Assembly: GCA_029211065.1 (NCBI GenBank) | Contig: JARGFK010000028.1 | Span: 1 to 45,993, forward strand | Direction: 5' to 3' | DNA length: 45,993 bases | Origin: Desulfobacterales bacterium | Lineage (GTDB): Bacteria; Desulfobacterota; Desulfobacteria; Desulfobacterales; JARGFK01 | Part shown: in pieces, positions 1 through 45,993 of the stretch | Numbering within the stretch: position 1 is the stretch's first letter | Layout: each line of letters starts with the position of its first letter | Notes under the pieces: generated by a model | Told to the model about the DNA's origin: nothing | Database searches by the model: none | The model's input: the letters and a program-made list of their open reading frames with translations, nothing else | Translations under genes and position numbers: made by a program

Positions 1-300
1 CTGCTTGCTCCTCATCGCCCAAAAGTTCATTCGCATCACAGGCCACCTGACCGATGACATCATGGGCGCTCCACTTGCTGTGAGTCAAAAACTGCTGAAG
101 ATTGCGCGACTTGGAATCCGGAACGACTTCGGCCATCCGGTCCATGTTTTTGCGCGAACCCGCCTGCATCAGGCCGCTGGCATACTGCCGGGCTTTATCA
201 GTCACATTGTGACGGTAGGATTGAAAATGATGACGGTAGCTTTTCACGAAGGACACAAAACGCCCCCCGATACGGGCGAGAACCCTCTGCGGGGTGGCAT
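1..300 (-). CDS. IS701-like transposase, N-terminal fragment (runs off window)
   Basis: The minus-strand frame starting with GCC at 298-296 is open to the window edge. It encodes the N-terminal part of a DDE transposase of the IS701/DDE_5 type. Recognisable pieces are a basic, aromatic start, the stretch RKNMDRMAEVVPDS, then LQQFLTHSKW and DVIGQVACDANELLG. A good ribosome binding site (AGGAGG, 7 nt spacing) precedes an ATG at 300-298, but that ATG is one base out of register with the transposase frame. Restoring a single G (ATGGCC for ATGCC) would give a normal start. As it stands, the copy is either inactivated at its start codon or carries a sequencing error. Catalytic residues lie outside the window. 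Family assignment is from remembered motif similarity. Confidence 0.72.
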
Positions 301-470
301 AAGATTTCCTCCTGGGTTTACGGTTCTTTCTCCGGGGTTGATTTCATGAATACATCCATAGTAAATAACTGAAGTAATTGCAAGAATAATCTTTACAATG
401 TCAAATTAAAGATGTCAAATAAAAACATTATACTATAAAATAGAAATCATACTTAGCAAGGAGATCTCAA

Positions 471-1697
471 ATGGCACGACTTGAACATATGCCCGAAGAC
501 GAGAGGAAGCATTTACTCTCTATTCCCTGTCCTAAATTTACACAAACTCCCTTTGTAAAAGGATCATTATTATCCCAACGACGGGTGGCCCTTATCTCAA
601 CTGCCGGAATTCACCGGCGTGGGGATCAGCCTTTTGAAATGGGGACATCCAACTATCGGATCATTCCGGCTGATGTGACGGCCAATGATCTGGTGATGAG
701 CCATATTTCAACCAATTTTGACCGCACCGGCTTTCAGCAAGACATGAACGTCATTTTCCCCTTGGATCGCCTGCGGGAATTGGTAAAAGAAAGATTAATC
801 GGTTCACTGGCCGATTTCCACTATTCCTTTATGGGTGCAACCGATCCTGCACAGATGGAAGGGACTGCCCGCGCCCTTGCGGGGATCATGAAACACGACT
901 CGGTAAACTCAGTACTGCTAGTGCCGGTCTGACCGCTTTGCACGCGCGCCGTGGGCGGGCTGTCGCATTACATTGAGGACGAAGGCATTGCCACCACACA
1001 TATCAGCCTTATTCGGGAGCATACCGAAGTGATAAAGCCCCCGCGAACCCTTTGGGTACCGTTCGAATTGGGGCGACCTTTGGGAGCGCCCAACGATGCC
1101 GACTTCCAAAAGCGGGTTCTTAGAAATACGCTTAAACTCCTGGAGGCCGACGCCGGGCCTATATTAGTAGACTATACCGAAGAAGCGCCGGTGGCCGAAA
1201 CAGACCAGAAACCCGTGGCTTGCCCGGTAAATTTTGCTTTGCCGCCGAACCCGGACACGCCGGTGGAAAACCTGATCTCCAATTTCAAGCAGGAAGTCGA
1301 TCAAATGCGGGCATGGTATGATACGGCGATAGAAAAGCACGGTCGGACCACCAGCGGAGCGACAGGGCTCTCGGCCGAAGAGACAGCCGCCTTTATAATT
1401 GCCTTCGTTCAGGGCGAGCGTCAGAATAAACGGATGCCGGACCTTGTTCTATCTACCGCCCTGAGGATGGCGGCTCAAGATTTGAAGGCCTACTACCTGG
1501 AGGCGGTTGCGGCTCAGCCCGGACAGCCGACGGACAGTACCAGTCTATCCGATTGGTTCTGGGGTCAAACCGCAGCTGCCAGAATGATCAATGAGGTGCG
1601 GAAAATATGTCTTGAAAGCGGCGATAAAGATCTCAACCTTCTGGGCAAGCTTTTGTTGGTTCCAAGGAGTCAACTTCATCGTTTTAAAGCTTCATAA
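471..1697 (+). CDS. Glycine/sarcosine/betaine/D-proline reductase-type selenoprotein B family protein (Sec at TGA 930-932)
   Basis: The gene encodes 408 residues if TGA 930-932 is read as selenocysteine (residue 154). Before the TGA the product resembles the N-terminal half of the GrdB/PrdB reductase family (VALISTAGIHRRGDQPF, then NFDRTGFQQDMNVIFPLDRL). After it the same frame continues with U-PLC-TRAVGGLSHYIED and KPPRTLWVPFELGRPLG, which is typical of the region beyond the redox centre. The Sec154-x-x-Cys157 motif matches the UxxC/CxxC centre of this family. An AAGGAG ribosome site lies just before ATG 471. No GrdA, GrdE or proprotein partner is nearby, so this is a stand-alone family member and need not be a glycine reductase. 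The last ~140 residues form a helical extension I do not recognise. A hairpin suited to Sec insertion follows the TGA. Reading the TGA as a stop would leave two meaningless halves. Confidence 0.87.
945..959 (+). other. Candidate bacterial SECIS hairpin of the GrdB-like gene
   Basis: Starting 13 nt after the TGA, CGCC and GGCG (948-951 region against 954-957) pair around a GUG loop. One further C-G pair lies outside a G-G mismatch. The loop begins with G and lies about 19 nt after the TGA, within the known 16-37 nt range for bacterial SECIS loops. The stem is short and GC-rich, so on its own this is the weakest of the four hairpins in the window. Confidence 0.5.
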
Positions 1698-1730
1698 CGG
1701 CCGATGGCGCATTTTTTCGGCATCGCCGTT
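1696..1730 (+). terminator. Hairpin after the GrdB-like gene, possible terminator
   Basis: AACGG-C-CGATG (1696-1706) pairs with CATCG-CCGTT (1721-1730), giving ten base pairs with one bulged C. The loop contains a run of six T. It starts on the stop codon of the selenoprotein gene. No T tract follows the stem, so it may be only an attenuating or stabilising structure. Confidence 0.35.
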
Positions 1731-1771
1731 CGGCAGAGGGGCGTTAAAATAGAATCAGCTAACGGGTTATT

Positions 1772-2554
1772 GTGATGGGTATTTACAGTTTACTGCTTTT
1801 ATTCCTGGGAATTCTCATTATCGGTTTGGTGTATGCCAAAACCCGTAGGAACCGGATTTCGCACCACGTTTTATTTGCTATTATTCTTTTATTATTTCTA
1901 ATCGCTTTTTTTTCTATCCATCACCATTTTCAAAAGACCTGCGCTATTTTGTTTGCCGGAAATCTTGATCAAACCATCAGGCTGATTAAGTCATGGGGGG
2001 CTGCCGCCCCCTTAATGAGCCTGCTCTTGATGATCCTTCAAGCGATAATCGCACCCCTGCCCGCTTTTATAGTTACTGCAGCCAATGGTATGGTGTTTGG
2101 AGGTTTCTGGGGGGCAGCTTTATCCTGGTCCGGCGCCCTTATGGGGGCTTTAACATCGTTTTATATCGCACGTCTTTTCGGAAACGTGGCCGCAGAAAAA
2201 ATCATCGGAAACCATAAAGCTGTCGAATTTATAAGGCGTGCCGGTGAAAAAAACGGTTTTTATGTGATTCTTTTGGCCAGGCTGTTGCCATTTATTTCCT
2301 TTGATTTCATAAGCTACATGGCAGGATTAAGCGGCATCCGCACGTGGGCTTTTATTTCCGGCACGGCTCTTGGCATGCTTCCCGCAACGATTGTCTATAC
2401 AGTATTCGGCCATAAAATTTCGGTCATGGAGGAACGTTCTCCAATTATTTTAACAATAACGGTCGTTTTTATCTTTATTCTGGTTGTTTACTCCCTTGTT
2501 AAGGGTGTAAAACCTGATTCGATAAAGGAGAAAACGAGATCAGGCCCTGATTGA
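1772..2554 (+). CDS. TVP38/TMEM64 (SNARE-associated/DedA-like) inner-membrane protein
   Basis: The product is about 260 residues and belongs to the TVP38/TMEM64 branch of the DedA-like membrane proteins, thought to act in lipid or solute movement across the inner membrane. Two hydrophobic N-terminal segments are followed by the family core: a proline-rich re-entrant segment (APLPAFIVTAANGMVFG), the glycine-rich stretch GGFWGAALSWSGALMGA, and later LLARLLPFISFDFISYMAGLSG, then two more membrane segments and a basic tail. GTG 1772 and ATG 1775 are adjacent candidate starts; neither has a strong ribosome site. A second TVP38 protein is encoded at 25758-26456. The gene ends just before an inverted repeat that may terminate it. 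Confidence 0.85.
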   Translation: MMGIYSLLLLFLGILIIGLVYAKTRRNRISHHVLFAIILLLFLIAFFSIHHHFQKTCAILFAGNLDQTIRLIKSWGAAAPLMSLLLMILQAIIAPLPAFIVTAANGMVFGGFWGAALSWSGALMGALTSFYIARLFGNVAAEKIIGNHKAVEFIRRAGEKNGFYVILLARLLPFISFDFISYMAGLSGIRTWAFISGTALGMLPATIVYTVFGHKISVMEERSPIILTITVVFIFILVVYSLVKGVKPDSIKEKTRSGPD

Positions 2555-2606
2555 GAAAAGCAATATAGGATTCAGTAGATGACACACAAGGTCTGATCTC
2601 TTTTTT
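2536..2606 (+). terminator. Long-loop inverted repeat with T tract after the TVP38 gene
   Basis: GAGATCAGGCC at 2536-2546 pairs over 11 positions (one G-U) with GGTCTGATCTC at 2590-2600, and TTTTTT follows at 2601-2606. The first arm overlaps the 3' end of the TVP38 gene. The 43-nt loop is long for an intrinsic terminator, but the stem plus T run at this site, just before a convergent gene, fits that role. Confidence 0.45.
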
Positions 2607-2615
2607 CATAGACCT

Positions 2616-3038
2616 CTAAAATTCGGCCGATAAAGCGCCCACCATGTTTTTCATGTCTTTGGGGTCCCCTGTCGGATGGAGCACGACCATAATCATGGCC
2701 CATTTACCCAAAGGCGATTCGTTAAGCGGGGCCGAATAATGTCCATTGCCCCATCGATCGGTTTTAAACATGTAAGGGGCCGTGCCGGCTCCTGTTTCAT
2801 GTTTGTTGGGTTTCATGTTAACAAACCAGGTGGTATAAACGGAATCGGGTTTAAGCCCTCTGGCTTGAACATTTATATGCTCATTGTCAATAAAAGCGGT
2901 ACCGCTTGCATCCGGGTGCGATTTGGTCGGACCAAGATTAATGATGCCGCTGCCGCTTGCCGCAAAACCGGACGTGCTGAAAATTATTGCGGTCAAGACG
3001 ATTGCCAATACTTTCATGTTGCGAGTGATTTTTTTCAT
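2616..3038 (-). CDS. Small exported protein of unknown function
   Basis: The product has 140 residues. A basic start (MKKITRN), a hydrophobic core and an AxA-like site near GFAASG (about residue 25-28) make a clear Sec signal peptide, so the ~115-residue mature domain should be periplasmic. The mature part is rich in beta-strand-like sequence (INVQARGLKPDSVYTTWFVN, then APYMFKTDRWGNGHYSAP). This pattern resembles small beta-sandwich domains such as those in anti-sigma-K-type extracytoplasmic regions, but I cannot name a family. A strong AAGGAG site precedes ATG 3038. It lies alone on the minus strand between two plus-strand genes, and no function can be given. Confidence 0.75.
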   Translation of the reverse strand: MKKITRNMKVLAIVLTAIIFSTSGFAASGSGIINLGPTKSHPDASGTAFIDNEHINVQARGLKPDSVYTTWFVNMKPNKHETGAGTAPYMFKTDRWGNGHYSAPLNESPLGKWAMIMVVLHPTGDPKDMKNMVGALSAEF

Positions 3039-3220
3039 TTCAGTCTCCTTGTTTAAAATACATGATGTTAAAAAGAATTTAAATCTAAATACATATGCGA
3101 TCCTGATGTCTTTGCTTTATGGGAGATTTATTTTGCCCATTTGCCTATTTGTCGAGTTTATGCTTGAATCCTTACAGTGTAAAAAGTCTATGATGAAACC
3201 AAACGTTAAAGGAGGAAGCC

Positions 3221-3868
3221 ATGAAATTGCAGGATAAGCTGGACGGAATCAAAAGAGATTTTGAGAAAAAAGCGCCCAAGGAGGCTTTAAAAATCATGCA
3301 CCGCGCTGTGGATGATCTGACAAATTCCGGAATTCTGGACCGGACCGTAAAAGTTGGAGATAAGGCGCCGGAATTCATCTTGAGAAACACAAAGGGACAG
3401 GAAGTGGCCTTAAACCAGCTTCTGTCGAAAGGACCGATCGTGCTGGGCTTTTACAGGGGTCGATGGTGACCTTACTGCAATTTAGAGCTGGAGGCTCTAT
3501 CAGAAACGGTCCCGGAAATAGAAGCACTGGGCGCCTCGCTGGTCCTTATCTCTCCCCAATTAGAGGAGCACAATCGCGCCGTTGCCGAGGACAAAGGACT
3601 GGATGTGGAAATCCTCAGCGATCCGGGAAATAAGGTGGCAGAACGCTACGGCATCAAGTATACGCTTCCAGATGATCTTAAGAAATTGTATCAGCAGTTC
3701 AAGATTCATCTTAACGAATACAATGGGGATGATTCCTGGACGCTTCCCATGCCGACCCGGCTCATCATCGATCAGGCCGGCATCATCCAGTATGCAGAAA
3801 TAAGTCCGGACTATACCGTAAGACCGGATCCTGGGGAAACCATAGCGGCATTAAAAGAAATTATTTGA
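3221..3868 (+). CDS. Peroxiredoxin-like selenoprotein (AhpC/TSA family; Sec at TGA 3467-3469)
   Basis: The gene encodes 215 residues when TGA 3467-3469 is read as selenocysteine (residue 83). The redox site reads FYRGRW-U-PYCNLEL, matching the FYRGxWCPYCNxEL motif of an AhpC/TSA-like peroxiredoxin subgroup, with Sec in the position of the first (peroxidatic) cysteine and Cys86 forming UxxC. The thioredoxin fold continues in the same frame: [11 protein letters not shown], then [17 protein letters not shown], then [18 protein letters not shown]. An N-terminal ~40-residue helical region precedes the domain ([12 protein letters not shown]). The predicted role is thiol-dependent reduction of peroxides in the cytoplasm. 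AGGAGG lies before ATG 3221. A six-base-pair hairpin follows the TGA. The gene converges on the glucosidase gene, and the two ends overlap by 8 nt. Confidence 0.9.
3483..3499 (+). other. Candidate bacterial SECIS hairpin of the peroxiredoxin gene
   Basis: TAGAGC (3483-3488) pairs perfectly with GCTCTA (3494-3499) around the loop TGGAG. The loop starts 20 nt after the TGA and has G at its second position, which meets the minimal consensus for bacterial SECIS elements. The hairpin lies within coding sequence, as is usual in bacteria. Confidence 0.7.
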
Positions 3869-6544
3869 AGGGAAATCCCCCTGACTGTTGGATCAACTTG
3901 GCAACGAGACCCGTCCAGCCGGTCTGATGACTGGCCCCCAGGCCCGCGCCGTTGTCGCCGTGAAAGTATTCGTTAAAAAGGACCAGGTTTTTCCAGTGGG
4001 GGTCATTCTGAAAAATGCGCTGCCCGCCGAATATCGGCCGTTCACCATTGCCATTGCGCAAAAACAGTTTCATTAATCTGCGGGACAGTTCGGTGGCCAC
4101 CTCACCAAGCGTCATCATGTTTCCGGAACCGGTGGGACATTCCACCTTCAACGAATCACCATAGTAATGATTGAATTTTTGCAGGGATTCGATCAACAGA
4201 TAATTAATTGGAAACCAGATCGGCCCTCTCCAGTTGGAGTTTCCGCCGAACAACCCGCTTTCGGATTCCGCCGGTTGGTAGCTGATGGTATGCGCCTGGC
4301 CGTCCACATAAAACGAATAGGGATGGTCCTTATGGCATCTGGAAACAGACCGGATACCGAACTCTGAAAGAAATTCGCTTTCATCCAGCATGGATCGCAG
4401 CACCTTAATCAGGCGGTCGCGGTTGACAATTGACAGCAGCCGGCGCGAATTTTCACCCGGCGATTTCACACAGGCGACATTGCCGCTGTCGCGCAGATAA
4501 ACCCGATTTTCGAAGAACCAGTTCAGGCGTCGCTTGAAAATGGGCAGGCTTTCTACGAGATCATCCTCCAGGGTCTCGACGGCGAGCAGCGGCATTAATC
4601 CCACGAGAGAGTGGACTTTAAGTGGAATGATTCTGCCGTCCGGTAAATGCAGGGCGTCGTAAAAAAAACCGTCTTCCTCATTCCAAAGGCTCAGACCGCC
4701 ACGGTAATCGGCAGTCATGGCCCGGGCGATCCGCAGAAAATGTTCAAAAAATTTACTGGCGCTGTCCTGATATACCGGGTTTTTTGCGGCCAGCTCCAAA
4801 GCGATCTTGAGCATGATCAGACAGTAAAATGCCATCCAGGCCGTCCCGTCGGATTGATCGATGTGGCCGCCGGTAGGCAGCGACGCACTGCGGTCGAATA
4901 CACTGATGTTGTCCAACCCGAGAAAACCGCCCTGAAAGACGTTGCGTCCGCCTTCATCCTTTTTATTTACCCACCAGGTAAAGTTCAGCAACAGCTTGTG
5001 AAAGATGCTTTCCAGAAAAGCTCGATCGGCCTTGCCCCGCTGCTTGGCGTCGATTTTATAGACTCGCCAGGCCGCCCAGGCGTGCACCGGCGGGTTGACA
5101 TCGCCGAATTGCCACTCATAGGCCGGCAGCTGCCCGTTGGGATGCATGTACCATTCGCGAGCCATCAGCTCCAGCTGTCGTTTTGCAAAGTCTGCCTCAA
5201 CCAGGGCAAGCGGAATGCAGTGGAACGCCAGATCCCAGGCCGCATACCAGGGATATTCCCATTTGTCGGGCATAGAGATGATATCGAAGTTGCTTAGATG
5301 CTCCCACTCATGGTTGCGCCCGTCACGGCGGGCCTCCGAAACGGGAGGCATGGCCGGGTCGCCTTCTAACCATTGCTCGATATTGTAATAGAAAAACTGT
5401 TTCGTCCAGAGCATGCCGGATAAGGCCTGACGTTGCACACGATTTTCATCGGTGCTCAGGTTGGGATTTTGTATCGCTGCGTAAAATTCGTCAGCCTCTG
5501 CCTGACGTTTTTCAAAAATCTCATCAAAACCCATGAAAGCCAATGGGAGCGTCCGGCTTGAAAGGCGCAACCGCAAAACCCGGGATTCGCCTTGTGCAAT
5601 CACACCGCTGTAAAGGGCTACGACCTTTGTGCCTTCCCCGGCCGGGTTGATCGCTTCTTTTTCTCTGTTGACCAGGTATCGGTGAAACGCATCTTTGACA
5701 TAAAAACCGCCTTTGGGTGAGTTGGAAAAACGGGCTGCATTGGTTTCGTTTTCAGTGAAAAGCAATTCCGCTGCTTTTTCAGCATACAGATAATAGGTGC
5801 CGGCTGCCGGGTGATTAGCTTCCACCGCGGCGATTCCCGCTTTAGCTTTAATCTGTCTGAGCTGAGGTTTTCCCTGCATATCCCCCATAGGGCCTTTTTC
5901 ATACCCCCAGCTCCAGGTATTGCGGAACCAGAGCGTGGGCAGCACATGACATTCGGCGGCCTCGGGTCCTCGGTTTGCCGTCGTGATCCTGATCAGAATA
6001 TCATCCGGGTCGGCCTTGGCATACTCGACAAAGACATCAAAGTATCGGTTTTGCTCAAATATACCGGTATCGATTAATTCATATTCAAAGTCCAAATGAT
6101 CGCGCCGCACATTTTCTGCCAAAAGTTCACTGTAGGGAAACTCCGCCTGGGGATATTTGTAGAGCATTTTCATATAGCTGTGCGTCGGTGTACTATCTAA
6201 ATAGAAATAATATTCCTTGACATCTTCACCGTGATTGCCCTCGGAACCATTCAGCCCGAACATGCGTTCCTTTAGGATCGGGTCCCTGCCGTTCCAAAGG
6301 GCCAGTGCAAAACATAGATACTGAAAACGATCTGATATACCGGCAATGCCGTCTTCACCCCAGCGATAGGCCTTGCTGCGCGCATGATCATGGGGGAAAA
6401 ATCCCAGGCGCTGCCGTCGGCACTGTAATCTTCCCGCACCGTTCCCCAGGAACGCTCACTGAGATAGGGGCCCCATTTTTTCCAGTTTAAACCGTGATTC
6501 CGGTATGATAAAATTCGATGATGTTCAGCCGTCCATTTTGTCAT
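3861..6544 (-). pseudogene. GH63/MGH1-like glucosidase, one frameshift near 6397-6401
   Basis: With one added base the gene would encode about 894 residues, the usual length for the bacterial GH63-type glucosidase family. The N-terminal part (6544 to about 6400) reads [25 protein letters not shown]. From 6263 downward come [54 protein letters not shown] and the C-terminal [15 protein letters not shown], all family hallmarks of an (alpha/alpha)6 barrel. The bridge between the halves is encoded in another frame ([16 protein letters not shown], then [15 protein letters not shown]), so a T is missing from a T run (5 present, 6 expected). Annotators would report two ORFs, 6272-6544 and 3861-6263. 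The family hydrolyses glucosyl linkages in oligosaccharides or compatible-solute glucosides; the substrate is not evident. It may be intact if the missing base is a sequencing error. Confidence 0.85.
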
Positions 6545-6711
6545 ACTGACCCCCAGTCAAATATATTTCACTACTGTATTTGGTTGTTTTTTCTCCGGCA
6601 ATTTGCTAAAACTGTCGAACAAATCCAATATTATAATTAAATTAGAAATATACAAGTGGGTTTTTTAGGCGCAACTTTCCCTAATTATCATATCAGAATC
6701 ATGTGCTGTAA
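6545..6711. promoter_or_regulatory. Divergent promoter region between the glucosidase and the sigma factor
   Basis: This 167-bp AT-rich gap separates two divergently transcribed genes and must hold both start regions. I see AT-rich tracts around 6600-6650 but no repeat or hexamer pair convincing enough to mark. If the ECF sigma factor regulates itself, its promoter would lie here. Confidence 0.3.
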
Positions 6712-7311
6712 ATGACAAAAGAAATTTCAGCCGCAAGCCCCGACCATGACCCCGAAACCTGGCTGGATCAATATGGAGACTACTTGTACCGGTTTGCCCT
6801 TGCCCGCAGCAAGGATCAGGCTGTAGCTGAGGATCTGGTGCAGGAAACTTTCCTGGCTGCCCTGCGTGGTTATAAAAACTTCAAAGGTGATTCCGCTATA
6901 AAGACCTGGCTTACGGCCATTCTCAAGCATAAGATAGTGGATCATCTCAGAAAAAAGAACCGCGAGAGAGCGGTGGATGATGTTGATAGGGTGTCGGAAA
7001 CAGTTGACGGATTTTATCATAACAATGGCAGGTGGAAAGTCCGGCCGGAAAAATGGGATCAAAACCCTTCCGGGATATACGAACAGCATGAATTTCTGGA
7101 TACACTCTATAAATGCCTTTCGGAACTTCCTGCTCGAATCTCCAGAGCGTTCATGCTTAGAGAAATAGAAGGCCTCAATACCGAGGAAATTTGTAAAGAT
7201 TTACAGGTTTCTGCGACTAATAGTTGGGCAATGCTTTACAGGGCAAGAACGTACCTGAGACGCTGCCTTGAAATATTTTGGTTTAACAAGGATAAGGATA
7301 AAAGCATATGA
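6712..7311 (+). CDS. ECF-type RNA polymerase sigma factor (sigma-70 family)
   Basis: The product has 199 residues. Region 2 is clear at about residues 20-80 (DLVQETFLAALRGYKNF, TWLTAILKHKIVDHLRKKNR), and region 4 at about 135-190 (LPARISRAFMLREIEGLNTE, then a helix-turn-helix ending in ARTYLRRCL). A longer-than-usual linker separates them, as in the subgroup often paired with a zinc-finger anti-sigma protein. The stop codon overlaps the start of the next gene (ATGA), so the two proteins are translationally coupled. It should direct RNA polymerase to stress or envelope genes; the target promoters are unknown. ATG 6712 has no strong ribosome site. Confidence 0.92.
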   Translation: MTKEISAASPDHDPETWLDQYGDYLYRFALARSKDQAVAEDLVQETFLAALRGYKNFKGDSAIKTWLTAILKHKIVDHLRKKNRERAVDDVDRVSETVDGFYHNNGRWKVRPEKWDQNPSGIYEQHEFLDTLYKCLSELPARISRAFMLREIEGLNTEEICKDLQVSATNSWAMLYRARTYLRRCLEIFWFNKDKDKSI

Positions 7312-7622
7312 TGTCTCACTGGATGTTTAATTGTAAAGAAGTATCCCGCCGGGTTTCCGAATCAATGGACCGCAGGATCCCTCTTTATCAACGCCTGCTG
7401 ATCCGGATGCATCTCTTGATGTGCAGGCACTGTGCCCGATTCAGGCGGCAGCTTATGTTCATAAGAGAACTTTGTCGCAGCCGAAAACTGAATGAAGACC
7501 TGCCGGATAAACCCGCCTATATGCCCCCGGATGCCCGCGAACGAATCAAGCAGGCACTAAAAGATGCCGCAGGTCGTATGACCTTATCCTGTAAAGGATC
7601 CAGCAAGGCTATCCGTTTCTAA
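7308..7622 (+). CDS. Zinc-finger anti-sigma factor (putative zf-HC2)
   Basis: The product has 104 residues and is very basic. The anti-sigma zinc motif H-x3-C-x2-C is visible (HLLMCRHC), with an upstream cysteine in NCKEVSRRV completing the site. There is no membrane segment, so this is a soluble, cytoplasmic type that would hold the neighbouring sigma factor until a redox or zinc signal releases it. It overlaps the sigma gene by 4 nt. Its 3' end overlaps by 4 nt the end of the convergent small selenoprotein gene. Confidence 0.85.
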   Translation: MMSHWMFNCKEVSRRVSESMDRRIPLYQRLLIRMHLLMCRHCARFRRQLMFIRELCRSRKLNEDLPDKPAYMPPDARERIKQALKDAAGRMTLSCKGSSKAIRF

Positions 7623-7801
7623 ACTTTGTACGGAGACATATCGGTATGATTCGGTTCAAGGACGTCATCCGGTTCTCGCATATATTTTTCCGGCGGGTAA
7701 AAAGCGCTGCATGACCGGCAGCGCAGCAGCACACGCCTTCAAGTCCGCAGGATGACGATTTCGCCTCCGCAGGAAGGGCATTCGGCCAATATTTTCTTCA
7801 T
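7619..7801 (-). CDS. Dual-CXXC small selenoprotein (Sec at TGA 7741-7739)
   Basis: A 60-residue product is encoded from ATG 7801-7799 to TAG 7621-7619 if the in-frame TGA is read as selenocysteine (residue 21). Two CxxC pairs flank it: C8-P-S-C11 and C28-R-S-C31, so the arrangement is CxxC-x9-U-x6-CxxC, like a zinc ribbon or small redox protein. AAGGAGG with 7-nt spacing precedes the ATG, showing a real start. The TGA is followed by a perfect 7-bp hairpin whose loop contains GGUC, as in the E. coli fdhF SECIS. I recall a family called dual CXXC motif small (seleno)protein, which this appears to match; that is memory, not a search. The function is unknown. A standard caller would miss the gene, since the ORF before the TGA has only 20 codons. 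Confidence 0.78.
7704..7724 (-). other. Strong bacterial SECIS hairpin of the dual-CXXC gene
   Basis: On the minus strand GCGCTGC and GCAGCGC form a perfect 7-bp stem around the loop CGGTCAT. The loop lies 22-28 nt after the TGA. It has G at position 2 and a GGU core like the loop bound by SelB in the E. coli formate dehydrogenase message. This is the best SECIS candidate in the window. Confidence 0.8.
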
Positions 7802-8012
7802 TCCAAAACCTCCTTGACTGATTGTGGCTCATTTCTGAGTTTGAATACAGCGATTTATGTCTGCTTTAAGAAAATATTCAAGTTTTATACGCTATTTTGT
7901 AAGCATTCTCCAAGCTTTCAGATAAATCATGCCTGCATAAACATTGTGGCCATATTCAAAAAAAGAAATTGTCATCAGAAACTTCCTCAATTTGGTCAAC
8001 GGCTTTTCCAGA
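7802..8012. other. Gene-poor AT-rich stretch
   Basis: This stretch lies between the start of the dual-CXXC gene and the stop of the minus-strand hypothetical gene. A plus-strand ORF of 68 codons covers it, but it has no ribosome site and unlike-protein composition. I see no convincing gene. It presumably carries the promoter of the dual-CXXC gene. Confidence 0.4.
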
Positions 8013-8267
8013 TTATATGATATCTTCAACCCACCAATTAACATGATTGTAAAAACAGGCGGTTAGATCACACTCGGTTTGGGCATTAAATTCACTAATA
8101 GAAGAATATAAACGATCCAGAATTTGATCAAAGCGGTCTACCTCTGCAAAGTCATCGGGATTTCCGATTTTTGCAACATCTATTCCCCGAAAGGCTGGGC
8201 AGTGATAGATTCCTACGGGCCCCGCCATGAGCATATTAGAGATGCTCAGAACTATAGACATAGGCAA
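8013..8267 (-). CDS. Hypothetical protein, possible remnant with a cysteine-rich C-terminus
   Basis: The product has up to 84 residues (TTG 8267; ATG at 8261). I do not recognise it firmly. The stretches IYHCPAFRGIDVAKIG and ECDLTACFYNHVNWW recall the cysteine-bearing C-terminal (SPASM-like) part of radical SAM enzymes found in surface-polymer clusters, so it may be the tail of a larger lost gene. It lies 12 nt after the FkbM stop codon, in the same reading frame, and shares its low GC. No good ribosome site is seen. Confidence 0.45.
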   Translation of the reverse strand: MPMSIVLSISNMLMAGPVGIYHCPAFRGIDVAKIGNPDDFAEVDRFDQILDRLYSSISEFNAQTECDLTACFYNHVNWWVEDII

Positions 8268-8279
8268 AAGAGCTGAAAC

Positions 8280-9056
8280 TTAAAGAACATGATTTATTTT
8301 CTGTGACGCATGGATAAAAAAATATTCGTCTTTCTTTTTAGCCTTAGTATAGTCTTTAAACATTGTTAACCGGTCATTATCTGGAAGATAGCATAAATAT
8401 CCAATCTCCTTAAGCATTTCAAAAACCGTGTTAAAATCTATTTTATTATATGTACAAAAGGATTGATCAATTTCGCAATAAATAGTCGGCTTAAATTTAA
8501 CCAATGTTCTTGCTCCACCTAAAAAGACTTTTAATTCGTGACCTTCGACATCGCATTTAATGAATTCCAAACGGTTTATATTCTTTGAAACACAAAAATT
8601 ATCTATTGTATCTATTTTAACTTGCTCTTGAATTGAACCCTTAAGGTTCCCCGTCCCCAAAAATGCCAAGGCAGTTTTTGGCTTCCATCCATTTTTTAAA
8701 GGGATTGTGATGTTTTCATTTTTTTTGATATCTGAAAGAGCCAAATCAACTATATTTACTTGTCTTAACCTTTTCATAGCCCTCATATGCCTTAAAACTT
8801 TACGAGGAAACGCAAGTGGTTCAAAGCTATAGATTTTACCTTCACTCCCTACCAAAGGAGCGGCATAAGCTGTAAATCGGCCAACATTTGCACCAATATC
8901 GAATATGGTATCTCCTTTCGATATAAAATATTTTATGAAATGAATACTTGGTTCTTTATAGTTTAAAAACGTTGCCTGATAAATACTACTCAGATATCCA
9001 AAACTATTAATATATAAATTGTTCCCCAATATTTTTCTAATAATATTTTTTACCAT
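8280..9056 (-). CDS. FkbM family SAM-dependent methyltransferase
   Basis: The product has 258 residues. The SAM-binding motif I is DIGANVGRFTAYAAP (about residues 57-71), followed by the acidic end of strand 2 (YSFEPLAFPRKVLRHM) and, near residue 165, the FkbM-typical FIKCDVEGHELKVFLGGA. The family methylates hydroxyls of sugars or polyketides, and in this kind of setting usually surface glycans. Base composition is clearly more AT-rich than the flanking genes, with many AAA/ATA codons, suggesting acquisition by transfer. No other glycan gene remains beside it except a possible remnant directly downstream. Confidence 0.88.
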   Translation of the reverse strand: MVKNIIRKILGNNLYINSFGYLSSIYQATFLNYKEPSIHFIKYFISKGDTIFDIGANVGRFTAYAAPLVGSEGKIYSFEPLAFPRKVLRHMRAMKRLRQVNIVDLALSDIKKNENITIPLKNGWKPKTALAFLGTGNLKGSIQEQVKIDTIDNFCVSKNINRLEFIKCDVEGHELKVFLGGARTLVKFKPTIYCEIDQSFCTYNKIDFNTVFEMLKEIGYLCYLPDNDRLTMFKDYTKAKKKDEYFFIHASQKINHVL

Positions 9057-9177
9057 TTGCCATTTTTCTCCTTAAAATCTTTAACGAGCTTTTCAGAGAA
9101 ATATTCCGTTTGTTTAAATACAATTTCACATACTTTAAAAATATTCTCAAAAAGTATCAGAAAGCGTCATAAAAGAG

Positions 9178-10392
9178 CTATACGCGGCGACTAAGTTTTA
9201 AGTTTGAGATTTTTTTTTGCAGGGATAACCCCAACCCCGCCACTCCCAATGCCAGCATTGCGCAGGCGGGCACGATAACCGAAAAAGAAATTTCTACAAG
9301 CAGCAGCCAACCAATTAACAAAGGGCCGAGCGCAGTGGCAAAGATGCTCATGCTGGCAACCATGCCCTTGATGGCGCCCAACGAGGCGCTGCCGTATATT
9401 TCGGCCCAGAGAGCTGTCATGGTCGGTCCGGCGATTCCCTGGCTCATGCCTGCCAGCGCCAGAAAAGCAAAAGGCGCCAAAAAGAGCGGGCCTTTCCAGA
9501 GAAAAGCCATGCCGGCTGCTACCGGTAGAAGTATAAATGGAAACAGGCGCATCGCACTCCAGCGATCTATAAGCGGGCCGATGGCAAGCGACGCCGTCAA
9601 GCGCGCCACCGCAAAACCGACAAAGGCCGCTCCCATGGCTTGGAGTGAAAAGCCGCTTTCTCCAGCCAGCAGTCCCTGATAAAGAAACAGACCGGTCAGC
9701 GCCATCGGCAGAAACAAATTACCCGGAAGCAACGCATAAAATCGCCAGTCACGAAAAAGCATCCGGGTGCGGAATCCGGTCCTATCCGTTTCTTTCGCTC
9801 CACCCTGATACGCTTCTTTTTCACCGACCAGCGAGTTCATGGCCGGCAGGAGAACAAGTGCGATGACGCCTCCTTGAATGCCCCAGCTCATGCGCCAGTC
9901 GGCGGCTTGCATCAGGTACACGATGAGCAGCGGCAGCAAACCTTCGCCCAACGGGTAACCAAGCCCCGAAACACTCAAGGCCCGGCCGCGTCCGTCTTCA
10001 AACTCACGCGCCATGGTGGTCGAAGCGGTCAGGCTGAGCAAGCCTTGACCGGTCAGACGCAACCCGAGGAGAGCAAGAAACAGGGCCGGAACATTGAATG
10101 CAAAGGCCATCGCCAGACAGGCCAGGGTCAGACCGATGCCCACACTCAGACTGAAAGGCCGTAGCGGCATCCGGTCGATCAGACGGCCGAAAAATGGCAG
10201 ACAGGCGGCACTAACTAAGGTGGCAGCTGCATATAGCGAACCGAACTGCGCCGGATTCAAGGAAAATGTCTCCAGAATACCAGGCACGAAGAGTGAGATG
10301 AGAAAGGTCTGTCCGAAGCTGGAAAAGAGTGTCAGCAAGATGCCGAACGAAAGGACTCGGCAATGGGTGTGTAAGAAATTAAAATAAGCCAT
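9178..10392 (-). CDS. Major facilitator superfamily transporter
   Basis: The product has 404 residues with about twelve hydrophobic segments. The loop between segments 2 and 3 carries the MFS signature (FFGRLIDRMPLRPF), and a weaker repeat, IGPLIDRWSAMRLFP, occurs in the second half, as expected for two six-helix bundles. The substrate cannot be read from sequence; the overall look is of a drug or metabolite exporter. It ends in a basic tail. It reads in the same direction as the prfC remnant, uppP and prfC upstream of it. Confidence 0.88.
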   Translation of the reverse strand: MAYFNFLHTHCRVLSFGILLTLFSSFGQTFLISLFVPGILETFSLNPAQFGSLYAAATLVSAACLPFFGRLIDRMPLRPFSLSVGIGLTLACLAMAFAFNVPALFLALLGLRLTGQGLLSLTASTTMAREFEDGRGRALSVSGLGYPLGEGLLPLLIVYLMQAADWRMSWGIQGGVIALVLLPAMNSLVGEKEAYQGGAKETDRTGFRTRMLFRDWRFYALLPGNLFLPMALTGLFLYQGLLAGESGFSLQAMGAAFVGFAVARLTASLAIGPLIDRWSAMRLFPFILLPVAAGMAFLWKGPLFLAPFAFLALAGMSQGIAGPTMTALWAEIYGSASLGAIKGMVASMSIFATALGPLLIGWLLLVEISFSVIVPACAMLALGVAGLGLSLQKKISNLKLSRRV

Positions 10393-10505
10393 AATGGGTA
10401 ATTATCCTTTGCACACCCCCGAAAGCAAGGCAAGCCAGCATCGCTTCGGTTGAGAACCGGTTTTCAGGTGGAAATATCTGCCACAAGTTTGAGACTTTAT
10501 TGCGC

Positions 10506-10795
10506 TCATTGGAGTTCTCTTGTTTTCATAAACTTTATCTCCGGCCACTGCTTCGCCTCAAATTCTGGCCGCCATTCGCTTTCGGCCAGATACGTCAAAT
10601 TCCTTCTGTATCCAGCGCCAGGTTGCGCTGGTTTGCCCTTCTGCATCCCGTCAGCCGTTTTCTGTTCTCGCAGTTCACCCAACGGGCGGTGGCATAATCG
10701 ACCCTGTCATAAGCAGCATCCACGTCGTATTCGGTTTTGAGCCGTGCCATGGCCAAATCGAACTGCAACACACCCACGGCTCCAAAATGATTCAT
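10506..10795 (-). pseudogene. Remnant of a second prfC (RF3), C-terminal end only
   Basis: The encoded sequence matches the C-terminus of the complete prfC at 11768-13387: [20 protein letters not shown] against [20 protein letters not shown], then TARWVNCENRKRLT, and, after a one-base frame change near 10600, [14 protein letters not shown] and KQWPEIKFMKTRELQ. Similarity is clear but far from identical (roughly two thirds by eye), so it is not a recent tandem copy. About 90 of some 530 residues remain and no start region exists. It lies between the MFS gene and uppP. Confidence 0.85.
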
Positions 10796-10841
10796 TTCTC
10801 AACAACGATTCTCATTGTGTTACGATCTCAATTGCTAATCG

Positions 10842-11684
10842 CTAAAAAAACCAAAGCAGCAACACTCCCGCCAGAAGGATACGATACCAGCCAAAAATCT
10901 CCATACCGTTCCGGTTGAGATAAGCCAAAAAACCCTTAACGGCCAGCCACGCCACAAGCCAAGAGACACTCAAACCTAGCATTAGAACTACCGGTCCGGT
11001 GGAACGCAGCAGCATCGGTCCTTGCTGACAGAACTCATAAAAAGTGGCGCCGCCGAGGGTGGGCAAGGATAGCAGAAAGCTGAATTCCGCGGCGACCTTA
11101 GGTTGAAATCCCAGCAAGCGTGCGGCCATGATCGTGACCATGGAACGGCTGGTGCCTGGCCACATGGCGATGCATTGAGAGACACCAATAACCAGGGCGG
11201 ACCGAATGGTCATGTCAAAAACCTGCTTTTCCTGCCAGCAGGGATCGACTCTGGGCTTTCGGCGGGATCTGCGTTCGATAACGATCATACATAGACCACC
11301 CACAGCCAGAGCGCCGGCCACCGGCCCTATATCGAAAAGGGTGGCCTTGATATAGCTTTCAGCCAACAATCCAATGATCGCTGCCGGTAAAAAGCCCGCC
11401 ATCAGCAATAGAAGTAAACGGCGACCAGCCGGATCTCGTCCGCTCAGGCCCAGCAGAATCGACCGGATCTGCGGCGCATAGATTCCCGCAACCGCCAGCA
11501 ACGCTCCGGATTGAATCACAATACCGAAAGCATCGATGCCCGCTTTTGCGGCTGGATTGCGGTATAGGTCAAGCCAGGCGGCGGCGAGAATCAGGTGGCC
11601 GGTGGAAGAAACCGGCAGAAACTCGGTTAGCCCCTCAATGAGCCCAAGGAGGGCGGCGTCGATTATCGAGATAATTGGCTGCAC
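10842..11684 (-). CDS. uppP: Undecaprenyl-diphosphatase (BacA/UppP)
   Basis: The product has 280 residues, the normal length. It is a polytopic membrane protein with the two family signatures: EGLTEFLPVSSTGHLIL at about residues 18-34, and WPGTSRS at about 175-181, which together form the active site. The enzyme removes a phosphate from undecaprenyl diphosphate on the outer face of the inner membrane, recycling the lipid carrier for peptidoglycan and other polymers. It follows prfC by about 80 nt in the same direction. Confidence 0.96.
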   Translation of the reverse strand: MQPIISIIDAALLGLIEGLTEFLPVSSTGHLILAAAWLDLYRNPAAKAGIDAFGIVIQSGALLAVAGIYAPQIRSILLGLSGRDPAGRRLLLLLMAGFLPAAIIGLLAESYIKATLFDIGPVAGALAVGGLCMIVIERRSRRKPRVDPCWQEKQVFDMTIRSALVIGVSQCIAMWPGTSRSMVTIMAARLLGFQPKVAAEFSFLLSLPTLGGATFYEFCQQGPMLLRSTGPVVLMLGLSVSWLVAWLAVKGFLAYLNRNGMEIFGWYRILLAGVLLLWFF

Positions 11685-11767
11685 CGTTCGGATTTTCCTG
11701 TTTCAACATTGATCACTTTAATTGGCGGTATCTGACTTTTAACCGTGGTCTGCATCACTTCATTCGG

Positions 11768-13383
<1,616 letters not shown>

Positions 13384-13387
<4 letters not shown>

Positions 13388-14100
13388 AGCGCAGCGCTGT
13401 TGATGCTTCCATTCATCATGTCCGGCAAATACGGCTTTTGCATCAAGGCGACATCCTTGACCGGGATTTCACAACTCCATCCGAGTCGGCCGGCAATATG
13501 GCGCAGAGTTGCGGCGCGATAAAACACCACATGGGTCGGATCGCGGCGGTAATGCCAGGATGTAAAACAACGCTCATCGGTTAAAAAACAGGTCATAACC
13601 GCCATCCATCCGCCCGGTCGCAGCATCCGGTTAAAACGGGCAAATGTCTCGGCCGGTTGATAGAGATGCTCGATCGTTTCCGTGCAGGTAATGAAGTCAT
13701 AAAGATCGGCAAGCGGTTTTGTATCAGGGAAAAAGAATAAGTCAAACAAATGCACCCGGTGTCCAGCCTCGCGAAGCATGTAAGCCAGGGCCGGACCGGG
13801 GCCGCACCCATAATCCAAACCTTTCGCGCCAGGCGACAGCCGATTGAGAAATGGTTTTGCAAGTTTCGCTAAAAAACGGCGATAATCCGGATCATATGGA
13901 TTGTTCCGGTGCTGACAGTAGCGCGCGTATTCTTCTTCCAAGGACAACCTCTGGGCTGGTATCAAAAAAATCGCCCGGCAAATCCGGCAACGCTTATACC
14001 GCAACCCCTCCGTACTTACGAAAAACTGTGCAGAAATATTTTCGCACACAATGCATCGGCAAGGCGGCTCTTGCACATGGATGCCCTCTAAACTTTGCAT
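13384..14100 (-). CDS. Class I SAM-dependent methyltransferase with N-terminal zinc ribbon
   Basis: From ATG 14100 the product has 238 residues; the frame extends to an ATG at 14148, but that start would lie inside pnp. Two CxxC pairs near the start (CIVC, CRIC) suggest a zinc ribbon. The methyltransferase core follows: [20 protein letters not shown] (motif I), then [20 protein letters not shown] and [14 protein letters not shown], as in the Methyltransf_23 group. [12 protein letters not shown] is also common in that group. The target is unknown. Tight placement between pnp and prfC suggests an RNA or translation-linked role, but that is only an inference. Confidence 0.85.
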
Positions 14101-14122
14101 GGCAGTTCTAAGATTATTCGTA

Positions 14123-16219
14123 TTATGCTTCGATTTTCTCGGCGGCAACGGCTTTCATGCTCAGCCGGATCTTGCCATGCGAGTCGATGCCGAGCACCTT
14201 GACCGTTACGGTTTCACCCTCGTGCAAAATATCCGAAACCTTCTTCACCCGGTGGCCGGCAAGCTCCGAGATGTGCACCAGGCCGTCCGTCCCGGGCAGG
14301 ATTTCGACAAAAGCGCCGAAATCGGCAATCTTCTGGACAATGCCCTGGTAAATCCTGCCGATTTCAGCTTCTTCGGTAATGGCTCTGATACTTTCGGTCA
14401 CCGCTGCGCCGATAGGGTCGTTCGGCGCAAAGATGCTGACTTTGCCGGAATCCTCGACGTCGATCTTAACCCCGAATTCGGCACTTAATCCCTTGATGAT
14501 CTTGCCGCCAATGCCGATAAGGTCACGGATTTTGTCTGGGTTGATCTGCAGGATGATTAATTTCGGCGCATGCGCGGGCAGTTGCGGCCTGGGAGCAGCG
14601 ATGCCTTCGCGCATTTTCTCCAGGATGTGCAGCCTACCTTCTCTGGCCTGCATCAGGGCTTTTCCCATGATCTCCCTTGAGACGCCTTCGATCTTGATAT
14701 CCATCTGCAGCGCCGTCACCCCTTCATCGGTGCCGCAGACCTTGAAATCCATATCCCCTAAATGGTCTTCATCCCCCAGAATGTCGGAAAGAACGATGAC
14801 TGTATCATTTTCCTTAATCAATCCCATGGCCACGCCGGCCACCGGTTTTTTGACGGGTACGCCGGCATCCATGAGCGCCATGCTGGCGCCGCAGACCGTA
14901 GCCATGGAAGACGAGCCGTTGGATTCGGTTACCTCGGAGACGACTCTAAGGGTGTAGGGAAAAGTTTCCCGATCCGGCAGCACCGCCCGGATGGCCCGGG
15001 ACGCCAGCGCGCCGTGGCCGATATCGCGTCGGCTGGGGCCGCGCAGAAAGCGCACTTCACCCACGCAATAGGGCGGAAAATTGTAATGCAGCATGAACGG
15101 ATTAAACGTCATGCCGCCCAGCAGCTCCATCCGCTGCTCATCCGCGCCGCTGCCCAAGGTGGCGGTAACGACCACCTGGGTTTCGCCGCGCGTGAAAAGG
15201 GCTGAGCCATGGGTTCGGGGCAGAAAAGACACTTCACAGTCAATGGGCCGGATTTCATCCAGGCGCCTGCCGTCGATTCTGGCGTTTTCCTTGACGATGC
15301 GAGCGCGCATCATGTGCTTGCAGAGGTCCTTGAGCAGCGATTTGATTTCAGCGGCCGCTTCTTGCGGAAATTCCTCCGAAAGGTCATCGACCACCTTGCT
15401 TTGCAGTTCCCGGTAGCGGAACTCCCGCTCTTTTTTATCCACGCTGGAAATGACCCGGAGCATATCATCGGCAGCCAGCTCCGCCACTCTTTTTTTGAGG
15501 TTTGCATTAACCTCCGGTCGTTCCAGAATCATTTTGGGTTTGCCCGCAGCTTCCCGCAGGGCTTGCTGAATATCCAGCAGGGGCTGCAGGGCCTTGTGGC
15601 CGAAAAAAATGCCATCCAGGACCTCATCTTCAGCGAGGCTGTCGGCCCCGCCTTCCACCATTACCACCGCATTTCTTGAGCCGGCGACGATCAGATCCAG
15701 GCGGGATTCTTTCTGCTGAGCCGGAGTGGGATTGAGAATGTATTGGCCGTCGACAAAGCCGACCCGGACACCGGCGATCGGGCCAAGAAAGGGAATGTCG
15801 GAAACCATCAAAGCGCAGGAGGCGCCAAGCATGGCCGGCAGATCCGGATCATTTTCTTGGTCGGCCGATAGCACGGTTGCGATGATTTGGGTTTCGTTGC
15901 CGTAGCCGTTTGCAAAAAGCGGCCGGAGCGGCCGATCGATGAACCGGCTGGTTAAAGTCTCTTTTTCACTCGGTCTTCCGATTTCGCGCCTGAAATAACT
16001 GCCCGGGATCTTGCCTACCGAATAGAAACGTTCCTGATATTCCACCGTAAGGGGTAGGAAATCGATATCGGTCTTGGGCTCCGGGGCGGCGGTGGCTGTC
16101 ACCAGCACGACCGTTTGGCCGTAAGTGACCAGGGCCGCGCCACCGGCTTGTTTTGCTAAACGGCCGGTTTCGATGGTCAAGGATCTGCCGCCCAGTTCTA
16201 TGGTTAATTTTTTATACAT
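14123..16219 (-). CDS. pnp: Polyribonucleotide nucleotidyltransferase (PNPase)
   Basis: The product has 698 residues from ATG 16219, chosen over an upstream in-frame ATG (16255) because AAGGAG lies directly before it. Two RNase PH cores are visible (YSVGKIPGSYFRREIGRPSE in the first; RSDIGHGAL-like SRRDIGHGALASRAI in the second), joined by an alpha-helical domain. Then come a KH domain (IRDLIGIGGKIIKGLSAEFG) and a C-terminal S1 domain (GRIYQGIVQKIADFGAFVEI). The enzyme degrades RNA 3' to 5' with phosphate and works in the degradosome. The usual upstream neighbour rpsO is absent; pncB precedes it here. Confidence 0.98.
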   Translation of the reverse strand: MYKKLTIELGGRSLTIETGRLAKQAGGAALVTYGQTVVLVTATAAPEPKTDIDFLPLTVEYQERFYSVGKIPGSYFRREIGRPSEKETLTSRFIDRPLRPLFANGYGNETQIIATVLSADQENDPDLPAMLGASCALMVSDIPFLGPIAGVRVGFVDGQYILNPTPAQQKESRLDLIVAGSRNAVVMVEGGADSLAEDEVLDGIFFGHKALQPLLDIQQALREAAGKPKMILERPEVNANLKKRVAELAADDMLRVISSVDKKEREFRYRELQSKVVDDLSEEFPQEAAAEIKSLLKDLCKHMMRARIVKENARIDGRRLDEIRPIDCEVSFLPRTHGSALFTRGETQVVVTATLGSGADEQRMELLGGMTFNPFMLHYNFPPYCVGEVRFLRGPSRRDIGHGALASRAIRAVLPDRETFPYTLRVVSEVTESNGSSSMATVCGASMALMDAGVPVKKPVAGVAMGLIKENDTVIVLSDILGDEDHLGDMDFKVCGTDEGVTALQMDIKIEGVSREIMGKALMQAREGRLHILEKMREGIAAPRPQLPAHAPKLIILQINPDKIRDLIGIGGKIIKGLSAEFGVKIDVEDSGKVSIFAPNDPIGAAVTESIRAITEEAEIGRIYQGIVQKIADFGAFVEILPGTDGLVHISELAGHRVKKVSDILHEGETVTVKVLGIDSHGKIRLSMKAVAAEKIEA

Positions 16220-16600
16220 GAATTCTCCTTTTTTATGTGACTGCATTAGTTTCATATCGGTGAAGCGTCATTTCGCCGATAGCTAAAGCCGTCTGATATG
16301 CTCAAACGGCCGTTTTGTTGACGTAAAGACTTTGAGTAAAGAATTTTTTAAATTTAACCGGAACCTAAAGGCTCAGTTGCGCTGCGGTATCAAACAAGTT
16401 GAAAGGATCATCCTCAGGGCGGTGTCGGACGGGAAAGGGCATTGTCGATCACACGCATTGGCAGGGGGGCTAAAAGCGTTATAATCAGTATGGTAAAATT
16501 CCAAAATTTAAAAAAAACGTTCATAACGGGTATAAGTTATACTTTGTTAGTGAGCATGTCAAGCGACCATTTAAAATTTCCTGTTAAAATCGCTTTTCAT
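16220..16600. promoter_or_regulatory. Leader/intergenic region upstream of pnp
   Basis: This 381-bp gap lies between pncB and pnp, both on the minus strand. It should hold the pnp promoter and 5' leader, which in many bacteria is the site of PNPase autoregulation. A minus-strand mini-ORF of about 25 codons (ending DTAAQLSL) lies around 16364-16440 with no ribosome site, so I do not call it. No tRNA, rpsO or strong hairpin was seen. Confidence 0.35.
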
Positions 16601-18004
16601 TTACTTTCTATGGCGTGCGATCAGACGATCCCTGATTTTCTTGAGTTTGCTGCTGATGCCGACTTTGTAAATGTGCGGATTTTCGAAACGCTTGTATTCC
16701 GCAGGCAGCATGTCCAGGCGCTCGCGGCAATATTGCGCCGTTTGGGATAACGGAGGCGGGTCATACACCATGCGGCCCTTGTCCATTACTTTTTGCAGCA
16801 GCGGCTCAGCTTCATATGGGCCGATTTCTAATGATTGATGGGGAATGAACGGATGATGGATCACGAAAATCTTTTTTTCGTCGTCGAGTCCGACCGCATC
16901 GGCGCCCCAAAATTGGCCCTGATGATTGATGACGCGCCAGACCTGCTTTTTTTGAGGCAAAGTGATTTTGGACACATTTTCTGAAAGTTTGATAACCGGG
17001 CGCCCATCGGCTTGCACCAGTTTGTAAACACCGTCGAGTGCTGCATCCGGATGGCCAATTACCAGGTTAGTCCCCACGCCGAACACGTCGATAGGTGCAT
17101 CTTGCGCCAACAAGCTTCTGATGACATACTCGTCGAGCTGGTTGGATGCCGCAATTTTGACATACCCTAAACCCGCTTCGTCCAGCAGTGCGCGGCTCTG
17201 TTTGGCAAGATAGGCCAGATCGCCGCTGTCCAGCCGGATGCCTTTCAGGCGGTGCCCTTTTTTCTCCATTTCTTTGGCCACGATAATCGCGTTGGGCACG
17301 CCGCTTTTCAGGGTGTCGTAGGTGTCCACCAGCAGAACGCAGTCATCCGGCCGGGCGGCGGAAAAACTGCGAAAGGCCGATAGCTCGCTGTCATGGCTCT
17401 GAACATAAGCGTGCGCCATGGTGCCCGAGGCCTGCAGATTGTAATCCCTTGCCGCCCGGGCATTGCTGGTCGCATCGAATCCGCCGATAACAGCCGCGCG
17501 TCCGGCATGGTAGCCCCCCAGTCCCTGGGCTCGGCGCAATCCGAAATCGATAAGCGTGCCGCTCTTAGCCGCCAGGCGGATGCGACTGGCCTTGGTTGCA
17601 ATCAGCGACTGAAAATTAAGAATGTTAAGCAACATCGTTTCGATGATTTGGGCCTCGATCAAGGCTCCTTCAACCCTTAAAATCGGGCTTGTGGGAAATA
17701 CCAAATCCCCTTCCGGCAAAGAATAAATCGTGCCGGTAAAACGGAAATTTTTAAGATAGGTCAAATATCTGGAATCGAAATTTTGCGCTTGCAGAAAATC
17801 CAAGTCCTTTTGGTCGAAGCGAAGATTCTCGAGGATCGTCAAAAGGTCCAGTAAACCGGCAAAGACCGCGTATCCGCCGTTAAACGGCGTTTTCCGGTAA
17901 AAGTAATTAAATACGGCCTGATGATCTTTGCGGTCGGCCAAAAAATAGGCCTGTCCCATGACCAGTTCATATTGATCGGTGTATGTTGCTGTAATATCGA
18001 ACAT
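16601..18004 (-). CDS. pncB: Nicotinate phosphoribosyltransferase
   Basis: The product has 467 residues. Family features in order are TDQYELVMGQAYF near the start, FNYFYRKTPFNGGYAVFAGL, the active-site stretch GTMAHAYVQSHDSELSAFRSF, DTYDTLKSGVPNA, RLDSGDLAYL, and VGTNLVIGHPDAALDGVYKL near the C-terminus. It makes nicotinate mononucleotide from nicotinate and PRPP, an NAD salvage step. It sits 22 nt after the ADP-ribosylglycohydrolase gene, so the two are probably co-transcribed, a pairing that makes sense in NAD/ADP-ribose turnover. Confidence 0.96.
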   Translation of the reverse strand: MFDITATYTDQYELVMGQAYFLADRKDHQAVFNYFYRKTPFNGGYAVFAGLLDLLTILENLRFDQKDLDFLQAQNFDSRYLTYLKNFRFTGTIYSLPEGDLVFPTSPILRVEGALIEAQIIETMLLNILNFQSLIATKASRIRLAAKSGTLIDFGLRRAQGLGGYHAGRAAVIGGFDATSNARAARDYNLQASGTMAHAYVQSHDSELSAFRSFSAARPDDCVLLVDTYDTLKSGVPNAIIVAKEMEKKGHRLKGIRLDSGDLAYLAKQSRALLDEAGLGYVKIAASNQLDEYVIRSLLAQDAPIDVFGVGTNLVIGHPDAALDGVYKLVQADGRPVIKLSENVSKITLPQKKQVWRVINHQGQFWGADAVGLDDEKKIFVIHHPFIPHQSLEIGPYEAEPLLQKVMDKGRMVYDPPPLSQTAQYCRERLDMLPAEYKRFENPHIYKVGISSKLKKIRDRLIARHRK

Positions 18005-18026
18005 AACCGTTTTTTCCCAATTTCAA

Positions 18027-18824
18027 TCAGATATTTCCCAGCAGCGCATTCATACCGGGTTTGTATCGGCGGCAGAATTGTTCGGTGATCGACCAGAGGT
18101 CCGGTGTCAGGAGCGCCTTGACCCCATCGAATATGTGCCGGGAAACGGGGCCGTAGTAAGCTTCGGCAATAGCGCCGGTGATGCAGGCAAGGGTGTCGCT
18201 GTCGCCGCCCAGCGAAATGGCGTTGCGAACGGCATCCTCGTAGTCGTCGGCTTCCAGAAAGGAAATGATGGCTTCCGGCACCGTCCCCTGGCACGACACA
18301 TCAAAATGGTAGGTCGGCCGGAGGCCTGCCACGGTCCGATCGAGATCGTATCCGAACCGATCAACCACCTCCTTTTTAATCACCGCTTTGTCCCGCGTCG
18401 TCCTTGCCAGAAAAACGGCCAAAGCAGTCGCTTGGGCGCCTTTGATGCCTTCGGGGTGATTGTGGGATATTTCCGCCGTGCGGGCCGCTTCGCGCAGGAC
18501 GGCATCAATGCCGTCAAAAGCCCATCCCACCGGGCTGACCCGCATGGCGGCGCCGTTGCCCCAGCTGTTGTAAGGTTCGGGATCAGGGGAGTAAAGCCAC
18601 TGGATGAAGGCGCCGCCGTAACCGGCATGGGGATGGCGGCGGCCGATCTCCAGGATCCAGCGACGGTAGTCTCCGTCCTGCATAATGGCCTGGGCGACTG
18701 CAATAGTGAGCACGGAATCATCGGTGAAGCGGCACTGCGGATGAAGAAGGAGAAACTCCTTGGTCTTGAGCGGATAAGCCTCGTACACCGACCCGATGAT
18801 ATCTCCCGCGATAGCGCCGATCAT
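18027..18824 (-). CDS. ADP-ribosylglycohydrolase family protein
   Basis: The product has 265 residues. It starts with MIGAIAGDIIGSVYE and carries the two metal-binding signatures of the family: FTDDSVLTIAVA at about residues 33-44 and SLGGDSDTLACITGAIAEA at about 210-228. These Asp/Ser clusters bind the two Mg ions that cleave ADP-ribose from proteins or related N-glycosidic bonds. It starts 4 nt after the DksA-like gene and is followed closely by pncB, hinting at an operon for ADP-ribose/NAD recycling. Confidence 0.93.
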   Translation of the reverse strand: MIGAIAGDIIGSVYEAYPLKTKEFLLLHPQCRFTDDSVLTIAVAQAIMQDGDYRRWILEIGRRHPHAGYGGAFIQWLYSPDPEPYNSWGNGAAMRVSPVGWAFDGIDAVLREAARTAEISHNHPEGIKGAQATALAVFLARTTRDKAVIKKEVVDRFGYDLDRTVAGLRPTYHFDVSCQGTVPEAIISFLEADDYEDAVRNAISLGGDSDTLACITGAIAEAYYGPVSRHIFDGVKALLTPDLWSITEQFCRRYKPGMNALLGNI

Positions 18825-18828
18825 GCTG

Positions 18829-19170
18829 TCAGCTCCTATCCGACGCCCGGGCGCAGGCGATACAGGTCAAGGCGCTCGGGTCAACCCGCAGGCGCCCTTC
18901 GACAATTTCTTCTTCACAATGGATGCAAAATCCGTAATCGCCGGATGCCATGCGGTCAAGCGCTGTGCGGATGCGCCGCTCTTCCATTGCCGTGAGACGT
19001 GCGGCCGCCTGGGCAATGGCCTGCTGCTGCATAGCGTCCATTCGCGACAGGCGTCCTACGCGTGCCTGATCCAGCGCCACGGGTTCCGTCGGTTTTTGAC
19101 CGGCCGTAATCTCTTTGAGACGCTGCTCAAGACGGTGCTTGAAGTATTTCAGATCAATGTCATCTCGCAT
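18829..19170 (-). CDS. TraR/DksA family zinc-finger protein
   Basis: From ATG 19170 the product has 113 residues (an in-frame ATG at 19185 is also possible). A helical, charged N-terminal half leads to the C4 zinc finger: GDYGFCIHCEEEI, then DPSALTCIACA, i.e. CxxC-x17-CxxC. DksA-type proteins enter the RNA polymerase secondary channel and alter initiation, often with ppGpp. This one is shorter than DksA itself and resembles the small TraR/YbiI-like members. It overlaps or abuts both neighbours (SEC-C gene upstream, ADP-ribosylglycohydrolase downstream). Confidence 0.88.
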   Translation of the reverse strand: MRDDIDLKYFKHRLEQRLKEITAGQKPTEPVALDQARVGRLSRMDAMQQQAIAQAAARLTAMEERRIRTALDRMASGDYGFCIHCEEEIVEGRLRVDPSALTCIACARASDRS

Positions 19171-19188
19171 GGCGAATGAACGCATTCT

Positions 19189-20655
19189 CTATTTTACAGA
19201 TTTGGAAAGCCCCAGGATCTCCCGCGCTCGCCTCACGCCGTTGCGGTTTAAATCCCCCATGACTGGATCGTCCGGCCTCTCTCGTGCGGCATCGGCCGAC
19301 AGGGCTTCGACCGCTTCGCGGCCGTCGGCGGTCTTAACCGCCTGTTTGGGTGTTTTTCCTCCCAGGGCCGGCAGCTTCATATTTACCCAGCCTTCCCAAT
19401 GCCGTTTCATCATTTCGGCCATATGGGCCTGAATTTCGGGATGCTGCATGAGCTCGTCTTGCTCGGCGGATCTTTCAGGTTTTTGTTTTTCGGGAATAAC
19501 GCTCGCTGCCATCGCATCAAGCTCCAGGATTCGATCTGCCTTAAAGCGGACGCCCATTCCCAGACGTTTTTGAATCTCTTTGCGGATTTTTTTGGCGCGT
19601 TCGGCCGAGTTAACTTCGACGCTCAGTTTCCGGCCGTCGATGCGGATGGTTCCCATCAACGTGTTTGTGAACTCCGGCTTGCCTTTATACCCCTTTCGAT
19701 TCCAGGGAATTTCCACGCGTCGGATTTGTCCGTCTGCATCTATCTCGGCTGTCTCGCGAAGATCGGCCTTCCCGTCGGTTGCACACAGCGAGGCAAGTTT
19801 TCTAAAAGCCTCTTCGGGCGACTCGACGGCATAGATTATTTTATGAAATTCAATGGGATCTCCGTCGGTATTGCAGATTTGGGGCGGCCGGTGCAAGCGC
19901 TCGTCAATATCCAGGAAAGCGGCGCGGATCTCGACATCATGTTCATAAAGATCCTGGTCGGTGATGGAAGGCAAACCGGCTTTAATCTGATTTCTAAGTT
20001 GGATGATTTCAGGTTTGTTTCGCGGCGGGATGACGGTTGCAGCCAGCCCGATGAGCATGCCGACGCCCTCTACGCTTACCGCCCGGCCGAACAGGATATC
20101 GGCGGGTTTGACATATCGGGAGCCGCTGCGCTCTTCAACGCTGATTTCAGCGCCGGTCAATGCATCCCGCAGGCTGATTCCCTTGCCCGGCTCCACCTTT
20201 AAGACCTCCCAGAGTGAGTATGGTTTGCGATTGACGGCGCCGATCAGGGCGAGCTCCATAGGCTCCAGCTGCGTCCCTTTATCCATCGCATAAAGTTCTG
20301 CCACGGTGCGATCCGGCGGTCCGTTCAGCTTGAAATCCTCGTCGAATTCGTCGTATTCCCAGTTGAATAGAAGCCAGGGTACAAAGAGCGGCCGCTGGCG
20401 ATCCATACACTCGGAATCCGGCGCTTCCTTATCATCTTCGGGCCAGATCCAAAATTCATTCAGTGCGCAAGAGAAGATATCCTTACCGAAGGTTTTAACG
20501 GCATACTTCATCAGGCGTTCGGCAAGCCTGTCATGTGCCGCCGAAAGTCGTCGGTAGCGAAGCTCAACTGAAGTCGTCACATTGCCGCTCAAACAGCATT
20601 TCTTGTATTTTCTGCCGTTGCCGCAGGGGCAGGGATCGTTTCGGCCAATCTGCAT
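19189..20655 (-). CDS. SEC-C zinc-binding domain protein with antitoxin-like C-terminal motif
   Basis: The product has 488 residues. It begins with a SEC-C motif (GRNDPCPCGNGRKYKKCC), the metal-binding element also found at the end of SecA. A long middle region I do not recognise follows, with WPEDDKEAPD and PLFVPWLLFNWEYDEF near residues 70-110. Near residue 420, WEGWVNMKLPALGGKTPKQA resembles the toxin-binding motif of Xre/MbcA/ParS-type antitoxins, though it also recurs in large SEC-C proteins. The function is unknown. It is the first gene of a tightly packed minus-strand run to pncB. Confidence 0.82.
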   Translation of the reverse strand: MQIGRNDPCPCGNGRKYKKCCLSGNVTTSVELRYRRLSAAHDRLAERLMKYAVKTFGKDIFSCALNEFWIWPEDDKEAPDSECMDRQRPLFVPWLLFNWEYDEFDEDFKLNGPPDRTVAELYAMDKGTQLEPMELALIGAVNRKPYSLWEVLKVEPGKGISLRDALTGAEISVEERSGSRYVKPADILFGRAVSVEGVGMLIGLAATVIPPRNKPEIIQLRNQIKAGLPSITDQDLYEHDVEIRAAFLDIDERLHRPPQICNTDGDPIEFHKIIYAVESPEEAFRKLASLCATDGKADLRETAEIDADGQIRRVEIPWNRKGYKGKPEFTNTLMGTIRIDGRKLSVEVNSAERAKKIRKEIQKRLGMGVRFKADRILELDAMAASVIPEKQKPERSAEQDELMQHPEIQAHMAEMMKRHWEGWVNMKLPALGGKTPKQAVKTADGREAVEALSADAARERPDDPVMGDLNRNGVRRAREILGLSKSVK

Positions 20656-20952
20656 TCGTCATTGCCTCCGGGTTTCTTGTTCATGTAATTTTTCTTTACC
20701 ACATGTGACAATTTTAGGAAAGCGGCATATTTGCCATGAATTTTTGTAAGGACTTTTGGTTTTCCTCGACAAAAGGACAAAAAAGTTGAAATGGGGATGG
20801 AAACAGCCTAAACCTTTTGGAGGAAAGCTGTTCGATAGGATAAAAAAACATGGCAACCTTAAAAACTCTGATTCACAACAGCCATCAGGTTGAACAACCT
20901 TCTCGAAGCAATCGAAGATCAATGAATTTACTAAGTATTACAGGAGCATAAA
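20656..20952. promoter_or_regulatory. Divergent intergenic region, including a weak small ORF
   Basis: The region separates the SEC-C and DUF547 genes, which diverge. A plus-strand ORF of 33 codons (ATG 20850 to TAA 20949-20951) ends directly before the DUF547 start and would be spaced like a leader peptide. It has no clear ribosome site and no recognised family, so I do not list it as a gene. The sequence GGAG at 20943-20946 serves the DUF547 start. Confidence 0.35.
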
Positions 20953-21702
20953 ATGAAAATAAACGTTCATCTTATCTTTTGGGTTATTTTGACGCTTATC
21001 TTGCCGGCAACTCCGGTCCGGTCCTTCGCCGAAATGGATCACAGCATTTATGCGGGCTTGCTCGAAAAATATGTTAAAAACGGTGTAGTGGACTATAACG
21101 GGTTTAAACACGACGAGACCCGGCTGGATCAATATCTCAATCTACTCGAAGAGACGGATACAAAAAACCTTTCGCAAGGCGAGCAGTTTGCCTTTTACAT
21201 CAACGCTTACAATGCCTGGACCATCAAATTGATCCTTACCGGTTATCCTGGCGTGAAATCCATAAAGGATCTGGGAAGCATTTTTAAGAGTCCGTGGAAA
21301 AAACAAATCGCGCGAATAGATGGGGAGGTAGTCACATTGGATCATATCGAACATGACATCCTGCGGCCTCGCTTTAAAGACCCCCGGGTTCATTTCGCCA
21401 TAAATTGTGCAGCTAAATCGTGTCCTCCGCTGCGGCCGGAACCCTATCGGGCGGATATCCTGGACCGGCAACTGGATGAAATGGCGCGGGCATTCATCAA
21501 TGATCCCCGGTCCAACCGACTTGAAGGGCAAACGCTTTATGTCAGCAGCATATTTAAATGGTTTTCAGAGGATTTCAATGATGATGTGGTCGGTTTATTT
21601 CTCAAATACGCGCAAGGGGATCTGAAAAATAGGCTGGAAGACAGTAAAAGCAAGTTCAAAGTAGCCTACCTTGACTATGATTGGTCGCTCAACGGCAAAT
21701 AG
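20953..21702 (+). CDS. Exported DUF547 domain protein
   Basis: The product has 249 residues, with an N-terminal signal peptide (hydrophobic stretch then RSFAEMD near residue 27). The DUF547 hallmarks follow: YAGLLEKYVKNGVVDYNGF, FAFYINAYNAWTIKLIL, LDHIEHDILRPRF, HFAINCAAKSCPPLR, and a C-terminal KWFSEDF. The domain is papain-fold related with a conserved Cys/His, but its reaction is unknown. It starts a plus-strand operon; in many proteobacteria DUF547 genes neighbour flavin disulfide reductases and TVP38 proteins, as here. Confidence 0.93.
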   Translation: MKINVHLIFWVILTLILPATPVRSFAEMDHSIYAGLLEKYVKNGVVDYNGFKHDETRLDQYLNLLEETDTKNLSQGEQFAFYINAYNAWTIKLILTGYPGVKSIKDLGSIFKSPWKKQIARIDGEVVTLDHIEHDILRPRFKDPRVHFAINCAAKSCPPLRPEPYRADILDRQLDEMARAFINDPRSNRLEGQTLYVSSIFKWFSEDFNDDVVGLFLKYAQGDLKNRLEDSKSKFKVAYLDYDWSLNGK

Positions 21703-21737
21703 ACCGGGAAAAGATAAACAAAGGAAAAGGAGTTAGC

Positions 21738-23191
21738 ATGGCAAACTATGATTATGACATGGGTATTATTGGAGGGGGTGCGGGGGGCCTGACCGTAGCA
21801 TCCGGGGCAGCTCAGTTGGGAGCCAAAACGCTGCTGATTGAAAAGGAGAAGGAACTGGGAGGCGACTGTCTCACTATGGATGCGTGCCCAGCAAGACGCT
21901 GATTAAGACTGCCCACGTATACCACCAGATGAAAATTGCACCGACCTACGGCTTGCCCGAAGTCGCGCCTCCGCCGGTCGATTTCCGGGAGGTATCCCGA
22001 CGCATCCGGTCTGTCATCGCTGCGATTCAGGAGCACGACTCCGAGCAGCGGTTCTGCGGTCTGGGGGTAAAGGTGGAGTTCGGCCAGGCGCAATTTACGG
22101 ATGATCACAGCATTTTGATCAACGGCCGGACCTACACGGCTAAGAACTGGGTGATCGCTACCGGCTCCTCGGCGGCGATACCGCCTATCGACGGGCTTAC
22201 CCGCACCCCCTTTATCACCAACCGCGAAATCTTCTACCTCGACCGCCTGCCGGCGTCGATGATCGTGCTGGGCGGTGGTCCGATCGGCATCGAGATGGCC
22301 CAGGCCTTCAATCGACTCGGGTCGCTCATCACGGTGATCCAGCGCGGCGAGCAGATCCTCGCAAAGGAAGACAAGGACCTGGCCGACACGGTCATGGAAA
22401 CAATGCGCAGCGAGGGCGTCGACTTTCGTCTGAACGCCGCGGTGGTCGGCACCAAGGACCTGGGCGCTGAGCGCGAAGTGACTATCCGCGATGTCAACGG
22501 CGGGATTTCAACCATCAGGGGCGAAACGCTGCTGGTGGCCCTGGGACGGAAGCCGAACACCGACGGCCTTGGGCTTGAAGCGATCGGCGTGGAACTGGGG
22601 AGGCAGGGCATCAAGGTCGACAACCGACTCCGGACGACACGCAAGCATATTTATGCGGTCGGGGACGTCAATGGCGGTTTTCAGTTTACGCACGCAGCCG
22701 GCTACGAGGGCGGCATCGTGGTAAGCAACGCCATTTTCCATCTTCCCCGAAAGGCGGACTACACGTTTCTGCCTTGGTGCACCTACACGGATCCGGAGCT
22801 TGCCAGCATCGGGATGAATGAGAAAACAGCGGCAGCCAAGGGGATCGACTATTCGGTTTGGACCGAAGCGTTTATCAGCAACGACCGGAGCTTGGCCGAA
22901 GGAGAATTGACTGGAATGGTCAAGCTGCTCTTAGACGAAAAAGAGAAGCCAATCGGTGTCCAGATCTTAGGGCCAGGCGCAGGAAACCTGATCAGCGAGT
23001 GGGTGGCGGCACTCAACGGCAAAGTCAAGCTGTCTACGATCGCTGCGGCTATCCATCCCTACCCGACCATCGGTGAAATCAACAAGAAGGTGGCCGGCAA
23101 CTTTTTCTCGCTGAAAATTTTTTCAGATAAAGTCAGAAAAGGCCTCAAATTCTTCTTTCATTTGAAAGGCAGGGCCTGCGGACAAGCATAA
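21738..23191 (+). pseudogene. Mercuric reductase/dihydrolipoamide dehydrogenase-like flavoprotein, frameshifted near 21872
   Basis: With one added base the gene encodes about 484 residues. ATG 21738 follows AAAAGGAG. FAD motif IIGGGAGGLTVASGAAQLG is in the first frame. The redox disulfide should read GGDCLHYGCVPSKTL, but one C is missing after CTC (GGCGACTGTCTC-ACTAT), so the first frame ends at 21902 and the rest is in another frame from about 21884. After the break come GTP-like ATGSSAAIPPIDGL, the NAD motif VLGGGPIGIEMAQAFNRLGS, YAVGDVNGGFQFTHAAGYEG and the dimer domain ending HPYPTIGEIN. The active-site histidine is in AIHPYPT. It resembles the mercuric-reductase-like group next to DUF547 and TVP38 genes. 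It may be intact in the cell if the missing base is an error. Confidence 0.88.
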
Positions 23192-23234
23192 AAGGAAGAT
23201 TGCGCTTCAGCATTGCAAGGAAGGAGAAACACTC

Positions 23235-24143
23235 ATGAAGATGGCAATGATCGGTTTGGGACGGATGGGAATGAATATGGCAAAGCGGCTTTTGCAAGGC
23301 GGCCATGAGGTTGTCGCTTACAATCGCTCACCGGAAAAAACCCATGCACTGGTTAAAGAAGAAGGGGCGATCGGGGCTTATTCGCTTGCCGAGGTGGTTG
23401 AAAAACTTCCAACACCCCGGATACTATGGCTGATGCTGCCGGCGGGAAGAGCTGTTGATGACCACATCGACGTACTCAAAGATCTTCTCACGCAGGGCGA
23501 CATCATCATAGACGGCGGCAACACTTTTTACAAAGACGACCGGAAACGGGCTGAACGTCTGCATGATAAAAATATCCGGTATGTCGATGTGGGCGTAAGC
23601 GGCGGCATATGGGGCCTGAAGATTGGTTACTGCCTGATGATGGGTGGTGACAGACAGGTAGTTGAAAAGTTGGAACCGATTTTTAAAACCCTTGCCCCTA
23701 AGGAAGGCTATCTGTATTGCGGGGCAACGGGCGCCGGGCACTTTGTCAAGATGGTCCATAACGGCATTGAATATGGGATGATGCAGGCTTATGGCGAAGG
23801 GTTTGAAATTCTTGAAGCGTCTTCCTACAGTAAAGACTTCGATTATCAGAAAATCGCCCATCTCTGGAACCAGGGGAGTGTGGTGCGGTCCTGGCTTCTG
23901 GAACTATTGGAGGATGCATTCGGCCATGACGCCCGCCTGAAAGATATTAAGGGTTTCGTTGAAGATTCAGGCGAAGGCCGCTGGACACTGCAGCAGGCAA
24001 TCGATACGGCCGTGCCGGCGCCGATTATTGCGCTTTCCCTGTTTCAGCGGTTCAGGTCCCGACAGGAAAACACGTTTTCCGACAGGGTTCTTTCTGCCCT
24101 CAGACGGGATTTTGGCGGACACGCTGTAAAGGACGCTGAGTAA
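23235..24143 (+). CDS. gnd: 6-phosphogluconate dehydrogenase, decarboxylating (short form)
   Basis: The product has 302 residues, the short GndA/YqeC-like type. The N-terminal nucleotide fold reads MIGLGRMGMNMAKRLLQGGH. The substrate loop is VSGGIWGLKIGYCLMMGG (signature GxSGG), and the catalytic K-x-x-HN appears in FVKMVHNGIEYGMMQAYGEG. It converts 6-phosphogluconate to ribulose 5-phosphate with CO2 and NAD(P)H. It has an AAGGAG ribosome site and is followed 38 nt later by zwf, so two oxidative pentose-phosphate steps are adjacent. Confidence 0.96.
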   Translation: MKMAMIGLGRMGMNMAKRLLQGGHEVVAYNRSPEKTHALVKEEGAIGAYSLAEVVEKLPTPRILWLMLPAGRAVDDHIDVLKDLLTQGDIIIDGGNTFYKDDRKRAERLHDKNIRYVDVGVSGGIWGLKIGYCLMMGGDRQVVEKLEPIFKTLAPKEGYLYCGATGAGHFVKMVHNGIEYGMMQAYGEGFEILEASSYSKDFDYQKIAHLWNQGSVVRSWLLELLEDAFGHDARLKDIKGFVEDSGEGRWTLQQAIDTAVPAPIIALSLFQRFRSRQENTFSDRVLSALRRDFGGHAVKDAE

Positions 24144-24181
24144 TATCCAAATCTATCCTATAGTCGTTGCGGAGAACCGAT

Positions 24182-25744
24182 ATGAATGAAAGCAAAGTGT
24201 CAAGACAGCTCCAGCAGAAATGGGTAAAGGCATCCTGTGTCCCGGATCCCGGGTCCATGACCGCAGGCGATGCCTTGGAAAAGTGCATCGATTCGTGTAC
24301 CCTTATTATTTTGGGTGCTACTGGCGATTTAACTACCCGAAAGCTGATCCCGGCCCTGTTTAATCTTTATCTGATGGAAAGATTGCCAGACCCTTTCTCA
24401 ATCGTTGGATGCGGACGGACGGCTATGGACGATGACCAGTTTCGCACCAACATGGCCGAGGCATTAAAGGATTCAGATCCATCGAGTTCTGAAAAGCAGA
24501 CCGGGTTTCTTTCCCTTCTCCATTACCGGCGCATTCAGTATGACGACAGTGCAACCTTTCATGATCTTGCGACATCGTTGCGCGAACTCGACGGCAAGAT
24601 GGGTACGGGCGGGAACAGACTATTCTATCTGGCCCTTCCGCCGACACTTTATATGCCGGTAGCCCGAATGATCGGACAGGCGGATCTCGCTTCAGAGGGT
24701 GAACGGAACAATGGTTGGGTCCGGCTGGTGGTGGAAAAACCTTTCGGCCGGGACCTTGCGTCAGCCGTCGAACTGGATCGTGGGATTCATGAATATTTCA
24801 AGGAACATCAAATATTCCGGATTGATCATTATCTGGCCAAGGAAACGGTTCAGAATGTATTGATGTTCAGATTTGCCAATGCCATTTTTGAACCGCTGTG
24901 GAACAGAAGGTACATAGACAGTATCCGCATTTCCGCCACCGAAACCCTGGGGGTCGAACACCGGGCCGGCTACTATGAGCAGGCCGGCGTCATCCGTGAC
25001 ATGTTCCAGAATCACATGATGCAGCTACTGGCCCTTACGGCCATGGAACCGCCATCTATATTTGGGGCCGACCGCGTCCGGGATGAAAAGGTCAAGGTTT
25101 ACCGGTCACTTAGGCCCTTTCGGACGGATTCCATGAAAGATTATCTGGTTCTTGGCCAGTACGGAAGCGGAACGATTTCGGGGCAGGTTGTCCCCGCCTA
25201 CCGGGATGAAGTTGGGGTCTCACCCGATTCCCCAACGCCGACCTATGCCATGATGAAGGTCTACCTGGATAACTGGCGCTGGCAGGGAGTGCCGTTTTAC
25301 CTTGTATCCGGAAAACGTCTCCAGCAAAAACGGACTGAGATTTCAATTCAATTCAAACCGGTGCCTCATTCCTTGTTCAGAAATATTCTGGGAGAAACGA
25401 TTATTGCCAACCGTCTGGTCATCGGTATTTATCCGGACGAAAGAATTGCGCTTACTTTTCAGACGAAAACACCGGGAGCCCAGGTCAGTCTTCGGTCCGT
25501 GACCATGGATTTTCACTACCACCAGCAACCCTTGGAGCAGCCGTTGGAAGCCTATGAAAAAGTGCTGCTCGACTGCCTGCTGGGGGATCATATGCTTTTC
25601 TGGCGTCAAGACGGCGTTGAGACCTGCTGGGCTTTTCTGACACCCATTTTATCCACATGCGAAAATTGCGGCGACAGAGCAACCATACTCCATTTTTACG
25701 AATCCGGAAGCAAGGGACCGCAAGCGATAGAAAATATTATATAA
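24182..25744 (+). CDS. zwf: Glucose-6-phosphate 1-dehydrogenase
   Basis: The product has 520 residues from ATG 24182 (GGAG upstream). The nucleotide site is LGATGDLTTRKLIPALFNLY near residue 40. The active-site signature RIDHYLAKE appears near residue 214, with the catalytic histidine, and EKPFGRDLASAVEL precedes it. The C-terminal half carries the beta-sheet dimer region. It oxidises glucose 6-phosphate to 6-phosphogluconolactone. No 6-phosphogluconolactonase gene is beside it; the lactone may open spontaneously or the gene may lie elsewhere. Confidence 0.97.
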   Translation: MNESKVSRQLQQKWVKASCVPDPGSMTAGDALEKCIDSCTLIILGATGDLTTRKLIPALFNLYLMERLPDPFSIVGCGRTAMDDDQFRTNMAEALKDSDPSSSEKQTGFLSLLHYRRIQYDDSATFHDLATSLRELDGKMGTGGNRLFYLALPPTLYMPVARMIGQADLASEGERNNGWVRLVVEKPFGRDLASAVELDRGIHEYFKEHQIFRIDHYLAKETVQNVLMFRFANAIFEPLWNRRYIDSIRISATETLGVEHRAGYYEQAGVIRDMFQNHMMQLLALTAMEPPSIFGADRVRDEKVKVYRSLRPFRTDSMKDYLVLGQYGSGTISGQVVPAYRDEVGVSPDSPTPTYAMMKVYLDNWRWQGVPFYLVSGKRLQQKRTEISIQFKPVPHSLFRNILGETIIANRLVIGIYPDERIALTFQTKTPGAQVSLRSVTMDFHYHQQPLEQPLEAYEKVLLDCLLGDHMLFWRQDGVETCWAFLTPILSTCENCGDRATILHFYESGSKGPQAIENII

Positions 25745-25757
25745 CAGGAGAAAACAG

Positions 25758-26456
25758 ATGGAATTAACTGCCAATAAGCTACCCGATAGACGTAACAAAG
25801 CATGGGCGAAAGCCCTCATATTTGTGTTTTTTATTATTGCGGCCATCATTTTAATCCGCTTTACGCCAATCCAGAATTATCTCACGGCCGAAGCTCTGGG
25901 GAGCTTCTTAGATGCTTCCGGTTTTTGGGCGCCGCTTGTCTATATGGTGCTTTATGCCGGGGGAGTTTGTCTGTTTTTGCCCGGAACCTTGCTCACCGGT
26001 CTCGGCGCCGCTATTTTCGGTCCTTATTGGGGGTTTTTATATGTGTGGATTGGCGCCATGGTTGGGTCGAGCGCCGCCTTCTTTATTGGACGAACCCTGG
26101 GGAGGGATTTTGCCGCTTCGCTGATCGGTGATCGACTGAAAAAATATGACGACGCCATCGAACGAAACGGCTTTGCCACCGTCCTGTATCTTAGGTTGGT
26201 CTATTTTCCGTTTACGCCCATGAACTTTGGAATGGGACTAACCAAGGTACGCTTCTGGGACTATTTTGTAGGAACCGGTCTGGGCATTATCGTAGGGACT
26301 TTCATATTTACCTTTTTCATCGGAACTCTGAAAGAAATATGGGCCTCCGGCAACTGGGGAGAGCTGATATCCTTTAAGGTTTTCTTTTCAATAGGGCTTT
26401 TTGTCTTTTCGTTTTTCATCCCTAAGATCATTAAAAAGGTAAAGGGCGAAAAATGA
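25758..26456 (+). CDS. TVP38/TMEM64 family inner-membrane protein
   Basis: The product has 232 residues. Family features are SGFWAPLVYMVLYAGGVCLF, PGTLLTGLGAAIFGPYWGFL, GAMVGSSAAFFIGRTLGRDF and LRLVYFPFTPMNFGMGLTKV, in a protein with about five membrane segments and a lysine-rich end. An AGGAG ribosome site precedes ATG 25758. It lies between zwf and the broken glk. It is a distant paralogue of the protein at 1772-2554. It probably acts in the envelope; its link to the sugar enzymes is only positional. Confidence 0.92.
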   Translation: MELTANKLPDRRNKAWAKALIFVFFIIAAIILIRFTPIQNYLTAEALGSFLDASGFWAPLVYMVLYAGGVCLFLPGTLLTGLGAAIFGPYWGFLYVWIGAMVGSSAAFFIGRTLGRDFAASLIGDRLKKYDDAIERNGFATVLYLRLVYFPFTPMNFGMGLTKVRFWDYFVGTGLGIIVGTFIFTFFIGTLKEIWASGNWGELISFKVFFSIGLFVFSFFIPKIIKKVKGEK

Positions 26457-26490
26457 ATTGGGTCTTAAATTTAATCATGGAAGATATCAG

Positions 26491-26879
26491 ATGAGGACGT
26501 CAACGGATAAAACATGTGTTTTGGCTGGCGACATTGGCGGGACAAAAACGAACTTGGGGCTTTTCCTCCCCAAGCCATCACTGAAGCTGCGTTGACAGGC
26601 AAAAACGCTGCTTGCGTTCAAGCGCTGAATATCTTTGTCTCCATTTTCGGCGCAGCTGCCGGCAACTTTGCCCTGACTGGAGCGGCCATGGGCGGAGTTT
26701 ATTTGGGAGGCGGGATTTCTCCGAAGATTTTGCCCAAATTAACAGAAGGTATCTTCATGGAAGCTTTTATAAACAAGGGTCGCTTTAAGACCTTTCTTGA
26801 GCAGGTACCTGTTAAGGTTGTTCTCAACGATAAAGCCGCCCTTATCGGTGCGGCCTATTGTGCAGGATCGGCCCTATAA
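26491..26879 (+). pseudogene. glk: Glucokinase gene with a large internal deletion
   Basis: The start (ATG 26491) encodes VLAGDIGGTKTNLGLF, the phosphate-binding N-terminus of glucokinase. About 20 codons later the sequence jumps to the C-terminal region (ALTGKNAACVQALNIFVSIF, then GGVYLGGGISPKILPKL, KGRFKTFLEQVPVKVVLNDK and AALIGAA). Roughly 200 codons in the middle, including the glucose site and the catalytic Asp, are missing. The two parts are in different frames, with the junction near 26560-26570, so no fused product can form. Position between zwf and rpiA fits a former hexose/pentose-phosphate operon. Confidence 0.88.
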
Positions 26880-26927
26880 CCACTTTATATTTTAACTTAT
26901 TGAAATAAATAATATAAATAACAACAT

Positions 26928-27695
26928 ATGGCAAATGATCCATCGATGGACGCTCTTAACAAACTGAAACAAGCGGCCGCTTACCGAGCGGTTGAACTTG
27001 TAAAAAGCGGCATGGTTCTAGGTCTCGGCACGGGCAGCACCTTTCGGTTCGCATTGGAAAGACTGGCGGACCTTTTAAACCGGAAACGACTGGAAAATAT
27101 TCAGGGCATTGCCAGTTCCTTTGCTACTGAAAAAATGGCAAAATCTCTTGGGTTTCCGCTAACGACGTTTGCAATTCATCCGAAAATTGATCTAACCATT
27201 GATGGTGCAGATGAGATAGATCCGGATTTAAATATGATTAAAGGTGCCGGCGGCGCCTTACTGAAAGAGAAAATTTTGCAGCAGGTAAGTCGTAGAGTCG
27301 TTATTATCGCAGATGAGAATAAGCTTTCTCCCCGCCTGGGAACCCACGGCCCCTTGCCGGTTGAAGTCATCCCCTTTGCTTGTAGAATAGAGGAGATTTT
27401 TCTTCAATCTCTTGGGGCATCGGTTTCCTTGCGAATGGATGTGGATGGAAGTCCCTATCGGACAGATCAGAGCAATCTGATATTGGATGCTCATTTCGGG
27501 CCAATTTCCGCTCCCAAAAACCTGGCTGTCCTCTTAAACGAGCGTGCCGGGGTGGTTGAACACGGGCTTTTTTTAGATACGACATCCGATGTTATTATCG
27601 CCGGCACGAAAGGGATAAAACATCTTAGGCGAGGAGTTTTGAATTTGCAAACAAACCCTTCAAAGCCAGGACATGATCGGACAAACAACCATTGA
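26928..27695 (+). CDS. rpiA: Ribose-5-phosphate isomerase A
   Basis: The product has 255 residues. Family motifs are VLGLGTGSTFRFALE near residue 28, TIDGADEIDPDLNMIKGAGG near 87 and LKEKILQQVSRRVVIIADENK (catalytic Asp, Glu and Lys region). GTKGIKHLRRG marks the normal end, after which a 20-residue tail follows. It interconverts ribose 5-phosphate and ribulose 5-phosphate, completing the branch from gnd. ATG 26928 has no clear ribosome site; ATG 26946 is an alternative. Confidence 0.95.
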   Translation: MANDPSMDALNKLKQAAAYRAVELVKSGMVLGLGTGSTFRFALERLADLLNRKRLENIQGIASSFATEKMAKSLGFPLTTFAIHPKIDLTIDGADEIDPDLNMIKGAGGALLKEKILQQVSRRVVIIADENKLSPRLGTHGPLPVEVIPFACRIEEIFLQSLGASVSLRMDVDGSPYRTDQSNLILDAHFGPISAPKNLAVLLNERAGVVEHGLFLDTTSDVIIAGTKGIKHLRRGVLNLQTNPSKPGHDRTNNH

Positions 27696-27721
27696 CCAAG
27701 TTTTCTTTACAATAACCAAAA

Positions 27722-27895
27722 ATGAAAGGTAAAATGCAAAATTGTATCGATGCGTACACACAGGCATGTTTGGAGAAGGGATCTAATCCGGCGGAAATGA
27801 CCGAGGCCATTCATGTCGCAACCGCCATCCGAGGCGGCGCGTCTTTGGTCCACGGAGTTCAGATGCGCAACATTTCTGAAAAATTGTCTATTTAA
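27722..27895 (+). pseudogene. Truncated AhpD-like (carboxymuconolactone decarboxylase) peroxidase gene, C-terminal half
   Basis: The remaining 57 codons read MQNCIDAYTQACLEKG, then EMTEAIHVATAIRGGASLVH and GVQMRN. This is the second half of the AhpD-like protein that commonly accompanies ArsS (arsenosugar biosynthesis-associated peroxidase-like protein). Intact members have about 110 residues and a CxxC redox site. Here only the second cysteine of that site is left, and the position of the first is a methionine. An in-frame TAA at 27713-27715 and rpiA ending at 27695 leave no room for the missing half. Whether the ATG at 27722 is still translated is unknown. Confidence 0.75.
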
Positions 27896-27949
27896 AATCC
27901 ATATATTATACGATGAAGATACAATCTTATAGTATTAGGCGGAGTAGCC

Positions 27950-28963
27950 ATGCTTGAAATCTGCACACAACTAAAAGAATATATGAACGAAAACCGGACA
28001 GATTCAAAAATCGATCCATTCCGGTTGACCCTGGCAAAGCACGGGTTAAAATTACTACGGGAAAAGACGCGAACGCTGCAGGTTAATGTCGGCCTTTTGT
28101 GCAATCAGACTTGCCAGCACTGCCATTTGGATGCAGGCCCTAATAAAATAGAAAATATGGATATAGACACGCTCAATAATGTGGCGGCATACGCCCACCG
28201 AAGCAAGTTTGAAGTCATCGACATCACCGGTGGCGCGCCTGAACTGAACCCCAATATATCGGAAATCGTAGCAAGACTTTCTCCCTTGGCGCCGAGAATT
28301 ATGTTGCGTTCCAACCTTTCTGCCTTGAACGACGGGAAAAGAGATGAACTGATGTCTCTGCTAAAGTCGAATGCCGTGGTAATTTTTGCCTCTTTCCCAT
28401 CATTGAATCTGGCCCAAACCGAGGCCCAGCGTGGCGCAGGAATTTTTAAGATGAGTATCGATGCATTGAGAAAACTGAATGCGCTTGGTTATGGCCGGGA
28501 AGGTAGCGGTCTGGAGCTGAATCTGGTTTCCAATCCGACCGGTGCTTTTCTTCCGCCCTCACAGTTTCAGACGGAAAAGCGGTTTAAGCAAGTGCTTGAA
28601 AAAAAATGGGGCGTTGTTTTCAATCAGCTTTTTACGTTTGCAAATGTTCCCCTGGGCAGATTTCGAAAATGGCTTGTCCACACTGGCAATCTTGACCGTT
28701 ACCTGCAAAAGCTGGCATATAATTTCAATCCTTGCGCCGTTGAGGGGGTTATGTGTCGAACGCTTGTTTCTGTTTCCTGGGATGGATATCTTTTTGATTG
28801 CGATTTTAATCTTGCCCGCGGTATGTATATGGCACAACGAAAAACGCACGTCTCTGAAATGTCCGGACCCCCTGTAATAGGAAACCCTATCGTGACAGCC
28901 GATCACTGTTATACCTGTGCGGCAGGGTCAGGTTTTACCTGAGGTGGAGCTATCGCGACCTGA
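27950..28963 (+). CDS. arsS: Arsenosugar biosynthesis radical SAM selenoprotein ArsS (Sec at TGA 28940-28942)
   Basis: The product has 337 residues when TGA 28940 is read as selenocysteine (residue 331); the true stop is TGA 28961-28963. The radical SAM cluster motif is CNQTCQHCHLDAGP at residues 51-64 (CxxxCxxC), followed by DITGGAPELNPN. The C-terminal region has NPCAVEGVMCRTLVSVSWDG, FDCDFNLARGM and the family ending HCYTCAAGSGFT-U-GGA, which corresponds to the GAGSSCGG-type ending where many relatives have Cys or Sec. ArsS acts in formation of arsenosugars from methylated arsenic and SAM. GGAG precedes ATG 27950. No arsM is in the window, and the usual AhpD-like partner upstream is truncated. 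Confidence 0.9.
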
Positions 28964-28972
28964 GTTCAGGTT
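28957..28972 (+). other. Candidate bacterial SECIS hairpin of arsS
   Basis: GACCTG (28957-28962) pairs with CAGGTT (28967-28972, one G-U) around loop AGTT. The loop starts 21 nt after the TGA and has G then U at positions 2-3, as in known bacterial SECIS loops. The hairpin spans the real stop codon, as expected when Sec lies a few residues from the C-terminus. Confidence 0.7.
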
Positions 28973-29003
28973 ACGGCATCATTTACACCTTAAAGGACAT
29001 AGC

Positions 29004-30466
29004 ATGGAAGCTGTTAAACAGTATAAAAACGACCGGTTTAAAATCGCTATAAGGCTTTTGTTCCGGTTCATCACAGCTGTTCTCATTCTATCGATGATCG
29101 CCTGTACAACCGCCTACAAGGTGCCGGATCTGAAGGGCTTATATAATAGCATGGTTCAGAATGAAAGCCCGTACCGAAACCCGGTGATACTTATTCCGGG
29201 TCTGCTTGGTTCCAAACTGGTCGATAAAGATACCGGCTCCGTGGTATGGGGCGCCTTTGGTTTAAATACGATAAGCCCGCGAACTGCCGAAGGTGCCCGA
29301 CTTATCGCCATTCCGATGTTTAAAGGGAAAAAGCTTGAGGAAATGTGCGATAATGTCGAATCTGCCGGGACCCTCGACAGAGTTCAGTTTAATTTTTTAG
29401 GTTATCCCCTGGAACAAACGACGTATGCAAATATTCTGAGGGTACTCGGTATTGGCGGATATCGAGACCAAAACCTCGGGGAAGCCGGTGTTATCGATTA
29501 CGGCAATCGCCATTTTACCTGTTTCCAGTTCGATTACGACTGGCGCCGGGATATTGTGGAAAGCGCTAAAAAGCTGGACGTCTTTATCAAGGAGAAAAAA
29601 AATACGTTCAACTTGAAATTGAAAAACGCTTCGGTATTAAAGATTATGATGTTAAATTTGATATTGTTGCCCATTCCATGGGCGGGCTTGTTGCTCGTTA
29701 TTATCTTAGGTACGGGAGTGAGGATTTACCACCTGACGGCAATATTCCGAAAATAACATGGGCCGGTAGCCGGCATGTGGAAAATTTGGTCATGATCGGC
29801 ACACCAAATGCCGGTTCTGTTGATATGTTCGTCAGTCTTGTTGATGGCTTCCGTCCGGCTTTATTATTACCATATTATCCGCCTGCGGTTTTGGGCACCA
29901 TGCCTTCTTTATATCAGTTATTACCGCGAAATCATCAAAAACCGGTGCTGGATGAAAACAAACTTCCGATAGAGGATATTCTCGACCCTGAACTTTGGAT
30001 ACAAAAAGGCTGGGGACTGGCAAATCCGAAACAGGACAGCGTATTAAGGTCGCTCTTTTACGATATCGAGAGCCATGAAAAAAGGCGAGAGCTCGCTCTC
30101 AATTTCCTGCACATGGCTTTAAGCCGTGCAAGACAATTTTCAGCTGCAATGGATATACCATCCAAACCACCCACTTCCCTTAGGATGCTGCTTGTGGCAG
30201 GTGATTCTGAAAAAACCAATAAAACGGTTCAATACGATTCAAAAGGAGGACTATCCGTCATTGAAACGGGACCCGGTGACGGAACCGTATTGCGCAGCAG
30301 TGCACTTGGTGATTGGCGCTCGGCCGACAACCAGCATAGCCGGTTAATATCCCCGATACAATGGAACCAAGTCCTTTTCCTGTTTTCAAATCACCTTGAT
30401 CTTACAAAGCAACCTGGATTTACGGACAACCTTTTATATTTTTTATTAGAAAGCCAGAAAGATTAA
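29004..30466 (+). pseudogene. LCAT-like alpha/beta-hydrolase lipoprotein, one frameshift near 29595-29602
   Basis: With one added base the gene encodes about 487 residues. A basic start and hydrophobic segment end in a lipobox (SMIAC, Cys near residue 34), so it is a predicted lipoprotein. NPVILIPGLLGSKLVDKDTG is the start of a lecithin:cholesterol acyltransferase-like lipase domain. The nucleophile elbow AHSMGGLVARYYLRYG lies after the break; the first frame instead runs into a nonsense hydrophobic tail ending at 29756. The break is in an A run (eight present, nine expected for KEKKKY). Later parts include VMIGTPNAGSVDMF and the region of the catalytic Asp/His (GDGTVLRSSALGD). It should act on lipids or esters in the envelope. 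It may be functional if the missing base is an error. Confidence 0.83.
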
Positions 30467-30488
30467 ATTTAATAGCTTCAAAGTAGAA

Positions 30489-31232
30489 TTGATAGGGAAA
30501 TTAACCATTTTCATATGGGCCGTAATGGCTTTTTTTTGCATTCATCCGGCCGTTCTTGCTGAATCCCCGCCTTCAATCGAGGTAGGCCGCTTTTCGAATG
30601 CGACAGCAGAAGATGCGCTGCCACTGCACTGGGAGATTTTTTCTTTCAAAGGCATTCAGCGGCATACAATCTATCGACTGGTCGAAGAAAACGGAATGGT
30701 CGTGCTCAAGGCAGATGCCGATGCATCGGCCTCCGGATTGATGCGAAAGATCCGAATAGATCCGAAAGAATATCCCATTATCCAATGGCGCTGGAAGGTG
30801 GCCAATGTTCTGAAGAAAGGAAACGTCTATCAAAAAGACGGGGACGACTACCCGGCCAGGATATATGTCGTTTTTGAATACGATCCAAGTCGGCTGAGCT
30901 TTTCTGAAAGGATTCAATACAAGGTCGCAAAAAAGCTTTATGGAGAATATCCCCCCTCGGCCACCATCAACTATATTTGGGCTTCCAGTGCACCGAAAGG
31001 ATTGTTTGTACCTAATCCTTACACAGAGCGGGCAATGATGGTGGTGATTGAAATCGGTGAGAAGCATTCGGGCACGTGGATCAGCGAGAGACGAAATATT
31101 TATGAGGATTTTCTGAAATCTTTCAATAGTGAGCCGCCCATGATTTCCTCTGTGGCGATCATGACTGACACGGACAATACCGGTGAATCCGCCACCGCTT
31201 ATTATGGAAACATTCTGTTCAGCAAGGAATGA
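30489..31232 (+). CDS. Exported DUF3047 domain protein
   Basis: The product has about 247 residues from TTG 30489, with a signal peptide (hydrophobic stretch, then AVLAESP). The DUF3047 pattern is visible: HWEIFSFKGIQRHTIYRLVE, IQWRWKVANVLKKGN, DDYPARIYVVFEY, INYIWASSAPKG and NIYEDFLKSF. The domain resembles carbohydrate-binding beta-sandwiches, but its function is unknown. No ATG fits upstream of the signal peptide; the TTG is chosen because it includes the full signal sequence. It follows the lipase gene by 22 nt, so the two are probably one transcript. Confidence 0.87.
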   Translation: MIGKLTIFIWAVMAFFCIHPAVLAESPPSIEVGRFSNATAEDALPLHWEIFSFKGIQRHTIYRLVEENGMVVLKADADASASGLMRKIRIDPKEYPIIQWRWKVANVLKKGNVYQKDGDDYPARIYVVFEYDPSRLSFSERIQYKVAKKLYGEYPPSATINYIWASSAPKGLFVPNPYTERAMMVVIEIGEKHSGTWISERRNIYEDFLKSFNSEPPMISSVAIMTDTDNTGESATAYYGNILFSKE

Positions 31233-31664
31233 AATTCGTCTAACCAATTTTCAGGATATTTTCACCATGAGACACACCTGATTGGTAGTTACTGAGGCAA
31301 AAAGACAATTTCAGGCTGCGCACCCAAAAGAAAAGTTTTGATGATGTCATTTCTCCATCATTGCTTTAGGGAAACCAAAAAATTCAAGATGTCTTGCCTG
31401 AATCAATTCCCGCTTGTGATAGAATTTTACAAACGATTTGTTTCCGAAATTGAAATTATTTTCACGCAAAAAATATGAGGATATCAGGGAAGTCCTGGAT
31501 TCCCGATATCATTCAAACACCTAAAGATATCTGTCTGCTGAAAACCCGTAGATATGTCTGACATAAAATGAAGATTTTTATGTTAAAATATGATTTTGCT
31601 GACTGTTTGAAAATAAAAAACCCATCCGTGGCAAATTCTGTGGGACAGTGGTATAGATAGGAAC
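31233..31664. other. Gene-free region with an inverted repeat
   Basis: The 430-bp gap has frequent stops in all frames. At 31480-31510, GATATC-A-GGGAA pairs with TTCCC-GATATC around an 8-nt loop, a strong hairpin without a T tract. The remainder is AT-rich. It may be debris linked to the broken genes directly downstream. Confidence 0.4.
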
Positions 31665-31897
31665 ATGATAAAAAACGCATCCATATTGGTAAAATTCGAA
31701 GATGATCTCATCAGGAATCAAACGCTGAGATCAACAGAACAGTCTCTTCAGCTTTTAACTGCGATGTGGAATGAAGAGGTTACCTCGGCGTCCTGCCTCC
31801 CTCAGACCCATGGGAAGGCATGCATGTAGATATCCGGATTGCGGGGATACTGAATTCATGTTCGAAAAAATCCTTGCCCGATTGGGCGCAACGCTGA
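31665..31897 (+). pseudogene. Partner gene of a nucleotidyltransferase-type toxin/antitoxin-like pair, frameshifted
   Basis: With one added C near 31783 the gene would encode about 77 residues: ILVKFEDDLIRNQTLRSTEQ, then VTLGVLPPSDPWEGMHVDIR, and IAGILNSCSKKSLPDWAQR before TGA 31895-31897. It resembles the small proteins found directly before MNT-like nucleotidyltransferase genes. As written, the frame ends at a TAG after residue 54. The restored stop overlaps the next gene's start (31858), typical of a coupled pair. Role in defence or toxin control is inferred only from this family habit. Confidence 0.6.
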
Positions 31898-31968
31898 ACG
31901 AAAGCAACCTGCCTTACATGATCATCGGCGGACAGGCCGTTCTTCTTTCCAGAGCTCTTTTAACATAG
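31858..31968 (+). pseudogene. Truncated nucleotidyltransferase (N-terminal ~36 residues)
   Basis: The sequence MFEKILARLGATLNESNLPY followed by MIIGGQAVLL is the start of an AbiEii/MNT-like nucleotidyltransferase, where GG-x-A begins the nucleotide site. After GQAVLL the frame becomes SRALLT and stops at TAG 31966-31968, so the fold and catalytic aspartates are missing. The loss coincides with the 3' end of the minus-strand gene at 31960, pointing to a rearrangement junction. Confidence 0.7.
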
Positions 31969-32553
31969 CTCGGCTTGAAGAAATAAGTCCCCCTGCCGGG
32001 GGATTGAGGCAAGCGTGTGCGGGTCGATCGTTTTCCCGTCAAGCCGAGCCGACCTGATATGCGCCTGGAACGCTTCAGTATGTTTGTTCGCAAACCAGAT
32101 AAAGTTCGAGTCCTGAATCCGGATCCCCTTATTAAGTAAGTTTCCCCCCAAATCTTTTGCAATCACATTAAAAAATTTTACCGTTACTTTGGTTCGTTGA
32201 TCGGACTCGCATGCCGTGCCGGTCCGGCAGGTGATCTGGTTGCGCATGGCGGCAAATCGACCGCCTTTCCGAAGCGTCGCACCCGCCAGCCCCGGCATGG
32301 CGGCGGAAAGGGCCACGGTAGAGTTCTCTTGAATAAGCGCCGTATCAATATCATCCACTGGATTATGATCCAAAAAAATCGTCTGGACTCTATCTGCCAG
32401 GTATTGCCCGTCGAGACCCAATCCCCCGCAGATAAAATCCCGGAGACTGCATCCCACAGACGTTTCCACTAAAAACCCCTGTTCGAGTAGTTGAAAGAAT
32501 TTTGGCAACAGTTCGGCTGAAACCGTTAAAGACAGATTGTTAATTGGATTCAT
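31960..32553 (-). CDS. Conserved protein of unknown function
   Basis: From ATG 32553 the product has 197 residues (an in-frame ATG at 32577 is also possible). I cannot name a family. Visible parts are a start that looks like a small alpha/beta domain (LSLTVSAELLPKFFQLLEQG, VGCSLRDFICGGLG), IFLDHNPVDDIDTALIQENS, and a glycine-rich patch LSAAMPGLAGATLRKGGRF. The central part recalls ubiquitin-like or MoaD-like small domains, but weakly. I have an impression of similar proteins in other Deltaproteobacteria. Codon use looks protein-like, so it is probably real. Confidence 0.62.
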   Translation of the reverse strand: MNPINNLSLTVSAELLPKFFQLLEQGFLVETSVGCSLRDFICGGLGLDGQYLADRVQTIFLDHNPVDDIDTALIQENSTVALSAAMPGLAGATLRKGGRFAAMRNQITCRTGTACESDQRTKVTVKFFNVIAKDLGGNLLNKGIRIQDSNFIWFANKHTEAFQAHIRSARLDGKTIDPHTLASIPRQGDLFLQAELC

Positions 32554-32591
32554 GGCTGGAGTTAATCCCCCCCTCACCTAACCTCTCCCCA

Positions 32592-32767
32592 CCAGGGGGC
32601 TGTGTCGTAATTGTAAAAGCCAGCGTTCCAAGAATTTTCGTCATTCCGGGCTTGACCCGGAATCCAGAATATTTTCAAGTTGATGTTCACCTGGATGCCG
32701 GATCAGGTCCGGCATGACATGGAGAAAAAGAACCCATTATAACAATTACGACACAGTCTCCAGGGGG
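32592..32767. mobile_element. MITE-like element with 15-bp terminal inverted repeats
   Basis: CTGTGTCGTAATTGT (32600-32614) is perfectly inverted as ACAATTACGACACAG (32742-32756). CCAGGGGG flanks both ends (32592-32599 and 32760-32767), as a likely target duplication, with three extra bases on the right. The 157-bp core has no ORF but holds two palindromes: ATTCCGGG/CCCGGAAT and GCCGGA/TCCGGC. This fits a small non-autonomous element inserted in a C/G-rich repeat tract. Confidence 0.6.
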
Positions 32768-32769
32768 AG

Positions 32770-32900
32770 AGGAATTACAGATCATGGATTCCCGCCGCAG
32801 TTTATCCCGCACTTGATGCGGGGCGGGAATGACAAAATGAGACCATATGCTCACCGGGAATGCCCTTCACCAGTAATTATTTGGCACCATTTGAAAATAT
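32770..32900. repeat. Palindromic intergenic repeat debris
   Basis: The stretch ATTCCCGCC...GGCGGGAAT-like with CCCGCACTTGATGCGGG (around 32808-32824) resembles the short palindromic intergenic repeats that are frequent in deltaproteobacterial genomes. No gene is seen. Other copies outside the window would be needed to define the unit. Confidence 0.4.
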
Positions 32901-32926
32901 ATAGGGGCCCCTTTTGGGACCCCTAT
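32901..32926 (-). terminator. Terminator-like hairpin after the AOR gene
   Basis: ATAGGGG-C-CCC and GGG-A-CCCCTAT pair around a TTTT loop, giving a ten-plus base-pair stem 22 nt beyond the AOR stop on the minus strand. An AT-rich stretch (ATATATTTTC) follows in the direction of transcription. It is a plausible end of the catabolic operon. Confidence 0.6.
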
Positions 32927-32947
32927 CCACATCACAGCGGCCAGCAT

Positions 32948-34690
32948 CTAAAAGTTAAATACCTCGTCCAACTCTTTATCGGTTACCCCGAAGGTAATGT
33001 TATGGGGCGGCAGTTTCTCATTCAGGAAGTATGCAGGCAGGCGGTCATGTTCCGACGTCAAGCCGGCTTTTTTGTTGAATTCGCGTTCCATTGTTAACAC
33101 CTTCTTGCCCAGAGCGGCAACGCCGTCTGCAGTGAGACTCAGCCCGTAAAAGGCATTGAGCATATCGAGGAACGCCTGGAAGGTCTCCGGCTGGTCCGCT
33201 ACAGCAAACGCAATAAATATGCACATGCCGGTGGAATCAACGGCCGCCGTGGTAATCTGCAGGTTCCGGGAAAGCTCCACCTGCCCCGCCGGTTTGAGTG
33301 GATCCACACTACCGCCGATGCCCAGGATATTCGTCATCACCGCATAACCGGCGGTGTGGTCGGCCCCCATTGTGCTGGTGGCGTAAGTAACGCCGATTCC
33401 CTGGACCGTTCGGGGGTCGTAGGCCGGCATCGCTTGTCCCTTCACCACCGGGATCCTTTCTACCCCGAACACCTTTCCGGTAACCGCCGCGCCACTGCCC
33501 AGGATTCTGCCCAGGGGTGTGCCCTTTCCGACTTCTTTCACCAGGTTGATGGCTGCATTGGCGTCGCCGAATTTGGCAACACCCGCATCCATGGCCACAG
33601 CGATGGTGGCGCCCATTTCGATGGTATCCAGACCGAAGTCGTCGTCCAGGCGGTCCAATTGCGCAATGGCGTCCAAATCATCGATGCCGCAGTTGCCGCC
33701 ATGGGCCCAGACAGTCTCGTATTCGGGCTGTTTGGTCAAATAGTTTCCGTTTTTATCGTAAAAGGTTCCAGAGCAGCGTATGACACAGCCCCGGTGGCAG
33801 CCGTGGGTGGCAGACCCTTCTCCGCCCCGTTCGTTCTCAAGCTGCGCCTGGGTCTCCCCGCTGATTTTGGAGGCGCCTTCAAAAGTCCCGGTTTTAAAAT
33901 TCCGGGTGGGGTATCCCCCTGCCTCGCTGATCACGTTGGTCAAAACATTGGTCCCGTATGCCGGAAGCCCCTGGCCGGTTACCGGATGCTTCTTCAGACC
34001 GGCCACAAAGGCCTTGTTGGATTCCTTGAATTTTTCGGGATCTTTTGGCGCCCGCATTTTCATGCCGGCATCGTCTAAAACGATCACCTTGATGTTTTTG
34101 GATCCCATGACAGCGCCGACGCCGCCTCGTCCGGCATGGCGTGTCGGCCGCAGCTCCATGTCGGTAAAAGCGACCGAAGCACCCGCCATTTTCATCTCCC
34201 CGGCCGGGCCGATCGAGATACAGGCGATTTTATCGCCATGAGCGGATTTCATTTTAGCGACCAGATCATAGTTGCCCAGCATTTTCAGGCTGTTGTCCGC
34301 CGTAATTTTTACGCCGTCCTTGTTGATGAAGACCTTGTAAAGGGTATCGTCGGCTGGTTTTCCTTCCAAGACTATGGCGGCATACCCCAACCGTGCCAAG
34401 ACTTGGGCGCCCTGCCCGCCGGAGTTGGCTTCCTTGATGCCGCCGGTAAGGGGACTCTTGCAGCCAACGGAGATACGACCCGACATGGCCGCAGTCGACC
34501 CGCTTAATAGACCCGGAGCGATAACGATTTTGTTGTCGCCGCCCAAGGGGTGACAATCCGGCGGAACTTCTTTTGAGACGATCCCGGATGTCAGGGCGCG
34601 TCCGCCCAGACCGGCATAGTCTCCAATCGGCTGAGTGTTTGCCTTGGGTCCACCTTTTGCGCCCACATCAATTCGCAGTATCTTATCCAT
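32948..34690 (-). CDS. Tungsten-containing aldehyde:ferredoxin oxidoreductase family protein
   Basis: The product has 580 residues. The N-terminal domain reads LRIDVGAKGG, then GDYAGLGGRALTSGI, IAPGLLSGSTAAMSGRISVG and MELRPTRHAGRGGVGAVMGS, all AOR-family hallmarks for pterin binding. The [4Fe-4S] ligands are in HGCHRGCVIRC, with a distant cysteine in DSTGMCIF. These enzymes oxidise aldehydes to acids with ferredoxin, using a tungsto-bispterin. AAGGAGGG precedes ATG 34690. It is the last gene of the LacI-controlled run; a 337-bp gap to the alcohol dehydrogenase gene suggests it may also have its own promoter. The pairing with an alcohol dehydrogenase suggests alcohol-to-aldehyde-to-acid chemistry, which is inference. 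Confidence 0.93.
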   Translation of the reverse strand: MDKILRIDVGAKGGPKANTQPIGDYAGLGGRALTSGIVSKEVPPDCHPLGGDNKIVIAPGLLSGSTAAMSGRISVGCKSPLTGGIKEANSGGQGAQVLARLGYAAIVLEGKPADDTLYKVFINKDGVKITADNSLKMLGNYDLVAKMKSAHGDKIACISIGPAGEMKMAGASVAFTDMELRPTRHAGRGGVGAVMGSKNIKVIVLDDAGMKMRAPKDPEKFKESNKAFVAGLKKHPVTGQGLPAYGTNVLTNVISEAGGYPTRNFKTGTFEGASKISGETQAQLENERGGEGSATHGCHRGCVIRCSGTFYDKNGNYLTKQPEYETVWAHGGNCGIDDLDAIAQLDRLDDDFGLDTIEMGATIAVAMDAGVAKFGDANAAINLVKEVGKGTPLGRILGSGAAVTGKVFGVERIPVVKGQAMPAYDPRTVQGIGVTYATSTMGADHTAGYAVMTNILGIGGSVDPLKPAGQVELSRNLQITTAAVDSTGMCIFIAFAVADQPETFQAFLDMLNAFYGLSLTADGVAALGKKVLTMEREFNKKAGLTSEHDRLPAYFLNEKLPPHNITFGVTDKELDEVFNF

Positions 34691-35027
34691 CGGTACCCTC
34701 CTTTCTTATTGTTTAAAACATTTTGAATTATCAACCGGGTTATACAAATTTTTTATCAATGCCATTTTCCGTCGATCATTATGGTCACCACACTTCAAAT
34801 TCAGTCTGAATAGTCCATGAATTTGAAACCATTGATACCTGCTGTGTCAGCTGATGTGTATTCATAGAAATTAACAAATGGGAGGAATTTCAGATTAACA
34901 GCATCCGAACATGTTCCGGGATCATATTCCGCATCCGCGTGAAATGGAAAAAGATAGGTTTATGCCGTTTAACCTCTGAGACAATTGTTTTTTTTGATAT
35001 CTGTATTCTCAACAAAAGTCAAGCCGG
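34691..35027. promoter_or_regulatory. Gap upstream of the AOR gene
   Basis: This 337-bp AT-rich stretch lies before the minus-strand AOR gene. It contains no ORF that I trust and no copy of the LacI operator. It is long enough for a separate AOR promoter. No clear -35/-10 pair was identified. Confidence 0.35.
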
Positions 35028-36149
35028 TTATTTCATTTTTACGACCACCTTGATGGCGTCTTCGATTCTTTCGCGCGCGTATTTGACGGCGGTGGGAATC
35101 TCTTTAAACTTAAACGTGTGGGTATGCATAAGGGTGGCGTCAAACCGGCGCTGCTCCATGAAGGCCATGGCCCGGTGGGTCGCACTTCGGCCTTCGCCGC
35201 GGATGCCGTAGACATATATGTTGTTACGCACCAGATAGGCAAGATCCACCGGCACCGGTTCATGGGGAAACGCGGCCAGACAGACTCGGCCGCCGCGGTT
35301 TACCATCTGGGCGGCTTCATTCAGGGCGTTCGGAGCGCCGGAGCACTCCATCACATAATGGACACCTTTGCCGCCGGTAATGCGCTTGACCGCTTCAACC
35401 GGATTTTCCTTGCGCACATTGACCACAAAATCAGCTCCCAGCTTTTTACCCAGCTTCAGGCGGCTGTCTCGGGTCCCGGTCAGAACCACCGGCTGGGCAC
35501 CCAGCGCCTTGCCGACTGCAACGGCCATCAGTCCGATGGGTCCCGGCCCTGTTACGACCAGGCCTTTACCGGCAATCACCCCGCCCATGGCATCGAGGCC
35601 ATACATGGCGGTGCCGGCGGTGACCACCAGGGTGGCCTCTTCATCGCTCATCTGATCGGGAACATGGACCAGGGTATTGATACTGTTGACGGCGTATTCG
35701 GCAAAGGCCCCGTCCGTGGTAAACCCGTTGGCCCGGTGGCCCTTGTTTTTATCCCCGTAGTTCATGCCGTAATTTAAACAGGATGTGTACATCCCCTCCC
35801 GGCATCTTTCACAGCGGCCGCAGCCGGCATGGATTTCCACGGTGACGCGCTCGCCCGGCTGAAATTCATCAACCCCGGGGCCCGGCTTCACCACCGTGCC
35901 CATATATTCATGTCCCGGGGTAAAATTCTTGTTAAACGGCATTCCGCCCTCAATCATGGCCGGCAGGCCGTTTGCGAAAATCTCCAGGTCGGTCCCGCAG
36001 ATGGCCACCGCATCAACCTTCACCAGGACTTCAGCAGGGCCCGGTTCAGGCACCGGTTTCTGGGTCAGTTTCAGCTCGTTGGGATCACCCAGCACCCAGG
36101 CTTTCATGGTTTTTGGAATTTTAAAACTTTTGCCACGACTCTTATTTTG
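35028..36149 (-). CDS. Zinc-dependent alcohol/polyol dehydrogenase (MDR family)
   Basis: The product has 373 residues from ATG 36149, chosen because GAGGAG precedes it (an earlier in-frame ATG is at 36206). The catalytic zinc ligands are in AICGTDLEIF and TPGHEYMGTV. The structural zinc site is CGRCERCREGMYTSC. The NAD fold is VTGPGPIGLMAVAVGKALGA. It resembles threonine/sorbitol dehydrogenase-type enzymes. Within this operon it is a candidate for oxidising a polyol or sugar-acid hydroxyl, possibly like the Thermotoga inositol enzyme IolM, though no specific similarity was tested. Confidence 0.92.
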   Translation of the reverse strand, partial: QNKSRGKSFKIPKTMKAWVLGDPNELKLTQKPVPEPGPAEVLVKVDAVAICGTDLEIFANGLPAMIEGGMPFNKNFTPGHEYMGTVVKPGPGVDEFQPGERVTVEIHAGCGRCERCREGMYTSCLNYGMNYGDKNKGHRANGFTTDGAFAEYAVNSINTLVHVPDQMSDEEATLVVTAGTAMYGLDAMGGVIAGKGLVVTGPGPIGLMAVAVGKALGAQPVVLTGTRDSRLKLGKKLGADFVVNVRKENPVEAVKRITGGKGVHYVMECSGAPNALNEAAQMVNRGGRVCLAAFPHEPVPVDLAYLVRNNIYVYGIRGEGRSATHRAMAFMEQRRFDATLMHTHTFKFKEIPTAVKYARERIEDAIKVVVKMK

Positions 36150-36217
36150 CATGTTTGCTCCTCTTTTCATCTTAAAATTTTCGTCGCCTGAATTTTGGCA
36201 CTTCATTTGTCAGAATT

Positions 36218-37711
36218 TTATTGAGCGTCAACCTTCTTTTTTTTCCACAGGGATTTAATCAGCGGCATGATGAATGATATAATTGAAATAATGATAAACG
36301 CCAGACTGATGGGATGGGTCACAAAGATGCTGTAGTCACCCTGGGAGATAATCAGGGACATGCGCAGATGTTCCTCCAGCTTCGGTCCCAGGATGATGGC
36401 CAGCAGCATCGGGACAATGGGAAATCCGTACTTTTTCATGAAATATCCCAACAGGCCGAAAGAAAACATGATTCCGGCGTCAAAAAAAGAATTGTGCAGG
36501 GCAAAAGTTCCCACCACGCAGAGTATTAAAATAATCGGCAGCAGGACCCTTTCCGGCACCTTAAGCACCTTGACCCAGAGTTTAATGGTGCAAAAAGTAA
36601 GAAATAGGTTCATAAAATTCGCCACCAGATAGGCCCAGAAAACGCTGTAGACAAACTGGGGCGCCTGTTGAAAAAGCAGCGGGCCCGGTATCAGGCCGTG
36701 AATCAACAGGGCGCCCAGCAGAATGGCGGTAACCGGGTCACCGGGAATCCCCAACGTCAGCATGGGTATCAGGGCGCCGCCGGCAACGGCGTTATTGGCC
36801 GCTTCCGGCGCAGCAACGCCCTCAGGCTCCCCTTTGCCGTATCCGTCCGCCTTTCGTGAAACCTTGCGGGCATAATCATAGCTTAAAAAAACTGCAATCG
36901 GTCCGCCGGCGCCCGGAATCGCGCCGATGCCGGTGCCCACCAGCGAACCGATCAGCATCGCTTTTAACAGCTTAAAAAGGTTTCTGATTTTCGGCAGGAC
37001 CCCCGAAATTTTTGATTTGTATTCCGGAATGACCTGCACTTTTCCGGCAATCCCCACCAGGATCTGGGGAATCGCAAACAGGCCGATCATCGCCGGCAGA
37101 AAGGATATGCCGGCCTGCAGTTCCACTGTGTTAAAGGTAAATCGCGGAGTGCCCATCATGGGATCGAGTCCCACCGTCATGATGATGAGTCCGATCACGC
37201 CGGAGATCAGGCCTTTGATGGTGGACTCCTGGCCGAAGCTGCAGATCAGCGTCAGGCCCAGCAGCACGATGGCGAACAGCTCCGGTGCGCCGAAGTTGAG
37301 CGCGACCTTTGCGATCAGGGGGGCTGCCAGAACCAGGCAGGTCAAGCCGAAGATGCCGCCGAAGAAGGATGACGCGACAGCCACCCCGAGGGCTTCGCCG
37401 GCCCGCCCGTTTTTGGCCATTTCATATCCGTCGATGGCAGTTGCCGAGGCAGACGGCGTTCCCGGTATATTCAATAGAATAGCTGAAATCGAGCCGCCGG
37501 TCATACCGGAGGCATATAATCCCAGCATCAGGCAGATGGATGTCACGGCAGACAGTTTAAAAGTCAACGGGAGGAGCAGCACCATCCCCAGGGAGATGGT
37601 TAGACCGGGGGTGGATCCGATGAACAGCCCGAAAAATACTCCCACCATGGAAGCAAAAATATTCTGCGGCTGAAGCACTTCATATAAAGCTGTCAACACT
37701 ATTCCGTCCAT
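36218..37711 (-). CDS. tctA: Tripartite tricarboxylate transporter large permease TctA
   Basis: The product has 497 residues with about twelve membrane segments. The TctA signatures are FGLFIGSTPGLTISLGMVLL near residue 28 and GTGIGAIPGAGGPIAVFLSY near 260, plus IPGTPSASATAIDGYEMAK. It is the solute-carrying membrane unit of a secondary, ion-coupled transporter that needs a periplasmic binding protein (TctC) and a small subunit (TctB), both encoded just upstream in the operon. Confidence 0.96.
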   Translation of the reverse strand: MDGIVLTALYEVLQPQNIFASMVGVFFGLFIGSTPGLTISLGMVLLLPLTFKLSAVTSICLMLGLYASGMTGGSISAILLNIPGTPSASATAIDGYEMAKNGRAGEALGVAVASSFFGGIFGLTCLVLAAPLIAKVALNFGAPELFAIVLLGLTLICSFGQESTIKGLISGVIGLIIMTVGLDPMMGTPRFTFNTVELQAGISFLPAMIGLFAIPQILVGIAGKVQVIPEYKSKISGVLPKIRNLFKLLKAMLIGSLVGTGIGAIPGAGGPIAVFLSYDYARKVSRKADGYGKGEPEGVAAPEAANNAVAGGALIPMLTLGIPGDPVTAILLGALLIHGLIPGPLLFQQAPQFVYSVFWAYLVANFMNLFLTFCTIKLWVKVLKVPERVLLPIILILCVVGTFALHNSFFDAGIMFSFGLLGYFMKKYGFPIVPMLLAIILGPKLEEHLRMSLIISQGDYSIFVTHPISLAFIIISIISFIMPLIKSLWKKKKVDAQ

Positions 37712-37723
37712 CGAAGCTCCTCT

Positions 37724-38179
37724 TTAGAAAAATTTCCCGCCGGGCAGAACCACCTGAAAAATTTTTTGAAAAAAAACATAGATAACCATTGGGGACACGA
37801 TCGATAAGACAACGATTTCCTTCCATTTTCGCGATCCGGTCATGACCATTAACACCGCCATGAAGACGGGTGTCACCCACACAAATCCGAACAGGTGCAT
37901 GGCCTGGACATACGCATACAAAAATATTGTCAGGAAGATAATGCCGATGCCTTCTTTGGATGAAATTTTCGGGTCAAAGCTTTCCAGCGGTTTTCTTAAA
38001 ACAGTCTTGAGCAGCAGCAGTAGAACCACTATAAACAACAAGACCACCAGCAGCCAGGGCATGAAATCTATGCCCAAAGTATTGGGCAGGTTTCGCGTCG
38101 GCAAACGGGATGTCAGAAAAGCATAATAGCTGCCGAAAATGAGCAGCACGACGGAGATGATGATATTGGCTTTTTTCAT
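37724..38179 (-). CDS. tctB: Tripartite tricarboxylate transporter small permease TctB
   Basis: The product has 151 residues with four hydrophobic segments, as expected for TctB. It starts with IIISVVLLIFGSYYAFLTSR and has a second segment block LLVVLLFIVVLLLLLK and later IFLTIFLYAYVQAMHLFGFV. The function is to support TctA in the membrane. The gene lies 12 nt before tctA and 64 nt after tctC. TctB sequences are poorly conserved, so assignment rests on size, topology and position. Confidence 0.9.
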   Translation of the reverse strand: MKKANIIISVVLLIFGSYYAFLTSRLPTRNLPNTLGIDFMPWLLVVLLFIVVLLLLLKTVLRKPLESFDPKISSKEGIGIIFLTIFLYAYVQAMHLFGFVWVTPVFMAVLMVMTGSRKWKEIVVLSIVSPMVIYVFFQKIFQVVLPGGKFF

Positions 38180-38243
38180 TCAAAAAATTCCCTTAAAAGC
38201 AGGGGCGACTCTCCACCGGGACATCGCCCCTGCCAAACGGTTA

Positions 38244-39203
38244 TTATTTTGAAAGGCCGCCCACTTTAACTGCCTCGGCCACATTGTTATTTTGAATGAC
38301 CAGATACTTCTCAAACTCCGCCTTGCCCATGAAATTGATATTGAAACCGTTTTTCTTTGATAGTTCCATAAACTCAGGGGTTTCGGCACCTTTCTGAAAG
38401 GCCGCTTCCAGCTTTTTGACGACGGCCGCCGGGGTTCCCTTGGGAGCGCTGATGCCGCGGAAAAGCTCCATGACCGCCGGATAACCCAGCTCCTTCATGG
38501 TGGGGATATCTTTAAGGGACGGATCCCTTTGCTCCGTGCTCATGGCCAGGATTCGGGCCTGACCGGCCTGCACCTGGGGGGCGATCTCGGGCAGGGGTAC
38601 GCAAATGGCCTCAACCTCTTTGCCCAGCAGGCTTGCAATTCTGCGTCCGGCTCCAAGGGGGACATGAACGGCTTGCATATCAACGACTGTTGCCATGAGA
38701 ACCGCGGTCAGATGGGTACCGCTGCCGGTGCCGGCATTACCGATTTTGATTTTGTTCGGGTTCTTTTTGCCGTAATCCACAAATTCCTGAAACGTCTTCC
38801 AGGGAGCATCCGCCCGGACGGCAATGGGCATGGCGGTAAATCCGATGTTGCAGATGTTATCAAAAGCATCGTATTTAAAGGGAACGTTGCCGATATTGGT
38901 GGTGGTCAGAATCGAAGTCGAATTCCACCCCAGGGTGTATCCGTCTGGAGCAGCATCTTTCAGCGCCGTATACATAATGCCGCCGCCGGCGCCCGGTTTG
39001 TTGATGGGAACAACCGGCTGGCCGAGTATTTTACCGGCCCCGTTTGCCAGCGCGCGTCCCATCAGGTCGGCTGATCCGCCGGCGCCAAATGGGATCAGAA
39101 AATTAATCGGTTTGCTGGGATAATCCGCACCCCACGCAAGTCCCATGTTCAACACCATTGTCAGAACGACTGCAAACAGAACACTTGATCTCTTTCTCAT
39201 CAT
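38244..39203 (-). CDS. tctC: Tripartite tricarboxylate transporter substrate-binding protein TctC
   Basis: The product has 319 residues with a signal peptide (VLFAVVLTMVLNMGLAWGAD, cleavage near residue 26). The TctC/Bug fold is visible in YPSKPINFLIPFGAGGSADL near residue 28, INKPGAGGGIMYTALKDAAP, and GNAGTGSGTHLTAVLMATVV. It captures the substrate in the periplasm and hands it to TctAB. Bug-family proteins bind carboxylates or sugar acids, so a negatively charged substrate is likely; the exact one cannot be read. Confidence 0.95.
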   Translation of the reverse strand: MMRKRSSVLFAVVLTMVLNMGLAWGADYPSKPINFLIPFGAGGSADLMGRALANGAGKILGQPVVPINKPGAGGGIMYTALKDAAPDGYTLGWNSTSILTTTNIGNVPFKYDAFDNICNIGFTAMPIAVRADAPWKTFQEFVDYGKKNPNKIKIGNAGTGSGTHLTAVLMATVVDMQAVHVPLGAGRRIASLLGKEVEAICVPLPEIAPQVQAGQARILAMSTEQRDPSLKDIPTMKELGYPAVMELFRGISAPKGTPAAVVKKLEAAFQKGAETPEFMELSKKNGFNINFMGKAEFEKYLVIQNNNVAEAVKVGGLSK

Positions 39204-39268
39204 AACGTTACCTCCCCTTTGTGTTGTTGATAAGTTTGAAGCGGCTTATATAGACTTTCGAAAAAGCA

Positions 39269-40189
39269 TTACAGGGTTGCCCATGCTTCCTTGATCACAC
39301 GCTTGGCATTGGCAATAATCACTTCAGGATACTCTTCAGCCAGAAGCGGCCTGACCTCAACGCTTAAAACCGGTTTGTTCTCCGGATTCAGCAGCTTTTT
39401 ATCCAGCAGCAATTTAAAGTAATCCCGAACATCGGCCGTGTCCAGTTCCCCTTCCGGTACGCCGAAGCGCGGCTGCAAATCACCATACATCGGGTGCAAT
39501 CGATCCCGCATGACACAATTGCCGATATGAAAATGCATGGGATACTTCATGACCAGCGGAATCGCATCCTCCGGTTTTTCGTTTAAAAGCGGAAAGTGCG
39601 ACAGATCCGCCAGGACGCCGAAATTCTTAAATTCCCCGTAAACATCCGCAGCCACATCCGCAGCATCCTGAAAATGTCCGATCAGGCATTCTTTGTCGAT
39701 GCCGCGGTCAAAAATCTTCATGTATAATTTAATATCTCCCATTTCCTGGGTATACCGGCACAATTCCTTCAGCGATTCGGCAAAAATCTTTTTGGCCTCG
39801 GCCCTCTTGTCATCCCCGGGATCCTTGCCCGACAGCACCCGCACGCAGGATGCGCCCAGATGGTACGCCTCATCAATGCCGCTTTTTACGCCGTTGATAG
39901 CCCTTTTTCTCTCCGCCGGATCAAACGCATTCAGGTTCAGCTTCTGGCTGAATACCCGCGGCTGGGTGGCATAGCACACTTTCATATGCGACACATCCAG
40001 AAGTTTGCGCGCTTCATTGCGAACCTTTACATCTTTTATCCAGCCCACTTCCACCGCCGTCCAAAAATCGTCTTCGACAATTTTTTTTAACGTTTCCACG
40101 ACCGGTCCTTCACCATTGACCACTTGCGGAAAAGCCTTGAAGTGAACGATACCCAGATCCATATAACGGTAAATCGAAAATGTATCCAT
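39269..40189 (-). CDS. Sugar phosphate isomerase/epimerase (xylose isomerase-like TIM barrel)
   Basis: The product has 306 residues. Barrel segments of the AP-endonuclease-2/xylose isomerase-like fold are visible: ASCVRVLSGKDPGDDKRAEA, YMKIFDRGIDKECLIGHFQD, FGVLADLSHFPLLNE (metal-binding Asp and His), YPMHFHIGNCVMRDRLHPMY (His) and PVLSVEVRP (Glu). Members isomerise or epimerise sugars, keto-sugars and sugar acids. Its operon position beside the creatininase-family and Zn-dehydrogenase genes recalls IolO of the Thermotoga inositol pathway, but this is a pattern match only. Confidence 0.9.
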   Translation of the reverse strand: MDTFSIYRYMDLGIVHFKAFPQVVNGEGPVVETLKKIVEDDFWTAVEVGWIKDVKVRNEARKLLDVSHMKVCYATQPRVFSQKLNLNAFDPAERKRAINGVKSGIDEAYHLGASCVRVLSGKDPGDDKRAEAKKIFAESLKELCRYTQEMGDIKLYMKIFDRGIDKECLIGHFQDAADVAADVYGEFKNFGVLADLSHFPLLNEKPEDAIPLVMKYPMHFHIGNCVMRDRLHPMYGDLQPRFGVPEGELDTADVRDYFKLLLDKKLLNPENKPVLSVEVRPLLAEEYPEVIIANAKRVIKEAWATL

Positions 40190-40203
40190 GCTGTCTCCTT
40201 TTA

Positions 40204-40815
40204 TCAGTTTTTTTGGATGTTGGCCGCCAGATAGGCGATCATAGCGGTATCTTCCACCAGGTCGGCCAGATAAAAGGCATTCATGAGGTCCGTCCCCATG
40301 GTCAGGATGCCGTGCTCTTTCATCAGGAGCGCTTTTATTTCAGGATTGTTCTGAACCCCGTCTGTCACGCAATCGCAAAGCTCCGAAGACCCGGGAGGAA
40401 AACACGCCACGCAGGGGACGTTTTTCAGCACCACCCGGGCGGATATGGTCGCCAGGGGCAGCGGTTCGCCTGTGTTGGAATACGCCGTGGCATAGGGCGG
40501 ATGAACGTGCGCAATGGCTCCCACATCGGGCCGGCTGCGAAAAGTCGCCAGATGAAAGGAGGTTTCCTTGGACCCTTTCAATCCCATGGGAGACTCCAGC
40601 ACGTCGCCCGAAAGCGTGACCAGAATATTCTCTTCCGGTTTGACGTCTCCCAGTGATATGGCGGTGGGTGTAATCAGCACCCGATCGGTATTGGGTATCC
40701 GGACACTGAGGTTCCCGCCGGTACCGCCGACCAGGTGTCGGTCATATGAACGCCGGGAAAACTCGGCCAATGCCGTTCTGTAATAGTTCAGCTCCCCGAT
40801 AGTTATATCCTTCAT
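40204..40815 (-). CDS. Class II aldolase/adducin family protein
   Basis: The product has 203 residues, usual for zinc-dependent class II aldolases such as fuculose-phosphate aldolase. Signatures are GTGGNLSVRIPNTDRVLITP near residue 30, the catalytic SKETSFHLA region near 82, the zinc histidines in AIAHVHPPYATAYS and the last one in EHGILTMG. It should cleave a sugar or sugar acid to an aldehyde and a dihydroxyacetone- or pyruvate-type fragment. The aldehyde could then be a substrate for AOR at the operon end (inference). It starts 3 nt after the UPF0261 gene. Confidence 0.93.
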   Translation of the reverse strand: MKDITIGELNYYRTALAEFSRRSYDRHLVGGTGGNLSVRIPNTDRVLITPTAISLGDVKPEENILVTLSGDVLESPMGLKGSKETSFHLATFRSRPDVGAIAHVHPPYATAYSNTGEPLPLATISARVVLKNVPCVACFPPGSSELCDCVTDGVQNNPEIKALLMKEHGILTMGTDLMNAFYLADLVEDTAMIAYLAANIQKN

Positions 40816-40818
40816 CTG

Positions 40819-42045
40819 TTATTCCCTTTCCTGTAAAAAACCGATTAATGCCTCTACGCAGATATCGGCAAAGGCATGATCGTTGATGTGCAGATCGATC
40901 TCTCTATAAGGGATCGACGGTTTCAATTGTTGTTTCAACGCCTGCAGCAGCATCCTGTTCCCTTTGGGATCAAAAAGCGGCCCCCCTTTACTGCCGTAGA
41001 CCGACCAGCCTTTTGTGGGAACCAGAACGGCAACCGGACCGGCGGCGGTGTTCAGCCGCTCTGCCATCACCGTTCCGATTTGCGCCATCTCCGTAGGGGA
41101 AATTTTGACATTGGCGTTGTTGGGGTTGTGAAAATAGATTTTTCTCCTGCGCAGCCTGCCGGGGATGGATTCTTTCGGACCGAAGCATAAATATTCCAGC
41201 CCGCCGGTGGATACGACCTGGGGAAGTCCCACCCGACCGGCCGTCGTCAGTCTTCCCGGCCGTACCGGGATATAAGCCCCTGCGCCCACCACTTCTTCGG
41301 AAAGTTCATGGGGCGTCAAATCGACAACGCCGCTGAAAATCCCCGATTCCATCAGTTCTTCCATGGCTGAACCGCCGGCGCCGGAAGCATGAAACGTAAT
41401 GACTTGATATCCCCTTTGACAGAGCTGCCCATGGATACGGTTGGCGGCTTTCTCGGTGTTGCCGAGAGCCGTCAAGGCAATCGTGCGACCACGCGCCGCC
41501 AGCGAAATCGGCTCTCCTCTTTCGACCATTCCCAACAGGGCGGCAACCGCATTGGACATAACTGATCGCGAAACCGGATTGGGACCGCCGAGCAGGTCCG
41601 CCACAGAAAACATCATCCCGATGTCGGCATTGCCGATATAGGGCCGCATGTTTCCCGAAGCCACCGTGGACAACAGAAACTTGGGAAAACCTAGCGGAAG
41701 GCTGCGCAAGGCCATGGCGGCAATGGCAGTCCCCTGGTTTCCGCCCAGGCCGATGGCGCCGTCCAGTTTGCCTTGCTTCAGCAGCGCTAAAAGAACACGC
41801 ATGGCCCCCTGGCCCATGGTTTTTATCACTGTGTCGCGTTCGCCGGTTTGGACCAGCCTCTCCAGCTTGCAGCCGGCCTGGGCCGCTACGGTATTATTTG
41901 AAAAATCGGCCTTGCCCGAAGCCGTGAACGCCCCCACATCGATCACGATGGGAATATGCCCGTGTTCACGTACCATACCGGCCATGAAAGCCGCCTCCGG
42001 CTCCTTGGTGTCCAGTGTTGCAATAATTGCGATATGTTTTGGCAT
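40819..42045 (-). CDS. UPF0261 (Tm-1-like ATP-binding domain) protein
   Basis: From ATG 42045 the product has 408 residues; an in-frame ATG at 42093 would add 16 residues without a ribosome site. UPF0261 features are IAIIATLDTKEPEAAFMAGM at the start, IGLGGNQGTAIAAMALRSLP near residue 104, VSTGGLEYLCFGP and WSVYGSKGGPLFDPKGNRM. The family binds nucleotide (its plant relative is the Tm-1 resistance protein), but its bacterial role is unknown. Genes of this family often lie with TIM-barrel and transport genes in catabolic clusters. It sits between the creatininase-family gene and the aldolase gene. Confidence 0.93.
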   Translation of the reverse strand: MPKHIAIIATLDTKEPEAAFMAGMVREHGHIPIVIDVGAFTASGKADFSNNTVAAQAGCKLERLVQTGERDTVIKTMGQGAMRVLLALLKQGKLDGAIGLGGNQGTAIAAMALRSLPLGFPKFLLSTVASGNMRPYIGNADIGMMFSVADLLGGPNPVSRSVMSNAVAALLGMVERGEPISLAARGRTIALTALGNTEKAANRIHGQLCQRGYQVITFHASGAGGSAMEELMESGIFSGVVDLTPHELSEEVVGAGAYIPVRPGRLTTAGRVGLPQVVSTGGLEYLCFGPKESIPGRLRRRKIYFHNPNNANVKISPTEMAQIGTVMAERLNTAAGPVAVLVPTKGWSVYGSKGGPLFDPKGNRMLLQALKQQLKPSIPYREIDLHINDHAFADICVEALIGFLQERE

Positions 42046-42131
42046 CGGGTAGATACTATTCAGATGAAGCGTTCGGCAGGGTTGGTTCTGCAACCCTGCC
42101 GTCTCCGCTTCAGCCGGAAGTCGATATCCGG

Positions 42132-42995
42132 TTAGGCTCTGTTTTTAAACTGACGCGCCTCCAACGGCACATTTATTTTAAACTTTTTGATTTCATTCAG
42201 AAAAGCCGCCAGGGCCTCCCCGGCAACCTTAAAGTATCTTTCCCCTTTTTCCTTGCTTCCGGCAAAGGGGTCGCCGATGGTGGCGGTATCACTGTATTCA
42301 TGGTGTTCCATGGGCACCCAGATGTTTTCAGATCCCATGAACATGACATTGCCGGTACCGTCTTTTTTGGAGAAATTTTTGCCCATGTAGGCCGGGGCAT
42401 GGGTCCGGTCTTTTTTGGCCTTGTCCATATCGATCAGGGTTTCATCCCAGGCCCAGACCGTGCTGGTTTCCAACTCGCCGGCGTGCCATCCCGGTGTATC
42501 TTCCGGCGGTCCTGTCATGATTTCACCGACAATGGACATGGAGCGTTCGGTGGGGGTCTTATACCAGCACACAAAGCAACCGGTTTCGTATCTTATTTTC
42601 CGCAGCACCTCGTCGATGACCTTGGAGTTACTGCCGTGGTGGGTGACAAATACAATCTTGTTGTAGCCGTGGTAGATCATGCTCATGGCCAGATCATAAA
42701 CCACCGCGCGATAGGTTGCACCGGAAAATGTCAAGGTTCCGGAACCTTTGTTGACTTCGCCCATATGGTGCGGGGAGTAACCCACCGGCATAAAGGGCGT
42801 GTATAAGGTGTCCGCCAATGGAGCCGCCTCCCGGACAACCCCCATGGTGGTCATGGAGTCGGTCCCCAGAACACAGTGGGAGCCGTGCTTCTCATTGGAA
42901 CCCATCGGAATCATGATGATATCGTTGGTCTTCAGGTGCTCGGCCACCTCATCATAACTTTTCTCAAACGTATTGTAACTTTTTCTTCTTGCCAT
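42132..42995 (-). CDS. Creatininase family hydrolase
   Basis: From ATG 42995 the product has 287 residues, with AAAGGAG upstream deciding the start over ATG 43013. Family signatures are IIMIPMGSNEKHGSHCVLGT (metal-binding Glu and His), GYSPHHMGEVNKGSGTLTFS, FVTHHGSNSKVIDE and TPGWHAGELETSTVWAWDE (metal ligands). These enzymes open amide or carbon rings; one member, IolN, hydrolyses 3-dehydro-scyllo-inosose. It is the first gene of the operon, directly behind the promoter and LacI operator at 43115-43162. Confidence 0.92.
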   Translation of the reverse strand: MARRKSYNTFEKSYDEVAEHLKTNDIIMIPMGSNEKHGSHCVLGTDSMTTMGVVREAAPLADTLYTPFMPVGYSPHHMGEVNKGSGTLTFSGATYRAVVYDLAMSMIYHGYNKIVFVTHHGSNSKVIDEVLRKIRYETGCFVCWYKTPTERSMSIVGEIMTGPPEDTPGWHAGELETSTVWAWDETLIDMDKAKKDRTHAPAYMGKNFSKKDGTGNVMFMGSENIWVPMEHHEYSDTATIGDPFAGSKEKGERYFKVAGEALAAFLNEIKKFKINVPLEARQFKNRA

Positions 42996-43035
42996 TTTTC
43001 TTGCTCCTTTCACATGGTTTTTGATTGAATCGGTT

Positions 43036-43055
43036 GCACCGCAACATGCGGGTGC
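43036..43055 (-). other. Hairpin in the operon leader
   Basis: GCACC-GCA and TGC-GGGTGC (plus-strand reading) form an eight-pair stem with one bulged base and loop ACA. It lies in the 5' leader, between the promoter/operator and the creatininase-family gene. It could stabilise the mRNA or be a leftover lacI terminator. No T tract follows. Confidence 0.35.
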
Positions 43056-43114
43056 AGCAATTTATGTCAGAAAATAACGCAGCGTGACGTCAGGGGAAAA
43101 ACTGTCACAATCAA

Positions 43115-43130
43115 TGGTAAACGTTTACCA
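43115..43130. promoter_or_regulatory. LacI-family operator before the catabolic operon
   Basis: TGGTAAACGTTTACCA is a perfect 16-bp palindrome with the central CG typical of LacI/PurR-family sites. The same core, with identical left flank (CAAT), occurs upstream of the lacI-type gene at 44191-44208. It overlaps the start region just downstream of the -10 of the predicted promoter, so binding should block transcription. Confidence 0.85.
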
Positions 43131-43135
43131 AAACA

Positions 43136-43162
43136 ATTAAGCAAAACAACGGATAATGTCAA
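43136..43162 (-). promoter_or_regulatory. Predicted sigma-70 promoter of the catabolic operon
   Basis: On the minus strand TTGACA (43162-43157) is followed 15 nt later by CTTAAT (43141-43136), a fair -10; TTAATT one base further is an alternative with 16-nt spacing. The LacI operator begins a few bases after it. The exact -35 hexamer and operator position make this a convincing repressed promoter. Confidence 0.6.
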
Positions 43163-43172
43163 TAGGTTTTTT

Positions 43173-44174
43173 TTAGATTTTTTCAGCCCCTGTCGACTCC
43201 CTGACGATCAGCCGGGTTTTAAACCATTTCATGCGTGAAAAATTATTATTTGCCATGAGGTTTACCAACATTTCCATTGCCGCCGCCCCGAGGCTGTTCA
43301 TGGGGATTTCTACCGTCGTCAGGGATGGCAGAAAATAGGAACTGAGGGGCACATTGTCAAACCCCACCACCGCCAGATCCTCCGGCACCCGCAACCCCAG
43401 TTCCCGCGCAGCATAGATGGTGCCGAAAGCCATCTGGTCATTGGCTGCAAAAATCGCCGTGGGACGATCTTTTTCACGCAAAATCCGGGCGGCAACCTGG
43501 TAACCGCCTTTGGGAGTTAGGTTTCCCCGCCGGACAAGGTGTTCATCAAAGGAACAACCATTCTGGGCCAGGGTCCCTTTATACCCCTTGAGCCGGTCGA
43601 TCCCGGTGGTGGAATTTTGAGGTCCCCCGACAAATCCGATGCGGGTGTGCTTCAGATTAATCAGATGCTGTGTTGCAAGGGCGGCGCCGCCGATATTGTC
43701 CACCACGATTGCCGGAAAATTGACTTCATGCCGTCCGATCACCACTACACGGTCCCTGAGTTCATTTAAGGCTGACAGCGGCTCATAACCATGGATGATG
43801 CCGCCGCTGAAAATAATGCCATCCACGATTTTTTCCCGGAGAAGGTAAATGGACTTGATGATCCGGTCCGGTTTGCGTTCGGTGTTCTGCAAAATGATGT
43901 TATACCCCTTTTGATCGGCAACATCCTGGATACCCCGGACGATCTCAGCATAGTAATGGTTGGAAATATCAGGGATGATGATCCCGATGGTCATGGTCTT
44001 TTTTAATTGAAGGCTGCGGGCCAGCGCGTTCGGCCGATAATCCAGTTCCTTGACCGTCTTTAAAACCCGTTCCCGGGTTTCCGGATTAACTTTATGGAGG
44101 CTGTTATTCACCACCCGCGACACCGTGGCAATGGATACACCGGCATGGCGGGCGACATCCTGGATGTTGGCCAT
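43173..44174 (-). CDS. LacI family transcriptional regulator
   Basis: The product has 333 residues. The DNA-binding head is IQDVARHAGVSIATVSRVVN at residues 3-22, then the hinge helix RPNALARSLQLKK. A periplasmic-binding-like effector domain follows (IGIIIPDISNHYYAEIVRGI, GIIFSGGI, IGFVGGPQNSTTGIDRLKGY, AVVGFDNVPLSSYFLPSLTT). It probably represses the downstream operon until a sugar-type ligand binds. Identical operators before its own gene and before the operon suggest autoregulation. Confidence 0.96.
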   Translation of the reverse strand: MANIQDVARHAGVSIATVSRVVNNSLHKVNPETRERVLKTVKELDYRPNALARSLQLKKTMTIGIIIPDISNHYYAEIVRGIQDVADQKGYNIILQNTERKPDRIIKSIYLLREKIVDGIIFSGGIIHGYEPLSALNELRDRVVVIGRHEVNFPAIVVDNIGGAALATQHLINLKHTRIGFVGGPQNSTTGIDRLKGYKGTLAQNGCSFDEHLVRRGNLTPKGGYQVAARILREKDRPTAIFAANDQMAFGTIYAARELGLRVPEDLAVVGFDNVPLSSYFLPSLTTVEIPMNSLGAAAMEMLVNLMANNNFSRMKWFKTRLIVRESTGAEKI

Positions 44175-44194
44175 ATTCCCTCGTTTAAAACAAT

Positions 44195-44208
44195 GGTAAA
44201 CGTTTACC
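44195..44208. promoter_or_regulatory. LacI-family operator before its own gene
   Basis: GGTAAACGTTTACC lies 21 nt upstream of the regulator start codon and is identical in its 14-bp core to the operator at 43116-43129. It points to negative autoregulation. Confidence 0.82.
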
Positions 44209-44209
44209 T

Positions 44210-44489
44210 GTATTTATGGTCTATTTCAGACATTGTCAAGGATATATCGCACTGCGAAAAATTTGTTATGTTTTTTTACCAAGAATTAAAGCCTGCGTCT
44301 TTACAAATACGGAATCAAACGATAATCTAACAGAGAGATTTAAAACGTGATCGAATTTATAAGTATATATTCATAGGTGAGGGATGACTACCCGGCCGTC
44401 AAAAACTCCCCGCTGTCGGCAGCATAAGACCGGGAACAATTGAACGTAAAGCCATCCGGACAAACGATCGGAGCGGAGCTGACCTGGCA
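44210..44489. other. Divergent gap between lacI-type gene and hydrolase
   Basis: The region holds the promoters of the two divergent genes. Apart from the operator at its left edge I see no repeat or gene. Confidence 0.35.
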
Positions 44490-45353
44490 TTGCAAATTCA
44501 AACCCTTCTAAAACAAAGAGGCGTAACAAAGGTGGCGATAGTGAAAACTGTCTTATGGGTCCTGCTTTTGTATTCGGCCTACGTCGGTTTTATTTTTCTG
44601 ATGCAGCGGCAAATCATGTTTCCCCGGGGGATGATCCCATCTCCTTCGCCGGATGCCGCCAAAGTGCCGGGCCGGGAACAGATCTGGCTGGACACATCTT
44701 CCGAAAAGGTTGAAGCCTGGTATCTGCCGCCGGCCAGACCTCTGCAGCGTCCAGGGCCGGCAGTGATCTTTGCCCACGGCAACGGTGAGTTGATTGATTT
44801 CTGGCCGGATGAGCTGACCCCGTTCCGTAAAATGGGCATCGGGGTGCTGCTGGTGGAATATCCCGGTTATGGGCGGTCCGGTGGGAGCCCTTCACAAAAA
44901 AGCATTACCGCATCATTTGTGGCAGCCTATGACCGGCTGAAAGAACGGCCGGATATTGATCCTGACAGGATCATCTTATTCGGTCGCTCCATCGGCGGCG
45001 GAGCGGTCTGCGCCCTGGCCCTGGCCCGGCCATCAGCGGCCTTGATACTAATGTCGACGTTTATGAATGTGCGCGCCTTTGCAAAAAACTTTCTGGTTCC
45101 CCCTTTTTTCGTGCGGGACCCATTCGACAATCTGGCCGTTGTAAAAACCTATCCCAAACCGATTCTTTTTATTCACGGCAAACAGGATGACGTCATTCCC
45201 TATCGCCACGGCCTGGCACTCTCCCAGGCGGCGCCAAACGGCAAACTGCTTTCCTATGATTGCCAACACAATGATTGCCTGCCGGGTTCAGGGACTTTCT
45301 GGCAGGATGTGGAGGCGTTTTTACGTGAAGCTGGAATCCTCAAAGATTCGTAA
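44490..45353 (+). CDS. Membrane-anchored alpha/beta hydrolase
   Basis: The product has up to 287 residues from TTG 44490; GTG 44532 or GTG 44541 are possible starts that keep the membrane segment. One hydrophobic segment (VLWVLLLYSAYVGFIFLM) anchors the N-terminus. The hydrolase fold then shows FAHGNGELIDFW (oxyanion region), LLVEYPGYGRSGGSPSQKS, the nucleophile elbow ILFGRSIGGGAV (Ser), ILFIHGKQDDVIPYRHG (Asp) and a final His in CQHNDCL. It resembles the ABHD/YqkD-like serine hydrolases. The substrate is unknown. It faces away from the lacI-type gene. Confidence 0.88.
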   Translation: MQIQTLLKQRGVTKVAIVKTVLWVLLLYSAYVGFIFLMQRQIMFPRGMIPSPSPDAAKVPGREQIWLDTSSEKVEAWYLPPARPLQRPGPAVIFAHGNGELIDFWPDELTPFRKMGIGVLLVEYPGYGRSGGSPSQKSITASFVAAYDRLKERPDIDPDRIILFGRSIGGGAVCALALARPSAALILMSTFMNVRAFAKNFLVPPFFVRDPFDNLAVVKTYPKPILFIHGKQDDVIPYRHGLALSQAAPNGKLLSYDCQHNDCLPGSGTFWQDVEAFLREAGILKDS

Positions 45354-45687
45354 TCGAATCCATATATATATCCGCCGTGTCGATACCACAGCCGCTGAAT
45401 CGACCCATCATGCGATATGTATAGCAGATATAATGGTCGGTCTGATGCATGTCTTGTAAAGTAAAGAATATTTTCGATGTTGTTCGCTTAAAACCCGATA
45501 AGTATGACACGCACTAATAGCCGGAAACTTCAATTTTAGCCTGCCAGTCGATCACCCCACATATTGTGCCCGTCACCAAAATAAAAATTAAGCTTTAGAT
45601 TATAGTTAGCCCCTTTTTCTTATCGAAATCTCCGAGAACTGGCATTAAAAGTGTTGTAATTGTTCACGGGGTTGACTAGTAAATCAG
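45354..45687. other. Gene-free region beside the IS66-like element
   Basis: This 334-bp AT-rich gap has no credible ORF. It should include the terminal inverted repeat of the IS66-like element near its right side; the stretch around 45652-45672 is a candidate but cannot be confirmed without the other end. Confidence 0.35.
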
Positions 45688-45993
45688 CTAAGTCAGCCAG
45701 GCTAAATTTGGTTTTTGATGTTTAAAGTATGATGAAATGGCATTCACCAAAATCGGGTAGGTGGATTGAGCATGCTGGCGACAGGTCTGCCGCAAAGACA
45801 GTATCCGTTCCACCCAGCGGTTGCCTTTTTCGCTCTGAGTCCCATAGCTTCGTTTGCGCCATAAAACCCCGTAGCGAAGCGCCCGTTCCGCCCGATTATT
45901 GGTGGGCTCAACATCGGATTCATCCAGAAACCTCCAGAGTGAATCCAGTTCGCCCGATACCCGCCGGGCGAGTTTGCCGGCATCATCATCAGC
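45688..45993 (-). CDS. IS66 family transposase, C-terminal part (runs off window)
   Basis: The minus-strand frame ending at TAG 45690-45688 encodes about 100 residues of an IS66 transposase C-terminus: LWRFLDESDVEPTNNRAERA, then WRKRSYGTQSEKGNRWVERI and LSLRQTCRQH. EPTNN-x-AER is the IS66 signature containing the last catalytic acid. The frame is open to the window edge, so the gene starts outside. A different frame over the same bases gives an ORF of 81 codons that has no such signature. Confidence 0.88.
   Translation of the reverse strand, partial: ADDDAGKLARRVSGELDSLWRFLDESDVEPTNNRAERALRYGVLWRKRSYGTQSEKGNRWVERILSLRQTCRQHAQSTYPILVNAISSYFKHQKPNLAWLT

What the first reader, a model, noticed from the sequence alone, without database searches (positions are those of the whole stretch)
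7619..7801. Unannotatable 60-residue selenoprotein with two CxxC motifs and a textbook SECIS
A strong ribosome site and ATG lead into CPSC, an in-frame TGA, then CRSC in the same frame. A perfect 7-bp hairpin with a GGUC-containing loop lies 22-28 nt after the TGA. Gene callers would report nothing here because only 20 codons precede the TGA. The Sec lies between two metal- or redox-type cysteine pairs, an arrangement suited to a zinc ribbon with a redox switch. It converges on a sigma/anti-sigma pair.
Basis: partly seen in the sequence, partly recalled or inferred. Interest (0 to 1): 0.85.

Follow-up and report, generated by a model that had tools for sequence, protein, structure and literature searches.

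The report
Small selenocysteine zinc-ribbon protein, second copy
The stretch is a real 60-residue gene that reads one TGA codon as selenocysteine; it belongs to an already named but uncharacterised bacterial selenoprotein family, and this copy is a relocated, partly diverged duplicate of the genome's standard copy.

Summary
ATG with a strong ribosome site, CPSC, TGA as codon 21, CRSC, stop. A 7-bp hairpin with loop CGGUCAU follows, its loop 21 nt after the TGA. SelA, SelB and tRNA-Sec are in the same genome. The protein is not unannotatable: it passes the cut-off of NCBIfam NF041197, 'dual CXXC motif small (seleno)protein' (OS_HP3). 43 of 58 searched same-order genomes have a match, nearly all with an in-frame TGA; other orders have Cys there. 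The hairpin covaries in Sec forms and decays in Cys forms, so it is a SECIS. Predicted fold: a zinc ribbon with Sec in the turn of the beta-hairpin, away from the four Cys, so a zinc-release redox switch at Sec is less likely than a selenol held out on a finger (function inferred, untested). What is particular here: this is a second copy. The standard copy sits in the order-wide argJ / AEC permease / truA neighbourhood. The window copy lies beside an ECF sigma/anti-sigma pair, has evolved about nine times faster, keeps the metal-and-Sec core and SECIS, and has lost the family's C-terminal LANIPC(N/D)R(L/I) signature.

The parts
7808..7815 (-). Shine-Dalgarno AAGGAGGT, 6 nt before the ATG
   Evidence: sequence
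7619..7801 (-). selenoprotein gene, 60 residues, ATG...TGA(Sec21)...TAG; NF041197 family member
7769..7780 (-). codons 8-11, CPSC, first Cys knuckle
   Evidence: Cys8 and Cys11 invariant in the alignment
7739..7741 (-). TGA, codon 21, selenocysteine; Cys in homologs of other orders
7704..7724 (-). SECIS hairpin: 7-bp stem, loop CGGUCAU; its bases are also the codons of the second Cys knuckle
7709..7720 (-). codons 28-31, CRSC, second Cys knuckle, lying inside the SECIS
7622..7693 (-). diverged C-terminal tail (codons 37-60), family signature LANIPC(N/D)R(L/I) replaced by HTDMSPYKV
6712..7311 (+). neighbour: ECF sigma factor (Sigma70_r2, Sigma70_r4_2)
7308..7622 (+). neighbour: zf-HC2 anti-sigma-like protein; its stop overlaps the selenoprotein's stop by 4 nt

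Best explanation
A real selenoprotein gene of the known family NF041197 (OS_HP3), present here as a second, relocated copy. The ribosome reads TGA 21 as Sec by means of SelB, tRNA-Sec and the hairpin that follows; the same bases that form the SECIS encode the second CxxC. The product folds as a Cys4 zinc ribbon whose beta-hairpin turn carries the Sec. My most likely mechanism (inferred, about 0.45): the zinc ribbon is a rigid scaffold that holds a reactive selenol out on a fingertip for a redox exchange with a partner protein or small oxidant. In the standard copy of most relatives a C-terminal Cys could serve as resolving thiol; in this lineage it is absent in both copies, so the partner or a free thiol would have to do so. 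The duplicate was moved beside a sigma/anti-sigma pair, kept the core under selection and lost the conserved tail, suggesting that it kept the chemistry but lost or changed the tail's contact. Shown here: membership, Sec/Cys exchange, SECIS covariation, machinery, paralogy, core constraint. Inferred: zinc binding, redox role, tail function. The stated confidence is for the first part (a real, Sec-decoded, relocated family member), not for the redox mechanism.
For: NF041197 E 4e-14, 52.4 bits, cut-off 40. 43 of 58 same-order genomes match, almost all with one in-frame TGA. Cys at the position in 11 sequences, mostly of other orders. SECIS: 91% of stem cells paired, 19 double changes against 6.3 shuffled, covariation 0.378 against 0.229, 0/500; variable stem pairs kept in Sec forms and lost in Cys forms (pair 20-36: 78% against 9%). 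selA, selB, tRNA-Sec. Paralogy: nearest sequence is the genome's own copy, sister in the tree, end branches 0.67 against 0.073. Core codons 1-36 pN 0.15, pS 0.72; tail 37-60 pN 0.42, pS 0.59; Fisher p 0.005. Neutral simulation from the other copy retains frame, TGA, four Cys and stem in 0.01% at 0.5 substitutions per site and in none of 20000 at 0.8. Zinc-ribbon model, core pLDDT 80-86, strands 14-19 and 24-28 with Sec in the turn; best structural matches are zinc ribbons.
Against: No expression, metal or Sec incorporation data. The model's pTM is 0.47 and every structural match is weak (E above 0.05; best Z 3.9). dN and dS are for the pair, not for the window branch alone; SECIS overlap also limits synonymous change. 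No second genome was found with this copy, so conservation of the copy itself cannot be tested. Tail divergence would also fit early decay.
Confidence: 0.85

Rival explanations
1. The window copy is a decaying duplicate (young pseudogene): the core is still intact by inertia, the tail has already been lost.
For: End branch nine times longer than that of the standard copy; C-terminal signature lost with pN/pS 0.72; outside the conserved gene neighbourhood; no orthologue of this copy found in other genomes.
Against: Near-saturated synonymous change with low amino-acid change in the core; neutral retention of all core features is very unlikely at such distances. Ribosome site and SECIS are intact, the stem longer than that of the standard copy (7 bp against 6).
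Confidence: 0.15
2. The hairpin with its following TTTTT is an intrinsic terminator and the TGA an ordinary stop: the locus would make a 20-residue leader peptide whose translation controls termination.
For: The stem is followed by TTTTTA and scores as a terminator on the minus strand.
Against: A T-run is in only 8 of 44 sequences while the stem is in nearly all; the region gives 0.9 such hits by chance; protein conservation goes on beyond the TGA to the last residue in relatives; Cys replaces TGA in other lineages.
Confidence: 0.03
3. A genuine selenoprotein but not a redox protein: a nucleic-acid- or RNA-polymerase-binding zinc ribbon in which Sec at the hairpin tip touches the target, as acidic residues do in transcript-cleavage zinc ribbons (the latter from general knowledge).
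For: Closest folds are Rpb9/C11-type, TopoI and NudC zinc ribbons; RPC10 (C11) also matches the profile weakly by sequence; Sec in the hairpin turn; basic residues beside Sec (RTURR).
Against: Matches are weak and zinc ribbons are very common; Cys exchange and the absence of other replacements among the family members read in full point to chalcogen chemistry.
Confidence: 0.2

Closest known systems
NF041197 CxxC_Se_CxxC, dual CXXC motif small (seleno)protein (= OS_HP3, first reported from an Olavius algarvensis symbiont; the accession is also listed for hypothetical protein DW)
   Same: Two CxxC motifs, Sec between them, RxU context, length about 60, SECIS over the second CxxC; above the curated cut-off
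   Different: This copy lacks the C-terminal LANIPC(N/D)R(L/I) signature and the argJ / AEC / truA neighbourhood seen in the same order
Standard copy in the same genome (G000:C35:4998-5180, L032)
   Same: 60 residues, no gaps, 55% identity, Sec, SECIS with the same loop start CGGUC
   Different: Standard neighbourhood and standard tail (GNIPVDRI); slow branch
Zinc ribbons of RNA polymerase subunits (Rpb9/C11), NudC, TopoI, ZifS
   Same: Predicted Cys4 beta-hairpin arrangement
   Different: No Sec, no significant similarity; family membership not claimed

Membership tests
NF041197 dual CXXC motif small (seleno)protein | score above the curated cut-off | tested here: met
   52.4 bits, cut-off 40
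NF041197 dual CXXC motif small (seleno)protein | two CxxC motifs with Sec or Cys between them | tested here: met
NF041197, same-order branch | C-terminal LANIPC(N/D)R(L/I) signature | tested here: not met
   tail is HTDMSPYKV; the match to the family profile ends at residue 49. The signature marks a branch, not the whole family: other members also have other tails
NF041197, same-order branch | position beside argJ, AEC permease or truA | tested here: not met
   38 of 42 same-order loci have at least one of these nearby; the window does not
Bacterial selenoprotein gene | SECIS hairpin 16-37 nt after the UGA within published limits | tested here: met
Bacterial selenoprotein gene | SelA, SelB and tRNA-Sec in the genome | tested here: met
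Bacterial selenoprotein gene | Sec present in the protein | not testable with these tools
   needs Se-75 labelling or mass spectrometry
Zinc ribbon | Cys4 site closing a beta-hairpin | tested here: inconclusive
   AlphaFold2 core pLDDT 80-86, pTM 0.47; structural matches mostly zinc ribbons but weak
Zinc ribbon | binds zinc | not testable with these tools
   needs metal analysis of purified protein

The most novel reading that the evidence does not exclude
A neofunctionalised, tail-free paralog of the family that keeps the fingertip selenol but has left the standard neighbourhood and come under the influence of the adjacent ECF sigma/anti-sigma system, making it a redox part of a stress response.
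Probability: 0.12. Interest if true: 0.5.

Novelty: new member of a known kind. Interest (0 to 1): 0.3.

Why it matters
The family is widespread in its order and has no known function. The pair of copies in one genome separates the core (metal and Sec) from the tail, and the Cys homologs suggest how the SECIS shapes the protein: the residue after the third Cys is Arg or Lys in 53 of 68 Sec forms and most often Pro in Cys forms (6 of 11), because the codons there are also the SECIS loop. The standard neighbourhood (argJ, AEC permease, truA) is a starting point for function. The window copy also shows that gene finders which end at TGA miss this class: deep-Sep itself missed an OS_HP3 gene in Desulfosarcina widdelii (PMC12013277).

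Tried and rejected
Reading the + strand in 7619-7801 gave no sensible protein. Single-sequence folding in longer context does not separate the hairpin from shuffles. A scan of GTDB contigs with the window protein found no relative, and the alignment had no stretch conserved enough to scan with, so no named closest species is given. Looking beside the sigma/anti-sigma pair in 11 same-order genomes for a matching selenoprotein gene gave none (about 1.5 kb on each side). Gene neighbours in other orders (dnaX-ybaB-recR, fabD, aroE and others, recognised by eye) show no shared function. Two weak second hits, in G006 and G043, lack the Sec arrangement. The 2007 paper that first described OS_HP3 is not held. 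A literature search for a Sec-bearing zinc ribbon with SECIS and CXXC found nothing.

Full report
What is there. The feature lies on the minus strand, 7801 to 7619. A strong ribosome site (AAGGAGGT, 7815-7808) precedes ATG; the frame reads MKKILAECPSCGGEIVILRTURRVLLRCRSCSAFYPPEKYMREPDDVLEPNHTDMSPYKV and a TAG. TGA is codon 21 (7741-7739). The hairpin GCGCUGC-CGGUCAU-GCAGCGC (7724-7704) starts 15 nt after the TGA, its loop 22 nt after it. These values fall within the published bacterial SECIS model (PMC13188914).

Is it more than chance? Yes, by comparison and not by folding. Alone the 21-nt hairpin is stable (-11.6 kcal/mol, 7 of 200 shuffles as good), but in longer context it is not better than shuffles. 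Across 38 related genes the six-pair stem is formed in 91% of cells against 83% in shuffles, with 19 double changes against 6.3 and a covariation score of 0.378 against 0.229, none of 500 shuffles reaching it; slid stems fall to 15-58%. The shuffles do not keep relatedness, but pairs such as column 21-35 (C-G 33, U-A 7 of 44) show the compensatory pattern directly. Most telling, in 11 homologs with Cys instead of Sec the variable pairs decay: column pair 20-36 is formed in 78% of Sec forms and 9% of Cys forms, 21-35 in 88% and 27%. The sequences are related, so the p values there are only indicative.

Known family. The protein scores 52.4 bits (cut-off 40) with NCBIfam NF041197, dual CXXC motif small (seleno)protein. 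The review PMC13188914 lists this accession for hypothetical protein OS_HP3 (RxU) and for hypothetical protein DW (GxU); PMC9312934 lists OS_HP3 with the 2007 Olavius symbiont paper as its source. So the family is known, with no function assigned. 43 of 58 same-order genomes have a match, almost all with one in-frame TGA; in a phylum sample 55 of 198 have one, including Sec forms with other contexts (GRU, GTU) and Cys forms.

A relocated second copy. The same genome holds a standard copy (L032, G000:C35:4998-5180), 55% identical over 60 residues without gaps. In the order, 38 of 42 such loci have argJ, an AEC-type permease or truA beside the gene, and the standard copy has all three (the gene names rest on sequence resemblance seen by eye, not on a family search). 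The window copy has none; it faces an ECF sigma factor and a zf-HC2 anti-sigma protein tail to tail. DNA similarity between the two loci is confined to the gene. The sigma/anti-sigma pair has relatives in 13 of 58 genomes, with no such selenoprotein gene beside it in the 11 loci examined, within about 1.5 kb. In the tree the two copies are sisters (100/71), the window copy on a branch of 0.67 against 0.073 (60 columns, rough).

Core kept, tail lost. Between the two copies codons 1-36 have pN 0.15 and pS 0.72, codons 37-60 pN 0.42 and pS 0.59 (Fisher p 0.005). The tail of 37 of the 42 same-order proteins, counted by eye, ends in Cys followed by (N/D)R(L/I/F/V); the standard copy here has Val instead of that Cys, and the window copy has lost the signature altogether. 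Neutral change from the standard copy would keep frame, TGA, four Cys and stem in about 1 of 10,000 cases at 0.5 changes per site and in none of 20,000 at 0.8. I take the copy to be functional in its core (about 0.8), with decay as the main rival.

How it may work. AlphaFold2 gives strands 14-19 and 24-28 with the Cys pairs at their open end and Sec in the turn 20-23 (core pLDDT 80-86, tail about 50; the standard copy gives the same core with a further C-terminal helix at 47-52). Foldseek and VIA-align return mostly zinc ribbons, all weak. I had no coordinates to measure, but in such a hairpin the turn is the end away from the metal. This speaks against Sec as a zinc ligand and for a selenol held out on a finger. 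Redox exchange with a partner is the most likely use (about 0.45), contact with a nucleic-acid machine the main alternative (about 0.2); neither is tested.

RNA and protein share the same bases. The SECIS stem and loop are the codons of the second CxxC and its neighbours. The third base of codon 29 is G in 63 of 68 Sec forms and 5 of 11 Cys forms; residue 29 is Arg or Lys in 53 of 68 Sec forms, Pro in 6 of 11 Cys forms. The apparent conservation of CRSC is therefore probably in part a demand of the SECIS and not only of the protein; the Cys forms are few and related.

Verdict. By kind an ordinary member of a known selenoprotein family of unknown function; of some interest because it is a diverged paralog that separates core from tail.

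Noticed in passing
window 3221-3868 (+): A second likely selenoprotein gene 4 kb away: an AhpC/TSA-type peroxiredoxin (PF00578, 100 bits) with an in-frame TGA at codon 83 in the motif GRWUPYC; ORF callers split it into 3221-3469 and 3605-3868. The stretch after the TGA folds modestly better than shuffles (z -1.39).
   Followed up: partly
window 7699-7724 (-): The SECIS stem is followed by TTTTT and also scores as an intrinsic terminator; a T-run of four or more there occurs in 8 of 44 sequences, both copies of this genome among them.
   Followed up: partly
window 3861-6544 (-): MGH1/GH63-like glycoside hydrolase ORF (3861-6263) preceded closely by a 90-residue ORF (6272-6544) that may be its N-terminal part in another frame; possible frameshift or assembly error.
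   Followed up: no
L032:2514-9539: The standard copy lies between argJ and a row AEC-type permease, truA, tatC, ClC-type channel; the adjacency of argJ and truA to this selenoprotein is order-wide and unexplained (names by eye).
   Followed up: partly
L097-L099, L109: Sec-type relatives with GTUA context and CLTC as second knuckle whose hairpin does not fit the usual stem at the usual register; in three of the four (not L097) the next genes look like dnaX-ybaB-recR.
   Followed up: no

Follow-up and report, generated by a model that had tools for sequence, protein, structure and literature searches.

An apparent stop codon in the arsS gene of a Desulfobacterales bacterium, located within a 45,993-nucleotide stretch of DNA (contig JARGFK010000028.1, hereafter ‘the window’), almost certainly specifies selenocysteine (Sec), judging from sequence comparisons, and thereby adds seven residues to the C-terminus of the predicted protein. 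The explanation that we consider best, and in which we place high confidence, is that SelB and a hairpin would direct Sec insertion at position 28940 of ArsS, that translation would stop at 28961, and that the enzyme is likely to adenosylate an arsenical. The features of the gene are:

27950..28963, + strand: arsS, radical SAM (seleno)protein of 337 amino acids, with Sec as predicted residue 331 and the true stop TGA at 28961–28963
28940..28942, + strand: UGA predicted to be read as selenocysteine (TGA in 43 relatives and paralogues, Cys codon in 15 others)
28943..28963, + strand: predicted coding extension GGAIAT and true stop (codon-periodic conservation in the 32 Sec forms whose second stop is equally spaced)
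28957..28972, + strand: putative upper stem-loop of a bacterial SECIS (GACCUG-AGUU-CAGGUU) that spans the true stop (fold and comparison of Sec forms)

By standard translation, the arsS open reading frame (ORF) comprises positions 27950–28942 and encodes 330 amino acids from an ATG, ending in ...CYTCAAGSGFT before the TGA. A preliminary description, made from the raw sequence, had proposed an in-frame continuation past this codon giving GSGFT-U-GGA, and the frame indeed runs on as GGT GGA GCT ATC GCG ACC TGA (28943–28963), so that the full read-through product has the C-terminus GSGFT-U-GGAIAT, the extension consisting of U and six further residues. The same description had named the protein ArsS, an identification that the profile search supports: the read-through protein matches NCBIfam TIGR04167 with 375.6 bits (curated equivalog cut-off, 300 bits), residues 35–335 being aligned to profile positions 2–303 of 303, and the match thus extends to the final profile position and includes the C-terminal Sec/Cys region. 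TIGR04167 is rSAM_SeCys, named ‘arsenosugar biosynthesis radical SAM (seleno)protein ArsS’ by NCBI. The Pfam domains of the protein are Radical_SAM and DUF3641, and its sequence contains the radical SAM motif CxxxCxxC and conserved C-terminal cysteines, followed by Sec 331 eight residues after the conserved CxxC. A search of solved structures returned weak matches only, to the radical SAM core, and we do not place Sec in the fold because AlphaFold2, run on the window ArsS and one relative, reached a pLDDT of only 29.

Sec is proposed at a position at which, among 58 relatives and paralogues assembled in a tree, TGA is found in 43 and a Cys codon in 15, the latter being more distant and ending in GSSC-xG, which agrees with the earlier expectation of a Cys counterpart of the GAGSSC-GG type. 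(Left out of the tree were L018 and L089, which are cut by contig ends, and L102, in which the end motif was not found.) The closer ArsS relatives in the same order and class have exactly one TGA, at the Sec position. Forty-two of the 43 Sec forms are grouped on the same side of a branch supported at 100/99, are mostly 37–44% identical to the Cys forms and, with a single exception (GFS-U-AG), end in GFT-U-xG; the remaining Sec form, a paralogue on contig C136 of the same genome (GST-U-TG), is placed next to the Cys forms. Residues C51, C55, C58, C269 and C284 are invariant in the 58 sequences, as are C320 and C323, the invariance of these last two being partly imposed by the C-terminal CxxC motif search with which the sequences were collected; the first five cysteines and G333, located after Sec, were not imposed by the search motif. 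Alignment with close relatives, suggested earlier as a way of finding out whether they end before this position, indicates that they do not: the closest named relative, a Desulfuromonadales metagenome-assembled genome (MAG) sequence (L100) that is 79% identical over 337 residues, has the tail GSGFT-TGA-GGSTET-TGA and the same hairpin as the window arsS.

Conservation beyond the first TGA follows the reading frame. In the 32 Sec forms that share the spacing of the second stop, the codon third positions (columns 6, 9, 12 and 15 after the TGA) are 44–56% conserved and columns 4, 5, 7, 8, 11, 13 and 14 are 88–100% conserved, the exception being column 10, which belongs to the first two codon positions and is 59% conserved. 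Because third positions vary and most others are conserved, the stretch between the two TGAs appears to be translated. Past the true stop, 75–100% conservation is confined to columns 25–31 (GUUCAGG), which are part of the hairpin, and the values from column 32 onward are 28–56%. A second occurrence of CCTGAGTTCAGG in the genome (contig C8), read by eye in three frames, had no sign of a selenoprotein gene.

The conserved columns beyond the stop lead to the hairpin, which has a 5′ arm at 28957–28962 (GACCUG), a loop at 28963–28966 (AGUU) and a 3′ arm at 28967–28972 (CAGGUU). Its stem has 6 bp, 20 nt lie between the first TGA and the AGUU loop, and the fold of 28934–28984 has an overall energy of −13.7 kcal/mol. 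These values are within the published limits for bacterial SECIS elements (bSECIS), namely a loop of 3–9 nt, a stem of 4–16 bp, a G in the first two loop positions and a distance of 16–37 nt from the UGA (PMC13188914). Considered in the window sequence by itself, the hairpin is close to chance: its z-score of −1.41 is not significant, 23 of 200 shuffles fold equally well, and 5 of 127 control frames score as high in a simple hairpin score at comparable distance, the controls being mechanical open frames of at least 200 codons that end in TGA, some of which are not genes. Nevertheless, the proposal of an AGUU-loop SECIS at the right distance holds up across the family: 35 of 36 Sec forms have a hairpin whose loop starts 18–21 nt past the UGA, each with a score of at least 11, a value reached by 11% of the controls. 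In the 26 gap-free alignable sequences, standard pairs make up 92.3% of the cells of the stem, whereas shuffles give 84.4% and sliding the stem never gives more than 49.4%; the covariation score exceeds that of all 500 shuffles, with changes on both sides in only two of the six pairs. No Rfam family matched the window at the gathering thresholds.

One alternative, a product of 330 residues with normal termination at the first TGA, is in line with mechanical ORF calling, which ends there, and with the borderline hairpin of the single sequence; yet we judge it very improbable, given the presence of TGA at a Cys position in 43 sequences, the codon-periodic conservation past it and a conserved hairpin that extends beyond the second stop.

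Independent evidence that this organism decodes UGA as Sec comes from the genome, which encodes a tRNA-Sec with a TCA anticodon, SelA, SelB and three SelD genes (L119, L120 and G000:C37:30071-30988), each of which has one in-frame TGA. The N-terminal GxGU or CGU stretch is the known site of Sec or Cys in SelD, and in the two SelD genes inspected the TGA lies within this stretch and is followed by hairpins. Three SelD genes are an unusual number for one genome. Taken by comparison, the sequences demonstrate that the arsS UGA is translated, that Sec and Cys exchange at its position, that the hairpin is conserved and that the Sec machinery is complete, and we infer that Sec is inserted in the cell. 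In the proposed mechanism, SelB bound to the hairpin at 28957–28972 would bring Sec-tRNA to the first UGA (28940); the ribosome would then open the hairpin and add Sec-Gly-Gly-Ala-Ile-Ala-Thr, and termination would occur at the second UGA (28961), itself within the hairpin. One hairpin would thus recode the first UGA, and the second, built into that hairpin, would terminate: its U and G are part of the stem and its A is the first loop base, an overlap common to most Sec forms. Bacterial SECIS elements are described as residing in coding regions, and elsewhere as ‘typically’ doing so (PMC13188914). The element of the window arsS is not wholly inside the coding region, its 3′ half being located beyond the true stop, and this untranslated half is a small departure from the usual bSECIS; because the wording is only ‘typically’, it does not exclude the gene from the bacterial selenoprotein genes.

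ArsS is a radical SAM enzyme that adenosylates arsenic in oxo-arsenosugar biosynthesis (PMC12159101). The function proposed for the window protein is that of its family: by analogy, ArsS with its CxxxCxxC motif would most likely adenosylate a trivalent methylated arsenical, as in arsenosugar synthesis, and Sec, in the place of the Cys of other ArsS, would probably serve as a soft As(III) ligand or a redox/thiol partner. The neighbourhood of the gene bears on this assignment. The window operon has the order DUF547, FAD oxidoreductase, gnd, zwf, VTT, glucokinase remnant, rpiA, truncated TIGR04169, arsS, lipase-like and DUF3047, and includes:

20953..21702, + strand: DUF547 protein, a recurrent arsS neighbour
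21738..23191, + strand: MerA/lipoamide-dehydrogenase-like FAD oxidoreductase, a recurrent arsS neighbour, frameshifted near 21880
23235..24143, + strand: gnd-type 6-phosphogluconate dehydrogenase
24167..25744, + strand: zwf, glucose-6-phosphate dehydrogenase
25758..26456, + strand: VTT/TVP38-type membrane protein, a recurrent arsS neighbour
26928..27695, + strand: rpiA, ribose-5-phosphate isomerase
27737..27895, + strand: 5′-truncated TIGR04169 peroxidase-like (CMD) gene (profile positions 58–109 of 109)

Near arsS, several relatives also have the FAD oxidoreductase, VTT and DUF547 genes, and TIGR04169 is found directly upstream of arsS in those whose flanks were read. Two further arsS paralogues with an in-frame TGA are encoded in the genome, one (L055) on contig C136 beside genes for DUF547, a HAD phosphatase, pgi, tkt, zwf and tal, and the other (L056) on contig C32, 3′ of a TIGR04169 gene that is frameshifted within a run of Gs; two of the three arsS copies thus adjoin pentose-phosphate genes. 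The only ArsM of the genome above the cut-off is encoded on another contig (C2). This abundance of pentose-phosphate genes in the window operon, the location of arsM and the separation of the Sec clade (GFT-U-GG) from the Cys forms, to which it is mostly 37–44% identical, could be read to mean that the methylated arsenical used by the characterised ArsS is not the substrate of this clade. We consider this unlikely, as the equivalog cut-off of TIGR04167 is passed and the TIGR04169 partner is retained in relatives. The possibility that the Sec clade, here located beside pentose-phosphate genes in a genome with three arsS copies, combines its conserved double-UGA layout with an undescribed branch making a sugar- or nucleoside-arsenical is likewise unlikely.

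Several neighbours in the window appear truncated or frameshifted, which may reflect either a decaying operon or assembly errors. The remnant of the arsenosugar-associated TIGR04169 gene between rpiA and arsS lacks its N-terminal half, whereas the gene is full length upstream of arsS in relatives; its candidacy as a further selenoprotein (CxxU) was ruled out by the CPYC of the relatives. The glucokinase is in pieces (26490–26879), its C-terminal part matching the family, an N-terminal glucokinase-like stretch (LAGDIGGTKTNLGLF) lying just upstream in another frame and the middle seemingly missing. A lipase/acyltransferase-like gene at 29004–30466, with an HSMGGL motif and a lipoprotein-like N-terminus, is split by a frameshift, and a homologue is also located 3′ of arsS in L100. 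Because neighbouring genes look damaged, the arsS locus is possibly inactive: Sec decoding would be real for the family, but the window copy, next to a truncated TIGR04169 partner, a C-terminal glucokinase remnant and frameshifts in the FAD oxidoreductase and lipase-like genes, would no longer be functional. We regard such loss of function as improbable, since arsS itself is full length with its catalytic motifs and SECIS intact, each of the two frameshifts might stem from a single-base error in the assembly, and the close relative L100 retains arsS, tail and hairpin.

The selenoprotein family to which the gene belongs is already catalogued, and the window arsS is a well-supported added member rather than a discovery. 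The characterised ArsS of Cheng et al. (2021, Angew Chem; cited in PMC12159101) belongs to the same family by name, and the window protein differs in being a Sec form with a predicted activity. Another predicted radical SAM selenoprotein, AAR34688.1, is a Geobacter protein. The predicted selenoprotein families of bacteria given in PMC13188914 (in which reference 13 is Zhang and Gladyshev 2005) include TIGR04167, with the motif GxxU, which is also among the predicted selenoproteins of PMC9312934; AAR34688.1 (TIGR04167, GxxU) appears in both, sharing family and predicted Sec with the window protein. A search for ArsS together with selenocysteine found no paper in the library searched. Compared with TIGR04167 ArsS in general, the window protein has the same full-length match, CxxxCxxC motif, Sec/Cys end and adjoining TIGR04169 partner, and nothing places it outside the family; what differs is that its clade is all Sec in our sample and ends in GFT-U-GG instead of GSSC-GG. 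The earlier statement that normal annotation would lose the C-terminus accordingly stands only for annotation without selenoprotein-aware models, the Sec form being catalogued.

The reading of a Sec-ending ArsS from raw sequence has thus proved correct, and the comparison adds approximately forty ArsS sequences of the Sec form, whose well-conserved SECIS spans the real stop codon. A SECIS that straddles the true stop and the pentose-phosphate neighbours of two arsS copies are mildly notable. For arsenic and selenium biochemists, the relevance lies in an arsenic-handling radical SAM enzyme with Sec near its C-terminus, even in a family that is already listed, and the double-UGA layout would constitute a natural test of the ribosome on two UGAs six codons apart, one recoded and one not.
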